Origin: a virus
Virus record (IMG/VR): IMGVR_UViG_3300002835_000131
Span: 1-64,000 of that record
Strand: one strand, 5' to 3'
DNA length: 64,000 nucleotides
The position numbers and the translations under genes are program-made. The notes under the pieces are model-generated. The model was given only the letters and a program-made list of their open reading frames with translations. It searched no databases and was not told the origin of the DNA. This document shows positions 1 through 64,000 of this stretch, piece by piece; the stretch's first letter is position 1; each line of letters begins with the position of its first letter.

Positions 1-137
1 TAGGTGTAGAATTAGGTGAAAAAGATTTTGAAGAGTATAATGATGAGGATTTTGAATTAGATGAAGATGGAGATCCTGATATAGATATGTTAAAAGAATC
101 AAGTAAAATAGTAATAATTAATGGGGGTATGTTTTAA
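1..137 (+). CDS. 3' end of an acidic hypothetical protein (partial)
   Basis: The frame is open from the window edge (first complete codon at position 3) to a TAA at 135-137. The 44 visible residues are strongly acidic (16 Asp/Glu) and end in a short hydrophobic tail, IVIINGGMF. The gene starts outside the window. Its last codons form the left arm of a terminator hairpin. No family is recognised. Confidence 0.7.
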   Translation, partial: GVELGEKDFEEYNDEDFELDEDGDPDIDMLKESSKIVIINGGMF

Positions 138-146
138 CCCCCATTT
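120..146 (+). terminator. Intrinsic terminator overlapping a stop codon
   Basis: AATGGGGGT and ACCCCCATT form a 9-bp stem around the loop ATGTTTTA, followed by a T/A-rich run. The stem contains the last codons and stop of the preceding gene. The -33 TTTG of the next promoter begins within its right arm. Confidence 0.75.
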
Positions 147-175
147 GGCTTTTTAAATAATTTTTATTATATTTA
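144..175 (+). promoter_or_regulatory. Bacteroidota-type promoter P1
   Basis: TTTG at 144-147, a 20-nt spacer and TATATTTA at 168-175 match the TTTG / TAnnTTTG consensus of the Bacteroidota primary sigma factor. It would drive the gene at 220. Confidence 0.85.
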
Positions 176-219
176 AGTAATAAGAAAAAATAAGTTAAAC
201 AATTTAAAAAGAAAAAGAT

Positions 220-441
220 ATGAAAAATTATGAAATTTTAAGAAGTGATGTAAAGGAAATTATTGGTGATAAATTTTCTTGGTATAATGATAAGTATAGA
301 AGTGGTAAAAGAAGATTAAAATTTAGTTGGTTAAATGATGAGGATAGAGAGAAAGTGTATAATATTTTAAAAGATAAAGGTTATGATGTAAGAAATTATT
401 TTAATAATTTTGATAGATTAGTTGTTTATTTAAATGATTAA
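220..441 (+). CDS. Small early hypothetical protein, 73 aa
   Basis: No family is recognised. The protein is Lys/Asp-rich with two FSW motifs (residues about 19 and 35) and a central basic stretch (RSGKRRLK). The pattern of short strands and one helix (DREKVYNILKDKGY) suggests a compact alpha/beta fold. It sits alone behind promoter P1 with an A-rich leader containing AAGTTAAACAATTTAAAAA and the start context AAAGATATG that recurs before most early genes. There is no Shine-Dalgarno sequence. Confidence 0.65.
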   Translation: MKNYEILRSDVKEIIGDKFSWYNDKYRSGKRRLKFSWLNDEDREKVYNILKDKGYDVRNYFNNFDRLVVYLND

Positions 442-446
442 AAAGG

Positions 447-478
447 TTTGGAAAGTTAAATAATTTTTATTATATTTA
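447..478 (+). promoter_or_regulatory. Bacteroidota-type promoter P2
   Basis: TTTG at 447-450, 20-nt spacer, TATATTTA at 471-478. It starts just after the stop of the preceding gene and serves the gene at 530. Confidence 0.85.
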
Positions 479-529
479 AAATGTTAAGAAAATAAATAAG
501 TTAAACAATTTAAAAAAAAAGAAAAAGAT

Positions 530-925
530 ATGAAAAGATTAAGTAAATTTGAAGTTGAAAGTTTAGTAAATGTAGTAGTGAGTAAATTGGAAAAAATTGA
601 AAGTGAAAAATTTGAAAAAGAGTGTATTGAATTTGTTGATGAGTGGAATAAAGAGTTAGAGGAATTGAATAATGAAAGGAAAATTTGGGAAGATAAGTTT
701 AAGGAAAAAAAAGAAAAGATTAGGAAGGAGATAAAAGTAAAAGGATGGAAAGGTGTAGATGTTAATGAATGGTTTTGTGATAATAAGTTTGTTAGATTTA
801 ATGAAAGTAATTTTGTAGAATGGAGTGTAAGGGTTAAAATTATGGATGAAATTGTTATTAATTCTTTAAAAGATAATAATGTTGATAGTTTAATAGATAA
901 TTTAATAAATAAGTTTAAAAGTTAA
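530..925 (+). CDS. Small early charged helical protein, 131 aa
   Basis: No family is recognised. It is extremely Glu/Lys-rich. Residues about 20-75 read as one long amphipathic helix or coiled coil (for example ELEELNNERKIWEDKFKEKK). A conserved-looking tryptophan-containing segment (VKGWKGVDVNEWF) follows, then a second helical region. Monocistronic behind promoter P2 and ended by the hairpin at 933-960. The codons are almost purely A/T-ending, like the neighbouring small genes. Confidence 0.65.
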   Translation: MKRLSKFEVESLVNVVVSKLEKIESEKFEKECIEFVDEWNKELEELNNERKIWEDKFKEKKEKIRKEIKVKGWKGVDVNEWFCDNKFVRFNESNFVEWSVRVKIMDEIVINSLKDNNVDSLIDNLINKFKS

Positions 926-928
926 TTA

Positions 929-952
929 TTAAGGGAGGGTTAAATATGTTTG
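929..952 (+). repeat. 24-nt direct repeat, copy 1 (terminator-promoter module)
   Basis: The 24 nt at 929-952 recur exactly at 1547-1570. The copy contains the left arm of a hairpin, the loop and the TTTG of the following promoter. This indicates that terminator-promoter units were duplicated along with the small genes. Confidence 0.85.
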
Positions 953-960
953 ACCCTCCC
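933..960 (+). terminator. Terminator hairpin with promoter -33 element in its loop
   Basis: GGGAGGGT (933-940) pairs with ACCCTCCC (953-960). The loop TAAATATGTTTG carries the TTTG of the next promoter. A T-rich run (ATTAATTTTTATT) follows. Confidence 0.8.
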
Positions 961-980
961 ATTAATTTTTATTATATTTA
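949..980 (+). promoter_or_regulatory. Bacteroidota-type promoter P3
   Basis: TTTG at 949-952, 20-nt spacer, TATATTTA at 973-980. It overlaps the right half of the preceding terminator hairpin and serves the gene at 1020. Confidence 0.85.
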
Positions 981-1019
981 ATTATAAAGAAAATAAGTTA
1001 AACATTTAAAAAAAAAGAT

Positions 1020-1265
1020 ATGAAAAAATTTACACATGAGAATGTATTGGAGATTTTATTTAATAATGGAATTGATGATGAGTATTTTGAGAAGATGGAT
1101 GGTTTAGATAATAAGGAAATTGAGTATGGGAGTGAGGAGTGGTTGGATGTGTTAAGTGATATTGTGGGTAAGGATGTTTATAATGAGGATTTAAGTAAGG
1201 AGGATGATATTTTAATAAGTGAGTTTATAAGGATGTTGGGGGAAATGGAAATTAATTTAGTATAA
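1020..1265 (+). CDS. Small very acidic early protein, 81 aa
   Basis: No family is recognised. It has 23 Asp/Glu against 7 Lys/Arg in 81 residues, giving a large net negative charge, with regularly spaced hydrophobics suggesting a folded helical protein (HENVLEILFNNGIDDEYFEK). Small, strongly acidic early phage proteins are often DNA mimics that inhibit host nucleases or nucleoid proteins. That role is only a possibility here. Monocistronic behind promoter P3, followed at once by the UUCG hairpin at 1271. Confidence 0.65.
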   Translation: MKKFTHENVLEILFNNGIDDEYFEKMDGLDNKEIEYGSEEWLDVLSDIVGKDVYNEDLSKEDDILISEFIRMLGEMEINLV

Positions 1266-1268
1266 ATG

Positions 1269-1300
1269 TTTGGCCTTCGGGCCATTCTTTATTATATTTA
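1269..1300 (+). promoter_or_regulatory. Bacteroidota-type promoter P4
   Basis: TTTG at 1269-1272, 20-nt spacer, TATATTTA at 1293-1300. The spacer contains the hairpin at 1271-1284. It serves the gene at 1319. Confidence 0.85.
1271..1284 (+). terminator. UUCG-tetraloop hairpin inside a promoter spacer
   Basis: TGGCC-TTCG-GGCCA forms a 5-bp stem closed by the very stable C(UUCG)G tetraloop and is followed by the T-rich run TTCTTTATTATATTT. It is a plausible intrinsic terminator for the gene at 1020 and also the upstream part of the next promoter. An identical 14-mer recurs at 1851-1864. Confidence 0.7.
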
Positions 1301-1318
1301 ATTATAAAGAAAAAAGAT

Positions 1319-1540
1319 ATGAAAAAAGAAATGAAGTTTAAGATCGGTGATATGGTTAAACCTACAAATAAGGGTTGGGGTAAAAGATTTATTGGTAAAA
1401 TTTGTGATTGTTGGATGAATAAACCTGAAAATATCCAAATTAGAAATGGTGAAATTGTTTATATAGTAACACATCATAATTACAGAGGTAATATGGTAAT
1501 GACTTATCAGATTAAAGAATCTAATTTAGTTGCCCTATAA
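1319..1540 (+). CDS. Small early SH3-like-fold candidate, 73 aa
   Basis: No named family is assigned. The start (MKFKIGDMVKPTNKG) and the alternation of short beta strands with Gly and aromatic residues resemble small SH3-like barrel proteins. Only the pattern supports this. The ATG at 1319 is within AAAAGATATG, the usual early start context. Monocistronic behind promoter P4 and followed by a terminator-promoter module. Confidence 0.6.
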   Translation: MKKEMKFKIGDMVKPTNKGWGKRFIGKICDCWMNKPENIQIRNGEIVYIVTHHNYRGNMVMTYQIKESNLVAL

Positions 1541-1546
1541 CTTGTA

Positions 1547-1570
1547 TTAAGGGAGGGTTAAATATGTTTG
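1547..1570 (+). repeat. 24-nt direct repeat, copy 2
   Basis: Exact copy of 929-952. The sequence after it has diverged, so the hairpin here (1549-1578) has one G-T pair. Confidence 0.85.
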
Positions 1571-1578
1571 GCTCTCTT
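1549..1578 (+). terminator. Terminator hairpin with -33 element in its loop
   Basis: AAGGGAG (1549-1555) pairs with CTCTCTT (1572-1578) in seven pairs, one of them G-T. The loop holds the TTTG of promoter P5. The downstream sequence is T-rich. Confidence 0.6.
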
Positions 1579-1598
1579 ATTATTCTTTATTATATTTA
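1567..1598 (+). promoter_or_regulatory. Bacteroidota-type promoter P5
   Basis: TTTG at 1567-1570, 20-nt spacer, TATATTTA at 1591-1598. It serves the gene at 1640. Confidence 0.85.
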
Positions 1599-1639
1599 GT
1601 TATTAAGAAAATAAGTTAAACACTTTAAAAACAAAAGAT

Positions 1640-1843
1640 ATGGCAAATATGAGTTATTGTAGGTTCAGAAATACTTACTTAGATTTAATTGATTGTTCTA
1701 ATAATTTAAATGACAAAGATATGTCATTTGATGAAAAAATGGCTAAGAAGAATTTATTAGAATTGTGTAAGGAAATGATTGAAGATTATGAGTTTAATAA
1801 TTTAGGTGAGTTAGAAGATGATTTTGATGAGGTTTGGAGTTAA
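1640..1843 (+). CDS. Conserved small phage protein of the MSYCRF type, 67 aa
   Basis: The N-terminus MANMSYCRFRNTYLDLIDC and the following acidic helices (EKMAKKNLLELCKEMIEDYE) match a small conserved protein of unknown function that I recall from many phages with this characteristic MSYCRF.NT..DL..C opening. Two Cys (residues 7 and 19) lie in the conserved part. No biochemical role is known to me. Monocistronic behind promoter P5 and followed by the second UUCG hairpin. Confidence 0.7.
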   Translation: MANMSYCRFRNTYLDLIDCSNNLNDKDMSFDEKMAKKNLLELCKEMIEDYEFNNLGELEDDFDEVWS

Positions 1844-1848
1844 ATAAG

Positions 1849-1880
1849 TTTGGCCTTCGGGCCAATCTTTATTATATTTA
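1849..1880 (+). promoter_or_regulatory. Bacteroidota-type promoter P6
   Basis: TTTG at 1849-1852, 20-nt spacer containing a UUCG hairpin, TATATTTA at 1873-1880. It serves the gene at 1901. Confidence 0.85.
1851..1864 (+). terminator. UUCG-tetraloop hairpin, second copy
   Basis: TGGCC-TTCG-GGCCA, identical to 1271-1284 and in the same place relative to the promoter elements, followed by AATCTTTATTATATTT. Confidence 0.7.
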
Positions 1881-1900
1881 AATATAAAGAAAAAAAAGAT

Positions 1901-2224
1901 ATGACAAATCAATCGTATAAAATTATCTCTAAAGAAAATCATAAAAATATTTGTGATGCTTATTGTTTAGAATTAAATAATGAGACTTATAAAGGATTTA
2001 ATATTCAAACTAAAGGATATTTACTTTATAATGAAGGAAAAACATTTGATTTAAGTAATAATTTAATTAATAAGTATCTAAATTTTGATTTATGGTCAGA
2101 AATAAGAGATATTAATGGAGTATTCTTAAAAAGAATTGCAGGTTCTAATCAAGGACATTTAATTAATAGTTCTATAAATAGAGTAAAAAAATATATAGAT
2201 AATAATAGTCATAGGTTAAAATAA
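1901..2224 (+). CDS. Small early hypothetical protein, 107 aa
   Basis: No family is recognised. Opening residues are MTNQSYKIISKENHKN. The ATG at 1901 is chosen over an upstream in-frame codon at 1850 because the upstream stretch lies inside promoter P6 and its spacer hairpin, while 1901 has the standard AAAAAAGATATG context. The protein is Asn/Lys-rich with mixed alpha/beta character. Confidence 0.65.
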   Translation: MTNQSYKIISKENHKNICDAYCLELNNETYKGFNIQTKGYLLYNEGKTFDLSNNLINKYLNFDLWSEIRDINGVFLKRIAGSNQGHLINSSINRVKKYIDNNSHRLK

Positions 2225-2225
2225 G

Positions 2226-2257
2226 TTTGGCCTCGCCATGAATTGATGTTATATTTA
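2226..2257 (+). promoter_or_regulatory. Bacteroidota-type promoter P7
   Basis: TTTG at 2226-2229, 20-nt spacer, TATATTTA at 2250-2257. It serves the two-gene unit at 2276 and 2424. Confidence 0.85.
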
Positions 2258-2275
2258 GATATAAAGAAAAAAGAT

Positions 2276-2416
2276 ATGACAGTAGAAGAATTAATTGAAA
2301 AATTATCTAAAATTGAAGATAAAACAAAAGAAGTAATGCTTATAGGTGATACTAAAGAGTGGATAAATCATAGGATTAAAGAAAAAGAGAATTGTATAGT
2401 TTTATATAATAATTAA
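2276..2416 (+). CDS. Very small early protein, 46 aa
   Basis: ATG at 2276 in the context AAAAAAGATATG, TAA at 2414-2416. It begins MTVEELIEKLSKIEDKTKEV, the opening of a common group of small phage proteins (MTVxELIxxLxxL...) of unknown function. Its position 18 nt after promoter P7 strongly supports it as a real gene despite its length. Confidence 0.7.
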   Translation: MTVEELIEKLSKIEDKTKEVMLIGDTKEWINHRIKEKENCIVLYNN

Positions 2417-2423
2417 ATAAGAT

Positions 2424-2597
2424 ATGAATATAAGAAAACAATTTATGGATGATTTAATATTAAATCAAGACCATGAAATTTTAGAAACTGTTATTAACTC
2501 TATATGTGAAGAGTTGAGTAAAGAAGGATTTGATAAAGATGATATTAATAAATTTGTATTGGTTAAGGTTAAAGAATATTTGGCCTCGGTAAAATAA
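2424..2597 (+). CDS. Very small early protein, 57 aa
   Basis: ATG at 2424 (AATAAGATATG), seven nt after the stop of the 46-aa gene, so the two are probably cotranscribed from P7. It is helical and acidic (ETVINSICEELSKEGFDKDD). The last four codons (Leu-Ala-Ser-Val) overlap the TTTGGCC of the next promoter. No family is recognised. Confidence 0.6.
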   Translation: MNIRKQFMDDLILNQDHEILETVINSICEELSKEGFDKDDINKFVLVKVKEYLASVK

Positions 2598-2610
2598 GAT
2601 GTTATATTTA
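2579..2610 (+). promoter_or_regulatory. Bacteroidota-type promoter P8
   Basis: TTTG at 2579-2582 lies inside the 3' end of the 57-aa gene. Then a 20-nt spacer and TATATTTA at 2603-2610. It serves the gene at 2651. Confidence 0.8.
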
Positions 2611-2650
2611 GGTATAAAGAAAATAAGTTAAACATTTAAAAAAAAAAGAT

Positions 2651-2836
2651 ATGGGAAGTACAGTATTTGCAGTTTCAGATTTTGAAGGATCATTTGAAGA
2701 ATTAGTTCATATTGATAATGTCAATATAATTGAGTATATTGAAGAAGGATATGATGGTGGTTTACCAAGTGTTAAAGTAATGGACCATGGTAAAGAAGAT
2801 ACTTGGTTTTATATTGATTTAGTAGAAATTGATTAA
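2651..2836 (+). CDS. Small early acidic protein, 61 aa
   Basis: No family is recognised. MGSTVFAVSDFEGSFEELVH opens an acidic beta-rich protein ending in DTWFYIDLVEID. The leader repeats the AAGTTAAACATTTAAAAAA element seen before the genes at 220, 530, 1020 and 1640. Monocistronic behind promoter P8. Confidence 0.6.
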   Translation: MGSTVFAVSDFEGSFEELVHIDNVNIIEYIEEGYDGGLPSVKVMDHGKEDTWFYIDLVEID

Positions 2837-2840
2837 TTTG

Positions 2841-2872
2841 TTTGGAATCCCAATTAATTGATGTTATATTTA
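2841..2872 (+). promoter_or_regulatory. Bacteroidota-type promoter P9
   Basis: TTTG at 2841-2844, 20-nt spacer, TATATTTA at 2865-2872. It serves the gene at 2889. Confidence 0.85.
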
Positions 2873-2888
2873 GTTAAATAAGAAAAAT

Positions 2889-3104
2889 ATGATAAAAAGA
2901 GACGAAAAAGTATTAAATATAATCAATCTATGTAAAGATATCGATATTGATGGCGAAACAACTGAATATATTTTAGAAAAGATTGGAATGACTAACCAAA
3001 TGTTACGCCAATTGGTGATGAATAATCCACAATCAGATACAATCGATTTATTAAATGAAAAAATCGAATTGGATAATCAACGACTTAGTAATTATCAAGG
3101 TTAA
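2889..3104 (+). CDS. Small early helical protein, 71 aa
   Basis: No family is recognised. All-helical with a possible helix-turn-helix-like stretch (ETTEYILEKIGMTNQMLRQL, residues about 24-43), which would fit a DNA-binding regulator. The match is by pattern only. Start context is AAGAAAAATATG. Monocistronic behind promoter P9. Confidence 0.6.
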   Translation: MIKRDEKVLNIINLCKDIDIDGETTEYILEKIGMTNQMLRQLVMNNPQSDTIDLLNEKIELDNQRLSNYQG

Positions 3105-3109
3105 ATTTG

Positions 3110-3141
3110 TTTGGCCTCGCTAATAATTGATGTTATATTTA
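3110..3141 (+). promoter_or_regulatory. Bacteroidota-type promoter P10
   Basis: TTTG at 3110-3113, 20-nt spacer, TATATTTA at 3134-3141. It serves the gene at 3163. Confidence 0.85.
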
Positions 3142-3162
3142 GGTATAAGAAAAAATAAAGAT

Positions 3163-3411
3163 ATGATACACGAAACAGAATTAAAATCAGGTTACTTCAT
3201 TTATGGTAACAAAGGTAATGTGTGGGAAAACACATCACACATTTACAAATCAGGTCAAGGTAACTTATGTGGTACACCAGCGCTTGCAACTAACCATGCC
3301 AAGTTTAATGGAATTAAAGTGGCGGGTTGTGTAAAGTGTAGTGAAGAGTATAGTGAGTTAATGGAACATCAATATTGGATTGATAAAAAAGAAGATTTGA
3401 TGGAAGGTTAA
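3163..3411 (+). CDS. Small early Cys-containing protein, 82 aa
   Basis: No named family. Residues about 35-62 contain NLCGTPALATNHAKF and GCVKCSEEY, giving Cys and His residues that could bind a metal. The ATG at 3163 (AAAGATATG) is preferred over an in-frame codon at 3127 that lies inside the promoter. GC content is slightly higher than in the preceding small genes. Monocistronic behind P10. Confidence 0.65.
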   Translation: MIHETELKSGYFIYGNKGNVWENTSHIYKSGQGNLCGTPALATNHAKFNGIKVAGCVKCSEEYSELMEHQYWIDKKEDLMEG

Positions 3412-3416
3412 ACAGG

Positions 3417-3448
3417 TTTGGCCCTCCGGGGTAAGGATGTTATATTTA
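3417..3448 (+). promoter_or_regulatory. Bacteroidota-type promoter P11
   Basis: TTTG at 3417-3420, 20-nt spacer with a GGCCCTCCGGGG half-hairpin, TATATTTA at 3441-3448. It serves the ATPase gene at 3475. Confidence 0.85.
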
Positions 3449-3474
3449 AGTATTAAGAAATTAAAGAAAAAGAT

Positions 3475-4359
3475 ATGAACCAAACACAAACTAAAAGACG
3501 CGGTAGACCGTCTAAAAAGAAGGTAGCACAAAATGTCACATACACGCCATCGTTAATTGATTTCTCAGCTATAACTAAGTTAAACAACTTAAATGTCGAT
3601 CCTAAAATGATGGAGACAATGAAGTCAGGTCTAGCATTAGATCACTTTGTAAGTTATGAGGGTGGAGTACCGAGCGCTTCAAATATGATGATTATAGGTG
3701 ATCCGGGTGTAGGTAAAACAACATTGTTATTAGATCTATTAGCCGCGGTACAGAATAAAAGCCGTAAATGCTTATTTATATCAGGTGAAATGGGCCGTAA
3801 GCAAATGTTTAAATACACACAACGGTTTCCACAGTTTGGTATTGTAGACACTTTATTTATGAGTGACTATATGAATCACAACACTAAGGATGTAATTGAA
3901 CAGGCGCTTAACATTGGATATGATTTAGTTTTAATTGATTCTATCGCTGAAATTATTGATGGGGTTAGAGATGATAACAATTGGGATAGAAAAATTGCCG
4001 AGTCATGGTTAGTAGATGTTTGTGTTAACAATAATAAAGGTGATAACAAAGGAAATAAGTACACATCGTTTCTACTGATTCAACAAGTTACTAAAGCGGG
4101 TGTGTTTGTGGGTTCGAATAAGCTGAAACACTTAACAGACGCAATGTTAGAAATGAGACGTGAGTCGGATAGAAATGGTGGTGGTACATATTTAACATTT
4201 ACTAAGAATAGAAACGGTGAGGCTGGAATGAGAATGAGTTTTCAATTAACAGGCACACAAATATATTACGGCACAATTGAAATTGATTCTGATGGATCAG
4301 ATGAGGAGTTGGAATTAGAAATAACCAACCCGGAGTATCAAAACATTATTTTTTCTTAA
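3475..4359 (+). CDS. RecA-superfamily ATPase, RadA/DnaB type
   Basis: Residues about 70-290 form a RecA-type ATPase core. Walker A is GDPGVGKTT (residues about 76-84), the Walker B strand is LVLIDSIAE (about 151), followed by a LLIQQVTK strand (about 198) and KNRNG (about 244), which corresponds to the KNRFG motif of RadA/Sms. RadA proteins are hexameric branch-migration helicases, and the same fold serves DnaB and some phage helicase loaders. A lone RecA core without RadA's zinc finger or Lon-like domain suggests a replication or recombination accessory role. The N-terminus TKRRGRPSKKK resembles an AT-hook, unusual for this family and perhaps suited to an AT-rich genome. Monocistronic behind P11, ended by a structured terminator. 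Confidence 0.8.
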   Translation: MNQTQTKRRGRPSKKKVAQNVTYTPSLIDFSAITKLNNLNVDPKMMETMKSGLALDHFVSYEGGVPSASNMMIIGDPGVGKTTLLLDLLAAVQNKSRKCLFISGEMGRKQMFKYTQRFPQFGIVDTLFMSDYMNHNTKDVIEQALNIGYDLVLIDSIAEIIDGVRDDNNWDRKIAESWLVDVCVNNNKGDNKGNKYTSFLLIQQVTKAGVFVGSNKLKHLTDAMLEMRRESDRNGGGTYLTFTKNRNGEAGMRMSFQLTGTQIYYGTIEIDSDGSDEELELEITNPEYQNIIFS

Positions 4360-4364
4360 TATCT

Positions 4365-4411
4365 GAGGTAATTGGTCCTGGCGCGTTTCATATCCGCCCA
4401 GGGCTAACCTC
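4365..4411 (+). terminator. Structured terminator after the ATPase gene
   Basis: GAGGT (4365-4369) pairs with ACCTC (4407-4411). An inner CCTGG (4377-4381) pairs with CCAGG (4398-4402), extended by CG/CG around TTTCATATC. It lies between the ATPase stop and promoter P12. Confidence 0.6.
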
Positions 4412-4414
4412 TTG

Positions 4415-4446
4415 TTTGGCCTCCCGATCAATTGATGTTATATTTA
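4415..4446 (+). promoter_or_regulatory. Bacteroidota-type promoter P12
   Basis: TTTG at 4415-4418, 20-nt spacer, TATATTTA at 4439-4446. It serves the gene at 4465. Confidence 0.85.
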
Positions 4447-4464
4447 ATTATAAAGAAAAAAGAT

Positions 4465-4698
4465 ATGACAAACACAAACACTATCATCAAACAATTTTTA
4501 AAATTAAATTTTCCTAAACAGTTTATTTATTTTAATAATCCAAAATCAATTAAAATTCAATTACCAAACACAATTTCTGAATCATTAATTAATTTTTTAC
4601 AATCTCAAAATATTCAATTTAATTCAACACAACCTGAATTAATTCAATATCAATTAACATTTATTAAAAACATGACTCAAATCATAATTAATAAATAA
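4465..4698 (+). CDS. Small early hypothetical protein, 77 aa
   Basis: No family is recognised. Rich in Asn, Gln, Ile and Thr with few charges (MTNTNTIIKQFLKLNFPKQF), unlike the charged neighbouring early proteins. The ATG at 4465 has the AAAAAGATATG context. The in-frame codon at 4432 is inside promoter P12 and is rejected. Confidence 0.6.
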   Translation: MTNTNTIIKQFLKLNFPKQFIYFNNPKSIKIQLPNTISESLINFLQSQNIQFNSTQPELIQYQLTFIKNMTQIIINK

Positions 4699-4702
4699 AA
4701 AA

Positions 4703-4734
4703 TTTGGCTTCCGGGTCAATTGATGTTATATTTA
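4703..4734 (+). promoter_or_regulatory. Bacteroidota-type promoter P13
   Basis: TTTG at 4703-4706, 20-nt spacer, TATATTTA at 4727-4734. It serves the gene at 4757. Confidence 0.85.
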
Positions 4735-4756
4735 GATATAATAAGAAAATAAAGAT

Positions 4757-5191
4757 ATGAAAAAAGAAATTATTATTGCTCAAAAAAACAAAGATTTAAT
4801 CATCACAAACTATAGTGGTGATAGTATGTGTGGTGAAGGTAAGTACAGAGTTATAACAAAATGTAAAGCTGGGTTTATGGTTACAAGTGTTAAACAGGCT
4901 AAAAGTGCGATTGATGTGTTTCGTAGTTATAAAATTAAACATGTACATTCGATTGCTTTTATAAAAGAAAATGATAAGTTAGGTGGGTATGATTTTATGG
5001 TTTACGCTCGTGTAGGTAAAAAAGTATGGATTGAGGAAGATTTATTACGTGAGTTAGAGATAGGTGATATTAATCAGAGTCTATATAATACAGCTTTATA
5101 TTCTCAAGAACAATACAATAAAGTAAATGCTAAGTCATGGGCAAGTAAAGCATATGTGATGAATGGTTCGTTTGAATTTAGTGAGGCCTGA
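4757..5191 (+). CDS. Early hypothetical protein, 144 aa
   Basis: No family is recognised. Mixed alpha/beta, beginning MKKEIIIAQKNKDLIITNYS, with Cys at about residues 25 and 36 and a C-terminal half of helices (WIEEDLLRELEIGDINQSLY). The size and regular strand pattern suggest a stable globular domain. It ends with TGA, which shows that TGA functions as a stop in this genome. Monocistronic behind P13. Confidence 0.65.
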   Translation: MKKEIIIAQKNKDLIITNYSGDSMCGEGKYRVITKCKAGFMVTSVKQAKSAIDVFRSYKIKHVHSIAFIKENDKLGGYDFMVYARVGKKVWIEEDLLRELEIGDINQSLYNTALYSQEQYNKVNAKSWASKAYVMNGSFEFSEA

Positions 5192-5223
5192 TTTGGCCTC
5201 GCTAATAATTGATGTTATATTTA
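5192..5223 (+). promoter_or_regulatory. Bacteroidota-type promoter P14
   Basis: TTTG at 5192-5195 immediately after the preceding stop, 20-nt spacer, TATATTTA at 5216-5223. It serves the interrupted gene at 5243 and the genes after it. Confidence 0.85.
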
Positions 5224-5242
5224 GGTATAATAAGAAACAGAT

Positions 5243-5377
5243 ATGAAAATATTAAACATTTTAGATATACCAGGTAACGAGTTAGTAGAAGTGTTATGAA
5301 TCGATGATAATGAAATCGAGTTAATACCGATACAAGAGTTTATTAGTAAGTATGGAGTAGACAAATTAAATAAATAA
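5243..5377 (+). pseudogene. Small early gene interrupted by an in-frame TGA
   Basis: ATG at 5243 follows promoter P14 in the normal context (AAACAGATATG). The frame encodes 18 residues (MKILNILDIPGNELVEVL), meets TGA at 5297-5299, then continues for 25 good codons (IDDNEIELIPIQEFISKYGV...) to TAA at 5375-5377. A single TGG-to-TGA change would explain it. A truncated gene, programmed readthrough and a sequencing error remain possible. Genome-wide recoding of TGA is unlikely because neighbouring genes end in TGA. Confidence 0.6.
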
Positions 5378-5380
5378 GAT

Positions 5381-5575
5381 ATGAATATAATAAAATTAGA
5401 AACAAGAACAACCACAACGTTTGAGGTGTATTATGAAAGGTATAATTACACAGTGGTTAAAGAACAGTTAAGTAAAAACACATTTAAGTATATTGTAATA
5501 GAAAGTTTTGATCAACCACTTGATGATGACTTTAAATCAAGGTTAGTGATGGAACTAGAAAGTGTAATTGGTTAA
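5381..5575 (+). CDS. Small early hypothetical protein, 64 aa
   Basis: No family is recognised. Beta-rich (TTTTFEVYYERYNYTVVKEQ, then FKYIVIESF), probably one small sheet. It starts three nt after the interrupted gene (AATAAGATATG) and is cotranscribed from P14. Confidence 0.6.
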   Translation: MNIIKLETRTTTTFEVYYERYNYTVVKEQLSKNTFKYIVIESFDQPLDDDFKSRLVMELESVIG

Positions 5576-5577
5576 CC

Positions 5578-5733
5578 ATGAAAAAAACAATCACACTATT
5601 AGCATTACTAATTGGATTATTAATGTTAACACAATCATGTTCATCACGTCGTTATTATAAACGTCATAAACCTAAACAAGCATGTAAGGGCGGTGACTGG
5701 GGAGGTAATTTAATGGAAAAACGTATATGGTAA
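5578..5733 (+). CDS. Small lipoprotein, 51 aa
   Basis: ATG at 5578-5580, TAA at 5731-5733. MKKTITLLALLIGLLMLTQSC is a signal peptide with a lipobox-like Cys at residue 21, followed by a basic, Arg/Tyr/Lys-rich mature part of about 30 residues. It should be an envelope lipoprotein facing the periplasm. Small phage lipoproteins can act in superinfection exclusion, which is only inferred here. Two nt separate it from the preceding gene. Confidence 0.7.
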   Translation: MKKTITLLALLIGLLMLTQSCSSRRYYKRHKPKQACKGGDWGGNLMEKRIW

Positions 5734-5737
5734 TTTG

Positions 5738-5769
5738 TTTGGCTCACCAATAATAGTTTATTATATTTA
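5738..5769 (+). promoter_or_regulatory. Bacteroidota-type promoter P15
   Basis: TTTG at 5738-5741, 20-nt spacer, TATATTTA at 5762-5769. It serves the genes at 5790, 5957 and 6038. Confidence 0.85.
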
Positions 5770-5789
5770 GATATAAAGAAAAATAAGAT

Positions 5790-5951
5790 ATGGCAACGGA
5801 TAAAGAAAAATTAGACATTATTAAAAACACATTAACAGCAGTATTAGAATCTGATGTAATAGTAGATAATAATAATTCAGATGCATTTAAATTTGGTTAC
5901 TTGAAAGGTACCATTAATACAATAATTGAGTTTATAAACGAACAACAGTAA
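5790..5951 (+). CDS. Very small early protein, 53 aa
   Basis: ATG at 5790 (AAATAAGATATG), TAA at 5949-5951. Helical protein beginning MATDKEKLDIIKNTLTAVLE and ending in KGTINTIIEFINEQQ. No family is recognised. First gene of a three-gene unit behind P15. Confidence 0.6.
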   Translation: MATDKEKLDIIKNTLTAVLESDVIVDNNNSDAFKFGYLKGTINTIIEFINEQQ

Positions 5952-5956
5952 ACAAC

Positions 5957-6025
5957 ATGGTAGCATTTTTATTAATAGTAGCAATACTATATTTAGCCTC
6001 AATTAATAATAAAATTAAACACTAA
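5957..6025 (+). CDS. Tiny membrane peptide, 22 aa
   Basis: ATG at 5957 five nt after the preceding stop. The product MVAFLLIVAILYLASINNKI.. is one hydrophobic helix followed by a short basic tail. It is supported by position and composition only, so it may be spurious. Confidence 0.4.
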   Translation: MVAFLLIVAILYLASINNKIKH

Positions 6026-6037
6026 AACCGCAATAAC

Positions 6038-6148
6038 ATGTCAGACATCGGAATCGACTTTAGCATCACGTTAATACTTACTATGGTAGTATTGGTTGTT
6101 GGAACAGAATTAATTGACCGTTATAAACAATATAAACGAGTTAAATAG
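6038..6148 (+). CDS. Small single-pass membrane protein, 36 aa
   Basis: ATG at 6038, TAG at 6146-6148. Residues about 8-24 (FSITLILTMVVLVVGTE) form one transmembrane helix, followed by a basic tail (DRYKQYKRVK). It pairs with the preceding membrane peptide at the end of the early block. Function unknown. Confidence 0.5.
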   Translation: MSDIGIDFSITLILTMVVLVVGTELIDRYKQYKRVK

Positions 6149-6579
6149 TATTTTATATCATATCTTATGGGTGGGTCGATAATCTCGATCCCCCTTTTCT
6201 TGTTTTGTGTGGGTTACATCCCCTATCTGTTTGCGGTATATATACGGTATATGTACGGAGGTAGTGCGGTGGAAATGCGTGCGTTGTTATCCATCGATGT
6301 GTACGTGGTATGGAAGAAAGAAGGTGATGTAAAAACAGCAAGTAAACGTATACTGCGCGCGGAGCGTATATATTGATATACAACCACTACCTACCATACC
6401 ACTAACACGCATTAACACCGCTATATTCCGCCCATATCCCGCCTATAAACGACGAACAATTGTAAAATGCATAATGCGCAATTCCATATAGCTCCTTTGG
6501 TATAACCGGCTAAAGGCCGGAAATAACTTAGAAGTATAATTTTTCACATCGATGCAAATATATACCTATATACCTTAAG
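6149..6579 (+). other. GC-richer stretch without a convincing gene
   Basis: This stretch is clearly richer in G and C than its surroundings and contains motifs rare elsewhere in the window (GCGCGCGG, CGCCCATATCCCGCC). One frame is open at 6167-6376 (69 residues, hydrophobic N-terminal half MGGSIISIPLFLFCVGYIPY, basic C-terminal half), but it lacks the usual start context and its promoter. I do not call it a gene. A hairpin lies at 6506-6520. The stretch could be an acquired segment, an untranslated RNA or a replication element. Confidence 0.5.
6506..6520 (+). other. GC-rich hairpin upstream of promoter P16
   Basis: CCGGC (6506-6510) and GCCGG (6516-6520) form a stem with the loop TAAAG. An alternative pairing of CCTTT with AAAGG is also possible. 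It is followed by a run ending in TATAATTTTTC and could terminate transcription. Confidence 0.5.
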
Positions 6580-6611
6580 TTTGGCTCACCAGGATAAGGA
6601 TGTTATATTTA
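6580..6611 (+). promoter_or_regulatory. Bacteroidota-type promoter P16
   Basis: TTTG at 6580-6583, 20-nt spacer, TATATTTA at 6604-6611. It serves the DUF932 gene at 6658 through the conserved AAGTTAAACAAGTTAAAAAA leader. Confidence 0.85.
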
Positions 6612-6657
6612 AGATGTTAAAAAAGATATAAGTTAAACAAGTTAAAAAATAAAGGTT

Positions 6658-7458
6658 ATGTTAGACATTAAAAACATGGATTTCATCGATAAGTCGGAAA
6701 TCAAAACAAGAGCAAATTCAATTTTCACAACTACCGGTTCACCTAGTACTTCAGATAAGTACGCTCACATCTCAACCGAAAAAATTATTGACGATATGGA
6801 GTTATTAGGATGGGGTGTGGTTGATGCAAAACAAGTTAAGGCGCGTAAGAGTGTAGGATATCAAAAACACTTAGTTGTGTTTAGAAATCCAGAAATTGTA
6901 ATTGATGGAGCAGACGGTGACACAGTTTTTCCTCAAATATTACTTACCAATTCACACGACGGTAAAAATGCATTTACATTCACAGCCGGTTTATTTAGAA
7001 TGATTTGTGAAAATGGTTTAGTGGTTTGTAATCAAGAATTCGAGAACCTAAAAATTAGACACTACGGATATGATTTTGAGGAACTAGAAAAAACCATTAA
7101 TACAATGGTAGAAAAGTTACCGTTAACTGTTGAATCAATGAACCGCTTTAAAACCACGGTTTTGAATTCAAACCAAATGCTTGATTTTGCTAAACGCGCA
7201 TTGAATTCCAGATTTACTGATAGTGAATTAGAGCATATCACCATCGATTTAAATGACTTATTAACTCCATCACGTGAGGAAGATAAGGGTAATGACATGT
7301 GGTCAGTGTTTAATACAGTTCAGGAAAAGTTAACACATGGGTTATTTAATTACGCTTACGGTTCTAAAAATCGTAAGGCACGTAAAATTAAGAACTTCAA
7401 TAAGGACATGGAGTTAAACAATAAGTTATATCAATTAGCAAACGAATTCGTTAATTAA
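6658..7458 (+). CDS. DUF932 (phage/plasmid-like TIGR03299) protein
   Basis: 266 aa, the usual length of the family. Diagnostic motifs are LLTNSHDGKNAFTF (residues about 96-109) and AGLFRMICENGLVVCNQ (about 111-127). DUF932 proteins are common on phages and plasmids, often near replication or recombination genes. Their biochemical role is not established. It has its own promoter (P16) and stands between the early block and the tRNA region. Confidence 0.85.
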   Translation: MLDIKNMDFIDKSEIKTRANSIFTTTGSPSTSDKYAHISTEKIIDDMELLGWGVVDAKQVKARKSVGYQKHLVVFRNPEIVIDGADGDTVFPQILLTNSHDGKNAFTFTAGLFRMICENGLVVCNQEFENLKIRHYGYDFEELEKTINTMVEKLPLTVESMNRFKTTVLNSNQMLDFAKRALNSRFTDSELEHITIDLNDLLTPSREEDKGNDMWSVFNTVQEKLTHGLFNYAYGSKNRKARKIKNFNKDMELNNKLYQLANEFVN

Positions 7459-7520
7459 TGGCGAGTTCGTATATATGTATATTAGTAGATAGGTATACAC
7501 AAAATTAGCGCGCGAGAACT

Positions 7521-8012
7521 ATGGGAAGTTATAAAACCAATAAACAAGTATTAAAAAAATTAACTGTTGAAGAAGCACAAGCCTTTATTCCGGTTAGTAT
7601 GGAAAACTCTGATGAGTTAGAAAATGCTTATTTTTATACTATGGTTCCTTTAGGTAATGGTTGGGATGAAATAAATTATTATACTAATCGAAATACTCAA
7701 ACTTGGAGACAAGGTAAACATAATAGTTGGATTTATATTTTATCTAATAAAACAATACCTGGTCTTTATAAAATTGGTCACACAACAAAACATCCTGATG
7801 AGCGGGCTAAAGAAATTTCACGATCAACTGGTGTACCAATTCCATTTGAAGTTGAATGGGCGTTTGACTGTTTTGATTCTGATAGGTTAGAAGTAGAAAT
7901 TCACAGAGCATTAGACTCGTTTAGATATTCATCAAATAAAGAATTTTTTGAAATATCTTTAAATGAAGCAAAAGAAACTATAAGGAAACTTGGCTCTGCA
8001 TATAGGAGTTAG
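7521..8012 (+). CDS. T5orf172-domain (GIY-YIG-like) protein
   Basis: 163 aa. Residues about 73-150 carry the T5orf172 domain: SWIYILSNKTIPGLYKIGHT (the GIY/YIG equivalent), DERAKEISRSTGVPIPFEVE and a C-terminal EIHRAL..FR segment. The fold is that of GIY-YIG nucleases, and family members are found in phages, often alone or fused to DNA-binding domains. The N-terminal 70 residues are not assigned. No promoter of the common type precedes it. Its last codons contain the CTTG of promoter P23. Confidence 0.8.
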   Translation: MGSYKTNKQVLKKLTVEEAQAFIPVSMENSDELENAYFYTMVPLGNGWDEINYYTNRNTQTWRQGKHNSWIYILSNKTIPGLYKIGHTTKHPDERAKEISRSTGVPIPFEVEWAFDCFDSDRLEVEIHRALDSFRYSSNKEFFEISLNEAKETIRKLGSAYRS

Positions 8013-8020
8013 TATATTTA
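7989..8020 (+). promoter_or_regulatory. Bacteroidota-type promoter P23 (CTTG variant)
   Basis: CTTG at 7989-7992 inside the end of the T5orf172 gene, 20-nt spacer, TATATTTA at 8013-8020. It serves the lipoprotein at 8065 and possibly the tRNA cluster. Confidence 0.7.
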
Positions 8021-8064
8021 TAATACGATAAATTAAACAAATAAAAACCAATAAAAAAAAGAAG

Positions 8065-8217
8065 ATGAAAAATCTAATTGCAATCGCGGCTTTAGCTGCA
8101 ATCGTTTTGACTTCATGTCAATTTAACTCAACAAAAGAAACTACAACTACAGATTCAACTGCTGTTGATTCAACAGTAGTAGTAGATTCAGTATCTGTTG
8201 ATACAGTAACTAAGTAA
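8065..8217 (+). CDS. Small lipoprotein, 50 aa
   Basis: ATG at 8065, TAA at 8215-8217. MKNLIAIAALAAIVLTSC is a lipoprotein signal peptide with the lipobox LTSC (Cys18). The mature part is a low-complexity Thr/Val/Ser/Asp tail (TVVVDSVSVDTVTK), typical of the small Bacteroidota lipoproteins. Probably exported to the envelope. Preceded by promoter P23 and followed nine nt later by tRNA-Thr. Confidence 0.75.
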   Translation: MKNLIAIAALAAIVLTSCQFNSTKETTTTDSTAVDSTVVVDSVSVDTVTK

Positions 8218-8225
8218 TTAGTTAC

Positions 8226-8298
<73 letters not shown>

Positions 8299-8333
8299 CC
8301 CGGATTCATATAAATCGAGCGCAAAACCAATTG

Positions 8334-8405
8334 CTCCTTAGGTAGAAATATATGAATAAACAACCCGTCACGGTATGTTCATAGAACAGGAGTGAACTAA
8401 GGAGA
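8334..8405 (+). ncRNA. Structured, tRNA-sized RNA element inside the tRNA cluster
   Basis: CTCCTTAG (8334-8341) pairs with CTAAGGAG (8397-8404). Nested inside are TATGAA (8351-8356) with TTCATA (8378-8383) and CCG (8365-8367) with CGG (8371-8373). The outer helix plus the next A gives a 72-nt unit, the size of a tRNA with an acceptor-like stem, but no canonical D-arm or TTCRA T-loop is visible. It could be a decayed tRNA or an unrelated structured RNA. Confidence 0.5.
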
Positions 8406-8409
8406 AAAT

Positions 8410-8529
8410 AGTTAGGTGGCGGAATAGTAGACGCAACAGGTAAGTTAACGGAATTATTAATTCCATAAGGCCATTAATTCCGAGATGTAAGAGAAATACA
8501 TCATACAGGTTCAAATCCTGTCCTAACTA
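8410..8529 (+). tRNA. Abnormal class II tRNA (Leu/Ser-like), 120 nt with enlarged anticodon region
   Basis: Acceptor AGTTAGG/CCTAACT (8410-8416 / 8522-8528), TG and a D-arm with GCG/CGC and the Leu-like AATAGTAGA, long variable arm GATGTA/TACATC (8484-8489 / 8497-8502), and T-arm ACAGG-TTCAAAT-CCTGT (8505-8521). Between D-arm and variable arm lie 48 nt instead of 17. They fold into AT-rich hairpins (for example CGGAATTA/TAATTCCG) and contain no clear 7-nt anticodon loop. An insertion or intron of about 31 nt is implied. The identity cannot be read safely. Leu is the best guess. Confidence 0.7.
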
Positions 8530-8534
8530 CATAT

Positions 8535-8606
8535 TGCGGAATAGAGCAGTGGTAGCTCGCTAGGCTCATAACCTAGAGGTCATAGGTTCGAGTCCTATTT
8601 CCGCTA
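8535..8606 (+). tRNA. tRNA-Met (CAT)
   Basis: Acceptor GCGGAA/TTCCGC with a T-T mismatch at the first pair, D-arm GAGC/GCTC, anticodon stem CTAGG/CCTAG with loop CTCATAA, T-arm ATAGG-TTCGAGT-CCTAT. Anticodon CAT could also be tRNA-Ile2 if modified to lysidine. The weak first pair is a feature of initiator tRNAs. Confidence 0.9.
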
Positions 8607-8614
8607 CTAAATGT

Positions 8615-8648
8615 ACTTGTAAGCATACCGTAAGATCTGCTTACAGGT
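8615..8648 (+). other. 10-bp hairpin between tRNA-Met and tRNA-Ser
   Basis: ACTTGTAAGC (8615-8624) pairs with GCTTACAGGT (8639-8648) in ten pairs, one of them G-T, around a 14-nt loop, followed by CTTTCTT. It may be a terminator, a processing signal or a remnant of a further tRNA. Confidence 0.6.
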
Positions 8649-8658
8649 CTTTCTTGGA

Positions 8659-8743
8659 GGAAGGTTGGCAGAGTGGTCGATTGCGGCAGTCTTGAAAACT
8701 GTTGTACTGTAAGGTACCGTAGGTTCGAATCCTACATCTTCCG
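8659..8743 (+). tRNA. tRNA-Ser (TGA)
   Basis: Acceptor GGAAGGT/ATCTTCC (8659-8665 / 8736-8742, one G-T pair), anticodon stem CAGT/ACTG with loop CTTGAAA (anticodon TGA), long variable arm TACTGTAAGGTA, T-arm GTAGG-TTCGAAT-CCTAC. Discriminator G at 8743. Confidence 0.95.
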
Positions 8744-8748
8744 CTTCT

Positions 8749-8819
8749 TACCCTTTCGTCTAATGGCAGGACAATTGGTTTTGGTCCAATTAATCGAGGT
8801 TCGAGTCCTTGAGGGGTAA
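8749..8819 (+). tRNA. tRNA-Gln (TTG)
   Basis: Acceptor TACCCTT/AGGGGTA (8749-8755 / 8812-8818), anticodon stem ATTGG/CCAAT with loop TTTTGGT (anticodon TTG), T-arm CGAGG-TTCGAGT-CCTTG. Discriminator A at 8819. Confidence 0.93.
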
Positions 8820-8853
8820 CTGTTCTTTGATATATTGGTAGTATTAAAATCAT

Positions 8854-8859
8854 AAGGAG
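8854..8859 (+). promoter_or_regulatory. Shine-Dalgarno sequence AAGGAG
   Basis: AAGGAG eight nt before the ATG at 8868. It is notable because most genes in this window have no Shine-Dalgarno sequence. Confidence 0.6.
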
Positions 8860-8867
8860 ACAAACAA

Positions 8868-9182
8868 ATGGAAACATTATCATTTATTTTAGGAATGTCC
8901 TCAGTAGTGGTTATCGCAATTGCGGTAGTTGCTGTTATAGGATTTTTTAAGGTTAGAAGTGTTGAAAAACAATTTAACGAATACAGACAAAACTTTACTG
9001 TTGGGTTTGATATGAGAATAAAAGATATTCACGATAGTATACATCAGGTAAATGATCAATTACATCGTAGAATTGATAACACAGAAAGAGAAGTTTTTTC
9101 CCAATTAGACTCTCGATTAGATAAATTGGAAACTAAATTAACAGACACAATTAAAAATGGTTGTGAACCTGTTAGAAAATAA
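8868..9182 (+). CDS. Membrane-anchored coiled-coil protein, 104 aa
   Basis: Residues about 5-27 (SFILGMSSVVVIAIAVVAVI) form one N-terminal transmembrane helix. The rest is a long amphipathic helix (SVEKQFNEYRQNF ... LDSRLDKLETKLTD). Topology suggests an inner-membrane anchor with a coiled-coil domain on one side. It lies between tRNA-Gln and tRNA-Glu, just before the lysis genes, and is one of few genes with a Shine-Dalgarno sequence. Function unknown. Confidence 0.7.
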   Translation: METLSFILGMSSVVVIAIAVVAVIGFFKVRSVEKQFNEYRQNFTVGFDMRIKDIHDSIHQVNDQLHRRIDNTEREVFSQLDSRLDKLETKLTDTIKNGCEPVRK

Positions 9183-9227
9183 ATTAACAAGTAAATAAAT
9201 TAAACCCACTACCAATATATTAAGAAC

Positions 9228-9299
9228 GCTCGGTTCGTCTAGGGGTTAGGACAGGAGATTTTCATTCTTCAAACAGGGGTTCGATTCCCCTACCGAGTA
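9228..9299 (+). tRNA. tRNA-Glu (TTC)
   Basis: Acceptor GCTCGGT/ACCGAGT (first pair G-T), D-loop with GGGGTTAGGAC, anticodon loop TTTTCAT with anticodon TTC, T-arm AGGGG-TTCGATT-CCCCT. Discriminator A at 9299. Confidence 0.94.
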
Positions 9300-9302
9300 C
9301 CA

Positions 9303-9345
9303 TATTTATCATAAAATAGGTTGTCGTCAATTAGTTATATTTATC
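9303..9345 (+). promoter_or_regulatory. Candidate late promoter, two TATTTATC boxes
   Basis: TATTTATC occurs at 9303-9310 and 9338-9345, upstream of the lysis cassette. It is one base from the TATTTATA motif seen before other late units. Confidence 0.4.
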
Positions 9346-9365
9346 TTTAAATAATTAAAACGATA

Positions 9366-9614
9366 ATGAAAAATATTATAACCTGGTTAGGTGGTCTTTT
9401 CAAAGATGAAAAAGGCACACCGTCTTCTAAGAGATTCGTAGGAATCTTATGCGCAATAACACTATGTATTACTATGTACTCTAATTCATTTACAGAGGCT
9501 CATTTTGCTCCTTCTAAAGAATTAGTTGATGCTGTTGCGTTACTTGCATTCGGATGTTTAGGTCTTGCATCTGTAGATAAAATTTGGGGTAAGAAAAAAG
9601 AAGGAGAAGAATAA
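9366..9614 (+). CDS. Holin-like membrane protein, 82 aa
   Basis: Residues about 23-42 (SKRFVGILCAITLCITMYSN) and about 54-74 (LVDAVALLAFGCLGLASVDKIW) are two transmembrane helices separated by a short loop, with charged ends (GKKKEGEE). The motif GTPSSKRFVGI and the two-helix layout are common in small holin-like proteins of phages. Holins make inner-membrane holes that time lysis. It heads a cluster ending with an M15 endolysin. Its stop overlaps the next start by one nt (TAATG). Confidence 0.7.
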   Translation: MKNIITWLGGLFKDEKGTPSSKRFVGILCAITLCITMYSNSFTEAHFAPSKELVDAVALLAFGCLGLASVDKIWGKKKEGEE

Positions 9615-9901
9615 TGGCAGCACCTAAAAAAACAGAAATTAAAGTTCCTTCAGCAATGCCTGTATCTTTTGAGCAGTTTAGTAAAGATCCTGTAAAAGGT
9701 TTATTATTTATTGTATTAGTAGCTATTGGGTATTTATATGTAGATGGTAAGATGAATTATACTCAGCAAATAGATAAATATAATACAGAAGTAATTATGT
9801 TAAATCAAAAAGTTGATAAGTTAACAGAACATATTAGAAAAAGCGATTCAACTTTAGGATATATGATTTCAAAAGTTGAAATGTTACAAATAATAAAATG
9901 A
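9614..9901 (+). CDS. Single-pass membrane coiled-coil protein of the lysis cassette, 95 aa
   Basis: After an N-terminal cytoplasmic part, residues about 29-43 (GLLFIVLVAIGYLYV) span the membrane. The C-terminal 50 residues are a periplasmic-type coiled coil (YNTEVIMLNQKVDKLTEHIR). This is the layout of an inner-membrane spanin (Rz-like) or a holin regulator. Coupled by TAATG upstream and by a 4-nt ATGA overlap downstream. Confidence 0.6.
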   Translation: MAAPKKTEIKVPSAMPVSFEQFSKDPVKGLLFIVLVAIGYLYVDGKMNYTQQIDKYNTEVIMLNQKVDKLTEHIRKSDSTLGYMISKVEMLQIIK

Positions 9902-10224
9902 GAATAGCTATTATATTTATATTTTTAATGACCGCTGTTTTGGCTCAATCACCAAAAGTAGTAGATCCTAAAGAAAAAGAGTTAGATGCTCTTATGTTAA
10001 AATCTCAAAACAGGTTAAAGAAGATTAATGTGCTTACAAAGCAAATCGATAAGATGTCTTCGAGCAAGGTAAATGGGATGAAGGAAAGTATAGAAACATT
10101 ACAAGAAGAAAAAACACAATTAAAAAATGAACTACAAGAAACTAAGGCTATTGTTGAGTATAACTCTCCTGATAAGTCTATCCCATTCAGCCTTGAGCCA
10201 ATCGTATCCGACTCAACGAATTGA
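9898..10224 (+). CDS. Secreted coiled-coil protein of the lysis cassette, 108 aa
   Basis: MRIAIIFIFLMTAVLAQ is a cleavable signal peptide. Residues about 25-80 form a long coiled coil (LKKINVLTKQIDKM ... EKTQLKNELQETK). No lipobox is present. Its last 98 nt are also read in another frame as the start of the gene at 10127. An envelope-bridging role with its neighbours is likely from context. Confidence 0.6.
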   Translation: MRIAIIFIFLMTAVLAQSPKVVDPKEKELDALMLKSQNRLKKINVLTKQIDKMSSSKVNGMKESIETLQEEKTQLKNELQETKAIVEYNSPDKSIPFSLEPIVSDSTN

Positions 10225-10573
10225 GGGTAAGGATACTGTTGTTGTAATGACTAAGAAGCAAGCAGAGAATATCAATATCGTATTTAAAAATACCAAGACT
10301 CAGATTGATAAACTTAAGATAGAGATTGACTCTATTACTAAGATTAAGCCTACCTTAGTCAGAGATACTATTTATAAGCGTGGTTCTATTTTAATTCCTA
10401 ATGGGAACTATTTGCTTTATAACTTTAATGAGTCAGAGAATAGATATGAACTAGACCCTAACTCTGTTATAGCTGCTAAAGGTACAGATGATGAGGCTAC
10501 TACTAAAAAAGATGTAGTCATTACTACTATAGGATTTGTCACTATATTTTCTTTATTTATTTTATTATTATAA
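10127..10573 (+). CDS. Signal peptide plus C-terminal transmembrane protein (unimolecular-spanin-like), 148 aa
   Basis: MNYKKLRLLLSITLLISL.. is a signal peptide cut near SHSALSQ. The middle contains a coiled coil (INIVFKNTKTQIDKLKIEID) and a small beta region. The C-terminus (DVVITTIGFVTIFSLFILLL) is a transmembrane helix. Exported N-terminus plus C-terminal inner-membrane anchor is the topology of u-spanins, which disrupt the outer membrane, although here the N-terminal lipobox is missing. The start overlaps the preceding gene by 98 nt in a different frame, and the endolysin follows after three nt. Confidence 0.6.
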   Translation: MNYKKLRLLLSITLLISLSHSALSQSYPTQRIEGKDTVVVMTKKQAENINIVFKNTKTQIDKLKIEIDSITKIKPTLVRDTIYKRGSILIPNGNYLLYNFNESENRYELDPNSVIAAKGTDDEATTKKDVVITTIGFVTIFSLFILLL

Positions 10574-10576
10574 CTT

Positions 10577-11047
10577 ATGCAATTATCAAAGTATTTCACA
10601 TTAGCTGAATTAACTCCTTCGGGAACAGCAAAACGTTTAGGTATTAAAAATGATCCAACTCCTGCACATTTAGAGTGCTTAAAAGGATTATCAGTTAATG
10701 TATTAGACAAAGTAAGAGAACATTTTGGAAAACCAATTTGGGTTTCTTCAGGTTACCGTTCTAAAGCATTAAACGAAGTTACACCAGGTTCTAGTGCTAC
10801 ATCACAACATTGTTCAGGTGAAGCAGCTGATTTAGATCAAGATGGTAGAGGTACAGGTGTATCTAACAAAATGGTATTCGATTATATCAAGGATCATTTG
10901 AATTTTGATCAATTAATTTACGAGTACGGAACTGATGCTAATCCTGATTGGGTTCATGTTAGCTGGGAATCTACAGGTAAACAAAGAAAGCAAGTATTAC
11001 GTTGTACTAGAGTAAACGGTAAACCAGTTTATACACCATACAAGTAA
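10577..11047 (+). CDS. Peptidase M15 endolysin
   Basis: 156 aa, the length of the M15A family. MQLSKYFTLAELT is the usual opening. Zinc ligands are in SQHCSGEAADLD (His about 78, Asp about 85) and WVHVSW (His about 126), with WVSSGYRS before them. M15 enzymes cleave the D-Ala-containing peptides of peptidoglycan, and M15A proteins are frequent endolysins in phages of Bacteroidota. No signal peptide is present, so it needs the holin-like protein encoded upstream. Confidence 0.88.
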   Translation: MQLSKYFTLAELTPSGTAKRLGIKNDPTPAHLECLKGLSVNVLDKVREHFGKPIWVSSGYRSKALNEVTPGSSATSQHCSGEAADLDQDGRGTGVSNKMVFDYIKDHLNFDQLIYEYGTDANPDWVHVSWESTGKQRKQVLRCTRVNGKPVYTPYK

Positions 11048-11058
11048 TTTAATTACAG

Positions 11059-11090
11059 CTTGGCATCATGACCACTCTTTATTATATATC
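11059..11090 (+). promoter_or_regulatory. Bacteroidota-type promoter P17 (variant), leaderless configuration
   Basis: CTTG at 11059-11062, 20-nt spacer, TATATATC at 11083-11090. The ATG at 11097 is only six nt after the box, so the mRNA would start at or next to the start codon. Confidence 0.65.
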
Positions 11091-11096
11091 AGGAGT

Positions 11097-11537
11097 ATGG
11101 ACATAGATAAAGTATTTAATTCATTTAATGATGGAGAGTTTCAGGAGGCTATAAAAGATCTCAGGGACACTCCATCTTATTGGATTGGTATGTTTAAAAA
11201 ACTAATACACAATTATAATAGTGGTTATCAATATTTCATGAAAAATCTTTTAGACTCACTAGAAGATGAACACGACATAGATAAGGAAAAAGTAAAAGAC
11301 ACAGTTGAATACTTAACTTATTCTATAGCATACTCATATATTAAAAGACTTGATATTACCGATTTATCCCACGTATATTACATTACCTTAGCAACTGACG
11401 ATATGCTGTTGACTAGTGTTAAACGTTGTTTATACTACTTTGAATCAATAGAGAGATATGAAGATTGTGCTTATCTAAAATCAATTGAAACAGAAGTAAA
11501 CAAAATTCTCCTAAAGTTTGGCTCCCCAAGTAAATAA
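11097..11537 (+). CDS. Hypothetical helical protein, 146 aa
   Basis: No family is recognised. Begins MDIDKVFNSFNDGEFQEAIK and is helical throughout, with Tyr-rich segments. AGGAG lies directly before the ATG, but promoter P17 places the transcript start at the ATG, so that sequence may not be in the mRNA. The 3' end of the gene contains the TTTG of promoter P18. Confidence 0.6.
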   Translation: MDIDKVFNSFNDGEFQEAIKDLRDTPSYWIGMFKKLIHNYNSGYQYFMKNLLDSLEDEHDIDKEKVKDTVEYLTYSIAYSYIKRLDITDLSHVYYITLATDDMLLTSVKRCLYYFESIERYEDCAYLKSIETEVNKILLKFGSPSK

Positions 11538-11548
11538 CATTATATTTT
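11517..11548 (+). promoter_or_regulatory. Bacteroidota-type promoter P18 inside a gene end
   Basis: TTTG at 11517-11520 within the last codons of the preceding gene, 20-nt spacer, TATATTTT followed by G (11541-11548), the best match in the window to TAnnTTTG. It produces a leader of about 90 nt before the gene at 11647. Confidence 0.8.
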
Positions 11549-11633
11549 GAATACGGGTTTTAAGGATTAAGAGAGATAGGGAATAAGAACGAAACAAGAA
11601 CAAGAAAAGCACCTAGAGAATAAAATGGGTGGT

Positions 11634-11641
11634 TATAAATA
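11634..11641 (+). promoter_or_regulatory. Candidate late promoter TATAAATA
   Basis: An exact match to the T4 late promoter box. The ATG at 11647 is five nt downstream. Confidence 0.5.
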
Positions 11642-11646
11642 AACAT

Positions 11647-11844
11647 ATGAGAAATAGAGAAATTTTTAATAGGAAATTAGAGAACTTAGAGTCTAATTTA
11701 ACTAAAATGTCTTACTTATTAAGACGCCAAGGAACTAAAGATGAGTATGATGACATGATCACATCTTGTAGAGATTTAATTGAACAGATGAAATCATATA
11801 TTAATATGGAACCTGTTACACCTAATGAAATCAATAAGTACTAA
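11647..11844 (+). CDS. Small helical protein, 65 aa
   Basis: No family is recognised. MRNREIFNRKLENLESNLTK opens a coiled-coil-like helix. The ATG at 11647 is preferred to an in-frame GTG at 11629 because the GTG overlaps the TATAAATA box. The stop is one nt before the ATG of the HD gene, so the two are probably translationally coupled. Confidence 0.55.
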   Translation: MRNREIFNRKLENLESNLTKMSYLLRRQGTKDEYDDMITSCRDLIEQMKSYINMEPVTPNEINKY

Positions 11845-11845
11845 T

Positions 11846-12625
11846 ATGTTACAACCGGAACAAATATTAAGTAACTGGGAAGAGTTCTTAGGTTATATTG
11901 ATATGTACATTATGGGAGACCGTGGTGCTAAATTAAAAGCGTTTTATGAACAATATTCTGAACGTTTTATGATGATGCCGGCTGCTCATAAACCTCAATA
12001 TCATAATTGTTTTCCTGGTGGTTATGTAGATCATGTTAATAGAGTAGTTCAAGGTGCTATAAAAATAGATCGTGTATGGAGGGAAATGGATGTAATTGAT
12101 ACTTATACTACAGAAGAATTAATATTTTCTGCTCTGAATCATGATTTAGGTAAATTTGGTACTTTTGAACAAGAAGCATATTTACCTCAAACTGACCAAT
12201 GGAGACGAGAAAAATTAAATGAACCGTATATGTTTAATGATCGTTTGGAGTTTATGTCTGTACCTGATCGTGGTTTATATATATTATCTCAGCTAGGAAT
12301 TACAGTTACTAAAAATGAAATGTTAACTATTAAGTTACATGATGGTCTATATGATGAAGCTAATAAACCATACTTAATGTCATGGATGCCAGAAACTAGA
12401 CCTCGTACTTCATTAATTTATATAGTTCATCAAGCCGACTTAATGGCAGCAAGAATTGAATTCGAAAGAGAATGGTTACCTAAATTATTAGGTCCTAAAG
12501 CAGAAAATAAAGCAAATTTTAATTTAAAAAAAGAAGATAAGAAGACACCAGTTAAATCTAAAGCACTAAGTAGTGTTAAAAGTGAAGGTTTAAAAAATGT
12601 AATGTCTAATTTCTTCGACGAATAA
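11846..12625 (+). CDS. HD-domain phosphohydrolase, 259 aa
   Basis: The HD-superfamily metal ligands can be traced: HNCFPGGYVDHVNRV (residues about 53-67), NHDLGKFG (about 97-104), KLHDG (about 165) and HQADLMAARIE (about 195). HD enzymes hydrolyse phosphate esters of nucleotides or nucleic acids. The substrate cannot be read here. A nucleotide-signal hydrolase or a dNTP/nucleotide phosphatase are possible. ATG 11846 is chosen over 11825, which lies inside the preceding gene. A Lys-rich tail (KKEDKKTPVKSKALSSVKSE) extends beyond the domain. Confidence 0.8.
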   Translation: MLQPEQILSNWEEFLGYIDMYIMGDRGAKLKAFYEQYSERFMMMPAAHKPQYHNCFPGGYVDHVNRVVQGAIKIDRVWREMDVIDTYTTEELIFSALNHDLGKFGTFEQEAYLPQTDQWRREKLNEPYMFNDRLEFMSVPDRGLYILSQLGITVTKNEMLTIKLHDGLYDEANKPYLMSWMPETRPRTSLIYIVHQADLMAARIEFEREWLPKLLGPKAENKANFNLKKEDKKTPVKSKALSSVKSEGLKNVMSNFFDE

Positions 12626-12627
12626 AA

Positions 12628-12894
12628 ATGATATTAATAATATTAAGTGTATTGGTTGTGATCTTAGGATTCACGACCTTTAACCTTCTAATGAAAAATG
12701 AACAAGCAGAAGATATAATTATGTCTCAAGATACATTTATATCTAAATTTATGGATACTGTTAATAAAGCAGACGCTAAATTAAAACAAATTGATCATAA
12801 AGGTTCATTTGAATCAGATGATGAAATAGGATTCTTTTTTAAAGAAGTAAAAAATATACAAGCAACACTGAATGAGTTCAATAATAAACGCTAG
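12628..12894 (+). CDS. Small N-terminally anchored membrane protein, 88 aa
   Basis: Residues about 1-21 (MILIILSVLVVILGFTTFNL) are a transmembrane anchor. The remaining 65 residues are helical and acidic (SKFMDTVNKADAKLKQID). No family is recognised. Its last 23 nt overlap the sigma factor gene in another frame, which suggests coupled translation. Confidence 0.6.
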   Translation: MILIILSVLVVILGFTTFNLLMKNEQAEDIIMSQDTFISKFMDTVNKADAKLKQIDHKGSFESDDEIGFFFKEVKNIQATLNEFNNKR

Positions 12895-13594
12895 TAATTT
12901 ACCTAAGAACCCAAGTTCTACTAGGTATTTTACTCAAGACACAGAAGATGCTATCGTTGCTTATAATAAGTCTTTAGACTTTGATGAACGTGATAAGATT
13001 TATAATAGAAGAATTCATTATGCTTTTTTTAAGCTAACGGAGAATATTATACATACGTTTAAATTTTATTATACCGAGGTAGATAATATTGAAGATTTAC
13101 AACATGAAATTATAACATTTCTATTAAGTAAAATTCATTTATTTGATCAAAGTAAAGGTGCTAAAGCATATTCTTACTTTGGTACTATTGTAAAACGATA
13201 TTTAATTATATCTAATACTAAAAATTATAAAAAACGTATAGATAAAGCACCAATTGAGGATTTAGAGCAAGACGAAAAACATTCGTATGAAATCGATGAT
13301 ATCCCGCCTAATGAGCGCTTAAATGAGTTCTTAACACTATATACTGAATATTGTTCTAATAACTTAAAAATGTTATTTCCTAAAGATGGTGATGCTAAAA
13401 TAGCTGACGCAATTCTTGAGTTATTCCGTAAACGCGAGGTATTAGATATATTTAATAAAAAAGCGCTTTATATATACATTCGTGAAATAATTGATGTAAA
13501 AACACCTAAAATTACTAAAATAGCTAATAAATTAGGCGACATATTTAAAGAACATTACTTATTTTATATTGAAAACGGATATACAAATTTCTAA
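12872..13594 (+). CDS. gp55: gp55-like late sigma factor
   Basis: 240 aa. The core FDQSKGAKAYSYFGTIVKRY (residues about 91-110), preceded by IEDLQHEIITFLLSKIHL, corresponds to region 2 of T4 gp55-like sigma factors (F...K..KAYSYF...V...). gp55 binds host RNA polymerase, recognises the short late box TATAAATA and works with the sliding clamp. The basic stretch NTKNYKKRIDK follows region 2 as in gp55. The gene sits just before the structural genes. Its likely targets are the TATTTATA/TATAAATA boxes in late gaps. Confidence 0.75.
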   Translation: MSSIINASNLPKNPSSTRYFTQDTEDAIVAYNKSLDFDERDKIYNRRIHYAFFKLTENIIHTFKFYYTEVDNIEDLQHEIITFLLSKIHLFDQSKGAKAYSYFGTIVKRYLIISNTKNYKKRIDKAPIEDLEQDEKHSYEIDDIPPNERLNEFLTLYTEYCSNNLKMLFPKDGDAKIADAILELFRKREVLDIFNKKALYIYIREIIDVKTPKITKIANKLGDIFKEHYLFYIENGYTNF

Positions 13595-13600
13595 GTATCA

Positions 13601-13612
13601 TATTTATAAATA
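13601..13612 (+). promoter_or_regulatory. Candidate late promoter (overlapping TATTTATA and TATAAATA)
   Basis: TATTTATA at 13601-13608 overlaps TATAAATA at 13605-13612, upstream of the first baseplate-region gene (ATG 13619). Confidence 0.55.
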
Positions 13613-13618
13613 AAAATC

Positions 13619-13960
13619 ATGAGTAATTTAGAATCAGTTGTTTTTGGAAACAAGAAATTCTCTGATATCTTAAGTGAGATATACGATAATCAAAAGAAAA
13701 AAGAAAAACAAATATCAACATTAATTGGTGAATTAAAGCCATTAATCAATGATATTGGTGATGCTACATTAATTGTACCTTTAATTAAAGAATACTTAGA
13801 AATAAGTGTTAAAAATGATGAACAATTAATTAAAATGGCGACTATTATTCAACGTGCTTTATCTAATTCAGCTGAAGCAGGTAATGGATTTGATTTATCA
13901 GATGAAGAAAAAACACAACTATTAGCTGAAATAGATAAAATAAGTAAAGATGCCAATTGA
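13619..13960 (+). CDS. Hypothetical protein at the head of the baseplate operon, 113 aa
   Basis: No family is recognised. Helical, with a coiled-coil-like N-terminal half (FSDILSEIYDNQKKKEKQIS) and an acidic tail. It is first in the late unit with gp5-, gp25- and gp6-like genes, so a virion or assembly role is likely. It overlaps the next gene by 11 nt. Confidence 0.6.
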   Translation: MSNLESVVFGNKKFSDILSEIYDNQKKKEKQISTLIGELKPLINDIGDATLIVPLIKEYLEISVKNDEQLIKMATIIQRALSNSAEAGNGFDLSDEEKTQLLAEIDKISKDAN

Positions 13961-15218
13961 TGTTACATATGGTTACAGTTCAGTAAGTAAAGGATTTAAT
14001 ACAGGTAATAAAAATTATGCTGTTGATACCGCTACTTCTTTAGGTAATCTAATAACAGCTGTTCGTGTTAAAGATATAGTATTAGATAAAACACATCCGC
14101 AATTTGTAAATGTAGGTGAATGGAATGGTTTAGGTACTATATTTTTTGATGTAGTTAAAGATCCTAATATTTCAAATAAAAATACTTGGTCTACTGCTCG
14201 TCCTATATCATCTAATATTAAAATATATCCATTAATTAATGAGATAGTATATTTAATATCATTTCCTGATACTGGTATAGGAAGTAATCCTACATCAGGT
14301 CAATTATATTATATTAGTACTATAGGTATATGGAATACACCTCATCAAAATGGTTATCCTACTATTGATACCATACCACCTCCATCACAACAAAAAACAA
14401 TTGATCAAATTGAGTTAGGAAGTTTAAGAACTGTAACTAATCAATCTACTGAACTTAATTTAGGTGATACATTTAAAGAACGTGGCAATATTCATCCTTT
14501 ATTACCTTTTGAAGGTGATGTAATAGAAGAAGGAAGATGGGGTAATAGTATTCGTTTTAGTTCAACTATTAAAACTAAATCATTACCATCAATAGGTTTA
14601 AATGATTGGTCTCAAGGACCAAGTACATCTGGAGATCCTATCACTATTATTAGAAACGGCCAATCAGTAAAAGCAAATAATGAAGGTTGGGTACCTATAA
14701 CAGAAGATATTAATAATGATTTAAGTTCTATTTATTTAACTAGTACACAAACTATACCATTAAATGCATCTAGTATTAGTTATTTTAGTTATCCTGATAA
14801 CCCACCTCAAGATATAAATAAATTTAATGGCCCTCAATTAATATATAATTCAGGACGTATAATATTAAATACAAACCAAGATCATTTACTTTTAAGTTCT
14901 ATTAAATCAGTAAATTTAAACGCTGTAGAATCAGTCAATATTGACACACCTACAACTATAATTCAGTCAAATAAAGTATTATTAGGTTCTAAAAACGCAA
15001 CAGAACCTGTTTTATTAGGTGATAGTACAATCGCTACTTTAGCATCAATACTTGATAATATGGTAGGATTTTTAAATTCTTTAGAAAATGTAGTATCTAC
15101 AGCTCCAGGAACACCATTAATTACATTATCCTTACCTGCTAATTTATTATCAAGTAAACTAGATGAGATTAAAGGTAATCTTGAAAAATTAAAATCTAAC
15201 ACTGTTAAAACTGTATAA
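13950..15218 (+). CDS. gp5-like baseplate hub/spike protein
   Basis: 422 aa. Residues about 180-230 contain PLLPFEGDVIEEGRWGNSIR, the OB-fold signature of T4 gp5-type hub proteins and their relatives in other contractile phages. The C-terminal part (residues about 305-365) has short repeating strands (RIILNTNQDHLLLSSIKSVN, ESVNIDTPTTIIQS), as in the triple beta-helix of spike proteins. The lysozyme domain of T4 gp5 is not visible. It should form the centre of the baseplate that punctures the host envelope. Coupled to neighbours by overlaps. Confidence 0.75.
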   Translation: MPIDVTYGYSSVSKGFNTGNKNYAVDTATSLGNLITAVRVKDIVLDKTHPQFVNVGEWNGLGTIFFDVVKDPNISNKNTWSTARPISSNIKIYPLINEIVYLISFPDTGIGSNPTSGQLYYISTIGIWNTPHQNGYPTIDTIPPPSQQKTIDQIELGSLRTVTNQSTELNLGDTFKERGNIHPLLPFEGDVIEEGRWGNSIRFSSTIKTKSLPSIGLNDWSQGPSTSGDPITIIRNGQSVKANNEGWVPITEDINNDLSSIYLTSTQTIPLNASSISYFSYPDNPPQDINKFNGPQLIYNSGRIILNTNQDHLLLSSIKSVNLNAVESVNIDTPTTIIQSNKVLLGSKNATEPVLLGDSTIATLASILDNMVGFLNSLENVVSTAPGTPLITLSLPANLLSSKLDEIKGNLEKLKSNTVKTV

Positions 15219-16174
15219 TGGCAACTATCAACCCAGAAGAATTAGAACAGGCTAGATTACAACAAGCATTTGATGAACAAGTAGCATTAGCTCAATCTAA
15301 TACTACCACAGTAGATGCTACTGAAATTGAAAATGCAACTCCATCTGATTTAAAAGCGATGGGTATTTCTAAATTACCTTTATTATTATTAGTAATAGGT
15401 AATCAAATAAAAAATATTATTGAACCTGCGTTAATCAATTTAATTAAAACTTATATACAAAAATATTTAGCAGCTGAAGCCTGTGCTGATCAAGCTACTA
15501 TAGATAAAATAATACAACAACGAAATTTAATAGTTAATCAATTAAATAAAATTGTTAAAACTTTAACTATTATCACAATATCATTAGCAGTAGCTATTAC
15601 ATTTTTAGATCTTTTAAAATTAGCTATTAAAGGTATTGATTTAGCTAAAATTGCAGCGTATTTTGCAGCTGCTGCGTTTCCTGTATTAATACCTACTTTA
15701 CCTAGTACATTACAACAATTAGATTTAGCTAAAATAAAACTACAAACAGACGAAGAAGGTAATGCTAAAATAGCTAAATATAAATCAATAATTGGAGGAG
15801 CAGCATTAGTATCATCTATTATTGGTGGATTTATATTAATAGCTATAGGATTATTAAATTCTATTGATATTTTCTTACAAAAATGTGCTCCTAATCAAGC
15901 AAATGAATTAGTTCCTATATCTAAAGAAACACAAGATATAGCTAAAGTACAAGCTCAAGCAACAACAACACAAAATCAAACAACATATAGAGATTTTATT
16001 ATTGAAATTGAATTAGTACCATACACTTCTACTACAACTCGTAGACGTGCTATTGGTAAAAATCAAGATGGTATTATATTAATTCAAACTGAATTATCAT
16101 TTACTACTAATGATCAAACATTAATTGATGAATTAAAACTAATTATTGATAGAGATAATTTAAAAGCCTATTAA
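15218..16174 (+). CDS. Baseplate-region protein with several hydrophobic helices, 318 aa
   Basis: No family is recognised. Three hydrophobic stretches are seen: around residues 46-70 (KLPLLLLVIGNQIKN..), 115-165 (TLTIITISLAVAITFLDLL.. then YFAAAAFPVLIPTL) and 190-215 (GGAALVSSIIGGFILIAIGL). The C-terminus (YRDFIIEIELVPYTSTTTRR) is a beta-type domain. Position between the gp5-like and gp25 genes and the hydrophobic helices would fit a hub, tape-measure or pore-forming component released on infection. Confidence 0.55.
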   Translation: MATINPEELEQARLQQAFDEQVALAQSNTTTVDATEIENATPSDLKAMGISKLPLLLLVIGNQIKNIIEPALINLIKTYIQKYLAAEACADQATIDKIIQQRNLIVNQLNKIVKTLTIITISLAVAITFLDLLKLAIKGIDLAKIAAYFAAAAFPVLIPTLPSTLQQLDLAKIKLQTDEEGNAKIAKYKSIIGGAALVSSIIGGFILIAIGLLNSIDIFLQKCAPNQANELVPISKETQDIAKVQAQATTTQNQTTYRDFIIEIELVPYTSTTTRRRAIGKNQDGIILIQTELSFTTNDQTLIDELKLIIDRDNLKAY

Positions 16175-16179
16175 CTTAA

Positions 16180-16187
16180 TATTTATA
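16180..16187 (+). promoter_or_regulatory. Candidate late promoter TATTTATA
   Basis: TATTTATA at 16180-16187, five nt before the ATG at 16193. Confidence 0.5.
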
Positions 16188-16192
16188 ACACG

Positions 16193-16546
16193 ATGAAATC
16201 AGAAGAATTTAAAAAAATCATTAAAGAAGCCGTTCGTGAAGTATTCGTTGAAGAAATGAAAGAAATACTTTTAGAAGCGGTTAAAGCACCTAAAGCCTCA
16301 GCAGGTCAAGGTGGTTATGGAACTGTTACAGAATCAGTTAAACCAATTAGTTCTAAACCATTAGATCCAAATGCTAAAAAAGCAGTTATGGCTAATATTT
16401 TAGGTGATATGGCATCTGGTAGAACAATGACAACAGAAGCTCTTACTGCTAATACATTTATACCTAGAGGAGGAGATGCAATTAATGGATCTTTACCTGA
16501 TGGTAATGTTGGATTAGATCAAATTATGGGTTTATTAAATAAATAA
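16193..16546 (+). CDS. Baseplate-region protein with capsid-tag-like N-terminus, 117 aa
   Basis: No family is recognised. MKSEEFKKIIKEAVREVFVE is an amphipathic Lys/Glu helix of the kind shared by many proteins of the cargo region. The rest is Gly/Ala/Ser-rich and probably disordered. It may be a chaperone or an internal protein although it lies among baseplate genes. Confidence 0.6.
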   Translation: MKSEEFKKIIKEAVREVFVEEMKEILLEAVKAPKASAGQGGYGTVTESVKPISSKPLDPNAKKAVMANILGDMASGRTMTTEALTANTFIPRGGDAINGSLPDGNVGLDQIMGLLNK

Positions 16547-16548
16547 TA

Positions 16549-16956
16549 ATGGCATTTGGTGCACAAAAAATATTTCCTATTGATACTAAAACTGGTACGG
16601 CTATTGGTGTTAGTTTAGATTTTAGTAATCCTGGAGTATTTCAGTCTACTTATTTAACTAAAGATGCTATTAAGAATAATTTAATAAATTTTTTCTTAAC
16701 CAACCAACCAGAACGTTATTTAAATCCATTATTTGGTGGTAATTTAAGAAATTTTATATTTGAACAAATAACAGCTAATAATACTGATTTTTTAAAACAA
16801 GATATTCAAACCCAAATAGGTTTATATTTTCCTAATGTTATAGTAGCTAGATTAGATGTTATAGAATATCCAGATATAAACCAAGTAGTAGTAACATTAA
16901 AATATACAATAGCAGACACTAATATAAGTGATCAATTAGATATAGCATTCAATTAA
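16549..16956 (+). CDS. gp25: gp25-like baseplate wedge protein
   Basis: 135 aa, the family length. Residues about 35-115 match the GPW/gp25 fold: KDAIKNNLINFFLTNQPERY, FGGNLRNFIFEQI and the C-terminal strands (VVVTLKYTIADT). gp25 forms part of the inner baseplate wedge that nucleates the sheath. Its stop overlaps the gp6 gene by one nt (TAATG), the typical 25-6 gene order. Confidence 0.9.
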   Translation: MAFGAQKIFPIDTKTGTAIGVSLDFSNPGVFQSTYLTKDAIKNNLINFFLTNQPERYLNPLFGGNLRNFIFEQITANNTDFLKQDIQTQIGLYFPNVIVARLDVIEYPDINQVVVTLKYTIADTNISDQLDIAFN

Positions 16957-18812
16957 TGGCAACAATTAAAGATATAAAGTACCTAAATAAAGATTTTACA
17001 GAGTTAAGATCTAGTTTAGTAAACTACGTTAAAACGTATTTTCCAACTACGTATAACGATTTTACTCCAGCATCACCAGGTATGATGTTTATGGAAATGG
17101 CAGCTTATGTAGGTGATGTTTTGTCATTCTATTTAGATAATCAATTCCAAGAAACATTTTTACAATATGCTCGTCAAACAAATAATTTATATGAATTAGC
17201 TTATATGTTTGGTTATAAACCAAATGTAACAGGTGTAGCATTAGCTGATATAAATTTTTATCAACAAGTACCTGCTATATCTTCAGGTTCATCTTATATA
17301 CCTGATTTTAATTATGCTTTATATATTGAACCTAATTCTAGAGTAACATCTAATCTTAATTCAAACATTTCATTTTTAGTTGGAGATCCAGTTGATTTTT
17401 CATTTTCAAGTTCAAGTGATCCAACTGAAGTAACTATATATCAAATAACAGGAACAACTCCTCAATCATTTTTATTAAAGAAAACTCGTAAATCTATTTC
17501 TGCTACTCTTAAGTCTAAAACTTATACATTTGGAGAACCAGTTCAATTTGCAACTGTTGAATTAAATGATGAAAATATTATTGGTATATTAGATTGTGTT
17601 GATACTGATAGTAATCCATGGTATGAAGTTGATTATTTAGCTCAAGATACAATTTATAAATCAATAAGAAATACTAACACTAACGATCCTTATTTATCAC
17701 AATATCAAGGAGATACACCTTATTTATTACAATTAGAACAAGTTCAAAGAAGATTTGTTACTCGTTTTATTGATTCAGGCTCATTACAAATACAATTTGG
17801 TGCTGGAACCGCAACAGATAAAGATGAAGAAATTATTCCTAATCCAGACAATGTTGGTTTAGGTTTACCATTTGAAAAAGATAGATTAACAGTAGCTTAC
17901 TCACCTAATAACTTTACTTTTACTCGTACCTATGGTATAGCTCCGTCTACTACTCAATTAACCTTTAGTTACTTAACTGGAGGAGGAGTTTCAGCGAATG
18001 TGCCGTCTAATGACTTAACTCAGTTTAATGGCAGTGTTCAATTCTTAAATAGTAATCTAAATTCTACTACAGCTAATACAATATTTAATTCATTAGCTGT
18101 ATCAAATCCAGAAGCAGCAAGTGGAGGAGGTAGTGGAGATACAGAAGAAGAAATTAGACAAAATTCATCTGCTAACTTTGCTTCACAACAACGTAATGTT
18201 ACTCAAGATGATTATTTAGTTAGAACATTAGCTATGCCGGCTAAATATGGTACAGTAGCAAAAGCATATATTGAACCTACTAAAGCACAAACTATATCAG
18301 CTGGTGAATCTAATTCAATATTAGATTTATATGTTTTAAGTAATAATGCTCAAGGTCAATTAACCACAGGCTCATTAGCTTTAAAACAAAATGTAATTAC
18401 TTATCTATCACAATATAGAATGGTTAATGATTCTATTAATATTAAAGATGGATTTATTATTAATATTGGAGTAAATTTTGAAATTATAATTTTACCTAAC
18501 TATAATAATAATCAAGTATTAACAGCTTGTATATTAGCATTACAAGATTATTTCACAATTGATAAATGGCAAATTAATCAACCTATCTTATTACGTAATT
18601 TATATATACTTTTAGATAGAATTGAAGGAGTTCAAACAGTAAAAACTGTGGATATAGTAAATAAAGTAGGTACTAATTTAGGATATTCACCTTATGCTTA
18701 CGATATTACAGGAGCAACAGCAAATAATGTTATTTATCCTAGTTTAGATCCATCTATATTTGAAGTAAAATACTTAAACACAGACATTCAAGGTAAAGTA
18801 GTACCTTTATAA
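16956..18812 (+). CDS. gp6: gp6-like baseplate wedge protein (baseplate J type)
   Basis: 618 aa, close to T4 gp6. The N-terminus has DFTELRSSLVNYVKTYFP and PASPGMMFMEMAAYVGDVLS, a gp6 signature, and the middle carries the J-like segment EEEIRQNSSANFASQQRNVT. gp6 dimers make the ring that holds wedges together and trigger sheath contraction. It follows gp25 directly. Confidence 0.9.
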   Translation: MATIKDIKYLNKDFTELRSSLVNYVKTYFPTTYNDFTPASPGMMFMEMAAYVGDVLSFYLDNQFQETFLQYARQTNNLYELAYMFGYKPNVTGVALADINFYQQVPAISSGSSYIPDFNYALYIEPNSRVTSNLNSNISFLVGDPVDFSFSSSSDPTEVTIYQITGTTPQSFLLKKTRKSISATLKSKTYTFGEPVQFATVELNDENIIGILDCVDTDSNPWYEVDYLAQDTIYKSIRNTNTNDPYLSQYQGDTPYLLQLEQVQRRFVTRFIDSGSLQIQFGAGTATDKDEEIIPNPDNVGLGLPFEKDRLTVAYSPNNFTFTRTYGIAPSTTQLTFSYLTGGGVSANVPSNDLTQFNGSVQFLNSNLNSTTANTIFNSLAVSNPEAASGGGSGDTEEEIRQNSSANFASQQRNVTQDDYLVRTLAMPAKYGTVAKAYIEPTKAQTISAGESNSILDLYVLSNNAQGQLTTGSLALKQNVITYLSQYRMVNDSINIKDGFIINIGVNFEIIILPNYNNNQVLTACILALQDYFTIDKWQINQPILLRNLYILLDRIEGVQTVKTVDIVNKVGTNLGYSPYAYDITGATANNVIYPSLDPSIFEVKYLNTDIQGKVVPL

Positions 18813-18822
18813 TAATTAAATA

Positions 18823-19959
18823 ATGGCAGTATATAAAATATTTCCTACTCAAGATGCAACTATGTATTCTATGTTCCCACAGATGAATACAGGTATTGAT
18901 GAGATCATAGAAGCAACAACAACAACATTTGGTCCATTTGTTCCAAATCCTGAAGTTAGTAGATTTTTAATTCAATTCGATTCAAACGAAATGAATAGTA
19001 TTATTAGTACTAGAATAGGAGCAAGACAATGGGATGCTTATTTACAATGTTACGCGGCCGTTGTGACAGGTTTAAATGAACCTACTACAATAGATATTTT
19101 TCCATCTTCACAAAGTTGGAATAACGGTACAGGAAAATATTTAGATCAGCCAGTAACTACAGATGGAGTTTCTTGGGTATGGACTAATTATTCAGGTTCT
19201 ATACAATGGACTACAGCATCTTTTAATGCTGGTTCTACAGGTTCATATAGTACAACACCTGGAGGAGGAGTATGGTATAATAATATATCATCATCTCAAT
19301 TATTTCAATACTCAGATAATATTGATTTAAATGTTAGTGTAAAAAATATAGTAAGTGCTTGGTATACAGGTAGTTTAACTAATACTTATAATACTAGTAG
19401 TAGTTTACCAAATAATGGATTCATAGTTAAACAAGCTAATCAAGATGAGTTTATAGATAATCCTAATGTTCAAGTAGAATTTAAATTTTTCTCAATTGAT
19501 ACTAATACTATTTATCCTCCTCAATTAGAGTTTAGATGGAATGATACATCTAGTTATACTGGCTCAACAACTGTCACTACTATTAATACAGATCAAATGA
19601 CTGTTGTATTAGGAGAAAACCCAGGTACATTTTATAGTGGTAGTATTAATAAATTTAGAGTAAATTGTAGACCAACATACCCACCAGTAGTATTTCAAAC
19701 AGCGTCAATTTATCTTCAAAATTATTATTTACCTACTGAATCATATTGGTCATTAAAAGATTTATCTACCAACGAAGTAATTATAGATTTCAGTGATCCT
19801 TATACTAAACTAAGTACAGATATTTCAGGTAGTTTCTTTACAATGTATATGAATGGTTTAGAACCAGAAAGAAATTACCAAATATTAATTAAAACTATTT
19901 TTAGTGGTTCAGTACTTATTTTTAATGATGATTATTACTTTAAGGTAGTTAATGGATAA
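18823..19959 (+). CDS. Tail/baseplate-associated protein, 378 aa
   Basis: No named family. MAVYKIFPTQDATMYSMFPQ, followed by a beta-rich Ser/Thr/Tyr/Gly domain and a C-terminal immunoglobulin-like segment (GLEPERNYQILIKTIF), suggests a beta-sandwich virion protein, possibly a fibre connector or outer baseplate component. Overlaps the next gene by one nt. Confidence 0.6.
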   Translation: MAVYKIFPTQDATMYSMFPQMNTGIDEIIEATTTTFGPFVPNPEVSRFLIQFDSNEMNSIISTRIGARQWDAYLQCYAAVVTGLNEPTTIDIFPSSQSWNNGTGKYLDQPVTTDGVSWVWTNYSGSIQWTTASFNAGSTGSYSTTPGGGVWYNNISSSQLFQYSDNIDLNVSVKNIVSAWYTGSLTNTYNTSSSLPNNGFIVKQANQDEFIDNPNVQVEFKFFSIDTNTIYPPQLEFRWNDTSSYTGSTTVTTINTDQMTVVLGENPGTFYSGSINKFRVNCRPTYPPVVFQTASIYLQNYYLPTESYWSLKDLSTNEVIIDFSDPYTKLSTDISGSFFTMYMNGLEPERNYQILIKTIFSGSVLIFNDDYYFKVVNG

Positions 19960-20312
19960 TGGAACAAGTAAATTTAAATAAAAATGTTTTTTTAAAGGAT
20001 CAATATGAAAAAGTTATTGATACTTCATTCACTCAACTAGTACAGCCAGCTGCTACTAGTTCAGTTGTTCCTCCATCTATTTCAATAGCTGAATTTTTTA
20101 CTAATTATCAAACATTATTTTTTGAAATACCTAAGTATGGTAATACAAATTCACATGAATATTTGATAAAAACAAGCCAAGCATACGCTGGTGATTTTAG
20201 TAATAGTGATGATACTATTCAAGCATTAATTGAGGAAGTAACATCATTAAGACAAGAAAATTTAACTTTACAAGAACAAATATTAAATCCTACAGGTAGC
20301 ATTAATCAATAA
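19959..20312 (+). CDS. Baseplate-region hypothetical protein, 117 aa
   Basis: No family is recognised. A C-terminal coiled coil (ALIEEVTSLRQENLTLQEQI, residues about 86-105) suggests oligomerisation. Coupled by TAATG overlaps on both sides, so it is probably made with its neighbours as a baseplate or tail accessory. Confidence 0.55.
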   Translation: MEQVNLNKNVFLKDQYEKVIDTSFTQLVQPAATSSVVPPSISIAEFFTNYQTLFFEIPKYGNTNSHEYLIKTSQAYAGDFSNSDDTIQALIEEVTSLRQENLTLQEQILNPTGSINQ

Positions 20313-23300
20313 TGAGTAAAATAGTTAATATACAACCAGTTAATCCTATAACATTTGAATATCAAACATATTCACCTCAGGATGAATCTTTAATATCTAG
20401 CTTTGAAGTCACTAATAATTTTAATGTTTCTTCAAGTTATATAGAGTATTTTATTTATGATTTAAATAATAATATTTTATATAGTAATGAAATTGGCTAT
20501 AGTGGTTATTCATTTCAAGGAGCAAATGTATTAACTATTGATCCTCAAATTGATTTAGAAACTCAAGGATATACAGAAGGTCAATACTATACAGTTTATA
20601 ATTTTTTAAATCCATTATTATCATCTAACGCTCTTAATCGTTATTATATTGATCAAATCAGTTCAGATAGAACTGAAATTAGATTAAACACTACTCAAAT
20701 ACCTAATATTGATGTTGTATCTTCTTCTTTAGAATTACAAATTCAAATTAGTCAATCTTTTGGAGGTTATAAAGATTTTTACTTAGATTTTGGATCAAAT
20801 CAACTTATTATTGCTAATAATGTATTATTAGATAATAGTAATCCAAATGATCCTACAGTATTAATTAAATTATATGATCCGCTTCCTTTAGATTTTAGTT
20901 TACAATCTCAATGTTGGGTAGTAGAAACAATAATTGAACCTTTAGCTTATCAAATTGAAATAACTCAAGTATTTCAACCATTAGATGAGTTTATACAATT
21001 AAAAGGACCTAATACTAATTTAAATATTAGTGATCAAATTAATAATTCAACTGATTATATTAATTATTCTTCATTAAAAGCTACAACCTCATTAAATAAT
21101 TCATCAAGTTTAAAATATCAATTAAATAGTTTACTTGCTGAAAAAGGAATTTCAATTAATATAGATTATAATAATTTTAGTAATTTTTGCAATTTTTCTT
21201 CAGCACAAACACGTATAGAAAATTTTTACTATAAATTAGTATTAATTGAACAATATAGTGTTAGTAGTAGTTATACAACAGGTTCAACTAATTATTATAC
21301 ATCAGGTAGTCAAACTATTTGGGATAGTAAAATAAATGATATTATAACTAATTTTGATGGTTATGAATATTTCTTATATTTTGACTCAGGAAGTAATTCA
21401 TGGCCTAAATCTAATAGTACTCCTCCTTATAATAATTTATCTACAAACGCTTCAGCTTCACAAGCTTGGTTAAATATTAAGTTAGTAGAGGCAGAAGAAT
21501 ATGATTTAGAAAATAGTAACAATTTAATTTATAGTATTCCTAGCTATCTATTAGATGACCCAGCAAACGCTCAATATGAATTATTCATTGAGATGATAGG
21601 TCAATACTTTGATGATATTTGGGTTTATATTAAAGATGTTACTAACAAATATAATGCTGACAACAGATTAAATTATGGAGTATCTAAAGACTTAGTAGCT
21701 CAAATATTAAGAGATTTAGGTGTTAAAATTTATCAAAACAATTTTTCAGTAGATAATTTATATACTGCTTTCTTAGGATTAACTAATTCAGGAAGTTTAT
21801 ATAATATTCCTAATATTACAAATACATTACCAGCTCCAACCGGTTTAGAGTATATTAACCTTATAGTTACCGCCTCTAACACAGCGTCTCTAGTAGGTAC
21901 AGATGATGTTAATAAAGAAACTTATAAGCGTATTTACCACAATTTACCATTCTTATTAAAGAAAAAAGGTTCATATGAGGGTTTAAGAGCATTAATTACT
22001 ACATACGGTATTCCTGAAACTATTTTAAGTATAAGTGAGTATGGTGGTAAAGATAAAAATCCTAATACATGGGATTATTTTAAACAAATTTACAATTATA
22101 ATTTAATTACTGGTTCTGGAGTAATAACTACCCCATGGACTTTAAATTCAAGTTGGGATACGTTAAATGCAACTAACACTCCTTCAACTGTACAATTTAG
22201 ATTTCAAACCCAAGGTTTACCTACTTCTAATATTCCATTATCTCAAAGTTTATGGCTTGTTAGAGCAGACGGAGTAGATGAAGGAGCAGGAATAGTATTA
22301 ACATATACAGGATCAGGATATACATCAGGATCATATAGCGGATCAATTCCTAACCCTTATAATCAATATGCTAATTTAGTATTTTATCCTTCTTATAATT
22401 CATTATCAACTACAGCTAGTGTTTATTTACCTTTCTTTGATGGTGGATGGTGGTCAGTGATGGTTACCCAAACTGGTTCTAATTACAATATATACGCAGG
22501 TAATAAAATATATCAAGGATTTGAAGGTAATACTATAGGATTTTTAGCTTCTTCATCAGTAAATTATGTAGGAGGATTATGGGAATCAGCTAGTGTAACT
22601 AGTTCATTCTATAATACAGATAATGAATATCCAGCTAATAGTTTAACTGGTTCATTACAAGAAATTAGATATTACACTCAACCTATATCAGTTAATAGAT
22701 TTGAAGATTATATAATGAATCCTCAATCTATTGAATCAGAAGATACACCTAATCAATTAGCTTTTAGAGCTTCATTAGGTGGAGAATTGTATACTGCTTC
22801 GTTATCAATACATCCTAAAGTAACTGGTTCTTGGATAGCTACATCTTCATTTGCTGGAGGTAATAATAGTTGGACTTCTAGTTTAACCCCATTATTTACT
22901 TCTAATACAGAATATGCTTACTATAATCAACCAGCAGTAGGTATTCAAAATCCTATCACTGATAAGATTAAAGTAGCAAGTATGATAATGCCTACAGGCA
23001 GTACTTTATCTCCTTATATTTCAATACAACAAAATCCTCCAATATCACAAAGTGTAACTAGAGATATTGATTATGTTGAAGTAGCATTTTCTCCTCAAGA
23101 TGAAATTAATATTGACATTTATGATCAATTAGGTTACTTTAATATTGGAGAATATATTGGTGATCCAAGATTAGTACCAACTAAAGAAGAATCATATCCT
23201 CCTTTAGATGATTTAAGAGACGCTTATTTTGAAAAATATACTAGCAACTATGATGAATGGGATTATATAAGACTTATTAAGTTCTTTGATAACTCATTAT

Positions 23301-24145
23301 TTAAAATGTTACAAGATTGGGTTCCTGCTAGAACAAGTTTAGCAGCAGGAGTTGTTGTAAAACAACACGTTTTAGAACGTAACAAATATCCATTACCTCA
23401 AGCTAATATTACCTCATCAATTGCCTTTATAGGTAGTGGATCAACTAATATTCCTTATTTAACTGAAAATATTTTAGTTACTGGTTCATCAGTTCAGATG
23501 GGTTATATTGAAGGAGGTGAAGGTGGATCAATTCGTAATTCTGAGAATTTAATATATACTTCATCATTTTTTAATTTAGCGGCCACTAATACTTTAACTT
23601 TAAATTTGGAGTTAACAGGACCAGTTCGTATCATTAGTAATATATCATCATCACAAGAAGCATTAACACCAGCAGTTATAAAATTTTATAATGGTGATGT
23701 TACTACAGATGAATTAATATATACAACATCATCATTACCACTTAATTATACATTAAATGAAATATTTAATATAACAAGTGGATATTTAACTATAAAAAAT
23801 GACAGTGATAATGCTAATATTAAATTTTCAAATGTTCTAATATATTCTGAACCGGCTTATTATACTGTGAATATAACACCAGTAGGTGATTTTGAACAAT
23901 TAGTAACTAATGAATTTGATTATAATGGTGAATTAGAAGGAACAAATTTAGAAGTAACTAATGGTGATTTAAATGGTAATAATACCTTTTTACAATATCC
24001 TAAAACTCCAACTAATTATTCTCCTGTATTTTACAATTCGAATACAGTATCAGCAGATATATTTTTATTAAATACAACAGTACCAGAATCAGGTCAAATA
24101 TATTTATTTTATGATACCGGTTCTACTTCATCTCCAGCAGACTAA
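20312..24145 (+). CDS. Very large baseplate/tail protein, 1277 aa
   Basis: No single family covers it. The N-terminal about 350 residues are beta-rich. Residues about 415-590 are helical and contain YHNLPFLLKKKGSYEGLRAL followed by GIPETILSISEYGG, which resembles P2 gpI-type tail proteins (an RKGT-type segment). Residues about 600-800 look like a lectin/concanavalin-like sandwich (GGWWSVMVTQTGSNYNIYAG). The C-terminus is again beta-rich. A wedge protein that links baseplate to fibres fits its size and place after gp25-gp6. No tail-sheath gene lies nearby. Confidence 0.6.
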   Translation: MSKIVNIQPVNPITFEYQTYSPQDESLISSFEVTNNFNVSSSYIEYFIYDLNNNILYSNEIGYSGYSFQGANVLTIDPQIDLETQGYTEGQYYTVYNFLNPLLSSNALNRYYIDQISSDRTEIRLNTTQIPNIDVVSSSLELQIQISQSFGGYKDFYLDFGSNQLIIANNVLLDNSNPNDPTVLIKLYDPLPLDFSLQSQCWVVETIIEPLAYQIEITQVFQPLDEFIQLKGPNTNLNISDQINNSTDYINYSSLKATTSLNNSSSLKYQLNSLLAEKGISINIDYNNFSNFCNFSSAQTRIENFYYKLVLIEQYSVSSSYTTGSTNYYTSGSQTIWDSKINDIITNFDGYEYFLYFDSGSNSWPKSNSTPPYNNLSTNASASQAWLNIKLVEAEEYDLENSNNLIYSIPSYLLDDPANAQYELFIEMIGQYFDDIWVYIKDVTNKYNADNRLNYGVSKDLVAQILRDLGVKIYQNNFSVDNLYTAFLGLTNSGSLYNIPNITNTLPAPTGLEYINLIVTASNTASLVGTDDVNKETYKRIYHNLPFLLKKKGSYEGLRALITTYGIPETILSISEYGGKDKNPNTWDYFKQIYNYNLITGSGVITTPWTLNSSWDTLNATNTPSTVQFRFQTQGLPTSNIPLSQSLWLVRADGVDEGAGIVLTYTGSGYTSGSYSGSIPNPYNQYANLVFYPSYNSLSTTASVYLPFFDGGWWSVMVTQTGSNYNIYAGNKIYQGFEGNTIGFLASSSVNYVGGLWESASVTSSFYNTDNEYPANSLTGSLQEIRYYTQPISVNRFEDYIMNPQSIESEDTPNQLAFRASLGGELYTASLSIHPKVTGSWIATSSFAGGNNSWTSSLTPLFTSNTEYAYYNQPAVGIQNPITDKIKVASMIMPTGSTLSPYISIQQNPPISQSVTRDIDYVEVAFSPQDEINIDIYDQLGYFNIGEYIGDPRLVPTKEESYPPLDDLRDAYFEKYTSNYDEWDYIRLIKFFDNSLFKMLQDWVPARTSLAAGVVVKQHVLERNKYPLPQANITSSIAFIGSGSTNIPYLTENILVTGSSVQMGYIEGGEGGSIRNSENLIYTSSFFNLAATNTLTLNLELTGPVRIISNISSSQEALTPAVIKFYNGDVTTDELIYTTSSLPLNYTLNEIFNITSGYLTIKNDSDNANIKFSNVLIYSEPAYYTVNITPVGDFEQLVTNEFDYNGELEGTNLEVTNGDLNGNNTFLQYPKTPTNYSPVFYNSNTVSADIFLLNTTVPESGQIYLFYDTGSTSSPAD

Positions 24146-24148
24146 TAT

Positions 24149-26581
24149 ATGGCATATACCCCCGTTTTTTCACAAGGTGTTAAATTTATTAAAATTGCTC
24201 GTATAGACGATCAAGGTAAGGATAATACTTTGTCTTTACAAGAATTAAATAGTATTAGAATTGACTATAGTGATACAGGTATAATAGAATATCCTGTCAC
24301 TTCAATTTCAAAATATAATACTTATTTCTTATTTGGGATAGCACCAACTAATGCTACTTCATCAGCTGATAATCAAGTACTAAATTATAGATTTTCAGCT
24401 TCGTATACTAGAGATTTTGCAGTTGGTACAACATATATTTTAAATAATTATATACCTTATGGATCTGAAGCTTATGATAATTTAGGATATTTTGATATGA
24501 GTAATGGTAGATACACATTAGGAAATCAACCTAATATACCTATCATTATAAAAGTGTCAGCTTCTGTTACTTCATCAGCAGATGAAGTTACCTCTGTTTT
24601 ACGTATAGTTTCTAATCTTAATGGAATTGTAGCTTCACAAAGTTATTTTTTCCCTACAGGAAATCCTAGAACTATAATGACATCATCATTTACAACAGTC
24701 CCAATAACTGGAGAATATTTTTATTTAACTTTTTCTCCTGGAGCTGATGCTCAATTTACAGGAAGTTATTTTGCTACTCAATCAGTACCACCTACAGCTT
24801 CTGTTTCAGATTTAGTTGTTTTACAACCATATATTGATGAAAATTTTTATGTTAGTGAATATAATGTATTAGCAGGAAATGCTGTTATACCTCGCTATAG
24901 TGAACTTTATATGGATGTAGATTATTCTACTAATATTGTACAAGCTGTAAACCAAGTACAAATCATATCAGGATCAGCAACTAGAGCAGCAGTACAAGAC
25001 TCAAACTATACAACATTTGCTAACACTAGTCCAAGATATATTGGTAAAGAATTATCTTCAGCGGCTATAAATGTATGGACAGAAGGTGATATATCTTATG
25101 GTAAAGTACCTAATGTAAGTAATCCTGAAGTAAATTTTGTTTCATTTAAAAGTTTAAATGGTACTTCACCTCAATGGGGTAATAATAATGTTGATTTAAC
25201 TCAAGTTAATATTGAATATATTATTGATAGTAATAATAATCTCACAAAACCTATTAATGATACTGACAATATAAATTTAAATACAATTCGCCAAACATTT
25301 CCAGAATCAACACCTTCAATAAATAATAGAACACATAATCAATCTAATGCTTCTCTTTTTTTAAATAATGTAGAAGTATCAGGATCTGATTTATCAACAC
25401 TAAATGGTCAGTGGCCTCTTTTTAAAAGTGGATATAGAATTGAACCTATTTTATATACACAAACTGCTAGTTATGATGTTAGTGGTAATGTAACAGGATT
25501 TGGTTACACAACAACAATGTCATTTGTTCAAGGAGAACAAGGTCCTAATGTGACTAAAAATGATTATATGATGTATGCGGCAGGTACAGAAGATATAATA
25601 ACCCCTAGCCAACCCCTTTCAGTAGGAATGGCATTACCTGCTGGACTTCATTTTACCTCTGTAAATATAGGATCTTCAGGAAGTTTACGTGATAATATTT
25701 TTATCGCTTATTCTGGTAGTATTTATAATCCTACAGGATCTTTAACTAATTTAAAAACAGAAGGATATATTTTAGATTTTCGTGTTAAATTAGTATCTAA
25801 TACTATTACTGCTGTTACAGTCACTTATGCTTTACAAAAATCAATTAATGGAGGATCTAGTTGGAGTGATTTAGCGACAACTCAAGTTAATTATGCTTTT
25901 ACCCCTCAAAACGTAAAGGATTTAGGAGTTAGTAGAGACGCTAATATTTTTTATCAAGAACGTAATGCCACAACTTCTTCATTATATAGAGTAGCTGTTA
26001 CCAGTACTGAAGTATTTAAATATGATTCACCTCCCCAAGCCATACCTACTCAAAGTCCAGTATATTTAAATAATAATTCATATTTTTGGATAACTCAATA
26101 CCCAGCTCCAAATACTGGTTTAGCAAAAGCTCCATTTTGGACAACAGGTTCATCCGCTAATATATTATTAGCTAGTACAGCATCTGAAGGTTTAAATATT
26201 TATAGAAATCAAAAACAAAAAGATATAGCAAATAGTGGATTTAAACCTATTAACTTAGATTTTGAACCTCAAATATATGATGAAATTCGATTTGAAGGAT
26301 TAGAACAATTATCATTTATTATTACTACTGTTACTGAATCAGCTAATAACCAAATGATACTTAATTTAGATCAAGAAATACCAAATGGAGTTAACTTAGA
26401 TCGTTTCTTATTAAGACGATATGTAGATGATCCATCAAGTATTTTACTTAATGTAAATTATCCATTGCAAGATAAAAGTGGTAGTTCTAGTAGTACAGGT
26501 AATGGTATTTTAAAACCACAATATGTTACTAAAGAAGTAGACACAATAATTCAAAATATACTAACTCAAAATTTAATATAA
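24149..26581 (+). CDS. Large tail-fibre-like virion protein, 810 aa
   Basis: No family is recognised. Almost entirely beta-rich with high Ser/Thr/Asn/Tyr content and repeated YxxS and GSG turns, as in phage fibre and outer baseplate proteins. It begins MAYTPVFSQGVKFIKIARID. Three nt separate it from the 1277-aa gene, and a late-type box follows it. Receptor binding or fibre connection are likely roles by position. Confidence 0.55.
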   Translation: MAYTPVFSQGVKFIKIARIDDQGKDNTLSLQELNSIRIDYSDTGIIEYPVTSISKYNTYFLFGIAPTNATSSADNQVLNYRFSASYTRDFAVGTTYILNNYIPYGSEAYDNLGYFDMSNGRYTLGNQPNIPIIIKVSASVTSSADEVTSVLRIVSNLNGIVASQSYFFPTGNPRTIMTSSFTTVPITGEYFYLTFSPGADAQFTGSYFATQSVPPTASVSDLVVLQPYIDENFYVSEYNVLAGNAVIPRYSELYMDVDYSTNIVQAVNQVQIISGSATRAAVQDSNYTTFANTSPRYIGKELSSAAINVWTEGDISYGKVPNVSNPEVNFVSFKSLNGTSPQWGNNNVDLTQVNIEYIIDSNNNLTKPINDTDNINLNTIRQTFPESTPSINNRTHNQSNASLFLNNVEVSGSDLSTLNGQWPLFKSGYRIEPILYTQTASYDVSGNVTGFGYTTTMSFVQGEQGPNVTKNDYMMYAAGTEDIITPSQPLSVGMALPAGLHFTSVNIGSSGSLRDNIFIAYSGSIYNPTGSLTNLKTEGYILDFRVKLVSNTITAVTVTYALQKSINGGSSWSDLATTQVNYAFTPQNVKDLGVSRDANIFYQERNATTSSLYRVAVTSTEVFKYDSPPQAIPTQSPVYLNNNSYFWITQYPAPNTGLAKAPFWTTGSSANILLASTASEGLNIYRNQKQKDIANSGFKPINLDFEPQIYDEIRFEGLEQLSFIITTVTESANNQMILNLDQEIPNGVNLDRFLLRRYVDDPSSILLNVNYPLQDKSGSSSSTGNGILKPQYVTKEVDTIIQNILTQNLI

Positions 26582-26596
26582 AATAAAATTTGTATA

Positions 26597-26604
26597 TATT
26601 TATA
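26597..26604 (+). promoter_or_regulatory. Candidate late promoter TATTTATA
   Basis: TATTTATA at 26597-26604 in the 39-nt gap before the ATG at 26621. Confidence 0.5.
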
Positions 26605-26620
26605 ACAAAAATAATAACCA

Positions 26621-27280
26621 ATGGGATATTTAAATAATACTATAGTAACAGTTGACGCGATATTAACAACAACAGGTCGTCAGTTACTAGCTCAAAACGA
26701 CGGAACGTTTAGAATCACACAATTTGCTTTAGCTGATGATGAAATTGATTATACTTTATATAATCCAAACAATCCATCAGGTTCTGCTTACTATGGTCAA
26801 GCAATTGAAAACATGCCTTTATTAGAAGCGTTTGCTGAAACTACTCAAACTATGAAATATAAGTTAGTAACTTTACCTCGTGGTACAGCTAGATTACCTA
26901 TATTATCAGTACCTCCTTCAATTAGTTTACCACAAGGTGCTTCACAAGCAATTTCACCTCAAACATTAAATTATTTAGGAGCTAACACAGTTGAACCATC
27001 AGGATACACATTTACAATCTCAGATGTTAGATTATTTTCTACATTTGAAGGTGTAGGAGTTAATTCACCCGCTGTAACAGCATTAAATGTATCTAATTCA
27101 ACTACAACATTAGGTACAACAATATCTCAAACAGTAGTAGGAACAGTACTTAATTTAAGAGCTACAACAGTGAACACATTATTCCAAACTTATACTCAAT
27201 TACAAGCTACATTAACAATAGTAGGTAGAGATAGTGGTGCAAGACAAACAATCCCAGTAACAGTAACAAAAACAGCTTAA
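26621..27280 (+). CDS. Conserved virion protein with Ig-like domain, 219 aa
   Basis: MGYLNNTIVTVDAILTTTGR and FRITQFALADDEIDYTLYNP are signatures of a conserved structural protein I recall from many environmental T4-like phages. The C-terminal half (residues about 105-217) reads as one immunoglobulin-like beta sandwich ending TIPVTVTKTA. The exact location in the virion is not established. First gene of a three-gene late unit. Confidence 0.65.
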   Translation: MGYLNNTIVTVDAILTTTGRQLLAQNDGTFRITQFALADDEIDYTLYNPNNPSGSAYYGQAIENMPLLEAFAETTQTMKYKLVTLPRGTARLPILSVPPSISLPQGASQAISPQTLNYLGANTVEPSGYTFTISDVRLFSTFEGVGVNSPAVTALNVSNSTTTLGTTISQTVVGTVLNLRATTVNTLFQTYTQLQATLTIVGRDSGARQTIPVTVTKTA

Positions 27281-27290
27281 TATATAACAT

Positions 27291-28325
27291 ATGTCTTTTA
27301 ATAGATTAGATCCATCAGATTTTGTAGTAAGTTCAGACTCAATAACAGCAACGTTATGGACTGGAGCTATACCTACATTAACTACATTTTTTACTTCATC
27401 AGTTCAAGAAGCTGGTTCAAGTGGAGATTATTATTTAAATGTTTTTCAAGCTGATCCTCAAACATCATCTACTGCATCAATTCAATTTGCGGTAGCTTAT
27501 GGTAACTCAGCCGGAAGCGGAAGTACATTATATAACTCAGCAGTAAATGGATTATCACCTACTTCAACAGTTTATGGTCAATACCAAAATATAGTATTAG
27601 GAGATGAAAATACAAATTTTGTATTTGGAGCATTTACTTCTTCACAATTTTGGGCTATATCATTTGAAAGAGCAAGATATAAACAATCATTATTCCCTGG
27701 TTCTTTAACATTAGAATTATCAGGTAGTTTAGGAGTTATATCTTTAACTGATAATAGTAATTATGTTGCTTCTCAAACATTTAATGAAGCTGGTAGGGTA
27801 TTTCAATTAATTTCAGGTTCAGCAGGTGTTAAAGTAACTACAGCATCTACAACAACTGATGGATTTAGTTTAAACTCAGGTTCATATGGTTGGTTATTAC
27901 CAGATATTGGAACTATTTTATTAAACCCAGCAGCATTAAGTGGCTCAGTAGCTTCAGGTGGTATTGGATTAAATTATAGTATAGTATCAAATTCAACAGG
28001 TAGTAATAATCAAAAATTATATAGAGCCATAAGTGGTTCAACAGCCGCTACATTTACAATTAATTCTCAAGAAACAATTACTTCAGATTTTATATTTGTA
28101 AGACCTAGAAGTGCAGAATTTAATTACTCAGAAAATCCATCATTCATTTCAGGTTCAACAGGTGAGGTATTATATCCTTCATTTATTAATAACCCACAAA
28201 CTTACATTACAACAGTAGGTTTATATAACGATACTAACGAATTATTAGCGGTAGCAAAATTATCTAGACCATTATTAAAAGACTTTACAAAAGAAGCTCT
28301 TATTAGAGTAAAATTAGATTTCTAA
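27291..28325 (+). CDS. Tail-associated protein, paralogue A, 344 aa
   Basis: Beta-rich protein beginning MSFNRLDPSDFVVSSDSITA. The last about 75 residues (FNYSENPSF ... YITTVGLYNDTNELLAVAKL) share a motif with the next gene's C-terminus. This suggests a common attachment domain and variable N-terminal bodies. Probably a virion surface protein. Confidence 0.6.
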   Translation: MSFNRLDPSDFVVSSDSITATLWTGAIPTLTTFFTSSVQEAGSSGDYYLNVFQADPQTSSTASIQFAVAYGNSAGSGSTLYNSAVNGLSPTSTVYGQYQNIVLGDENTNFVFGAFTSSQFWAISFERARYKQSLFPGSLTLELSGSLGVISLTDNSNYVASQTFNEAGRVFQLISGSAGVKVTTASTTTDGFSLNSGSYGWLLPDIGTILLNPAALSGSVASGGIGLNYSIVSNSTGSNNQKLYRAISGSTAATFTINSQETITSDFIFVRPRSAEFNYSENPSFISGSTGEVLYPSFINNPQTYITTVGLYNDTNELLAVAKLSRPLLKDFTKEALIRVKLDF

Positions 28326-28328
28326 TGA

Positions 28329-29333
28329 ATGGGCGCTTACAAACAATTTTTAGCATCTGATATCGTAGTAACTCCCTTCGAAGTGAATAAAGCATTCAAC
28401 TTCGAGGGAGCAGCCGCATTAACTGCTTCTGGTGTTGGAATTGATAGATTTTTAGGAACTAATATAACAGGAGCTTTTAATCTTGCTTCTGCTCCTACAA
28501 CAGGACAAGTATCAACTCAATATCAAAGTTTAGTATATAATTCAATTAAAGAATTATATTATACAAACTACTTAAGTTCAAGTTATGGTGATAATGTAAA
28601 TACAGCTAGTTTAATACCTGGAGCTGATACAGCAGGAGATAGATATGTTGGTACCACACAAACACCTAACTATTTTAACTACTTACAAACTACATTAACT
28701 TACCAAAGATATTTTCCTACAGGTTCAAATGATATTATAGGTGTTATATCTATTCCTTCACGTTTATTTGGAGATTATATTCAACCTAAGTCATTTGTTT
28801 ATACTACACCTAGTGGTAGCATAACAGATGATGGAGAAGGTAATATAATAGATGAAAACTTAGAAATTATAGGTAATATATTTTATTATCAAGGACTTAT
28901 AACTATTACAACTTCTAATCCTATAGGATATGGATTTGTAACTTATGGTAATACACTTTATGGTGGTCAAGCAGGAGATAATACTTCAATTTTAGAATAT
29001 GTTACTGGTAGCAATATAACTTGTTCATTCTCTAGTTCATATAAAATATATGAAACACAATATAAATGTACAATGAGAGAAAATGAATTTAATTTTTCTC
29101 AAAATCCAAGTTTATCCTCAGGTAGTACATTAATATCAAGTTCAATGGGTACTTTCTTTACTCCAGGACAATATTTAACAGATAACGTAACAGGTTCTTA
29201 TTTTTCACCTTATGTAACAACAGTAGGTTTATATGATGAAAATCAAAACTTATTAGCAGTAGGAAAACTATCCCAACCCTTACCTGTATCACCTACTACA
29301 GATACAACAATATTAATTAATTTAGACAGATAA
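28329..29333 (+). CDS. Tail-associated protein, paralogue B, 334 aa
   Basis: Beta-rich. It begins MGAYKQFLASDIVVTPFEVN and its C-terminus (EFNFSQNPSL ... YVTTVGLYDENQNLLAVGKL) is homologous by eye to that of the preceding gene, including the final PL....I.INLD(R/F) strand. The N-terminal parts differ. Overlaps the GIY-YIG gene by one nt (TAATG). Confidence 0.6.
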   Translation: MGAYKQFLASDIVVTPFEVNKAFNFEGAAALTASGVGIDRFLGTNITGAFNLASAPTTGQVSTQYQSLVYNSIKELYYTNYLSSSYGDNVNTASLIPGADTAGDRYVGTTQTPNYFNYLQTTLTYQRYFPTGSNDIIGVISIPSRLFGDYIQPKSFVYTTPSGSITDDGEGNIIDENLEIIGNIFYYQGLITITTSNPIGYGFVTYGNTLYGGQAGDNTSILEYVTGSNITCSFSSSYKIYETQYKCTMRENEFNFSQNPSLSSGSTLISSSMGTFFTPGQYLTDNVTGSYFSPYVTTVGLYDENQNLLAVGKLSQPLPVSPTTDTTILINLDR

Positions 29334-29791
29334 TGTTAACATTACCAACTTGGGTTTACAATAGTAAACCCATCACTAACCTCAACGATTTTCCTAAAGA
29401 TACATTTGGATTTATTTATATAGTTAAAAATACTGATACTAATAAATCTTATATAGGTAAAAAAGTATTATACCATAATAAAAAAGTAAAATTAGGTAAA
29501 AAAGAAGTAGCCGAATTAACTGGTGTTGGCCGTAAACCAACTACTAAAATAATAACCAAAGAATCAGATTGGGAAACATATTACGGCTCTAATAAAGAAG
29601 TAATGCAATTAATTAAAGACGGTAAACAAGATTTGTTCACTCGCACTATAATTAAATTAGCACCTAATAAAAAATTACTAACTTACTACGAAACACAAGC
29701 CTTATTTACATATAAAGTATTAGAACACCCAGAATCATTCTATAATGATAATATATTAGGTAAGTTCTTTACTAAGGACTTTACACTATAG
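29333..29791 (+). CDS. GIY-YIG endonuclease, Seg-like
   Basis: 152 aa. FGFIYIVKNTDTNKSYIGKK (residues about 26-45) is the GIY-YIG core, followed by SDWETYYGSN (about 82) and a Glu in YYETQALFTYKV (about 123) that can serve as the catalytic Glu. Relatives include T4 Seg homing endonucleases and free-standing phage GIY-YIG nucleases. It is directly coupled to a tail gene and precedes the primase, a typical place for a mobile endonuclease. Confidence 0.8.
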   Translation: MLTLPTWVYNSKPITNLNDFPKDTFGFIYIVKNTDTNKSYIGKKVLYHNKKVKLGKKEVAELTGVGRKPTTKIITKESDWETYYGSNKEVMQLIKDGKQDLFTRTIIKLAPNKKLLTYYETQALFTYKVLEHPESFYNDNILGKFFTKDFTL

Positions 29792-29823
29792 TTTGGCTTT
29801 TTAACCATTCTTTCGTATAATAT
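29792..29823 (+). promoter_or_regulatory. Promoter P19, leaderless configuration
   Basis: TTTG at 29792-29795, 20-nt spacer, TATAATAT at 29816-29823, then GAGGT and the primase ATG at 29829, five nt after the box. Confidence 0.75.
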
Positions 29824-29828
29824 GAGGT

Positions 29829-30758
29829 ATGGTAAATCAACTACTTGTAAATTTAGTAAACTCGGTTTTAGGCATTAGTAAATCTACATCAAAAGGCAAC
29901 TACGCGTATCATTGTCCTTTCTGTAATCACCATAAACCTAAGTTAGAAATCAATTTTACTGAATCAGATAAAAGTGAAAATCCATGGCATTGTTGGAGTT
30001 GTAATAAAAAAGGTAAATCATTAATTAATTTATTTAAAGCAATACATGCTGATCCTGATAAGTTAGCAGAACTAAGACCATTAGTTAAATACACATCAGG
30101 CGAAAAAATAGTACAAACTGCAACTATTTTAAAATTACCTCAAGAATTTAAACCATTAACTAATATATCTGATAGTAATATTATAGGTAAACATGCTTTA
30201 AATTATATTAAAAAACGAGGTATAACAGAAGATGATATATTAAAATATAATATAGGTTATTGTGAGGGTGGTAAATTTAATAAAATGATTATTTTACCAT
30301 CATATGATGCTACGGGCAAATTAAATTACTTTACTGCTCGTAACTTTGATAAAACATCAAGTCTTAAATATAAGAATCCAGATGTGTCACGTAACGTTAT
30401 ACCATTCGAACTGTTTATAAACTGGAATACACCGATTATACTGTGCGAAGGAATGTTTGACGCCATTGCTATTAAACGAAATGTTATACCGTTATTAGGC
30501 AAGAATATACAGTCTACGTTGATGTTAAAGCTAGTAGCATCATCTGTTAAGAAAATTTACGTAGCTTTAGATAGAGACGCATTAAGAGAAGCATTACAAT
30601 TTTGTGAACAATTAATAAATGAAGGCAAAGAAGTATATTTAGTAGATTTAGATGGTAAAGATCCAAGCGAATTAGGATTTAGACATTTTACTGAATTAAT
30701 ACAGAACACCTATCCCCTAACCTTTTCAGGCTTGCTTGAAAAAAAATTATCATTATGA
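29829..30758 (+). CDS. DNA primase (CHC2 zinc finger and Toprim)
   Basis: 309 aa. The N-terminal zinc-binding motif is HCPFCNHHK (Cys about 29, 32) with WHCWSCNKKG (Cys about 55, 58). The Toprim domain has CEGMFDAIAIK (about 205) and ALDRDA (about 246) followed by YLVDLDGKDPSELG. This is the layout of bacterial-type and T4 gp61-like primases that lay down RNA primers for lagging-strand synthesis, without the helicase part. It has its own promoter inside the late region. A 4-nt ATGA overlap links it to the RecB-like gene. Confidence 0.88.
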   Translation: MVNQLLVNLVNSVLGISKSTSKGNYAYHCPFCNHHKPKLEINFTESDKSENPWHCWSCNKKGKSLINLFKAIHADPDKLAELRPLVKYTSGEKIVQTATILKLPQEFKPLTNISDSNIIGKHALNYIKKRGITEDDILKYNIGYCEGGKFNKMIILPSYDATGKLNYFTARNFDKTSSLKYKNPDVSRNVIPFELFINWNTPIILCEGMFDAIAIKRNVIPLLGKNIQSTLMLKLVASSVKKIYVALDRDALREALQFCEQLINEGKEVYLVDLDGKDPSELGFRHFTELIQNTYPLTFSGLLEKKLSL

Positions 30759-31543
30759 TAGAAAAAAATGTAAACATTAACAAAAAACATGTTAAACGTA
30801 TTTTAGAAGCGGATGTAGATTCTAAACGAGTTAATATATTAGACAGTAGATTCTATAGTAGACATGGAAATTATTATCCATCTGTTACTAATATTTTACA
30901 ATTTATGCCAAAAAATAAATATTTTGAAAATTGGCTTAAAGATGTAGGACATAACGCAGATATTATTGCTCGTAGAGCAGCTGAAGAAGGTACTCAAGTA
31001 CATGACGCCGCTGAAAGATATCTTAAAGGCGAAAAACTACAATGGTTTGATGAGAAAGGAACATCTATTTATTCATTAGATGTATGGAAAATGATTTTAA
31101 AATTCCATGATTTTTGGAGTACTTATAAACCAACTCTAATAGAGAGTGAAATCCATTTATTCTCAGACCAATTTATATATGCTGGTACTTGTGATTTAGT
31201 ACTTGAAATTAATGGTGAAAAATGGATGGTAGATATTAAAACATCAAAATCATTACATACAAGTCAAGAATTACAATTAGCTGCTTACTCACAAGCATGG
31301 AATGAAAACTTTGAAGAGAAAATAGAACGTGCAGGTATATTGTGGTTAAAATCAGCTAAACACGGTCCTGATAAAAATAATAAAAAAATTCAAGGTAAAG
31401 GTTGGGAATTAGCAGAATCTGAGCGTAGCATTGAAGATAATTTAACATTATTTCATTCAATTCATAATCTATTTAAATTAGAAAACCCAAACCCACGCCC
31501 ATCATCTGAACAGTATCCTACAGAAATTCAAATAGGAGTATAA
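30755..31543 (+). CDS. PD-(D/E)XK exonuclease, RecB/Cas4-like
   Basis: 262 aa. Catalytic motifs are EEGTQVHDAAERYL (residues about 76-89), AGTCDLVLEINGEKWMVDIK (about 143-162, the D...DIKT core) and SQELQLAAYSQA (about 169-180, the QxxxY motif). Such single-strand exonucleases take part in phage recombination and end processing. Cotranscribed with the primase. Confidence 0.85.
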   Translation: MIEKNVNINKKHVKRILEADVDSKRVNILDSRFYSRHGNYYPSVTNILQFMPKNKYFENWLKDVGHNADIIARRAAEEGTQVHDAAERYLKGEKLQWFDEKGTSIYSLDVWKMILKFHDFWSTYKPTLIESEIHLFSDQFIYAGTCDLVLEINGEKWMVDIKTSKSLHTSQELQLAAYSQAWNENFEEKIERAGILWLKSAKHGPDKNNKKIQGKGWELAESERSIEDNLTLFHSIHNLFKLENPNPRPSSEQYPTEIQIGV

Positions 31544-31550
31544 GTATTAA

Positions 31551-31558
31551 TATTTATA
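31551..31558 (+). promoter_or_regulatory. Candidate late promoter TATTTATA
   Basis: TATTTATA at 31551-31558, before the first gene of the proposed cargo region (ATG 31572). Confidence 0.5.
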
Positions 31559-31571
31559 TATAAACATTAAG

Positions 31572-32534
31572 ATGATTTCTTTAATTGAGCTTTTAAAATC
31601 AATAACTTTAGAAGGTGGCAACGTATTTGGCACCACCTCTAGTATCAAAAAAGAATACATCCAACCCACTCTTAAAAATTTCACTGCTGAATTAAATAAA
31701 GTATACCCAAAAGTAAAATTTAACTTTAATACTTTAGGTTCAGTTGGTAAAAAAGATGAATCTGGTGATATTGATTTAGGTATGAGTGTTGACCAATTTA
31801 TGGATAAAGATGGTAATCCATTATTATCTAATTGGAATATTGATAAAGCTGAATTTGACACTCTATATGAAAAAATTAGAAAACGTTCACGTTCAGCATC
31901 AGAAACTCAAAGCAAATTAAGAGCTATGTTAGAATTAATAGCTACTAATCTTGAAAAGAAATCAGAATATATAGACACTGATTTAAAAGCAGCAGGTAAT
32001 GGCTCAATATTTTGTAATTTTCCTCAATACAATGAAAAAGGAGAAATACTTAATGATAAATCAGTACAAATAGATATTAATGTAGGTAATTTAGATTGGC
32101 TAAATTTTAGTTACTATTCAAATACCTATAAAGATAATGTAAAAGGTTTACATAGAACCCAATTAATGGTAGCTATGTTCCAAGCATTAAATAAAACTTT
32201 TAGTCATGGTACTGGTGTTAAGGATAAAGAAACAGGAGATATAGTAGCGACTAATCCTCAAGAAGCATTAGATGTATTAAACCAAGGATTTAAACTTAAT
32301 TTATCTCAAGATGTATTAAATGATTATTTTGAGTTAATGGATGTTTTAAAGAAAAAACTACCTAAAGATAAATTAAATCAAGTATTAGATATATATTTAA
32401 GAATATTAGACTCAACTAGAGCTGATATTCCATTAGATCTTCAAGAATATTGGATTACTAATCAAAGTCGCTTAGGTCTTAAAGGTAAATTTTTACCTGA
32501 TGATTCTAATTTAAATAAATATAAAGCAGCATAA
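31572..32534 (+). CDS. Nucleotidyltransferase-fold protein with capsid-tag-like N-terminus, 320 aa
   Basis: MISLIELLKSITLE is a short amphipathic tag like those of other proteins in this region and ends in LxE. LGSVGKKDESGDIDLGMSVD (residues about 55-74) is the GS...DxD motif of the DNA-polymerase-beta nucleotidyltransferase superfamily, which transfers nucleotides to RNA, protein or small molecules. The substrate is unknown. It is coupled by TAATG to the 1127-aa multi-domain gene, which starts with a second domain of the same type. Confidence 0.7.
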   Translation: MISLIELLKSITLEGGNVFGTTSSIKKEYIQPTLKNFTAELNKVYPKVKFNFNTLGSVGKKDESGDIDLGMSVDQFMDKDGNPLLSNWNIDKAEFDTLYEKIRKRSRSASETQSKLRAMLELIATNLEKKSEYIDTDLKAAGNGSIFCNFPQYNEKGEILNDKSVQIDINVGNLDWLNFSYYSNTYKDNVKGLHRTQLMVAMFQALNKTFSHGTGVKDKETGDIVATNPQEALDVLNQGFKLNLSQDVLNDYFELMDVLKKKLPKDKLNQVLDIYLRILDSTRADIPLDLQEYWITNQSRLGLKGKFLPDDSNLNKYKAA

Positions 32535-35500
32535 TGTCAGGTTCAGCAGGTGGAAATAGAATATCTAGGGCAGCAGTAGAAAAAACTGTTCAAGATTATA
32601 TAAATAAAGTATTATCTAAATTCCCTGGATTTAAGGACGCTAAAGCAACTGGTTCTTATAATACAGGAACTAAACAAGACTTTGGTGACATTGATTTAAT
32701 TGTTCATTTAGATAGTAATGATAAAAAATTAGCTAAACAAGATTTAGCTAAATATTTTGCTTCTCTCCCTGATTCAGTTATTGTACCTTTTAAAAGTAAT
32801 AAATATAAAGGAAAAAAATCACTTAGTAGTGGTGAATTAGTAACTGTATTATACCCTATAGTTGGTATGTCTGATGAATTTGTTCAAATAGATAATATTA
32901 TTTCTACTAGTGAAGAAGAATCAACATTTAAAAATACATTCTTAGATTATCCAGCTGAAGTACAAGGTTTACTTTTAGGTTTAGCTAAAGTAATTTGTTT
33001 AGAAGAAGATCCTAAAAAAATATTCACTAGATTAGGTATTACTAATGTACCTGAACTTGAAGCGAATCAAGAATATGAATTTAATTTATCAAGTGCTGGA
33101 TTAACATTACGTATAGTAACATTAGATAATTTTAAAGAACTTAATAGAACTGAGGTTTGGAAATCTTCAAATTGGAGTATTGTTAAAAAATTATTTGACA
33201 ACTACAATATAGATGGTGATTTTAAAACATTATTACAAGATTTAAAATCTAAATTAAAAAACGAACGTTCTAAAAATAGAATAAAAGGTATATTTAAATC
33301 AATGGTGTCTATTAAAAGTGGAGAAGTTGATACACCTAAAGGTGATAATAAACAAGCAGCATTAGACGCAGTTAGTAGTTTATTAGAAAATAAATTATTT
33401 AAAGGATTAGTTAGAGAATTAATCTTACCTTTAATTGAAGCAGATTCAAAGAAAACAGTAGCACTTTATGGTGGTGGTTTTAAACCACCTCACAAAGGTC
33501 ATTTTGAAGTTGTTGAAAAAGCATTAGAGCAATTTCCTCAAATAGATGAATTTATTATTTATGTTGGTTCTGGAACAAGAGATGGAATTACTCAAGCTGA
33601 ATCACTTTTAACTTGGGATATATATAAAAAATACTTACCTTTAAAAGTAAAAGTAGAACCAGCTAAATCACCAATTACAGCTATATATGAGTATATTGAA
33701 AATCATCAAGATGAAGATGTAATATGGGTTATTGGAGCTAGAGATGGTAAAGATGATGATTTTGTAGACTTAGCATCAAAAACTAAAGGTATAGGTAAAT
33801 ATGAAAATGTTGAATTAGCTCCTATAATTACTCAATCAGATACAAGTGGAACTGATGCTCGTCAAGCATTAAAAAAAGGACAAGAAGCATTTTTATCTTT
33901 TATTCCTGAAAAAGTAAAAGAAAAAACAGAAATATTTAATACTTTATCTACTGTCATTCAAGAACTAGTAACAGCTACAGAAGTTATTTGTGATAACTGT
34001 GGCTGGACCTGGAAATTAGCTGATGGTGGTAAGGATTTATATATTTGCCATAACAAATTACCAGATGGTAGTATATGTGGACATGATAATAATCCTGATT
34101 TAAATGAAGGAACTTGTGATTATGATACAGATGTTAAAACAGGTAAAAAATTAGATACACCTGGTGGATTAGAAGAAGGTAAGCAAGTTGGTCCTTTATA
34201 TCACTACACATCAGCCGATGGATTAAAAGGCATCCTTCAGTCTAATAAAATAAATACCTCTGAAGAAAATTATTTAGGTAATGAATTATATTATATTTCA
34301 TTTACTCGTAATAAAAATTTCTATAAAAAAGGATCTAATTTTGGAGTAAAAACAGATTATAGAATTACATTAGATGGAGACAAATTATCTGACAAATATA
34401 AAATAACACCTTTTGCCTACAGACCGGGATGGAACTATGAAGACAATTGGGAATATAATTGGTTAGAAGATGAACCTGAAAGTGTAGTGAGAGATTTCTT
34501 TAATAATACTGGTGATTATGATGAACAAGAAGAAAGAATATCTTTTAAAGGTCCTGAAGGTGGAATTGATAACATAAAAAATTATATCTTAGCTGTTAAT
34601 AAAGTAGAAGATTTAAAAGAAGGTATTATATCATTAAGTGATGAAGAAGAAACAAAATTAAGAAATTTAATTCCTATTTTTATACAAGCTTTAAAAGAAA
34701 AAGACTTTAAAGTAGGATTAACTAATCCTATCAAATACAAAATGGCTTCAGGAGAAGAAGCAGAATTTGTACCATACATTTATGATGATGGTGACACCCG
34801 ATCAGCAGCTAAGTTTTTAACACAAGATAATACTAATTTTAAAGATAATTTTATAGGAATTAATGGAAATTATTGGTTTCCTGCTTTTGAAGGAACATTA
34901 GAATCTATTTGGAAAACATTAACTGGAGATAATCCTAAAGAAGCTCTTTTATCTTCTTTACGTCATGAATTAATTCATGCAAAAGATCCAGCTGTAAATC
35001 ACAAGCCATTAAAAACTAAATATGACCCTTCAAAACCAGAATTATATTATGGTACTTGGGAAGAATTTCCATCACAAACAGGTGAATTTTTAGAAGCTAT
35101 AAAATTTAATAGTTATGAATATATAAATAATAATAAAGATAATTTAAAACAAGCTGTACTTGAGTTAAACTCTTATTATCAAGATATTTTAGATTTTTAT
35201 TCTGGTAAAAATAAAATGTTTAATAAAAGTACAATGGATTGGTTATCTAAAGGAGAAAAAGGTAATGATATTCAAAAATTTATAAGAAAAATAGCAGATT
35301 GGGGAGGATGGTTTTTAGGAATAAATACAAATCCAGGGTGGGATTCAAGAAGTACATTAACTAATTTTCACTCAAATATAGAACAAATAAGAAAATATAA
35401 TCCAGAAGGATATAAAGAATTTCAAAAAGATTTATATAAAACAATTCAAAATACTATTGATTATATTAATACAAAATTACCTAAAGATAGTCCGTTATTA

Positions 35501-35917
35501 AAAGCAGGTGGACAAGGAAAATTAAAAGAAGGTAAAGAAAATAATGACTATAAAAAATATATTCCTGAATTAACTAAATATATGGTTAATCAAGGAATGA
35601 ATATTAAGCCATTACCTGTTGTTAAATTTATTAACAATGATAAAGCAAATGCTGAAAATGTATTTGGCAAAACAGCATTTTACAGCCCAGAAGAAAAATC
35701 AATTACTTTATTTACTATGAATAGACATCCTAAAGATGTTTTACGTTCATTTTCACATGAAATGATACATCATGAACAAAATTTAGATAATAGATTAAAT
35801 AATATAGGTACAACAAATACAAATGAAGACGGAGATTTACCTGAAATTGAAAGAGAAGCTTACAAAAAAGGTAATATGATGTTTAGAAATTGGGAAGACA
35901 GTATTAAAAATAAATAA
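32534..35917 (+). CDS. Multi-enzyme polyvalent protein, 1127 aa
   Basis: Domains in order: nucleotidyltransferase (GSYNTGTKQDFGDIDLIVHL, residues about 40-59); nucleotidylyltransferase of the HxGH class (GGGFKPPHKGHF, about 312-323, with TSGTDARQAL near 436); zinc ribbon (CDNCGWTWKL ... YICHNK ... CGHD, about 485-520); an ART-like fold (GPLYHYTSADGLKGILQSNK, about 552, with YYISFTRNKNFY near 586); a zincin-like LRHELIHAKD (about 808); and a second FSHEMIHHEQ (about 1072). Such domain strings are the mark of phage polyvalent proteins thought to be injected with DNA. Domains are separated by LxE-G/A sites (LIEA, LNEG, LEEG, LKEG) that could be cut by the prohead protease. Activity of each domain is inferred from motifs only. 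Confidence 0.75.
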   Translation: MSGSAGGNRISRAAVEKTVQDYINKVLSKFPGFKDAKATGSYNTGTKQDFGDIDLIVHLDSNDKKLAKQDLAKYFASLPDSVIVPFKSNKYKGKKSLSSGELVTVLYPIVGMSDEFVQIDNIISTSEEESTFKNTFLDYPAEVQGLLLGLAKVICLEEDPKKIFTRLGITNVPELEANQEYEFNLSSAGLTLRIVTLDNFKELNRTEVWKSSNWSIVKKLFDNYNIDGDFKTLLQDLKSKLKNERSKNRIKGIFKSMVSIKSGEVDTPKGDNKQAALDAVSSLLENKLFKGLVRELILPLIEADSKKTVALYGGGFKPPHKGHFEVVEKALEQFPQIDEFIIYVGSGTRDGITQAESLLTWDIYKKYLPLKVKVEPAKSPITAIYEYIENHQDEDVIWVIGARDGKDDDFVDLASKTKGIGKYENVELAPIITQSDTSGTDARQALKKGQEAFLSFIPEKVKEKTEIFNTLSTVIQELVTATEVICDNCGWTWKLADGGKDLYICHNKLPDGSICGHDNNPDLNEGTCDYDTDVKTGKKLDTPGGLEEGKQVGPLYHYTSADGLKGILQSNKINTSEENYLGNELYYISFTRNKNFYKKGSNFGVKTDYRITLDGDKLSDKYKITPFAYRPGWNYEDNWEYNWLEDEPESVVRDFFNNTGDYDEQEERISFKGPEGGIDNIKNYILAVNKVEDLKEGIISLSDEEETKLRNLIPIFIQALKEKDFKVGLTNPIKYKMASGEEAEFVPYIYDDGDTRSAAKFLTQDNTNFKDNFIGINGNYWFPAFEGTLESIWKTLTGDNPKEALLSSLRHELIHAKDPAVNHKPLKTKYDPSKPELYYGTWEEFPSQTGEFLEAIKFNSYEYINNNKDNLKQAVLELNSYYQDILDFYSGKNKMFNKSTMDWLSKGEKGNDIQKFIRKIADWGGWFLGINTNPGWDSRSTLTNFHSNIEQIRKYNPEGYKEFQKDLYKTIQNTIDYINTKLPKDSPLLKAGGQGKLKEGKENNDYKKYIPELTKYMVNQGMNIKPLPVVKFINNDKANAENVFGKTAFYSPEEKSITLFTMNRHPKDVLRSFSHEMIHHEQNLDNRLNNIGTTNTNEDGDLPEIEREAYKKGNMMFRNWEDSIKNK

Positions 35918-35936
35918 AACAAAATAAAAAGATAAT

Positions 35937-36332
35937 ATGAAAAAATTAATTGACCTTTTAAGAGAAAATTTAGAAGAAGAAACAATGGAAACAAAAGAAA
36001 TTATCACTAAAAACTATGATGTAGTTGATGAAGTAGGTAAATTCTTTGTTGTATCTAAACCAGGTACTAAATCTACAAAAGAAGAAATAATGTTTGAAGC
36101 TGATCTTTTTTCATTAGCTGAAAAAATTAAAAATGGCTTAACATATGAAAATATCATGGGTATGTATAAAAACAAATCAGATGCTGGCAGAACAGCTACT
36201 ATGGTTTTAAAAGAACGTGATATGCAAATTGATGAGTTAAAATCATCAATGGATGAATTTAGAACATCTAAAAAAGATATTGATGAGAAAAAAGCTAAAG
36301 CTAAAGAATTAATTCAAAAATTAAAGCAATAA
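35937..36332 (+). CDS. Tagged coiled-coil cargo candidate, 131 aa
   Basis: The N-terminus MKKLIDLLRENLEEE is a clear member of the LIxLLxE tag class. The middle is a small alpha/beta domain. The C-terminal 45 residues are a coiled coil (MQIDELKSSMDEFRTSKKDI). No enzyme motif is visible. Probably packaged or part of the prohead core. Confidence 0.6.
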   Translation: MKKLIDLLRENLEEETMETKEIITKNYDVVDEVGKFFVVSKPGTKSTKEEIMFEADLFSLAEKIKNGLTYENIMGMYKNKSDAGRTATMVLKERDMQIDELKSSMDEFRTSKKDIDEKKAKAKELIQKLKQ

Positions 36333-36333
36333 T

Positions 36334-36975
36334 ATGGCTTACAAATATAAATTAAGAGAAGAAGAAGCAGAAACTACACCTTCAAATCGTGAACAAGTAA
36401 ATTACGATATTGTAGTTACTCCTAATAGTGTTTCTGTAGAAGATACAGTTAAGGCTTTAGAAACATTAGATAACTATGGAATGTATGTTTCTAACATGCG
36501 TAATAAATCATCTATACAAAAAGCTATAGAAGATCACTTTGGTCCTGTTATTCCTGCTAAACGCAAGAAAATGGAAAGAGATCAAGGTTTTCCTTTTCCT
36601 GTTAAAACTAAAACATCAATTGATGATTTTGTTAAATCACATACTTCTAAACCTACATTATTAAAATATAAAGTTAAAGATGATACTATTGTTTTCCCTA
36701 AATCAGGAAATCCAGCTAAAGACTTAACTAAAAAAATTATTGATGTAGTAATGAAAAATGCTAAAATTAATTATTCAATAGTAGATAAAGAAGCAGTTGA
36801 TGAATCAGCAGATAAATTAGATCAAGAAGCAAAATTATATTTTATGCAACAGTTTAAAGCAGGTAAAATTAAAGAATTACCTAAAGATCCTAAAGCTGAG
36901 TATATGAAAGTTAAAATGACTAAAAAAGAATTACAAGAAGTCATTAGAGAACAAATAAAAAATCTAATAAAGTAA
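36334..36975 (+). CDS. Cargo-region protein with C-terminal tag, 213 aa
   Basis: No enzyme family is recognised. The C-terminus MTKKELQEVIREQIKNLIK has the form of the SELKxLIxE tag found at the N-terminus of other proteins here. A body of mixed alpha/beta with Lys-rich stretches precedes it. A tag at the C-terminus also occurs in the genes at 47192 and 62384. Confidence 0.6.
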   Translation: MAYKYKLREEEAETTPSNREQVNYDIVVTPNSVSVEDTVKALETLDNYGMYVSNMRNKSSIQKAIEDHFGPVIPAKRKKMERDQGFPFPVKTKTSIDDFVKSHTSKPTLLKYKVKDDTIVFPKSGNPAKDLTKKIIDVVMKNAKINYSIVDKEAVDESADKLDQEAKLYFMQQFKAGKIKELPKDPKAEYMKVKMTKKELQEVIREQIKNLIK

Positions 36976-36978
36976 TAA

Positions 36979-37548
36979 ATGTCAGAATCAGTTTTAAAAA
37001 AAGAATTTAAAGAAAAAGATGTACAACGTCTTCGTAATTTAGTTCAAGGTAAATATGGTGAAAAAACTAGTACTAGTATTGGTTTTACCAAACAACAAGA
37101 GTTTCATAATGAAGGAGATGTATGGGAAGAAGATAGTCGTAAATGGACTATTAAAAATGGTATAAAACAAAATGTTACAAAATTGGATAAAGCAAAAGCT
37201 CAAATCCATTTACCCTTGTTTTGCCCTGAATGCTCTAAAGTAATGAAACACCGTTATGATAAACAGTTTTATATTCAATATAACAGATGTTTTAATTGCC
37301 AAATAGAATTTGAAGGTACAATAAAAGCAAAAGGATTATGGGTTGAATATGAAAAAAATATATTAAATTCTGATATTGATAGTATAATTAAAGATTTTAA
37401 TATTTGGATTGATGAAAAAATAGATACCAAAATGGAATCTTATATTACAGAGGCAGGAGATGTAGAATCATGGAACGGTTCAGACAAAGCACAATTATTA
37501 AAGAATAAAGAACAAACAATAGAATACCTACAAAGTTTAAAAAAGTAA
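36979..37548 (+). CDS. Zinc-ribbon protein, 189 aa
   Basis: LFCPECSKVMKHRYDKQFYI followed by RCFNCQIEFEG gives two CxxC pairs (residues about 79-115) as a zinc ribbon. The flanks are helical (VQRLRNLVQGKYGEK at the start, QTIEYLQSLKK at the end). No known family assigned. One-nt overlap with the next gene. Confidence 0.65.
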   Translation: MSESVLKKEFKEKDVQRLRNLVQGKYGEKTSTSIGFTKQQEFHNEGDVWEEDSRKWTIKNGIKQNVTKLDKAKAQIHLPLFCPECSKVMKHRYDKQFYIQYNRCFNCQIEFEGTIKAKGLWVEYEKNILNSDIDSIIKDFNIWIDEKIDTKMESYITEAGDVESWNGSDKAQLLKNKEQTIEYLQSLKK

Positions 37549-38153
37549 TGGATATAATAACGGCAGTGATAGTTGCATTTATAACAGCAGTAATAGGACC
37601 AATAGCAATGACTTGGGTTAAAACTAAATTAGAAAGAAAAAAGCAAGATCCATTAGCTGAAGCTATTGAACATAATGCATTAATCGACCATCAAGTTGAT
37701 AATTTATTTGACCAATTAAATTGTGACCGTGTATGGATATCACAATTCCATAATGGTGGGCATTTATATCCTACAGGTAAATCATTACAAAAATTTTCAA
37801 TATTATATGAAAAAGTAAGCATTGATGTAGCATCTGTTAAAGAAGTATACCAAAATATTCCTACATCATTATTTAGTAAAGCATTTTCTACATTATATAG
37901 AGAAGGTGAAATTACATTACCTCATTATGATGCTGATAAAGCTCAAAATTTATTCCCTGTAGACAAAACATGTGGAACTAAATCATTTTATGCTCTTGCT
38001 ATACATGATTTGCATGATCAGTTTATAGGTGTGTTAGTTATTGATTATGTTAATGAAAATCATACATTAACGCTAGAAGAATGGATATTTATAAGACAGA
38101 AGATAGGTGCTATAGGTACACTACTAAGTAATTACTTAAAAACTAAAAAATAA
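37548..38153 (+). CDS. Membrane-anchored GAF-like domain protein, 201 aa
   Basis: Residues about 3-24 (IITAVIVAFITAVIGPIAMT) form an N-terminal transmembrane helix. Residues about 45-195 look like a GAF domain (VDNLFDQLNCDRVWISQFHN, YALAIHDLHDQFIGVLVIDY). GAF domains bind small ligands such as cyclic nucleotides. A lone membrane-tethered GAF protein in a phage late region is unusual. It may act in the host after ejection. Coupled by TAATG on both sides. Confidence 0.65.
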   Translation: MDIITAVIVAFITAVIGPIAMTWVKTKLERKKQDPLAEAIEHNALIDHQVDNLFDQLNCDRVWISQFHNGGHLYPTGKSLQKFSILYEKVSIDVASVKEVYQNIPTSLFSKAFSTLYREGEITLPHYDADKAQNLFPVDKTCGTKSFYALAIHDLHDQFIGVLVIDYVNENHTLTLEEWIFIRQKIGAIGTLLSNYLKTKK

Positions 38154-38356
38154 TGGGTACATTTAACACATATAAATATTTTAACAATCGTCGTTTAGTT
38201 GAAAATAATGAGATGATGGAAGAAGATATATTAAATCCTGTAATTAAATTTGATGTTAGTGAAAAACTATATAAAATATTAAAGGATAATCCTGATTTAC
38301 TAGACACTAGTATGTCACAATTTCACTACAAAATTAATGATCTATTAAGTAAATAA
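38153..38356 (+). CDS. Small cargo-region protein, 67 aa
   Basis: No family is recognised. An acidic helical protein (NEMMEEDILNPVIKFDVSEK) with no visible tag. It is coupled to the GAF-like gene by a one-nt overlap and followed by a basic protein one nt later. Confidence 0.55.
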   Translation: MGTFNTYKYFNNRRLVENNEMMEEDILNPVIKFDVSEKLYKILKDNPDLLDTSMSQFHYKINDLLSK

Positions 38357-38357
38357 T

Positions 38358-38708
38358 ATGGATGCAATTCAACAAGTAGCTAAGGAAAAATTAGAAATTA
38401 TCAAAGACAAAATTGATACTTACAATACACCTACAGTAAAATATTTTTTAAAACTTTATGCTAATGGTAAAACAGTGGATGAATTAGATCCAATAACTGA
38501 TTTTGTTATTATTAATAAAATATTTAATACACCTAGATTAAAAGAACGCATTGATAATATATTAAATGAATTATTAACTGAAAAACTTTGCCCTAAAGGC
38601 GAAGCATATCGTCAACGTAGACTTGCATCTGGCGAAAAATCTTCAGCTTATTTATCAGGTCGAGCTGTTAAGGTATGTAAAGGATTAATGTCAGGCAAGA
38701 AAAAATAA
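38358..38708 (+). CDS. Small protein with basic Cys domain, 116 aa
   Basis: The C-terminal part LCPKGEAYRQRRLASGEKSS followed by AYLSGRAVKVCKGLMSGKKK is a short basic domain with two Cys that recurs in phage late proteins, in my recollection. The N-terminal 75 residues are helical (AKEKLEIIKDKIDTYNTPTV). Basic charge suggests DNA contact within the head. Coupled to the next gene, another small basic protein. Confidence 0.6.
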   Translation: MDAIQQVAKEKLEIIKDKIDTYNTPTVKYFLKLYANGKTVDELDPITDFVIINKIFNTPRLKERIDNILNELLTEKLCPKGEAYRQRRLASGEKSSAYLSGRAVKVCKGLMSGKKK

Positions 38709-38980
38709 TGGACAATTTAAAACGTCTAGTACAAGAATCACTACGTGACTGGTTTAAAAAAGAAAAATGGGTCCGTATAGATACTCAAGGTAACATCGCA
38801 GGTGACTGTGGTACAATGCCTAAAGGTAAAGCAACACAACGTTGCTTACCATTAGCTAAAGCAAAACGCTTAACTAAAGCAGAACGTGCCGCAACAACAC
38901 GCAAAAAAGTTGAGGGTAGTAAAAAAGGTAAACAATTTGTATCCAATACAGAAAAAGCAAAAGTTAAGTTTAACAAATAA
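38708..38980 (+). CDS. Tagged DUF6321-like basic protein, 90 aa
   Basis: N-terminal tag MDNLKRLVQESLRDWFKKE, then KWVRIDTQGNIAGDCGTMPK and RCLPLAKAKRLTKAERAATT. This KW.RI...G.I.G.CG ... RCLPL.KA..L...ERAA pattern corresponds to the DUF6321-type domain of phage proteins. Strongly basic (Lys/Arg tail), so DNA binding in the capsid is plausible. The Cys pair could bind metal. Confidence 0.65.
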   Translation: MDNLKRLVQESLRDWFKKEKWVRIDTQGNIAGDCGTMPKGKATQRCLPLAKAKRLTKAERAATTRKKVEGSKKGKQFVSNTEKAKVKFNK

Positions 38981-38984
38981 CACA

Positions 38985-38992
38985 TATTTATA
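38985..38992 (+). promoter_or_regulatory. Candidate late promoter TATTTATA
   Basis: TATTTATA at 38985-38992 in the 31-nt gap before the ATG at 39012. Confidence 0.5.
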
Positions 38993-39011
38993 ATATATAA
39001 CTATATAAAAC

Positions 39012-41135
39012 ATGAAACCAACATTAAATGAACAATTAGCTCGCATGCAAAAACTTGCGGGTATTATTAAAGAAAATCAAGGATCTAATACTAACATGTT
39101 AAATTTTTCATCATGGAAAAGAATCATGGGAGATGATAATATCTACCACATGGTACCTCCAAATAAAAATGCTGATGAAACACTAGACATCTGGGTATAC
39201 CCAGCAAAAAACAAAGTCATGATTGCATCAAATGATGACATTATGATCCAAACTATAGCAGACAAATATAATTCAGAAGTATACCAAGAAATGGCTCCAT
39301 CTATTTATCAAGTTAATTTAAAATTAACTGATTTAGCTACTTTATTCCCAGGTCAAGACTTTTTCTTAGATGATATGAATGAAGGTGAAGGTGCTTACAA
39401 AGATTCAAAAGTAAGTTTTGGTAAATTTAAAAATGTTGAATACTATAAAGTAGATAATGAACTTTATTTAGTTGTTACTAACAGTGATAATTTTAAAGAA
39501 ATAGAAAATTCTATGGATTTTGGTGATAGAGATTATTTAAAAGATAAAGAAAAATCATTTTTAAATAATACAGTAGATAAATTAGCAGATGAAATGAGTA
39601 ATTATTTAACTTCTATTGGAGTAAAAAATGAAGTAGGTGATAGTCCAATAGGATATGGTCAAGAAATTGATAATTTAATAGTTGTTATTGATCCAAACGA
39701 TTTATCTAAATTAAATAATACACAAATGAGCGAAGGTGATACTGATTATGATAGAGCTAAATCAGCTAAACGTTTAGGTAAAAAAGGTGAAGAAAATATA
39801 TATGGTGCTGGAGTTAAAAAAGGTGAAGAAATCGAAAAAGAAAAGATGACTAAATCTAAACTAAAATCAAAAATCAAAGAAATGATTTTAGCTGAATTAA
39901 ATGAAGATTCTACAGAAGATATTGATGAACCAGGTGCTTTAAATAACATGTATGATCCATTAGCTGAAGCAGAAGAAGTAGAATTAGAAGACAACAACTA
40001 TGATGCTGAGTTTTTATTTAAATATTTTAAAAATAAAGGTGATCTTTTTATAGATGAGATGCGTGAATATGATGCTGAAGAATTAATGAACTCTTATCCT
40101 GGTTTATCAGAAGAAGAAGCAGAAAAATTAGAAGATATGTTGCAAAATCCTTTAGATGAAGCTATATCTACTATTGGAGATAATTGGGACTTTACTAAGC
40201 CTAAAGATGTTGAAAGAAAAACTGTTACTGCTATAGAAACTGCTTTTAGGAATTTAGATATAGTTAAAAATCTTGTCATGTTTGGTCAATTCACAGATAG
40301 AGAGATGGAAGATAGAATAATAGAAATGAAATATTTCTTAGCAATGTTACATTCAAGTATTAAAGGAATTTCTGATGGTACTACCTTAAAAGAAGCAGAA
40401 TCAAACAAAGTAATGTTAAACGGAAAAGAAGTTGATGTTAATTCAATTGAAGTAGAAGGTGGATCTTATAATGATTATTCTGACGTTTATATTTCTGTTG
40501 CTAAATTTAAAGATGGCACAGATCTTAATAATGATGAACGTGAAGAATTAGAAAATTTAGTGGACATGGGTAAGTTAGCTAATGACAGTCTTAGTGAAGC
40601 TAAAAAAGATAAAGAAGTTGAAGACATAACAGTAGACGATACTGAAGTAGTTGATGCTCCTGAATCAGATATGATGGCTGGTAAAACAACTGAAGTATCA
40701 GGTATTCAATCTAACTTACAAGCAGCATATGCTGAAGCAAAAGCATTAGGTGATGAAAAATTAATTACTCAAATTGCTAATACAATTACTTATTTTACTA
40801 AAGCTCATATCTTAGATACAGCTCCAATTAATGAAGCTATAAATGATGATAGTGCTGATGCTATATATGATATTTTATCAAATATGGACAATGAAGACAT
40901 AATAAATGATATGTTTACAGCAATACAGAAAAATCCAGGAATGAAATTGGAAGACTTCTTAAATCAATATGATGCTGGAGATAATCCAGGTGATGATAAT
41001 GATGATAATTATGATGACAGCATGGATGTTTATGATGATAGTTATCCTGATATGGCTGAAGCTAAAAAAGCTAAAGGTAAATTAAATCAAATTAATGAAA
41101 ATATGTTTCCAATGTTAAAAAGAATTTTAAGATAA
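39012..41135 (+). CDS. Large acidic cargo/core protein with RMQKLAGI tag, 707 aa
   Basis: The N-terminus MKPTLNEQLARMQKLAGIIK carries the RMQKLAGI tag. A second tag-like helix (TKSKLKSKIKEMILAELNED) is found near residue 280. The rest is highly acidic with many LxE-G/A-like sites (MNEG, MSEG, LAEA, LKEA, LSEA, MAEA), so the protein may be cleaved into many pieces by the prohead protease. No enzyme motif is seen. An internal head or scaffold-like protein is likely. Confidence 0.6.
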   Translation: MKPTLNEQLARMQKLAGIIKENQGSNTNMLNFSSWKRIMGDDNIYHMVPPNKNADETLDIWVYPAKNKVMIASNDDIMIQTIADKYNSEVYQEMAPSIYQVNLKLTDLATLFPGQDFFLDDMNEGEGAYKDSKVSFGKFKNVEYYKVDNELYLVVTNSDNFKEIENSMDFGDRDYLKDKEKSFLNNTVDKLADEMSNYLTSIGVKNEVGDSPIGYGQEIDNLIVVIDPNDLSKLNNTQMSEGDTDYDRAKSAKRLGKKGEENIYGAGVKKGEEIEKEKMTKSKLKSKIKEMILAELNEDSTEDIDEPGALNNMYDPLAEAEEVELEDNNYDAEFLFKYFKNKGDLFIDEMREYDAEELMNSYPGLSEEEAEKLEDMLQNPLDEAISTIGDNWDFTKPKDVERKTVTAIETAFRNLDIVKNLVMFGQFTDREMEDRIIEMKYFLAMLHSSIKGISDGTTLKEAESNKVMLNGKEVDVNSIEVEGGSYNDYSDVYISVAKFKDGTDLNNDEREELENLVDMGKLANDSLSEAKKDKEVEDITVDDTEVVDAPESDMMAGKTTEVSGIQSNLQAAYAEAKALGDEKLITQIANTITYFTKAHILDTAPINEAINDDSADAIYDILSNMDNEDIINDMFTAIQKNPGMKLEDFLNQYDAGDNPGDDNDDNYDDSMDVYDDSYPDMAEAKKAKGKLNQINENMFPMLKRILR

Positions 41136-42535
41136 TGAAACAAAGTATCACTGAAAAAACATTAACTCCTAATGAATTAAAAAAACGTGAGGAAGTTATT
41201 AAGCAACTTAAAACCGCAAAATCATCATTAGTTAAACGCTATGGTAAAGATGCTGAAAAAGTGATGTATGGACGTGCTACTAATATAGCTAAAAAAACAG
41301 CAGAAAACATGAATAAAGATAAAGTACGTGAAATGATTAAAAAGACTCTTATGAGTCCTGTAGATGAAAAATTTTCAAAAGAGTTTGATACTGATCCTGC
41401 TTTAAAAGGTGGTCAAAAATCATTACCTGATGAATTGCAAAAATCAATCATTAAAAAAGCTACAAAAGAAGATATTGATTTAGGCCATCAAGATGATGAA
41501 CCAGATATGTTAAAAGCATCTGTTTATCGTATAGCTAAATATGCCGCTAGTTTATATAAAATGCTAGATAAATATGATCAAATGGATCAAGAAGTTGATT
41601 TCCCTGATTGGTGGCAAGAAAAAATCCATCTAGCTGCTGATTATATGGATAAAGCTAAACATTATTTAGAATTTGAAGATAAACAACCAGCTTTAGATGC
41701 TATGATTCAAGAAGAAAAAGCTCAAATGTTTGTTACTGGAGGTAGTATTAATCCTGAATTAAGAAAAAAAGTAGAACAATTTGTTAAAGGTGTAGCTAAA
41801 TACTATGATTATAGTATTGATGATGCTTACTCATCTATTATGACTATCCTTAAAGGTGGTTTAGTTAAAGAAGAAGTTAACGAAGAAGAAGCAGAAGCTA
41901 AAGATGCAGTAGATACAGTTACTATGGATGTACCTTTATTTATTCGTATGTTAGAATTTGCTCGTGAAGACGCTAAAGCGGATATGGATTTACATGATGT
42001 GGCTGAAAAAGCTATTGAAATCAATAAAAGTAAAGAAACATTGTCAATGCAGGATTACGAAGATATTATTCCAGCAATGGATGAACCAATGAATGAAGTT
42101 ACTCCTGCACAAGAAAAATATAGAGTTAAATCATCTAAACCAACACAATTTAAACAGGATATTGCTGCGGCTAAAAAAATGATTGATGCTGGAAAGTCTG
42201 AGAAAGAAGTAGTGTCAAAATATGGTCAAGAAGTTTTTAACGCTGTAAATGCACAGAACATGGATGAAGTTAAATCTTTAACAAACTCAACATTATCTGA
42301 AAAAATAATGGCTAAACTTAAAAAACCAATGGTTAAAGAAGAAGCAGCAGAAGGTGAAAAGTGGGTAGTATGGATTAATGTAGATAAAACCGGTAAAAAA
42401 TTAAGACATACTTTAAATTCAAAAGCTGAAGCTCAAAAAATAGGTCAACGAGTAAAAAATAATTATTATGATGATTATGATACTGAAGTAGGCATGATGA
42501 GTTTATCAGACTGGAATAAAGAAAATAAAAACTAA
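41135..42535 (+). CDS. Cargo/core protein, 466 aa
   Basis: No enzyme family. The segment DFPDWWQEKIHLAADYMDKA followed by KHYLEF (residues about 153-178) is a motif I recall from internal or structural proteins of uncultured T4-like phages. A Lys-rich N-terminal half with KDKVREMIKKTLM precedes it, and an acidic C-terminal half follows. The C-terminus (WVVWINVDKTGKKLRHTLNS) is a separate small beta domain. One-nt overlaps on both sides. Confidence 0.6.
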   Translation: MKQSITEKTLTPNELKKREEVIKQLKTAKSSLVKRYGKDAEKVMYGRATNIAKKTAENMNKDKVREMIKKTLMSPVDEKFSKEFDTDPALKGGQKSLPDELQKSIIKKATKEDIDLGHQDDEPDMLKASVYRIAKYAASLYKMLDKYDQMDQEVDFPDWWQEKIHLAADYMDKAKHYLEFEDKQPALDAMIQEEKAQMFVTGGSINPELRKKVEQFVKGVAKYYDYSIDDAYSSIMTILKGGLVKEEVNEEEAEAKDAVDTVTMDVPLFIRMLEFAREDAKADMDLHDVAEKAIEINKSKETLSMQDYEDIIPAMDEPMNEVTPAQEKYRVKSSKPTQFKQDIAAAKKMIDAGKSEKEVVSKYGQEVFNAVNAQNMDEVKSLTNSTLSEKIMAKLKKPMVKEEAAEGEKWVVWINVDKTGKKLRHTLNSKAEAQKIGQRVKNNYYDDYDTEVGMMSLSDWNKENKN

Positions 42536-43023
42536 TGGTAAAAGAAGACTTTAAAAATAGAATACGTGCTATTGTAAAACAAGTTTACAAAGCCCAATCT
42601 AAAATAGATTTAGATGTTCCTAAAACAGATATTTCTTTAGATTTGGATAAGTTTCCTATTTTAGCTAAATTCCCTACATTACGTGATTCTATCATTCAAT
42701 TACTAACAACTCAATATAAAGATTTTGTTAGTGAAATACAATGGATAGCACCTAAACCAACAACATTTAAAATATTATTAGCTAACAATCAATTCTTTTA
42801 CTTACTATATGATGATGTTACATGGATTTGTAAATCAGAAGGTAAAAAATATTGGCTAAATGATATAAAAGACGAAGGGCGGGCAACAGAATCTATAGCT
42901 AGATTATTATCATATGGAGCTTCAAAAGATGCGAATTCATCATTTAAAGATTCAGGTGATGAAGCAGCTACAGAACCAGGTCCAGCTGAAGAATCAACTC
43001 CAGCTGCTGATTTAACAATTTAA
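42535..43023 (+). CDS. Cargo-region protein with tag-like N-terminus, 162 aa
   Basis: MVKEDFKNRIRAIVKQVYK resembles the SELKxLIxE tag. A central alpha/beta domain (FKILLANNQFFYLLYDDVTW) and an acidic, Ala/Pro-rich tail (EAATEPGPAEESTPAADLTI) follow. No family is recognised. Confidence 0.55.
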   Translation: MVKEDFKNRIRAIVKQVYKAQSKIDLDVPKTDISLDLDKFPILAKFPTLRDSIIQLLTTQYKDFVSEIQWIAPKPTTFKILLANNQFFYLLYDDVTWICKSEGKKYWLNDIKDEGRATESIARLLSYGASKDANSSFKDSGDEAATEPGPAEESTPAADLTI

Positions 43024-43034
43024 TTACTAATATT

Positions 43035-43325
43035 ATGAAAAAATCAGAACTTAAAAAATTAATAAGAGAACAAATTTTAGAAGTCACTACTGAAGAACCA
43101 AAACTTCAAGGTCAAATCAAAACAGATTTATTTAAAAAATTAGGTGTTGAAGGTTTTGATCCTTCTAAATTTACTACTACTATTAATTTAGTAAAAAGTA
43201 ATAAACCTTTGAATGTAGCGGCTAATAAAATATTGGCTGATACTATGATTGCTATGATTAAAACAAATGACGACAATTTATTAACTCAAATATTTTCAAA
43301 TTTGAAGCAAATTGAAGTAAAATAA
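43035..43325 (+). CDS. Small tagged cargo candidate, 96 aa
   Basis: MKKSELKKLIREQILEVTTE is the clearest example of the SELKxLIxE tag. About 75 residues of helical protein follow (ANKILADTMIAMIKTNDDNL). No enzyme motif. One-nt overlap with the next gene. Confidence 0.6.
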   Translation: MKKSELKKLIREQILEVTTEEPKLQGQIKTDLFKKLGVEGFDPSKFTTTINLVKSNKPLNVAANKILADTMIAMIKTNDDNLLTQIFSNLKQIEVK

Positions 43326-44350
43326 TGGATCCATTAGATAAGTTTTTAAAACAATATTCTTATAAATTTCCTAAAGGATATCCTGACATGAAAAATGAAC
43401 AGGATATTTTATTAATGGAATCATTACTAAATAATTTAGGTATTAGTTTAAAAGAAGATAAAATAACAACACCCCAAGTTATAAGAACTATTTTATCATC
43501 AGATGAAGCTAAAGGAAAATTAGGTCCTCATAGTAGACCTAAACGTATAAAAAATATAGGGAATATTACTAATAATGAATTTATAGATATTATATCTAAT
43601 ATATTTGATATAGATCCTAAAGATATTAAAATTCTTCCTCCAACAAAATTAGGTAATCCTAATAACCAAAATCCTAGTAGCAGAAATTTTGCATTCCAAT
43701 TTCCTATTGAAGGAAAAGATATAATTTTAGTATTAGGTATGGAAGCTATTGGTGCTGATATTGAAGATTATCAATTAAGTAATTTAAATAAAGCTATTGA
43801 AGAAAAAGGTGGAAGTATTAATATAAAAGTAGGAGAAAAAGTATACAAAAATATTACTACAGTAGAAAAAATACCAGGTAATAAACAAGCTGATTTTATA
43901 TTTAAGGGTGATGAAAATCTATATATCCAACATAAAGATATTCAATCTCAACAATTATCAGGAATGAGTAAATTAAGTAATAATGATGAGGTTAAAAGCT
44001 TTATAGATGCTGTTAAGCAAACATCAGGTGGAGAACTAAAAAATAAAGACAGTTATAAAAGAGATATTAAATCTGATGATTTAAAATTAAAAGCATCTTA
44101 CGGTTTAGGTGAAGATTTTGGAATTGATAAAGTAGAATTAATATGCTTTGGAAATATAACATTAATTGATAAAGGTGAGTATTTTGAAATAACTAGTCCT
44201 GCTTATTTTATATATCCACAACAATTAACTGGAGAATATATACCACATATGGCTGTCACTTTTAGAAATAATATGAGTCAACAAGACATTAAAAACGCAA
44301 GATTTGGATTTTATCCTAAAAAGCAATTTTCAACTGCTAAAGCAATTTAA
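43325..44350 (+). CDS. Cargo-region protein with possible nuclease-like core, 341 aa
   Basis: No confident family. KFPKGYPDMKNEQDILLMES (residues about 14-33) is a conserved-looking opening. KQADFIFKGDENLYIQHKD (about 192-210) has a D-x(n)-xHK pattern that resembles the catalytic strand pair of PD-(D/E)XK enzymes. This is weak evidence. The rest is alpha/beta. It could be a packaged nuclease. Confidence 0.5.
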   Translation: MDPLDKFLKQYSYKFPKGYPDMKNEQDILLMESLLNNLGISLKEDKITTPQVIRTILSSDEAKGKLGPHSRPKRIKNIGNITNNEFIDIISNIFDIDPKDIKILPPTKLGNPNNQNPSSRNFAFQFPIEGKDIILVLGMEAIGADIEDYQLSNLNKAIEEKGGSINIKVGEKVYKNITTVEKIPGNKQADFIFKGDENLYIQHKDIQSQQLSGMSKLSNNDEVKSFIDAVKQTSGGELKNKDSYKRDIKSDDLKLKASYGLGEDFGIDKVELICFGNITLIDKGEYFEITSPAYFIYPQQLTGEYIPHMAVTFRNNMSQQDIKNARFGFYPKKQFSTAKAI

Positions 44351-44358
44351 TATTTATA
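44351..44358 (+). promoter_or_regulatory. Candidate late promoter TATTTATA
   Basis: TATTTATA at 44351-44358, three nt before the ATG at 44362, immediately after the preceding stop. Confidence 0.45.
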
Positions 44359-44361
44359 ATC

Positions 44362-45009
44362 ATGAATAAATTAAAACAACTTATCTCAGAAACTTTGCAA
44401 AATTACAAAGTAACCGATTCATGCAAACACTGCGATACACCGCCTTTACTCGTAGAGTCTAAGCAGTACAATATGGCGATATCTGAGGCGATGCGTTACC
44501 ATATAGACAGTAAAATACAGCTTACCGAGAATATATATCGCCCAGGCAGTTTCGCTCATCAAAAATTATTGACTGAAGCGAGAATGTTATGGTCTAAAGG
44601 TATTATTGAATTACAAGGTACAGATAAAAAAATATTTGAACGTACTGATATTGGCAGGTGGGCAAAATATGAAGGCGAATTTGTTCCTTTAGATTTACCA
44701 TTAATGGAAATAATAACTGAAGCTAAATACCAAGGTAAAGAAGTAGCATTAGGTAAACCAAAACGTGGTGGATCTAAAAAATTCTATGTTTATGTTAAAG
44801 ACGGTGATAAAGTTAAAAAAATATCATTTGGTATGGCTGGTGGAGCTTTAAGAGCAAAACTAAACAATCCTAAAGCACGTAAAGCATTTTCAGATAGAAT
44901 GAATTGTCCACAAGCTAAAGATAAAACAACAGCACGTTACTGGTCATGTAGATTACCTCGTTACGCAAACTTATTAGGATTTAAAACTACTTTTACCGGT
45001 TTTTGGTAA
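44362..45009 (+). CDS. DUF5872-like protein with capsid tag, 215 aa
   Basis: Tag-like N-terminus MNKLKQLISETLQNYKV, then CKHCDTPPLL (CxxC). Residues about 132-200 (KKFYVYVKDGDKVKKISFG, ARKAFSDRMNCPQAKDKTTA, RYWSCRLPRYA) match the DUF5872-type domain of uncultured-phage proteins, a small basic Cys-containing module. The first 50 codons use less A/T than neighbours, suggesting an acquired segment. Likely packaged. Confidence 0.65.
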   Translation: MNKLKQLISETLQNYKVTDSCKHCDTPPLLVESKQYNMAISEAMRYHIDSKIQLTENIYRPGSFAHQKLLTEARMLWSKGIIELQGTDKKIFERTDIGRWAKYEGEFVPLDLPLMEIITEAKYQGKEVALGKPKRGGSKKFYVYVKDGDKVKKISFGMAGGALRAKLNNPKARKAFSDRMNCPQAKDKTTARYWSCRLPRYANLLGFKTTFTGFW

Positions 45010-45020
45010 TACTTACAATT

Positions 45021-45464
45021 ATGAAACTATCAGAAATTAAAAAAGCAATTAAAGAAGAATATGCTTCATCAAAAAAGGTATTAGCCATTGGTGGTGTTAT
45101 TGTTATCAACCCTAAAGTTGCTAAAATGAAATACATTTTATCTGATGTTAGAGCTGTATTAGGTGTAACTATTGTTAATAACAGAGAATATCAGTCAGGT
45201 AATCCATCATCACAATATGAATATGCTTATTTAGATATTAAAATTGATCCATCACCATTCCCTAAAGGATTAAATGACAATACTAATATTGTAACTAAAG
45301 TAGAAAAAGATATTAAATCAATTCGTGGTGTTGTTACATTTAAATTGAAAGAAAAAGCACATGATGCTAAAACTTGGACTATATCAGAAACTCCAGATCC
45401 TCAATCTGGCAAATCAGCTCCATATGGTTCAGGATATGCTCCATTTAAAAAAATAAAAAAATGA
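45021..45464 (+). CDS. Tagged cargo candidate, 147 aa
   Basis: MKLSEIKKAIKEEYASS is a SELKxLIxE-type tag. The ATG at 45021 is chosen over an in-frame TTG at 45003, which overlaps the preceding gene. The body is a regular alpha/beta domain (AIGGVIVINPKVAKMKYILS, YAYLDIKIDPSPFP) of unknown function, perhaps a ferredoxin-like fold. A 4-nt ATGA overlap links it to the next gene. Confidence 0.6.
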   Translation: MKLSEIKKAIKEEYASSKKVLAIGGVIVINPKVAKMKYILSDVRAVLGVTIVNNREYQSGNPSSQYEYAYLDIKIDPSPFPKGLNDNTNIVTKVEKDIKSIRGVVTFKLKEKAHDAKTWTISETPDPQSGKSAPYGSGYAPFKKIKK

Positions 45465-45778
45465 TTAATCTTATTCAATTATTAACTGAAGCTAAAGAAA
45501 GTTTTGAAACATTTGCTAAAAATCGTTTAGCAGGTGCTGAAAAAATTATAGCTAATGCTAAAGAAAAAGGCGGCGATGCTTTATTAACATATACTCACTT
45601 TAATGTGAAACCATCTTATTATAAAAAAGCTATAAAAGGTAAATTTGATAAAGAAGCAGCTAAAAAAGAATTCGATGAAACCTATAAAAAAATATCATTA
45701 GATATGACTCAAAATGAATTCCAACGTGAAGTTGGTCGTTTAGAAGTATTAGGCGAATTGTTAATTAGAGAAAAATAA
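45461..45778 (+). CDS. Tagged cargo candidate, 105 aa
   Basis: MINLIQLLTEAKES is a textbook LIxLLxE tag followed by Ala, matching a T4-type cleavage site LTE-A. The rest is a small helical, Lys-rich protein (AKNRLAGAEKIIANAKEKGG). No family is recognised. Confidence 0.6.
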   Translation: MINLIQLLTEAKESFETFAKNRLAGAEKIIANAKEKGGDALLTYTHFNVKPSYYKKAIKGKFDKEAAKKEFDETYKKISLDMTQNEFQREVGRLEVLGELLIREK

Positions 45779-45779
45779 T

Positions 45780-46403
45780 ATGTTAAACGCGGATATTCCA
45801 AGTTTTAAAGCTTTAGTTCGTAAATCATATTTCACTAAAAATAAAAAAGATTCAGAAGTATTTTTAAATGTTTATGTTTTTGGACTACAATCATGTTCCG
45901 GAAAAATATTAACATTTCATGTTATGACTGATGATGGTATGGTTAGAAATAGGGTTCCAATATCTGAAATCTATACTAAAATTCCAGAAAACGACATTCC
46001 ATTTAATTTTAAACAATTATGGGATTGTTTTTCAGTTAATGTATCAGTTGTAGAATATGATTTTTTATCATATCATAGAGCTCAAATTGTTTTAAGAGAC
46101 GGAAGTAAAGTTTGGGGAACTTATATGTTTACTGTAGATTGGTATGATAATCCATATAGTGATGAACCATCAGATTATAAATGTGGACATATATTTAAAG
46201 CAGATGATGGATATTTAATGTGTCAACCAAATAATAGATTATTTTGGAAAGATTCAAATTGGGTAACTAAAAAATTACCTGAAGATTTAAAACAATTTAA
46301 AGTAGACACTGAATTACCATCAGTAGAAAACCAATCTGATAGATGGGTAACTGAAGATGGAGATTCATTTTATTACGATATGATTGATACTAAAAGAAAA
46401 TGA
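45780..46403 (+). CDS. Cargo-region hypothetical protein, 207 aa
   Basis: No tag and no recognised family. Beta-rich with many aromatic residues (VFLNVYVFGLQSCSGKILTF, WGTYMFTVDWYDNPYSDEPS), a compact all-beta domain. Overlaps the next tagged gene by ATGA. Confidence 0.55.
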   Translation: MLNADIPSFKALVRKSYFTKNKKDSEVFLNVYVFGLQSCSGKILTFHVMTDDGMVRNRVPISEIYTKIPENDIPFNFKQLWDCFSVNVSVVEYDFLSYHRAQIVLRDGSKVWGTYMFTVDWYDNPYSDEPSDYKCGHIFKADDGYLMCQPNNRLFWKDSNWVTKKLPEDLKQFKVDTELPSVENQSDRWVTEDGDSFYYDMIDTKRK

Positions 46404-46930
46404 TCAAACTCATTGATTTATTAACAGAAAGTTACTCATTCACAGGTCCTAAAAAAACAAGTGATGGTGTACGTTATAATTTTATAAATAAAAAAGGAAA
46501 CAATATTTTTGTTTCTATAAATAATTCATATGAAGATTACTGGATATCTTTAGTGAATTCTAAAGCTAAACCTGAAGATATAACTAATGATGATTTAATA
46601 TTAGATGTTAGTTTTGGTTTAAATAAAGGAAATCCATGGGCTCAAACTGAATCAGGAGACGGTATAGCAGTATTAAATACTGTTGTTGATATTCTAAAAA
46701 AATTTATTGAAATTGACTTTAAAGGCTATGGTGAATTTACATTAGAATGCCATCCTGCTAATGAGGCAGATGAAGAAACAAGTAGAAATAGTAAACGAGA
46801 TAGAATATATCAAAGTTTAGCTGAAAAAATGATGAAACAATTACCATATGTGACTAAAGTTGAATCTTTAGGTGGCAGTTGGGGAGATGATGAATATAAA
46901 TTATATATACTAATAAATAAAAATATATAA
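46400..46930 (+). CDS. Tagged cargo candidate, 176 aa
   Basis: MIKLIDLLTESYSFTG is an LIxLLxE tag with a possible LTE-S cleavage site. The body is alpha/beta (FINKKGNNIFVSINNSYEDY, VLNTVVDILKKFIEIDFKGY), without a recognised enzyme motif. Confidence 0.6.
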   Translation: MIKLIDLLTESYSFTGPKKTSDGVRYNFINKKGNNIFVSINNSYEDYWISLVNSKAKPEDITNDDLILDVSFGLNKGNPWAQTESGDGIAVLNTVVDILKKFIEIDFKGYGEFTLECHPANEADEETSRNSKRDRIYQSLAEKMMKQLPYVTKVESLGGSWGDDEYKLYILINKNI

Positions 46931-46934
46931 TTAA

Positions 46935-47195
46935 ATGAGACCATACACTGATATAGAAGTTACAGATGAATATATTATTCGTGAATTTAACGAAAATATA
47001 GATCCAATTGAACTAATGTGGCATCGTGATGATGAAGACAGAACAGTTGAAGTAATGGGTAAAACAGATTGGCAATTACAACTTGAAAATCAATTGCCGA
47101 CTTCTATAAACCAACCAATATTTATACCAAGACATGAATGGCACCGCGCTATAAAAGGTACAGGTACATTAAGATTAAAAATATATAAGTCGTGA
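46935..47195 (+). CDS. Cupin-like conserved phage protein, 86 aa
   Basis: NENIDPIELMWHRDDEDRTV, then DWQLQLENQLP and IFIPRHEWHRAIKGTGTLRL. The WHRDxxDR ... P....IP...WHR.IKG.G.L pattern is a conserved small phage family with a cupin-like barrel. His residues could bind iron or another metal. The function is not known. The gene ends in TGA overlapping the GTG start of the next gene. Confidence 0.65.
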   Translation: MRPYTDIEVTDEYIIREFNENIDPIELMWHRDDEDRTVEVMGKTDWQLQLENQLPTSINQPIFIPRHEWHRAIKGTGTLRLKIYKS

Positions 47196-48304
47196 AACAA
47201 TCAGAATTAAAACAATTAATTAAAGAAGTAAAAAAGGAAATTTCATTTTCTTTAATACCTAAGACTATAAAAATAGTTCAAGAAGAATTTATTAAATCTA
47301 TACCAAATAATGATTATTTTACTAGTGGTGAAAAACAAGCATTATCTTTATATCTTGAATCACATTCTAGTTTTCATAGAAAAAATATAGTATTATTTGA
47401 ATCTCAAGTAAACGAAGGTATAGCAGATTGGTTTAGATCAGGATGGGAAAAAGTTAAATCTACTTTTGGTGGAATTAAAAATTATGTTGTAAAAGTTTGG
47501 GCTCAAATTAAAAAAGCTTTTACTGATCTTATTTCAAAAGGAAAAACAGCAATTAAAGGATTAATAGAAAAAAATAAAAATAAAATAACAGAAGCCTTTA
47601 AAAAAGCACTAAATGGCCCAGATAGAGATGATTTAATAGCTGAAATAAATCACATACTTAAAATAGATAGTTTTTTTAAGGGTAAAATAGAAGACCCAAG
47701 TACTATGATTGATGCTATTGGCGACAAAGTAGTTGAACCAGTTATTACAAAAGCAGAAGAAGCAGGAAAAAATATTCAAGAAAATATATTTAATAAACAA
47801 ACTACTGAACATTTAAATAATCCTAATGTTTTATTAGAAGCAGAAGAAAATAGTAAATGGAAAACATGGTTAGGAAACATAATAAAAGTAGCATTAAATC
47901 CAGTAATGGGTATTGTAAGTATAACTGGTTCTTGGGCAAGTTCTAAAATATTAACACTAATATCTAAATTTATTGAAAAAATAGGAGGCCCTAAAGCTAT
48001 GGAATTTCATGTTATTCCAGAACTTATATCAGCTGTTATGGAAATTTCAGGAGTTTTTAACTCTTCTTGGAGTTGGGTAGAAGAAAAAATAAAAGAATAT
48101 TCTGCTTATATTCCTTACGCAGATGATCTTATAAAGATATGGGAATTTGGTCATTATATATTATTAGCATATGCTATAATTGAATTAATTAAAGAAAGTT
48201 GGGAGTCTATAAGTTCTATTGTAAAAAATATAAAATCACCATCAGCAATAAATGAATCTTTATCTTTAGAATTCATTAGAATGCAAAAACTAGCAGGAAT
48301 ATAA
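47192..48304 (+). CDS. Double-tagged membrane-active cargo candidate, 370 aa
   Basis: Start GTG at 47192 (GTGA overlap). N-terminal tag MKQSELKQLIKEVKKE and C-terminal tag LSLEFIRMQKLAGI belong to two different classes, the only protein here with both. Possible processing sites: VNEG (about residue 74) and LLEA. The middle has hydrophobic and amphipathic helices (NIIKVALNPVMGIVSITGSW, YADDLIKIWEFGHYILLAYA). These would fit a protein that inserts into host membranes during ejection. This is inference. Confidence 0.6.
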   Translation: MKQSELKQLIKEVKKEISFSLIPKTIKIVQEEFIKSIPNNDYFTSGEKQALSLYLESHSSFHRKNIVLFESQVNEGIADWFRSGWEKVKSTFGGIKNYVVKVWAQIKKAFTDLISKGKTAIKGLIEKNKNKITEAFKKALNGPDRDDLIAEINHILKIDSFFKGKIEDPSTMIDAIGDKVVEPVITKAEEAGKNIQENIFNKQTTEHLNNPNVLLEAEENSKWKTWLGNIIKVALNPVMGIVSITGSWASSKILTLISKFIEKIGGPKAMEFHVIPELISAVMEISGVFNSSWSWVEEKIKEYSAYIPYADDLIKIWEFGHYILLAYAIIELIKESWESISSIVKNIKSPSAINESLSLEFIRMQKLAGI

Positions 48305-48328
48305 TTTAAAATTAAAAATATATAAAAA

Positions 48329-48568
48329 ATGAAAGAGCCATTAAATGAGCAATTTATAAAAATGCAAAAAATTGCGGGAATTAAAATAAATGAGGAAATG
48401 TCCGGAAATGATAGTCCTATAAACATAGGACAAAAAAATGTTATTAAGCAGTATTTAAACAAATTGCGTGAATTTGAAAGAGATAACACAGCTGATGATG
48501 CTGATCTTAAAAATTTAGAAACTGCTGTTAACATGTATCATAAAGAATTACTTAATAAAATTAAATAA
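48329..48568 (+). CDS. Small RMQKLAGI-tagged protein, 79 aa
   Basis: MKEPLNEQFIKMQKIAGIKI is the RMQKLAGI tag. The remaining 55 residues are one or two helices (IKQYLNKLREFERDNTADDA). Its tag is nearly identical to that of the next gene, and the two starts probably derive from a duplicated segment. Confidence 0.65.
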   Translation: MKEPLNEQFIKMQKIAGIKINEEMSGNDSPINIGQKNVIKQYLNKLREFERDNTADDADLKNLETAVNMYHKELLNKIK

Positions 48569-48570
48569 TA

Positions 48571-49176
48571 ATGAAGCAACCATTAAACGAGCAATTTATC
48601 CGTATGCAAAAACTTGCTGGGATTATTACTGAAAGTAAATATAGAGAAGATATTCAAGAAACTACTTTATCACCAGAAGAGCAAAAAATAGCTGATGATA
48701 TAATTAATACATTAAATGAAGGAGTATTTGATGATGTATTAGAAAAAATTAAATCATATGCTAAAAAAGGCTTAATGACTGCTGCTATATTATCATCATT
48801 GTTAGCATCTCCAGGTTTTTCTCAAGACCAAAAACAATCAATCCAGCAAGTTGTAAAAACTGAAATGCCGGTTTCATATGCAAAACGAAACACAGCTGAT
48901 ATAAATAAAATGTCAAATACACAAGCATATGATGCTATGGTAAAAGCAATAAAAAGTACAACACCTGATATAGCTATATCTTATTTAAATAAAATCAATA
49001 CAACAAGTAAAGAAGAAGAAGTAGACAAAAATATGTTAATTACTTTTATCAATTCAGTACACCAAGGAAAACCTATGGGTGATAAAGAATATATGGGGAA
49101 AAGAATTAAACAAGCTTATAAATTTTCTCAAGATTTTTTATATGCTGTTAATAATAATATGTCATTCTTTAAATAA
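48571..49176 (+). CDS. RMQKLAGI-tagged protein, 201 aa
   Basis: MKQPLNEQFIRMQKLAGIIT, then a LNEG site (about residue 50) followed by VFDDVLEKIKSYAKKGLMTA and a hydrophobic stretch (AAILSSLLASPGFSQ) that resembles an internal signal peptide. If the tag is cleaved at LNE-G, the released protein would begin just before that hydrophobic segment. No enzyme motif. Last gene of the cargo block, before a strong terminator. Confidence 0.65.
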   Translation: MKQPLNEQFIRMQKLAGIITESKYREDIQETTLSPEEQKIADDIINTLNEGVFDDVLEKIKSYAKKGLMTAAILSSLLASPGFSQDQKQSIQQVVKTEMPVSYAKRNTADINKMSNTQAYDAMVKAIKSTTPDIAISYLNKINTTSKEEEVDKNMLITFINSVHQGKPMGDKEYMGKRIKQAYKFSQDFLYAVNNNMSFFK

Positions 49177-49232
49177 TAAATAACATACAGACAGATTCAT
49201 AGCCTGTCGATTTTATAAAACATTATGGAGCT

Positions 49233-49260
49233 GTGGCCCACCCTAAAAAAGGTGGGCCAC
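49233..49260 (+). terminator. Strong hairpin at the end of the cargo block
   Basis: GTGGCCCACC (49233-49242) and GGTGGGCCAC (49251-49260) form a perfect 10-bp stem around CTAAAAAA. Promoter P20 begins five nt later. A weaker GACAG/CTGTC hairpin lies near 49190-49208. Confidence 0.8.
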
Positions 49261-49265
49261 CTTAG

Positions 49266-49297
49266 TTTGGCCTTTAGTTAAAAATTAATTATATTAA
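49266..49297 (+). promoter_or_regulatory. Promoter P20, leaderless configuration
   Basis: TTTG at 49266-49269, 20-nt spacer, TATATTAA at 49290-49297. The ATG at 49303 follows after five nt. Confidence 0.75.
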
Positions 49298-49302
49298 AAT
49301 AT

Positions 49303-50619
49303 ATGAAAAAAATTGTAATCGTTGGAGCCGGAGTAGCAGGCATTAATGCTGCAACTAAATTAGTAGATAATGGATATGATGGTAATTTAATTACTATCAT
49401 TGATATGGGTAAAGATCCATATAACCGCTTACCTGAAGAGGTGATGACAGGAATGTTAGGAGCAGGTGGATGGAGTGATGGTAAATTAACATACCATACA
49501 GCTATTGGTGGTCAATTAGCTAAGTACACAGGCGAGGAAAAAGCAATGGAATTAATGGATCAAGTTATTACTAACTTTAAACGTTTCCATCCTAAACCTG
49601 AAGAAGTACAATGCTCAAACCCAATTGCTGAACCAGATTTTATTAAACCATATTTCGGTTTACGTTTATTTCCTGTATGGCATGTAGGTACAGATTATTT
49701 ATCTGAAATTGCTAAAAATTGGTATGATTATTTAGTATCTAAAGGTGTTAGATTTTTTTGGGAAACTAAAGTTAAAACTATTGATTTTAATTTTAGTGAA
49801 ATATTTGGTGAAACCACTACAGGTAGTCCTTGGATTGGTACTTATGATGAACTTATATTTGCAGTAGGTAAATCAGGAATTGATTTTGCTCAACAATTAG
49901 CAAATGAATATAAACTACCAGATGAACCTAAATCAGTTCAAATTGGAGTACGTTTTGAAGCACCACAAGAACACTTTCAAAAACTAATTGATATTTCATA
50001 TGACTTTAAATTATATAGAAAATTTGATGATAAAGGTGTTTCATTACGTTCATTTTGTACAAACAATAACGCGGCTTATGTTGCTGTAGAAGAAACATAT
50101 GGTGATGTTACTTACAATGGTCACGCTAAAAAAGATCCTAAATATCTAAATGGAATGACTAATTTTGGTATTATTATGGAAATTAAGGATATTGAAGATC
50201 CATTTACTTGGTCTAGAGAATTAGTAAATAAATTACAAATTAAACCTAACAATACAGGTTTATATTATTCACCTAATGGTACTCGTAATCCATCAACCAC
50301 ATCTGAAGGAACTCTTATTAATACAGCTCAAGTTGATGAGATTGGATTAAAAGATATAAAACAAGAATTTCAAGGATATTTTCAATATATTGAAGATTTT
50401 ATTGATGATATGAAAAAAATATTTCCAACATTAGGCGATGATTGGGGAGTTTATATACCTGAAGTAAAATATTTATCACCAGAACCATTAGTAGACTATA
50501 CTAATTTAGCATTAACTAAATATCCAAATGTACACTTTGTTGGTGATGCGTTGAGTGCGAGAGGTATTACAGTTAGTGGTGCACATGGTATTTATGTTGC
50601 CGAATCATTATTAAAATAA
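49303..50619 (+). CDS. FAD-dependent oxidoreductase, 438 aa
   Basis: KKIVIVGAGVAGINAATKL (residues 2-20) is the GxGxxG dinucleotide-binding motif. The C-terminal HFVGDALSARGITVSGAHGI (about 411-430) is the second FAD motif, and VLVS-type acidic residues lie between. The length and the mid-part (LIFAVGKSGIDFAQQLANEY, SVQIGVRFEAP) fit the large FAD-dependent dehydrogenases of the COG2509 type. Substrate unknown. A flavin oxidoreductase is uncommon in phages, so it counts as an auxiliary metabolic gene. First gene of an island with its own promoter. Confidence 0.8.
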   Translation: MKKIVIVGAGVAGINAATKLVDNGYDGNLITIIDMGKDPYNRLPEEVMTGMLGAGGWSDGKLTYHTAIGGQLAKYTGEEKAMELMDQVITNFKRFHPKPEEVQCSNPIAEPDFIKPYFGLRLFPVWHVGTDYLSEIAKNWYDYLVSKGVRFFWETKVKTIDFNFSEIFGETTTGSPWIGTYDELIFAVGKSGIDFAQQLANEYKLPDEPKSVQIGVRFEAPQEHFQKLIDISYDFKLYRKFDDKGVSLRSFCTNNNAAYVAVEETYGDVTYNGHAKKDPKYLNGMTNFGIIMEIKDIEDPFTWSRELVNKLQIKPNNTGLYYSPNGTRNPSTTSEGTLINTAQVDEIGLKDIKQEFQGYFQYIEDFIDDMKKIFPTLGDDWGVYIPEVKYLSPEPLVDYTNLALTKYPNVHFVGDALSARGITVSGAHGIYVAESLLK

Positions 50620-50620
50620 T

Positions 50621-51316
50621 ATGAAAACATTAGTAATGTCTGACCTACATATAGGTTCTAAAGGTTGTAATACTAAAGCTATTATAAATTTACTTAAAAC
50701 CGTAGAATACGACCGCTTAATATTAGTAGGCGATATTATTGATGGGTGGTTATTCCAGCGTTATAAGAAGTTTAGCACGGATCATAACAAAGTAATACGT
50801 AAGTTGTTTAAAATATCTAAAGAAAAAGAAATTATTTGGATATCAGGTAATCATGATGAATTCTTAAGAAAATATACACCTATGCAATTAGGTAATATTA
50901 AAATAGTAGACGAATTTATCGAAGGTGGTATTTGGTTTTGTCATGGAGACAAATATGATGGCATTATTAAAATGCATTGGTTAGGTATGTTAGGCTCAAT
51001 TGGTTATGATGCTGCTATTGTTATTGATAGACTATTAAAGAAAATTAATAAGAAAACAAGTTTATCTAAATATTTAAAAGATAATGTTAAAGCAGCTGTT
51101 TCATTTATGGTTGATTATGAGCAAGAAATGGTTAGACAAGCTAAAAAACGTAATTGCCATACTGTTATTTGTGGACATATTCACACACCAGTAGACAAAA
51201 CTATAGACAATATTAGATATATCAATACAGGAGACTGGATTGAAAATCAATCATATGTAATATATGAATTATCTAATTATGAAATAGGTAGTGGAACATT
51301 AAAATTATACAAGTGA
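50621..51316 (+). CDS. LpxH-like calcineurin-type phosphoesterase, 231 aa
   Basis: All metallophosphoesterase motifs are present: SDLHIGSKG (about 7-15), VGDIIDGW (about 36), SGNHDEFL (about 75), CHGDKYDG (about 109) and CGHIHTPV (about 183). The order, length and HGDxxDG motif are those of the LpxH/COG2908 group, in which LpxH cleaves UDP-2,3-diacylglucosamine in lipid A synthesis. A phage copy could alter host lipopolysaccharide. Other substrates are possible. One nt after the FAD gene, GTGA overlap with the next. Confidence 0.8.
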   Translation: MKTLVMSDLHIGSKGCNTKAIINLLKTVEYDRLILVGDIIDGWLFQRYKKFSTDHNKVIRKLFKISKEKEIIWISGNHDEFLRKYTPMQLGNIKIVDEFIEGGIWFCHGDKYDGIIKMHWLGMLGSIGYDAAIVIDRLLKKINKKTSLSKYLKDNVKAAVSFMVDYEQEMVRQAKKRNCHTVICGHIHTPVDKTIDNIRYINTGDWIENQSYVIYELSNYEIGSGTLKLYK

Positions 51317-51636
51317 TAATTACAGATAAAGCTAGAGATAGAATAAAAGTAATCAAATTAGAATCTAATTTTGATGAAACATACTTCCTCCGTGTATCAG
51401 TACAAGGAGGAGGTTGCTCTGGTTTATCTTATAAATTAGATTTTGACAATACTATTAAATCAGGTGACCAGGAATTTGAAGATAACGGAGAAAAATTAGT
51501 GTTAGATATGAAATCATTCCTATATCTAGCAGGTACTGAACTTGATTTTTCAGATGGGTTAAATGGTAAAGGATTTCAATTCAATAATCCAAACGCAACA
51601 CGAACATGTGGATGTGGTGAAAGTTTCGCAGTATAA
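51313..51636 (+). CDS. A-type Fe-S cluster carrier (IscA/ErpA/HesB family)
   Basis: 107 aa, the family length. The three cluster-binding cysteines are present: GGGCSGLSYKL (about residue 36) and TCGCGESFAV (about 99 and 101). A-type carriers hand 2Fe-2S or 4Fe-4S clusters to apoproteins. HesB-like genes are also known from cyanophages. It is translationally coupled to the phosphoesterase gene (GTG start, GTGATAA). It may supply an Fe-S client of the phage or host. Confidence 0.88.
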   Translation: MIITDKARDRIKVIKLESNFDETYFLRVSVQGGGCSGLSYKLDFDNTIKSGDQEFEDNGEKLVLDMKSFLYLAGTELDFSDGLNGKGFQFNNPNATRTCGCGESFAV

Positions 51637-51637
51637 G

Positions 51638-51669
51638 TTTGGCCTCCTACTAATTTGATGTTATATTTA
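51638..51669 (+). promoter_or_regulatory. Promoter P21, leaderless configuration
   Basis: TTTG at 51638-51641, 20-nt spacer, TATATTTA at 51662-51669. The ATG at 51675 follows after five nt, so the transcript would begin at about the start codon. Confidence 0.8.
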
Positions 51670-51674
51670 ATTAT

Positions 51675-51926
51675 ATGGAAAATAAAAAATTTGAACCAAC
51701 TAAAAAATTAACAAAAGCAGACGGAACAATTGCGTATGTTTGGGAAGGCAAGTATCATAACTGGGATGGACCAGCATTAATACCTCAAGGTGAAAGAAAA
51801 AAACGTGAGTATTATTTATATGGTATTAAATACACTGAAAAATTATTTAAAGAACATTGTAAACAACGTGAAGGTTTACCATGGTTCAAATCATCAACTG
51901 GCAATGCAGCTGGTTCTAGAGTTTAA
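51675..51926 (+). CDS. Small MORN-like-motif protein, 83 aa
   Basis: KYHNWDGPALIPQGERKKRE followed by YYLYGIKYTEKLFKEH resembles the W-H-N-xDGPAx...YYxxGxxYs pattern of small phage proteins related to MORN-type repeats. The DGTIAYVWEGKYHN segment may be a second degenerate unit. Function unknown. Monocistronic behind P21. Confidence 0.6.
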   Translation: MENKKFEPTKKLTKADGTIAYVWEGKYHNWDGPALIPQGERKKREYYLYGIKYTEKLFKEHCKQREGLPWFKSSTGNAAGSRV

Positions 51927-51941
51927 ACAAATTAATTACAA

Positions 51942-51973
51942 CTTGGTCTCATTAGAGACTTTACATACATTAT
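51942..51973 (+). promoter_or_regulatory. Promoter P22, leaderless configuration
   Basis: CTTG at 51942-51945, 20-nt spacer, TACATTAT at 51966-51973. The ATG at 51979 follows after five nt. Confidence 0.6.
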
Positions 51974-51978
51974 AATAT

Positions 51979-52509
51979 ATGAAAATAGGTTTTTGTGGAA
52001 CAATGAGTGTTGGTAAAACAACATTAGTAAAATCATTAGGTGAATTGCCTGAATTTAAAGACTACTATGTTACAACTGAACGTAGTAAATATTTAAAAGA
52101 TTTAGGTATTCCATTAAATACTGATAGTACTTTAAATGGTCAAACTATATTCTTAGCCGAACGTGTTAGTGAATTAATGCGTCCTAAATTAATTACTGAT
52201 AGAACAGTTATTGATGTTATAGCATTTGCAAAATGCGCTAAATCTATTAATGTTTTAGATAAAGAAGCATTTGAAGATTACGCTAAATTATTTGTTAGTC
52301 AATATGATTATATATTTTATGTAAATCCTATTGGAACAGTTATGGAAAATAACGGAGTACGTGAAACTGATAATGAGTTTAGAAAAACAATTGATTTCTT
52401 TATTCAAAGAATTGCTGATAGATATTCACATCGTATGAAAAATTTTGTAGAAATTAGCGGAACTAATGAAGAACGTGTTAAAAAAGTTAAAGAGACAATA
52501 TTTTCATAA
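51979..52509 (+). CDS. P-loop kinase/ATPase of the AAA_28 (NadR-like) group, 176 aa
   Basis: MKIGFCGTMSVGKTTLVKSL gives a Walker A motif (GTMSVGKTT, residues 7-15). TTERSKYLKDLGIP and LITDRTVIDVIAFAK correspond to the lid and second acidic strand of the AAA_28 family, to which the kinase domain of NadR belongs. NadR phosphorylates nicotinamide riboside. The substrate here is uncertain. The HxGH nucleotidylyltransferase domain at 32534 would supply the partner activity. Confidence 0.75.
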   Translation: MKIGFCGTMSVGKTTLVKSLGELPEFKDYYVTTERSKYLKDLGIPLNTDSTLNGQTIFLAERVSELMRPKLITDRTVIDVIAFAKCAKSINVLDKEAFEDYAKLFVSQYDYIFYVNPIGTVMENNGVRETDNEFRKTIDFFIQRIADRYSHRMKNFVEISGTNEERVKKVKETIFS

Positions 52510-52517
52510 TATTTATC
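52510..52517 (+). promoter_or_regulatory. Candidate late promoter TATTTATC
   Basis: One-base variant of TATTTATA, directly after the kinase stop and before the ATG at 52531. Confidence 0.4.
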
Positions 52518-52530
52518 AGAAAAATATAAC

Positions 52531-53577
52531 ATGAAAATCAAAGAATTTAAATCTTTTATACGTGAAGAAATCATAGGTGCATTAAGTGAAACTACTATGG
52601 TAGGTCCACAAACAACAACTGATGATATTAACACAATAGCTAAATCAGAAAAAACATCAACTGCTACTGTTAAAGCAGCAATTGATCAAGCTAAAAAATC
52701 AGGACAATCCATAGCCGTAGCTGAAGAAGTTAATGATTTAACTCCATTACAACAAACAGTATATGAGTTTGAATCAGAAGTATCTCCAAATCCAGATGAA
52801 TTTATTAAGGATATTAAAAAATTAAGCTCAGTTAAAGATGTTTATGATTATTATGCTCATACAAGAGGATGGTTACAAGATAAAGATTTTAAATATCTTT
52901 TAAAAGATTTAATGATGTCATTATCTAATAATGAAAATGATTTAAATGAAATGGCTCGTGCTAAAGTATCTTACATTTTAAATAAAGAAATGAAAGATGA
53001 ATTAGCTTCATTAATTGAAAAAGCTAAAGGTAATGTTAAAAAAGCATTAGAATATCTTTTAGAAAAAGGTGAAATGTCAGTTGCTGATGTAGCTAAAGAA
53101 TTTGGTTTAAATGATACAGCTAGTATTAACAATCCTAAATTCAGAGAATTAATGGGTATGTTAAAAGATAAAGGTGTAGTATCAATGGGTGGAGCCGCTC
53201 CAAAAGCAGCGGTTGTTAAACCATCTAAAGAAAAAATAGAAAAAGCAGTTAAAGCAGTGGAAAAAGATATTAACACAGGCGAAGAAGAAGCTGATGACTA
53301 CTATAAAGCAGGAGACGAAGACTCAGCGCCAGACGAAACAGATATTGACAAACAAGCATCTAAAGCTGCTGATAAATTAACTAAACGTACTTCTAAATTA
53401 GATAAAGTATTAAAAGGTTTAATTCAAGTAGAAAAAGAAATGAAGACATTAGCTAACGACTATAAAAAAGCTGAAGGCGAAGAAAAAGCAAATATTGTTG
53501 CTAAATTAAAAGAAAAAACAGCACAAAAGAAAGAATTAGAAGCATTAAAGGATAAATTTGAATTTGATGTTGTATAA
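52531..53577 (+). CDS. Tagged cargo/core protein with wHTH-like segment, 348 aa
   Basis: MKIKEFKSFIREEIIGALSE is a SELKxLIxE-type tag with an LSE site. GEMSVADVAKEFGLNDTASI followed by NPKFRELMGMLKDKGVV (residues about 185-220) resembles a winged helix. The C-terminal 70 residues form a coiled coil (KVLKGLIQVEKEMKTLANDY). Likely an internal DNA-associated protein. Confidence 0.6.
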   Translation: MKIKEFKSFIREEIIGALSETTMVGPQTTTDDINTIAKSEKTSTATVKAAIDQAKKSGQSIAVAEEVNDLTPLQQTVYEFESEVSPNPDEFIKDIKKLSSVKDVYDYYAHTRGWLQDKDFKYLLKDLMMSLSNNENDLNEMARAKVSYILNKEMKDELASLIEKAKGNVKKALEYLLEKGEMSVADVAKEFGLNDTASINNPKFRELMGMLKDKGVVSMGGAAPKAAVVKPSKEKIEKAVKAVEKDINTGEEEADDYYKAGDEDSAPDETDIDKQASKAADKLTKRTSKLDKVLKGLIQVEKEMKTLANDYKKAEGEEKANIVAKLKEKTAQKKELEALKDKFEFDVV

Positions 53578-53914
53578 AGAAATTCTTAAATTTTTAGGAT
53601 ACATAGGATTAGTGTTATTAATTGTAAATATTCTTAACATTAATCCTAATTTCCGTTTGGCTAAAGAAAACGAAACATTAAATAATAAAATAGATTCATT
53701 ACAGGCAAATATTGACTCTACTAAAATTAAAATTGCCCAATTAGATTCAGTTACTGCTGTTTATAAAAAACAAGTAACAGAAGATAAAACAAAATTATCG
53801 GGTTTAAAATATAAAGCCGATTTATATAAAACTAAATACAATGAAGAACATAATCGTATTAATAACTTGTCTAATGATGCCCTTGTTAGTGAGTTCACAA
53901 ACGCTTTTAACTGA
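53567..53914 (+). CDS. Rz-like inner-membrane coiled-coil protein, 115 aa
   Basis: Residues about 6-28 (ILKFLGYIGLVLLIVNILNI) form an N-terminal membrane anchor. A long coiled coil follows (NETLNNKIDSLQANIDSTKI). This is the topology of an i-spanin (Rz). ATG 53567 overlaps the end of the preceding gene and is preferred over a TTG at 53558. The 3' end overlaps the next gene by 74 nt in another frame, like Rz/Rz1. Confidence 0.65.
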   Translation: MLYKEILKFLGYIGLVLLIVNILNINPNFRLAKENETLNNKIDSLQANIDSTKIKIAQLDSVTAVYKKQVTEDKTKLSGLKYKADLYKTKYNEEHNRINNLSNDALVSEFTNAFN

Positions 53915-54230
53915 GGATTTAGTTACAGTTCCCACTAAAACATTAAAAAATGCTTTAATTGTAAAAAATGAACGTGATTTTCTTAAAAATCAAATCACAG
54001 TAGTTAGAGATTCAGTTAATATTTTAGTTACAATAACAAACAATCAAGATTCTATTATAAAAAATCAAGATACATCTATTTCATTATATAAAAAAATTGA
54101 TATAGATCGTCAAAAACAATTAGAATATAAAGATAATATTATTACTGATTACCAAAAACAAATAAAAAAATTCAAATTAAAGTTCATAGTTAGTTCTATT
54201 GCTTTTGTTGGTATTTTACTAGTTATATGA
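53841..54230 (+). CDS. Secreted coiled-coil protein with C-terminal membrane anchor (spanin-like), 129 aa
   Basis: MKNIIVLITCLMMPLLVSSQ is a signal peptide. The middle is a coiled coil (KKIDIDRQKQLEYKDNIITD), and the last residues (FIVSSIAFVGILLVI) are a transmembrane helix. The layout matches the protein at 10127. Embedded start and reading-frame overlap with an Rz-like gene support a spanin-type role far from the lysis cassette. A 4-nt ATGA overlap joins it to the terminase gene. Confidence 0.65.
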   Translation: MKNIIVLITCLMMPLLVSSQTLLTEDLVTVPTKTLKNALIVKNERDFLKNQITVVRDSVNILVTITNNQDSIIKNQDTSISLYKKIDIDRQKQLEYKDNIITDYQKQIKKFKLKFIVSSIAFVGILLVI

Positions 54231-55804
54231 GTCAAGACTTACGTGAAGTTATAAGACAGGAATATGTAAAGTGTGCGAGTGACCCAAGCCACTTTATGAA
54301 AAAATACTGTTATATTCAACATCCTCAAAGAGGAAGAATCATGTTTAATTTATATCCATTTCAAGATAAAGTATTAAATTTATGGAAAGACAATCCATAC
54401 AGTATAGTACTTAAATCAAGACAATTAGGTATTTCAACACTATCAGCTGGTTATTCTTTATGGTTAATGTTATTCCATAAAGATAAAAACGTACTTTGTA
54501 TTGCTACAAAGCAAGAAACTGCTAAAAACATGGTAACTAAGGTAAAATTCATGTATGAAAATTTACCATCATGGTTAAAAGTAACAGCAGACGAAAATAA
54601 TAAACTTACATTACGATTAAATAACGGATCTCAAATTAAAGCAGTATCAGCTGCTGGTGATGCTGGTAGATCTGAAGCTGTATCTTTACTATTAATTGAC
54701 GAGGCAGCATTTATTGAAGGTATTGATACAATTTGGGCTTCTGCTCAACAAACCTTAGCTACGGGTGGTGGTGCTATTGTATTATCTACTCCTTATGGTA
54801 CAGGTAATTGGTTTCATCAAACATGGGTTAAAGCTGAAGCCCAACAAAACGATTTCTTACCTATTAAATTACCTTGGTTTGTCCATCCTGAAAGAAATGA
54901 AGCATGGAGAAAAAAACAAGACGAATTATTAGGTGATCCTAGATTAGCATCTCAAGAGTGTGATTGTGATTTTAGTACTTCAGGTGATACAGTATTCTAT
55001 TCAGAATGGATTGAATTTATATCTCAAACCACAATAAAAGAACCGCTAGAACGCCGCGGAGTTGACCGTAACTTATGGATATGGGAACCGGCGGACTATA
55101 CTCAATCATATATGGTTATAGCCGATGTAGCACGGGGTGATGGCAAGGATTTTTCCGCAGCCCATGTTATACATGTTGAATCTAATACACAGGTAGCAGA
55201 ATATAAAGGTCAATTACCACCTAAAGAATTTGGATTTTTCTTAGTTGGTTTAGCTACAGAATATAACCAAGCTTTATTAGTAGTAGAAAATGCTAATATT
55301 GGTTGGTCAGCATTAGATGCAATTCAAGAACGTGGATATAAGAATTTATATTATTCACCTAAAAGTGATGCTAGTAATAATGCTGATGCTTATTTTGACC
55401 AATATATGGATAATTCAAAATTAGTACCTGGTTTTACAACATCACTGAAAACTCGTCCTTTAATAGTTAATAAATTTAGAGAGTATATAGGTGATAAAAG
55501 TGTTGTTATTCAATCTAAACGTTTACTAGAAGAAATGAAAGTATTCATTTGGAAAAATGGTCGTCCTGAAGCACAATCAGGATACAATGATGACTTAATT
55601 ATGAGTTTTGCAATTGGAATGTATTTAAGAGATACATCATTAAGATTTAAATCACAAAACCTAGAAATGTCTAGAGCAACATTAAGTAATATGTCTGTTA
55701 ACAGAACAGGATTTACAGGAGCGTATGGTTCTAGTGTTCCTAACCCATATAGTATAGAAAATGGTATGGGCGGAAATGAAGACATTAGTTGGTTAATACG
55801 ATAA
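54227..55804 (+). CDS. gp17: Terminase large subunit (gp17-like)
   Basis: 525 aa. The ATPase has a Walker A variant SRQLGIST (about residues 65-72), Walker B LLLIDEAAFI (about 154-163) and the coupling motif VLSTPYGTGN (about 185). The nuclease domain has VIADVARGDGKDFSA (about 293-307) and VVENANIG (about 351), the acidic residues of an RNase-H-like fold. It packages DNA into the prohead through the portal and cuts concatemers. The portal gene follows directly. Confidence 0.93.
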   Translation: MSQDLREVIRQEYVKCASDPSHFMKKYCYIQHPQRGRIMFNLYPFQDKVLNLWKDNPYSIVLKSRQLGISTLSAGYSLWLMLFHKDKNVLCIATKQETAKNMVTKVKFMYENLPSWLKVTADENNKLTLRLNNGSQIKAVSAAGDAGRSEAVSLLLIDEAAFIEGIDTIWASAQQTLATGGGAIVLSTPYGTGNWFHQTWVKAEAQQNDFLPIKLPWFVHPERNEAWRKKQDELLGDPRLASQECDCDFSTSGDTVFYSEWIEFISQTTIKEPLERRGVDRNLWIWEPADYTQSYMVIADVARGDGKDFSAAHVIHVESNTQVAEYKGQLPPKEFGFFLVGLATEYNQALLVVENANIGWSALDAIQERGYKNLYYSPKSDASNNADAYFDQYMDNSKLVPGFTTSLKTRPLIVNKFREYIGDKSVVIQSKRLLEEMKVFIWKNGRPEAQSGYNDDLIMSFAIGMYLRDTSLRFKSQNLEMSRATLSNMSVNRTGFTGAYGSSVPNPYSIENGMGGNEDISWLIR

Positions 55805-55812
55805 TATTTATA
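55805..55812 (+). promoter_or_regulatory. Candidate late promoter TATTTATA
   Basis: TATTTATA at 55805-55812 in the gap between the terminase stop and the portal ATG (55832). Confidence 0.5.
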
Positions 55813-55831
55813 ATTAATAACATATAATAAA

Positions 55832-57709
55832 ATGGCAGACAAAGGCTTATTTTCACGATTACAACGACTGTTCTCTACTGATGTAGTGATGAGAAATCAG
55901 GGTGGTGATCAATTAAAAGTAATGGACGTTAACACCATACAACAAACAGGTGATATCGCTACTAACTCATTAATGGATAGATATAATAGAATCTATTCAA
56001 CTAATGCATCTTCACTTTATGGAGCTCAATTAAATTTAAATTATCAATACTTACGTACCCAATTATATTCAGACTATGATATCATGGATCAGGATGCAAT
56101 TGTTGGTTCTGCACTTGATATTGTAGCTGATGAGTCTACATTAAAAGATGATATGGGTGAAGTATTATCTATTCGTTCATCAGATGAAAACATTCAAAGA
56201 ATTTTATATAACTTATTTTATGATGTATTAAATATCGAATTTAATTTATGGTCTTGGATTCGTCAAATGTGTAAATATGGTGATTTTTTCTTAAGATTAG
56301 AAATTGCTGAAAAATTTGGTGTATATAATGTTATTCCATACACAGCGTATCATATTGAAAGACAAGAAAATTATGATAAAGACAAACCAGCGTCTGTTCG
56401 TTTCCAATTTAAACCTGAAGGATTTTTATCAGGTGATGGTTATTACAATACACCTAATTTAGGCCGTCAAAACGAACCAGGTATTTTCTTTGAAAACTAT
56501 GAGGTTGCTCACTTTAGATTAATTACAGATGTTAATTATTTACCATATGGTAGATCTTATCTAGAACCAGCTCGTCGTTTATATAAACAATACGCGTTAA
56601 TGGAAGATGCAATGTTAATCCATCGTGTAGTTCGTTCACCAGAAAAACGTACTTTCTTTATTAATGTTGGTTCTATCCCGCCTAATGAAGTTGAAGCATT
56701 TATGCAGAAAACTATTAGTTCAATGAAACGTACTCCATTAATGGATCAAAAGACAGGTGAATATAACGTAAAATATAACATGCAAAACTTACTAGAAGAT
56801 TTTTATATTCCAGTAAGAGGTAATGACCAAGCAACACGTATTGAAAATACTAAAGGTTTAGATTACGATGGTATTCAAGACGTTGCATATTTAAGAGATA
56901 AATTATTTGCAGCATTAAAGGTACCTAAAGCATTTTTAGGTTATGATAAAGATTTACAAGGTAAAGCAACATTAGCAGCGGAAGATATTCGTTTTGCTCG
57001 TACAATTGATCGTATTCAACGTATTACATTGTCTGAATTATATAAAATCGCATTAGTACATTTATATGTTCAAGGTTATACTAATGATGAATTAACTAAC
57101 TTCGAGTTATCGTTAACCACACCGTCTATTATATATGATCAAGAACGTATTATGTTAATGAAGGAAAAAGTTGATTTAGCTAAAAACATCATTGAAACTA
57201 AATTAATGCCTACTGATTGGGTTTATGACAATGTATTCAGATTCTCTGAAGATTCATATGATGAATATAGAGATATGATGATTGAAGATGCAAAACGTGA
57301 ATTTAGAATCGCACAAATTAAAGAAGAAGGTAATGATCCAGTAGAAACAGGTAAATCTTATGGTACACCACATGATTTAGCCAGTTTATATAGTAAAAAC
57401 GGCAGACCAGAAGGTGAATTACCACCAGGATATAATAATGATACACAATTAGGTCGTCCAAAAGAAAAAGTATCTAATATTAACACACAAGATAGCGCGT
57501 TAGGTCGTGATAGATTAGGTGTTAAAGATATGAAATCAGATGACCAACCAGGATATGGTAAATCAACAACCAAACCGTTTGCTTTAGAAAATGCTAAGTC
57601 AGCTTTCGCAAGAAATAAACGTTTGTTTGAACAAGTTGACAAAAAATTATGTCTTAGTCAAGAAAAACCAGGAGATTCGCTATTAGATGAATCCCAAATT
57701 AGAGAATAA
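55832..57709 (+). CDS. gp20: Portal protein (gp20-like)
   Basis: 625 aa, a little over T4 gp20 (524 aa). Conserved blocks: DYDIMDQDAIVGSALDIVAD (residues about 85-104), EVAHFRLITDVNYLPYGRSY (about 224-243), ALMEDAMLIHRVVRSPEKR (about 252-270) and KAFLGYDKDLQGKATLAAED (about 370-389). It forms the dodecameric ring at the unique vertex and nucleates head assembly. The C-terminal tail of about 100 residues is disordered-looking and Lys/Asp-rich. Confidence 0.92.
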   Translation: MADKGLFSRLQRLFSTDVVMRNQGGDQLKVMDVNTIQQTGDIATNSLMDRYNRIYSTNASSLYGAQLNLNYQYLRTQLYSDYDIMDQDAIVGSALDIVADESTLKDDMGEVLSIRSSDENIQRILYNLFYDVLNIEFNLWSWIRQMCKYGDFFLRLEIAEKFGVYNVIPYTAYHIERQENYDKDKPASVRFQFKPEGFLSGDGYYNTPNLGRQNEPGIFFENYEVAHFRLITDVNYLPYGRSYLEPARRLYKQYALMEDAMLIHRVVRSPEKRTFFINVGSIPPNEVEAFMQKTISSMKRTPLMDQKTGEYNVKYNMQNLLEDFYIPVRGNDQATRIENTKGLDYDGIQDVAYLRDKLFAALKVPKAFLGYDKDLQGKATLAAEDIRFARTIDRIQRITLSELYKIALVHLYVQGYTNDELTNFELSLTTPSIIYDQERIMLMKEKVDLAKNIIETKLMPTDWVYDNVFRFSEDSYDEYRDMMIEDAKREFRIAQIKEEGNDPVETGKSYGTPHDLASLYSKNGRPEGELPPGYNNDTQLGRPKEKVSNINTQDSALGRDRLGVKDMKSDDQPGYGKSTTKPFALENAKSAFARNKRLFEQVDKKLCLSQEKPGDSLLDESQIRE

Positions 57710-57720
57710 TAATCCTTATA

Positions 57721-57728
57721 TATTTATA
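57721..57728 (+). promoter_or_regulatory. Candidate late promoter TATTTATA
   Basis: TATTTATA at 57721-57728, 16 nt before the ATG at 57745. Confidence 0.5.
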
Positions 57729-57744
57729 ATAAAACACTTTAGGA

Positions 57745-58599
57745 ATGATTGTTAAACATTCAAAATACAAGAATACTGGCATTTTATTTGAACTTTTAGT
57801 TAGACAAATTACGTCTGATACATTGTCAGGCGTAGACTCAAAAGCAGCAACTATTCTAAAAAAACACTTTGTAAAAACAGAGTTAGGAAAAGAGTATAAG
57901 TTATATGAAACGTTGTTAAACAACATTAAATTAAGTGAAGGCAAAGCCGATATTATTATCAGTACTTTATTAGAAAGTGCTAAATATTTAAACAAATCAG
58001 CATTACGTCGTCAAAAATATAATTTAATTAAAGAAATTAAAGCAAATTATGACGTTGATGAATTTTTTAAAACCAAACTTCCTAACTACAAAACACAAGC
58101 AGCGTTTTATACATTATTAGAAATGTATGATGGTATTAATCAACCAGAAGCTAACCAAGTAATCTCAAATAAATTAATTCTATTAGAACATTTAACTTCA
58201 GCACCACTTACAACAGTTGCTAAAGATACACTAATGGAAGAATTTAAGTCATACGATAAAGATATTCGTATGTTAACTTATAGAGCGTTATTAGAAAAAT
58301 TTAATTCTAAGTATGCTAATTTAAATGAAGGACAAAAATCAGTATTAAAAGAATTTATCAACAGTGTTGATAATCCATCTAAATTAAAAGATTTTTACAA
58401 TACTAAAGTAACAGAAATTAAATCTAATTTAACTAAATTAAATAAAAAAGTTAAAGATAAGACAACTCAAATTAAAATTAATGAGGTGTCTAATATTTTA
58501 GTTACATTAGATAAAAATGATAAAATTAGTAATGATGATATGACTAATTTACTTCATTATTATGAATTACTAGAAGAATTACATAAGGTAAATGGATAA
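57745..58599 (+). CDS. Prohead-region helical protein, 284 aa
   Basis: No T4 homologue is recognised by motif. MIVKHSKYKNTGILFELLVR opens an all-helical Lys-rich protein with a coiled-coil C-terminus (KSNLTKLNKKVKDKTTQIKI). It lies between portal and prohead protease, where T4 has core genes 67 and 68, so a prohead-core role is likely. It overlaps the next gene by eight nt. Confidence 0.6.
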   Translation: MIVKHSKYKNTGILFELLVRQITSDTLSGVDSKAATILKKHFVKTELGKEYKLYETLLNNIKLSEGKADIIISTLLESAKYLNKSALRRQKYNLIKEIKANYDVDEFFKTKLPNYKTQAAFYTLLEMYDGINQPEANQVISNKLILLEHLTSAPLTTVAKDTLMEEFKSYDKDIRMLTYRALLEKFNSKYANLNEGQKSVLKEFINSVDNPSKLKDFYNTKVTEIKSNLTKLNKKVKDKTTQIKINEVSNILVTLDKNDKISNDDMTNLLHYYELLEELHKVNG

Positions 58600-59428
58600 G
58601 TTAAAAAGTATCATTAAACAAACATTAAAAGAAGTTAGTATTCATAAAGGTATTGACGGACAATTTGATACAGCTCTTCAGTGGATTTGGCTTTTTGGTG
58701 GTAAAGAATTATTAAAAAATAAACTAGAAATCTATAGCCCATCTAATGAATTTAGAACATTTAAAAAAGCTATGGAGACTGGTAAAATTACTATCCAAGA
58801 CTTAGATAAAGCTACACAAGGAGAGCATGGACAAGCAGATAATATAGCTTTTTCACAAACCGCAGTTTGGAAACAAGATTTAAAACCATATTTAGATAAT
58901 TATAACCAAGAAAAATTTAACAATTTAAATATTGATTTAGAAGAAGAGTCAGGTACAGGAGGTGGAGCATCAGCAGGGGCATTTAGTCCAGGTGAAGGAC
59001 CACAAACAGCTACAAAAGCAGGTACAGATGCAGCTTATAAAAAAAATACTAATTCTAAAGGCACAACAAATAACTATTACTATAAACTAGGTTACAAACC
59101 TGTTAATCAAAAAAAACTGAATCAACAGGCGAAAGGAATCGAAGTTAAACAAATGTGGAAAGAGAATGTAAACGAAGCACAATTAGATGTAGATGCTTAT
59201 ATTGATTCTTTAAACATAGATACACCAGAATTAAAAATATTTATCAAATCTAGATTAGAAGGATTTGATACATTAGAACAAAAATTAAACGAATTATTAC
59301 CATTATTACAAAACGCAAAAGAAAAAACATTAAATTATTATAAAGATAAACCTAGTTTTAATGTGTTATATGGTACTGATTTAGCAAACGATTATTTAAA
59401 CGATTTAATAAACTTATTTAAAGACTAA
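58592..59428 (+). CDS. Tagged prohead/core protein, 278 aa
   Basis: MDKLKSIIKQTLKEVSIHKG is tag-like. A Gly/Ala/Ser-rich linker (EESGTGGGASAGAFSPGEGP, residues about 116-135) separates two helical halves, a composition also seen at the start of the capsid protein (GGGSSAGSFSVG). C-terminal helix LNELLPLLQNAKEKTLNYYK. No family is recognised. Confidence 0.55.
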   Translation: MDKLKSIIKQTLKEVSIHKGIDGQFDTALQWIWLFGGKELLKNKLEIYSPSNEFRTFKKAMETGKITIQDLDKATQGEHGQADNIAFSQTAVWKQDLKPYLDNYNQEKFNNLNIDLEEESGTGGGASAGAFSPGEGPQTATKAGTDAAYKKNTNSKGTTNNYYYKLGYKPVNQKKLNQQAKGIEVKQMWKENVNEAQLDVDAYIDSLNIDTPELKIFIKSRLEGFDTLEQKLNELLPLLQNAKEKTLNYYKDKPSFNVLYGTDLANDYLNDLINLFKD

Positions 59429-59429
59429 T

Positions 59430-59654
59430 ATGGCAAATATACCTGTTAATACAACCGGAATAGTAACTACAACATCAATCACTGGTTCATACGCTGGCTT
59501 TACAGTAGTATCAGGATCAGCTACATTCACTGGTATAAAAGATTTTAATGGATCTCCATTAACAACTCCTTGGGTTGTACCCGCTGGATTCACTGTTCCT
59601 ATTTATGTAACTAGTGCTTCTTTATCATCAGGAGCAGTATTATTTTACAATTAA
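59430..59654 (+). CDS. Small beta-rich virion candidate, 74 aa
   Basis: MANIPVNTTGIVTTTSITGS is followed by Gly/Ser/Thr/Val strands with almost no charged residues. The size and composition suggest a capsid decoration or fibre-like protein. One nt after the preceding stop. No family is recognised. Confidence 0.55.
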   Translation: MANIPVNTTGIVTTTSITGSYAGFTVVSGSATFTGIKDFNGSPLTTPWVVPAGFTVPIYVTSASLSSGAVLFYN

Positions 59655-59667
59655 TAACTCATTATAA

Positions 59668-61005
59668 ATGAAAACATTACAAGAACAATACATCCTTATT
59701 AAAGAAGGAAAAGGAAACAAAGATCATTTCTTAAAACAAGCAAGAATTTTATTTCCAAATTATATTAATCAATATTCTGATTATAATACAACTATAAGTG
59801 TACTTAAATCAAAAAGTATTTTAAGTGAAGGTATTGGTGGTGTAATTAGTCACAAACCATCATCATCTTGGTTAGAAATTTTTAGAGAAAATACAAGTAA
59901 TGAGGCAGTAGATATGACTTCAGCTTCTGATGGTCCCTTTGGGCAGGCTGTAGGTATGATAAAGCGTAATGGAGGTGCTAAATTATTAAATGATAAAAAC
60001 ATCACTAGAGCTATTGATTTATTTAATGCTCTTAAATCAGGAGAACTTAAAAAAGAAGATCTTGATATGATTATAATGGCTGATGGAAAGAAATTCACTG
60101 AAACTGAAATATTTACACAAGATATAAAACCTCTTTTAAATACAAATGAAGGTGATGTATTAGGTACTTCACATAGTGATTTATCATTTGGCTCTAAAGT
60201 TAAAGTTGGTGATAAAGCTATGATTGGTGATGATAAAGTAGAAATTACTTTAGTAGATAAAGTAGATGGCAAAATTAAACAAATTAAAGGCAAGACAGAA
60301 GATGGTAGAGAGTTATTTGTAACTAAACCAATGTTGTTAAGACCAGTTAAAGAAGAAACATTATCAGAAGTCATTGGTGTTCCAAATAGAAAACTATATG
60401 GTGATTATGATGAGTTTAAAAAACCATCTAAACAAGTTAAAAAAGATTTAGCTGATCAATATAATACTGAAGATAAGAAAAATATTGATAATGTTTATGG
60501 TACATCTTTCTTAAATGGCTACTATGCTGAAATGAAAGATCCTAAAAACAAAACTAAAACAGTTGATGAGTTAAAACAAATTGTACTTAAAAACATGGTT
60601 AAAGACATAAACTATTATGCTAAAAATGCTATGTTTGGAACTAAAGGAGTAGGATTTAAAACTGAAAAATTAACAATTGCACCTAAAGGTAAATATAAGT
60701 CAAGCGGATATGGTGATTTACCTAAAGCTAAAACTATTAAAGAAGGTATTCATGACCGAGATATATTATCAAGACCTTCTTCAAACCCAGATGTAACACC
60801 ATTAAAGCGATCACCTGAAGAGTTAGGTAAAGAGGCAGATAATAGATCTGAAAACATGTTGTTAATGAAATACCAAAAGCAAATTAATGATCGTAATATA
60901 ACAGATGATGAATTAAGAGATATATTAAGTGGTCAAGGTGTTAAGGGATTTGGAGGAAGAAAAAATGCAATTGAAAAAATTATAAGTAATAGAAATACAA
61001 ATTAA
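59668..61005 (+). CDS. Tagged prohead/cargo protein, 445 aa
   Basis: MKTLQEQYILIKEGKGNKDH is a tag-like helix with an IKEG site. Further LSEG (about residue 52), LSEV and IKEG sites are spaced through the chain. A small beta domain (GSKVKVGDKAMIGDDKVEIT, about 173) is SH3-like. The C-terminus (DDELRDILSGQGVKGFGGRK) resembles a SAP-like DNA-binding helix pair. Probably cut by the prohead protease whose gene follows after six nt. Confidence 0.6.
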   Translation: MKTLQEQYILIKEGKGNKDHFLKQARILFPNYINQYSDYNTTISVLKSKSILSEGIGGVISHKPSSSWLEIFRENTSNEAVDMTSASDGPFGQAVGMIKRNGGAKLLNDKNITRAIDLFNALKSGELKKEDLDMIIMADGKKFTETEIFTQDIKPLLNTNEGDVLGTSHSDLSFGSKVKVGDKAMIGDDKVEITLVDKVDGKIKQIKGKTEDGRELFVTKPMLLRPVKEETLSEVIGVPNRKLYGDYDEFKKPSKQVKKDLADQYNTEDKKNIDNVYGTSFLNGYYAEMKDPKNKTKTVDELKQIVLKNMVKDINYYAKNAMFGTKGVGFKTEKLTIAPKGKYKSSGYGDLPKAKTIKEGIHDRDILSRPSSNPDVTPLKRSPEELGKEADNRSENMLLMKYQKQINDRNITDDELRDILSGQGVKGFGGRKNAIEKIISNRNTN

Positions 61006-61011
61006 CGTAAT

Positions 61012-61617
61012 ATGAGACAAGTATTAATTGAAACACAATTATTTTCTCCTAAAGCTGTTAGGTTAACTGAAGGAACTAATCCTGGAGGTAACATATTAGT
61101 AGAAGGTGTGTTAGCTACTGTCGAAGTAAAAAACGGTAATGGTAGATATTACGCTAAAGAATTATGGGAACGTGAAATGGATCGCTACATGGAATCAGTT
61201 CGAGAAAACAGAGCATTAGGTGAATTAGACCACCCAGATTCTTCAATTATTAACTTAAAAAATGTTTCACATAATATTAAAAAATGCTGGTGGAATGGAG
61301 ATAATGTAATGGGTTTAATTGAAATTTTACCTACTCCATCTGGTAACATCTTAAAAGCATTAATTGAAAGTGGTATTACAGTAGGTGTATCATCAAGAGG
61401 AATGGGTTCGTTAGAACAAAAAGGTAATGTAATGGAAGTACAAGATGACTTTGAATTACTATGTTGGGATTTTGTTTCAACACCTTCTAATCCTGGTTCA
61501 TGGATGCAACCAACCAACTTAAACGAATCATATACTCCAGGTACAAATCAATACGGTAAAATTAATTCAATTATTACTGATATTCTATGTGCTAATGGAT
61601 CATGTCCGTTATTCTAA
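61012..61617 (+). CDS. gp21: Prohead core protease (gp21-like)
   Basis: 201 aa, close to T4 gp21 (212 aa). The catalytic His is in LGELDHPD (about residue 72) and the nucleophile Ser in VGVSSRGMGS (about 125-130), both family signatures. LCWDFVSTPSNPG (about 147) is also conserved. The enzyme cleaves scaffold, capsid and internal proteins after (L/I)xE during head maturation. A RLTEG site near residue 20 could be its own activation site. Confidence 0.9.
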   Translation: MRQVLIETQLFSPKAVRLTEGTNPGGNILVEGVLATVEVKNGNGRYYAKELWEREMDRYMESVRENRALGELDHPDSSIINLKNVSHNIKKCWWNGDNVMGLIEILPTPSGNILKALIESGITVGVSSRGMGSLEQKGNVMEVQDDFELLCWDFVSTPSNPGSWMQPTNLNESYTPGTNQYGKINSIITDILCANGSCPLF

Positions 61618-61618
61618 C

Positions 61619-62212
61619 ATGAAAAATTTATTTCTAGTAATATTAGTTTGCCTATCAACAGTAGTTTTTGGACAAACTAAATTAAGAGATAGTGTTAACT
61701 ATCAAACTCCTAACTTTCGTATTGTATATTCTGAAATTTTAGAACAACCTAAATGGGTTACTTATACTGTTAAATGTCCTACAGGTACCGCTTCTAGAGC
61801 AGGTATGGAATTCTACACAGACAAAAACATTAAAACATCTGATAACGAAGATTATGTTAATAATGAGTGGGACAAAGGACATATTGCTCCTGCTGCTTCA
61901 TTTAACTGTACTAAAGAAATGTTATACTCAACATTTACCTATATTAATTCAGCAATGCAACAACAATCACTTAATCGTGGTCCTTGGAAAGCATTAGAAA
62001 TATGGGAACGTGAACAAGCAAAAACAACTACTGTATCAGTATATGTTAGATTAGATTACGATAAAGTACCTAAACGTGTACCTACAAACGCGGCAATACC
62101 TAAAGGATTCTATAAAGAATTAAAAGTAGGTAACACTAAGTATTGTTATTATTTTCTTAACATTGCCCCTACATCAAAAGACTTAAACACGTTTAAGTGT
62201 AATTGTAAATAA
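61619..62212 (+). CDS. Secreted DNA/RNA non-specific endonuclease (NUC1 family), 197 aa
   Basis: MKNLFLVILVCLSTVVFGQ is a signal peptide. The beta-beta-alpha-metal core has DKGHIAPAAS (about residues 84-93, the DRGH motif with Lys) and QQQSLNRGPWKALE (about 116-129) with the metal-binding Asn. ATG 61619 directly follows the protease stop and is preferred over an upstream in-frame codon inside that gene. An exported nuclease between protease and scaffold genes is unusual. It might degrade DNA in the periplasm or medium. Confidence 0.85.
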   Translation: MKNLFLVILVCLSTVVFGQTKLRDSVNYQTPNFRIVYSEILEQPKWVTYTVKCPTGTASRAGMEFYTDKNIKTSDNEDYVNNEWDKGHIAPAASFNCTKEMLYSTFTYINSAMQQQSLNRGPWKALEIWEREQAKTTTVSVYVRLDYDKVPKRVPTNAAIPKGFYKELKVGNTKYCYYFLNIAPTSKDLNTFKCNCK

Positions 62213-62218
62213 AACATG

Positions 62219-62246
62219 GCTCTTCCAAAAGAAGAGCTTTCTCTTT
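62219..62246 (+). terminator. Intrinsic terminator before the scaffold gene
   Basis: GCTCTTC (62219-62225) and GAAGAGC (62231-62237) with loop CAAAA, followed by TTTCTCTTT. It separates the nuclease unit from the scaffold-capsid unit. Confidence 0.8.
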
Positions 62247-62292
62247 ACACTTCTGTGTGTTTTAGATAATCTGGACATATGTATATTAGAAT

Positions 62293-62320
62293 ATACTGCC
62301 CGCAATCGCATTTGCAGTAT
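62293..62320 (+). other. Hairpin upstream of the capsid late promoter
   Basis: ATACTGC (62293-62299) pairs with GCAGTAT (62314-62320). It ends one nt before the TATAAATA box, so it could be a binding site or affect promoter melting. Confidence 0.5.
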
Positions 62321-62321
62321 C

Positions 62322-62329
62322 TATAAATA
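62322..62329 (+). promoter_or_regulatory. Late promoter TATAAATA before scaffold and capsid genes
   Basis: Exact T4-type late box, about 55 nt before the scaffold start, in the longest non-coding gap of the head region. Confidence 0.65.
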
Positions 62330-62339
62330 ACAATTCTAT

Positions 62340-62358
62340 TACACTTTAAATAAGTGTA
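62340..62358 (+). other. 5'-UTR hairpin of the scaffold-capsid mRNA
   Basis: TACACTT (62340-62346) and AAGTGTA (62352-62358) around TAAAT, placed near the expected 5' end of a transcript from the TATAAATA box. A stabilising 5' stem-loop for the most abundant mRNA is plausible. Confidence 0.55.
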
Positions 62359-62383
62359 TTTCCCAAACAAAATTTTAGGACAA

Positions 62384-63442
62384 ATGAGTAAAAACAGAGA
62401 TTTGCTTAAAGAAGCAATCGAAGACGCTAAAGTTGTTAAAGAAACAGCAATAGCAAGCGCAAAAGCAGCACTTGAAGAACACTTTACTCCACAATTAAAA
62501 TCTATGCTATCAGCTAAACTTGCAGAAATGGAAGAAATGGATGTTGAAGAAGCAGAGATGGATGATATGGAAGAAATGTATTCTAAAAAAGAAGAAAACT
62601 TAATGGGCTACAAAGAAGTTAAAGAAGAAGAAGATCTAATCAACAACCCAAAAGGTCCAACAGCACATGGTAATGTAGCTGAAGAAGAATTAGATGAACT
62701 TAATCTTGACGAATTATTAGCTGAATTAGAAGCAGACATGAAAGACGAAAACATGCATGCTGAAGACGACGAAATGAAAAAAGAAGAATTAAACGAAGCA
62801 GAAGGTGAAGAAGAAGTTGAAACTGAAGAAGAAATCAACATTGAAGACATGACTGAAGAAGAGTTAAAATCATTCATTGAAGACGTAATTAAAGACATGG
62901 TTGAATCTGGCGAATTAGAAGCTGGTGAAGGCATGGAAGGTGAAGAAGGCGAAGAAATGGAAAGTGAAGAAGAAGAAGTTTCAATTGATGAAATTTTAGC
63001 TGAAATCGCATTAGACGAAGCTAAGAAAAAAGGTGACAAAGAAGACAAGAAAGACAAAGAAGAAATGACTAAACTTAAAAAAGAGTTAGAAGAAGCTATG
63101 TCAACTATTGCTACTATGAGAACTGACATCAATGAAGTTAATTTGTTAAATGCGAAATTACTTTACACTAACAAAATTTTCAAAGCTAAAAACTTAACCG
63201 AGTCACAAAAAGTAAAGGTTTTAAATGCATTTGATAAAGCATCAACAGTAAAAGAAACTAAATTAGTATTCGAAACATTATCAGAAGGTTTAAAAGAAAC
63301 TTCTAAATCACATGTTAATGAATCATTGAAAACTAGTTTAGCATCTAAAACAACAGGTATCATGCCATCGGCAAGAAAACCTATTGTAGAAGTTAATGAC
63401 ACATTCAAAAGAATGCAAAAAATAGCAGGAATTATTAAATAA
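62384..63442 (+). CDS. Acidic prohead scaffold protein (gp22-like), 352 aa
   Basis: ATG 62384 is chosen over a GTG at 62354, which lies in the 5'-UTR hairpin. After a helical start (SKNRDLLKEAIEDAKVVKET), about 200 residues are dominated by Glu (EEVETEEEINIEDMTEEELK). A coiled coil follows (KLKKELEEAMSTIATMRTDI), and the C-terminus is FKRMQKIAGIIK, the same tag as in cargo proteins. Place between gp21 and gp23 genes, charge and helix content match T4 gp22. The shared tag suggests how cargo is recruited to the core. Confidence 0.75.
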   Translation: MSKNRDLLKEAIEDAKVVKETAIASAKAALEEHFTPQLKSMLSAKLAEMEEMDVEEAEMDDMEEMYSKKEENLMGYKEVKEEEDLINNPKGPTAHGNVAEEELDELNLDELLAELEADMKDENMHAEDDEMKKEELNEAEGEEEVETEEEINIEDMTEEELKSFIEDVIKDMVESGELEAGEGMEGEEGEEMESEEEEVSIDEILAEIALDEAKKKGDKEDKKDKEEMTKLKKELEEAMSTIATMRTDINEVNLLNAKLLYTNKIFKAKNLTESQKVKVLNAFDKASTVKETKLVFETLSEGLKETSKSHVNESLKTSLASKTTGIMPSARKPIVEVNDTFKRMQKIAGIIK

Positions 63443-63470
63443 AACAATTTAAAAAAAAATTTTAAAAAAA

Positions 63471-64000
63471 ATGAGCACAATTCAATCATTATTAGAATCA
63501 GCTAGTCCTTGGAAATCACTCCAAAGCGATGCAGCTAAATTGTCTTCTAAATGGAACAAAACGGGTCTATTAGAAGGCTTAACAAATGTAGAGGCAAACA
63601 ACATGTCTTTATTATTAGAAAACCAAGCTAAGCAATTAGTTATGGAACAATCAGATACAGGTGGAGGTTCATCAGCAGGTTCATTCTCTGTTGGTCAATC
63701 AGAAAACTGGGCTGGTATTGCTTTACCTTTAGTACGTAAAGTATTTGCTCAAATTGCAGCAAAAGAATTTGTTTCAGTTCAACCAATGTCAATGCCTTCA
63801 GGTCTTGTGTTCTTCTTAGACTTCCAATACGGAACAGCTAAAGATCCATTTGCAGTAGGTAGTTCATTGTATGGTAACAGAAATGCAACAGGTGAATTCC
63901 CGTTTGCAACTCCAGCACCATCAGGTGGTTTATACGGAACAGGTCGTTTCACTTACTCTACCAACCAATTCTCATCATCGGCAATCACAATTGCAACTGG
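63471..64000 (+). CDS. gp23: Major capsid protein (gp23-like), N-terminal part
   Basis: The frame is open from ATG 63471 to the window edge (176 complete codons). NWAGIALPLVRKVFAQIAAK, EFVSVQPMSMPSGLVFFLDF and QYGTAKDPF are strongly conserved in gp23-type capsid proteins. The N-terminal region STIQSLLESASPWKS and TGLLEGLTNVE holds LLE-S and LLE-G sites, probable gp21 cleavage points. Preceded by an A-rich run and a 28-nt gap after the scaffold gene. Confidence 0.93.
   Translation, partial: MSTIQSLLESASPWKSLQSDAAKLSSKWNKTGLLEGLTNVEANNMSLLLENQAKQLVMEQSDTGGGSSAGSFSVGQSENWAGIALPLVRKVFAQIAAKEFVSVQPMSMPSGLVFFLDFQYGTAKDPFAVGSSLYGNRNATGEFPFATPAPSGGLYGTGRFTYSTNQFSSSAITIAT

Follow-up and report, generated by a model that had tools for sequence, protein, structure and literature searches.

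The idea of fusing a terminator to a promoter has precedent in the promoter-early stem-loops (PeSLs) of T4-like phages (Arbiol et al. 2010, doi 10.1093/gbe/evq006; Comeau et al. 2014, doi 10.1093/gbe/evu129; both as cited in PMC4503421), which are described as motifs that combine promoter with terminator and mediate shuffling. PeSLs are the closest known kind to the element considered here: each is a small cassette that joins a stem-loop terminator to an early promoter, lies among short uncharacterized genes in a T4-like phage, and has shuffled neighbors. They differ in that the hairpin and U-tract of the present element lie inside a Bacteroidota-type promoter and share bases with both of its boxes, and in that these boxes are not those of enterobacterial PeSLs.

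A DNA-similarity search for the exact element in named phages returned the hairpin half only, in Klebsiella and other T4-like phages. Klebsiella phage Matisse has the same 20-nt hairpin, with a terminator annotation; there the identical TGGCCTTCGGGCCATT(C/T)TTT hairpin and T-run leads directly into the late-promoter-like TATAAATA. A terminator of sequence GGCCTTCGGGCC is predicted in T4-like phage UFV13 (PMC5931544). The Matisse hairpin is thus followed immediately by a promoter, but TATAAATA, as a T4 late promoter, does not require a -35 box and the hairpin precedes it, whereas the hairpin described below is nested between two required boxes.

On the promoter side, the primary-sigma promoter of Flavobacterium psychrophilum has its -7 box at -12 to -5 (PMC9723704). 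The phage promoters share with Flavobacterium sigma-A promoters the form of this T-rich box (TAnnTTTG, -12 to -5) and a TTG-type upstream box (PMC9723704), but their -7 box, TATATTTA, ends in A and not in the G of the host consensus, their -33 box is extended to TTTGGC, and their spacer can hold a hairpin. Recycling termination and reinitiation by bacterial RNA polymerase (PMC11347151) offers a further likeness, here an idea: a terminator beside a promoter would favor reinitiation by polymerase retained on the DNA.

Results

Phage affinity and promoter array. The window, by which we mean the whole 64,000-nt stretch analyzed (positions 1 to 64,000 of IMG/VR record IMGVR_UViG_3300002835_000131), belongs to a virus record of 74,176 bases with 29% GC. 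It encodes a large terminase subunit (TerL) that matches T4-type terminases and whose nearest named relative, at 59% identity over the whole protein, is that of Flavobacterium phage immuto, which also has the T4-type markers Gp20 and Gp23; TerL proteins from 11 element-bearing contigs are 57 to 96% identical. The TerL comparison and the immuto markers place the element in T4-like phages. Second only to immuto among named phages is Microcystis phage Mel-JY01 (PP395634), with a terminase 50% identical to that of the window and a cyanobacterium as its listed host. From the promoter type and the kinship to immuto, we infer Bacteroidota hosts for the contigs that carry no host label.

A plus-strand array of short open reading frames (ORFs) fills the first 6.6 kb of the window, and each of its units opens with TTTG-N20-TATATTTA. 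Shuffled sequence would give 0.95 matches to this predicted promoter; the window has 17 perfect plus-strand copies, 16 of which fall between 144 and 6611, standing before short ORFs. With a TTTG -33 box, a -7 box of the TAnnTTTG form except for its final A, and fixed spacing between the two, the layout fits the Bacteroidota primary-sigma (sigma-A) promoter as far as can be judged from the boxes. Strong hairpins are unevenly distributed over two spacer classes drawn by eye (five of seven T-rich spacers, one of ten GATG spacers; Fisher P = 0.018), and 11 of the 17 perfect copies have none. Single-gene units had been proposed for this array, but not every unit conforms, since the one beginning at 2226 contains two ORFs.

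Three further observations concern the coding content. At the GATG-class promoters, ATG-TTA-TAT-TTA at 2246, 3130, and 4435 shares the reading frame of the ORF that follows, which thereby gains an apparent MLYL start upstream of the predicted start site. The ORF behind the 5192 promoter (MKILNILDIPGNELVEVL..., window positions 5243 to 5377) is broken by an in-frame TGA, and its homologue is intact, at 44 amino acids, in loci L090 and L147. Within a tRNA cluster, positions 8401 to 8512 hold a Leu-type tRNA-like sequence with a long variable arm, for which ARAGORN made no call.

Two promoters with a nested hairpin. The original prediction located TGGCC-TTCG-GGCCA at 1271 and 1851, each followed by a T-rich run, and these coordinates are correct (Table 1). 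It placed the hairpin between the -33 and -7 elements, which holds for its general position, but the stem begins inside the -33 box, taking in the T and G of TTTG plus the GG that had been proposed to double as stem. Both hairpins close on a C(UUCG)G tetraloop and are followed by TTCTTTATTATATTTA (element 1) or TCTTTATTATATTTA (element 2); their energies are -7.8 kcal/mol at 1269 and -8.7 kcal/mol at 1849 (P = 0.01 and P < 0.004, respectively, against 300 shuffled spacers). With stems of only 5 to 6 bp and T tails in which C and A break the run, these elements may stop transcription incompletely. The nested form is carried by 2 of the 17 window promoters and by about a tenth of related promoters. 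The intergenic gaps that hold the elements, 53 nt (1266 to 1318) and 57 nt (1844 to 1900), resemble those of hairpin-less neighboring units (49 to 63 nt), and most array promoters lack a strong hairpin; the suggestion that the array has almost no noncoding DNA was therefore overstated.

Table 1. Promoters, hairpins, and predicted transcript ends in the window, with two examples from phage immuto
Feature	Position	Strand	Basis or remark
Terminator-like hairpin AATGGGGG...CCCCCATT	120..145	+	Hairpin scan, fold; 3' end overlaps -33 box of 144-175
Promoter TTTGGC...TATATTTA abutting this hairpin	144..175	+	Pattern scan
Promoter with T-rich spacer, without strong hairpin	447..478 (also 5738)	+	Pattern scan, folding
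Hairpin GGGAGGGTTAAA-TATG-TTTGACCCTCCC	933..960	+	Scan, 12 pairs; whole-context fold -22.7 kcal/mol, z -5.5
Promoter TTTGACC-N-TATATTTA overlapping this hairpin	949..980	+	Pattern scan; -33 TTTG 949-952
Fused element 1	1269..1300	+	TTTG-N20-TATATTTA pattern, hairpin scan, folding
Element 1, -33 box TTTGG	1269-1273	+	Pattern scan
Element 1, hairpin TGGCC-TTCG-GGCCA	1271-1284	+	Hairpin scan
Element 1, T-rich tail	1285-1300	+	Sequence
Element 1, -7 box TATATTTA	1293-1300	+	Box position after PMC9723704
Element 1, predicted 3' end of upstream mRNA	about 1291-1293	+	Prediction
Element 1, predicted transcription start site (TSS)	about 1305	+	Prediction; downstream ATG at 1319
Hairpin GGGAGGGTTAAA-TATG-TTTGGCTCTCTT	1551..1578	+	Scan, 12 pairs; whole-context fold -11.5 kcal/mol, z -2.9
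Promoter overlapping this hairpin	1567..1598	+	Pattern scan; -33 TTTG 1567-1570
Fused element 2, with TTTGG -33 box	1849..1880 (box 1849-1853)	+	Pattern and hairpin scan, folding
Element 2, hairpin TTGGCC-TTCG-GGCCAA	1850-1865	+	Core TGGCC(TTCG)GGCCA 1851-1864, one pair longer
Element 2, -7 box	1873-1880	+	Pattern scan; ATG at 1901
Promoter, GATG-spacer class, hairpin-poor	2226..2257	+	Pattern scan, folding
Other GATG-spacer promoter copies	2579, 2841, 3110, 3417, 4415, 4703, 5192, 6580, 51638		Pattern scan, folding
Hairpin TTAGTGAGGCC-TGATTT-GGCCTCGCTAA	5178..5205	+	11 pairs; -21.5 kcal/mol, z -5.6
immuto, AGTTGCCTC-TTCG-GAGGCAATTTCC-TATATTTA	67985		
immuto, AAAAGAGTTGC-TTAACC-GCAGCTCTTTTCT-TATCTTTA	37318		

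Longer hairpins around the -33 box. In a second form, represented in the window by the promoters at 949, 1567, and 5192, a longer hairpin takes up the -33 box in its loop or its 3' arm. Two of these hairpins had been noticed earlier, at 933-960 and at 1549-1578 (properly 1551-1578), as holding TTTG in the loop; the hairpins are there, but in the full fold TTTG pairs in the inner 3' arm, and to count it as loop the nearby A-T pairs have to be ignored. The third, at 5178-5205, had been missed: its loop holds the stop codon TGA of the upstream ORF (5189-5191) and the TTT of the -33 box of the 5192-5223 promoter, a good T tail is absent after it, and a related hairpin occurs at position 603 of L090. 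Hairpins of the form GGTTAAA...TTTGGCC with a stop codon in the 5' arm are in excess when strong (5 against 0.1 to 0.7 expected), and weak ones show no excess in the same test.

Spacing is conserved in two independent stem classes. The pattern TTTGGCCTTCGGGCC-N8-14-TATATTT occurs in 69 stretches of IMG/VR; the same hairpin with its -7 box shifted 16 nt further off occurs in none there, and the TTTGGCCTTCGGGCC hairpin-promoter has no match in 84,980 bacterial and archaeal genomes. An independent class with the stem GGCTCC/GGAGCC (TTTGGCTCC-N3-5-GGAGCC-N2-7-TATATTT) yielded 72 IMG/VR stretches, none in IMG/VR at the wrong spacing, and one match in the bacterial and archaeal genomes, in a bacterial metagenome-assembled genome (MAG). 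In all distinct elements from viral loci (52 and 61 in the two classes), the length from TTTGG to TATATTT is exactly 31 nt, although the scan patterns of both classes permit several lengths, which indicates that hairpin and promoter spacing are both kept. Loop and tail lengths compensate for each other (5+4 in 47, 4+5 in 13, and 3+6 in 1); the sole further combination, 3+4, was seen once, in a 29-nt element as long as the bacterial MAG match. We set the energy cutoffs, the division into two spacer classes, and the threshold on GC pairs while viewing the data, and the shifted-spacing scans are the controls that this affects least. The sequence comparisons in related viral contigs show the nested hairpin-promoter to be a selected architecture.

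Hairpins and T tails in a promoter-only sample. We assembled 250 nonredundant promoters by a hairpin-blind promoter scan and from long stretches of related contigs, some of which had first been found via the hairpin pattern, so that the sample is blind per promoter and not per contig. Stems with at least four G-C pairs that include the -33 GG occur in 27 of the 250, against 1.8 after shuffling the spacer and 0.5 after permuting columns; because column permutation preserves base composition at each position, the latter excess amounts to covariation. Directly after these GC-rich hairpins the T-tail score is -3.16, compared with -1.62 at matched offsets in hairpin-less promoters (P of about 1e-11), and scores of -2.5 or lower follow 85% of GC-rich stems versus 21% at matched offsets. 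The anatomy of an intrinsic terminator, a GC hairpin directly followed by a U-tract, is thus present in silico. T content at a fixed spacer offset was nonsignificant in unbiased sets (P = 0.09 in one) because stem lengths differ, and the tail was then measured from the end of the hairpin. Similarly, mean folding energy along all promoters shows just a small excess, because nested hairpins are a minority.

In the same 250 promoters, the distance from the -7 box to the ATG is bimodal, at 4 to 6 nt in 32, 7 to 11 nt in 2, and at least 12 nt in nearly all others (L228 933, minus strand, and L137 3519, plus strand, are examples of the promoters). With the box at -12 to -5, an ATG 4 nt past it would lie at +1, which predicts leaderless mRNAs.

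The layout recurs in an isolated phage. Phage immuto (NC_055915) has different promoter boxes, GTTGC and TATMTTTA, and 8 of the 31 promoters found in it fold to -10 kcal/mol or below in the 36 nt ahead of the -7 box, against 0.2 expected. Its -33 TTG belongs to the 5' arm in most strong hairpins and to the loop at 68738. With other boxes and other stems, these hairpins indicate that the layout recurs in unrelated sequence.

Discussion

A probable terminator and promoter in one piece. We consider it likely that the element nests an intrinsic terminator within a promoter of the Bacteroidota sigma-A type, at which the host polymerase would both terminate and initiate. The fusion itself is well supported by the excess of hairpins, the T tail paired with them, the invariant spacing, the independent stems, and the immuto layout. 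Of the original proposal that one piece ends one gene and starts the next, the fused anatomy has therefore held up comparatively, while termination and initiation are what we infer from it; a single 32-base piece probably serves both as the end of one message and as the start signal of the following one.

In the proposed mechanism, the -33 box TTTGG would contribute to the 5' arm of a short GC hairpin, with the spacer supplying loop and 3' arm, and the U-tract would consist of the remaining spacer and the T-rich -7 box (TTATATTTA). Polymerase that has transcribed the upstream gene would meet hairpin and U-tract and stop near the -7 box, with release 7 to 9 nt past the stem, at roughly -14 to -12 in the numbering of the next gene. 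In double-stranded form, these 32 bp would act as the next gene's promoter, with a start 5 nt beyond the -7 box. The upstream message would then end about a dozen bases (12 to 14 nt) before the next start site, and the new transcript, beginning downstream of the hairpin, would not contain it. An extension of this scheme, in which polymerase terminating in the U-tract is released onto the next -7 box and reinitiates there, so that handed-on polymerases transcribe a chain of single genes, strikes us as improbable; if it were true, every gene would get its own mRNA, with levels coupled.

Other readings of the hairpin. The spacer palindrome could instead act at the DNA level, as an operator or structural site (repressor or activator binding, a cruciform, a recombination substrate) that regulates the promoter, with RNA termination incidental. 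Escherichia phage RB49 (NC_005066; about 104 kb scanned, loci L312 to L314) lends this some weight: 5 of 60 sigma-70-type promoters have a perfect 7- to 8-bp hairpin exactly between -35 and -10, e.g., TTGACAGGGGATCGGTGATCCCCTATACT, against 0.66 expected, and no T-run accompanies these hairpins in the part scanned, which shows that spacers can hold a palindrome for some other reason. Weak TTGG-N4-CCAA repeats also occur in some Bacteroidota-phage promoters that are located between divergent genes. A spacer hairpin therefore has precedent in RB49, where 8 of the 60 promoters have a T-run terminator upstream of the -35 box, but a terminator nested in the promoter, with a U-tract and using bases of both boxes, was not seen in those roughly 104 kb. 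Unlike one operator, moreover, the stems of the elements vary widely (GGCC, GGCTCC, GGAGCCCC, and TTGCCTC in immuto); their loops are often of UUCG or GNRA type, and the T tail is tied to one side of the hairpin. Among stems of the 5-pair class, deviations from Watson-Crick pairing comprise five G.U and zero A.C, small numbers that nevertheless point to an RNA transcribed from the plus strand. Of 81 GC-rich hairpin promoters, 80 follow a tandem gene and none is divergent, compared with 15 divergent among the 279 remaining promoters, a tandem preference that is suggestive only. We accordingly regard a DNA-level role as unlikely.

Less probable still is that the hairpin serves as a stabilizer of mRNA 3' ends, or as a processing site, on read-through transcripts. 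The stop codon of the preceding ORF often lies a few nucleotides before it, and 3' exonucleases are blocked by stable UUCG hairpins; for such a role, a T tail would be unnecessary, yet it is coupled to the hairpin. Chance, by which the G and C of a conserved TTTGGC box beside a T-rich spacer would yield occasional hairpins, might account for the weak hairpins of most array promoters and the small excess in mean folding energy, but as the origin of the GC-rich class it is refuted by the stem excess (27 against 0.5 to 1.8), the spacing controls (69 and 72 copies against none), and immuto.

Nested elements and probable gene exchange. Beyond their likely role as terminator-promoters, the elements probably also act as exchange junctions for neighboring genes. 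The window, L011, and L062 differ from one another by insertion, loss, and reordering of short genes; most of the junctions carry elements, and the hairpin that follows the gene MKKFTHENV is kept with it in all three, the next gene differing each time. In a wider test, linkage of the hairpin to the gene before it and to the gene after it came out alike, at about 61%, a result biased by how the loci were fetched.

The nested layout illustrates how strongly regulatory DNA can be compacted, in that the same bases would have to serve promoter recognition as a duplex and form hairpin and U-tract as RNA, and the constant spacing makes both constraints visible at once. Because an isolated phage, immuto, shares the layout, it is open to experiment. 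Such elements would supply compact parts for Bacteroidota genetics, would offer a natural system for the recycling of polymerase from terminator to promoter, and would be a Bacteroidota counterpart to the PeSL cassettes, which are believed to drive the reshuffling of genes among T4-like phages.
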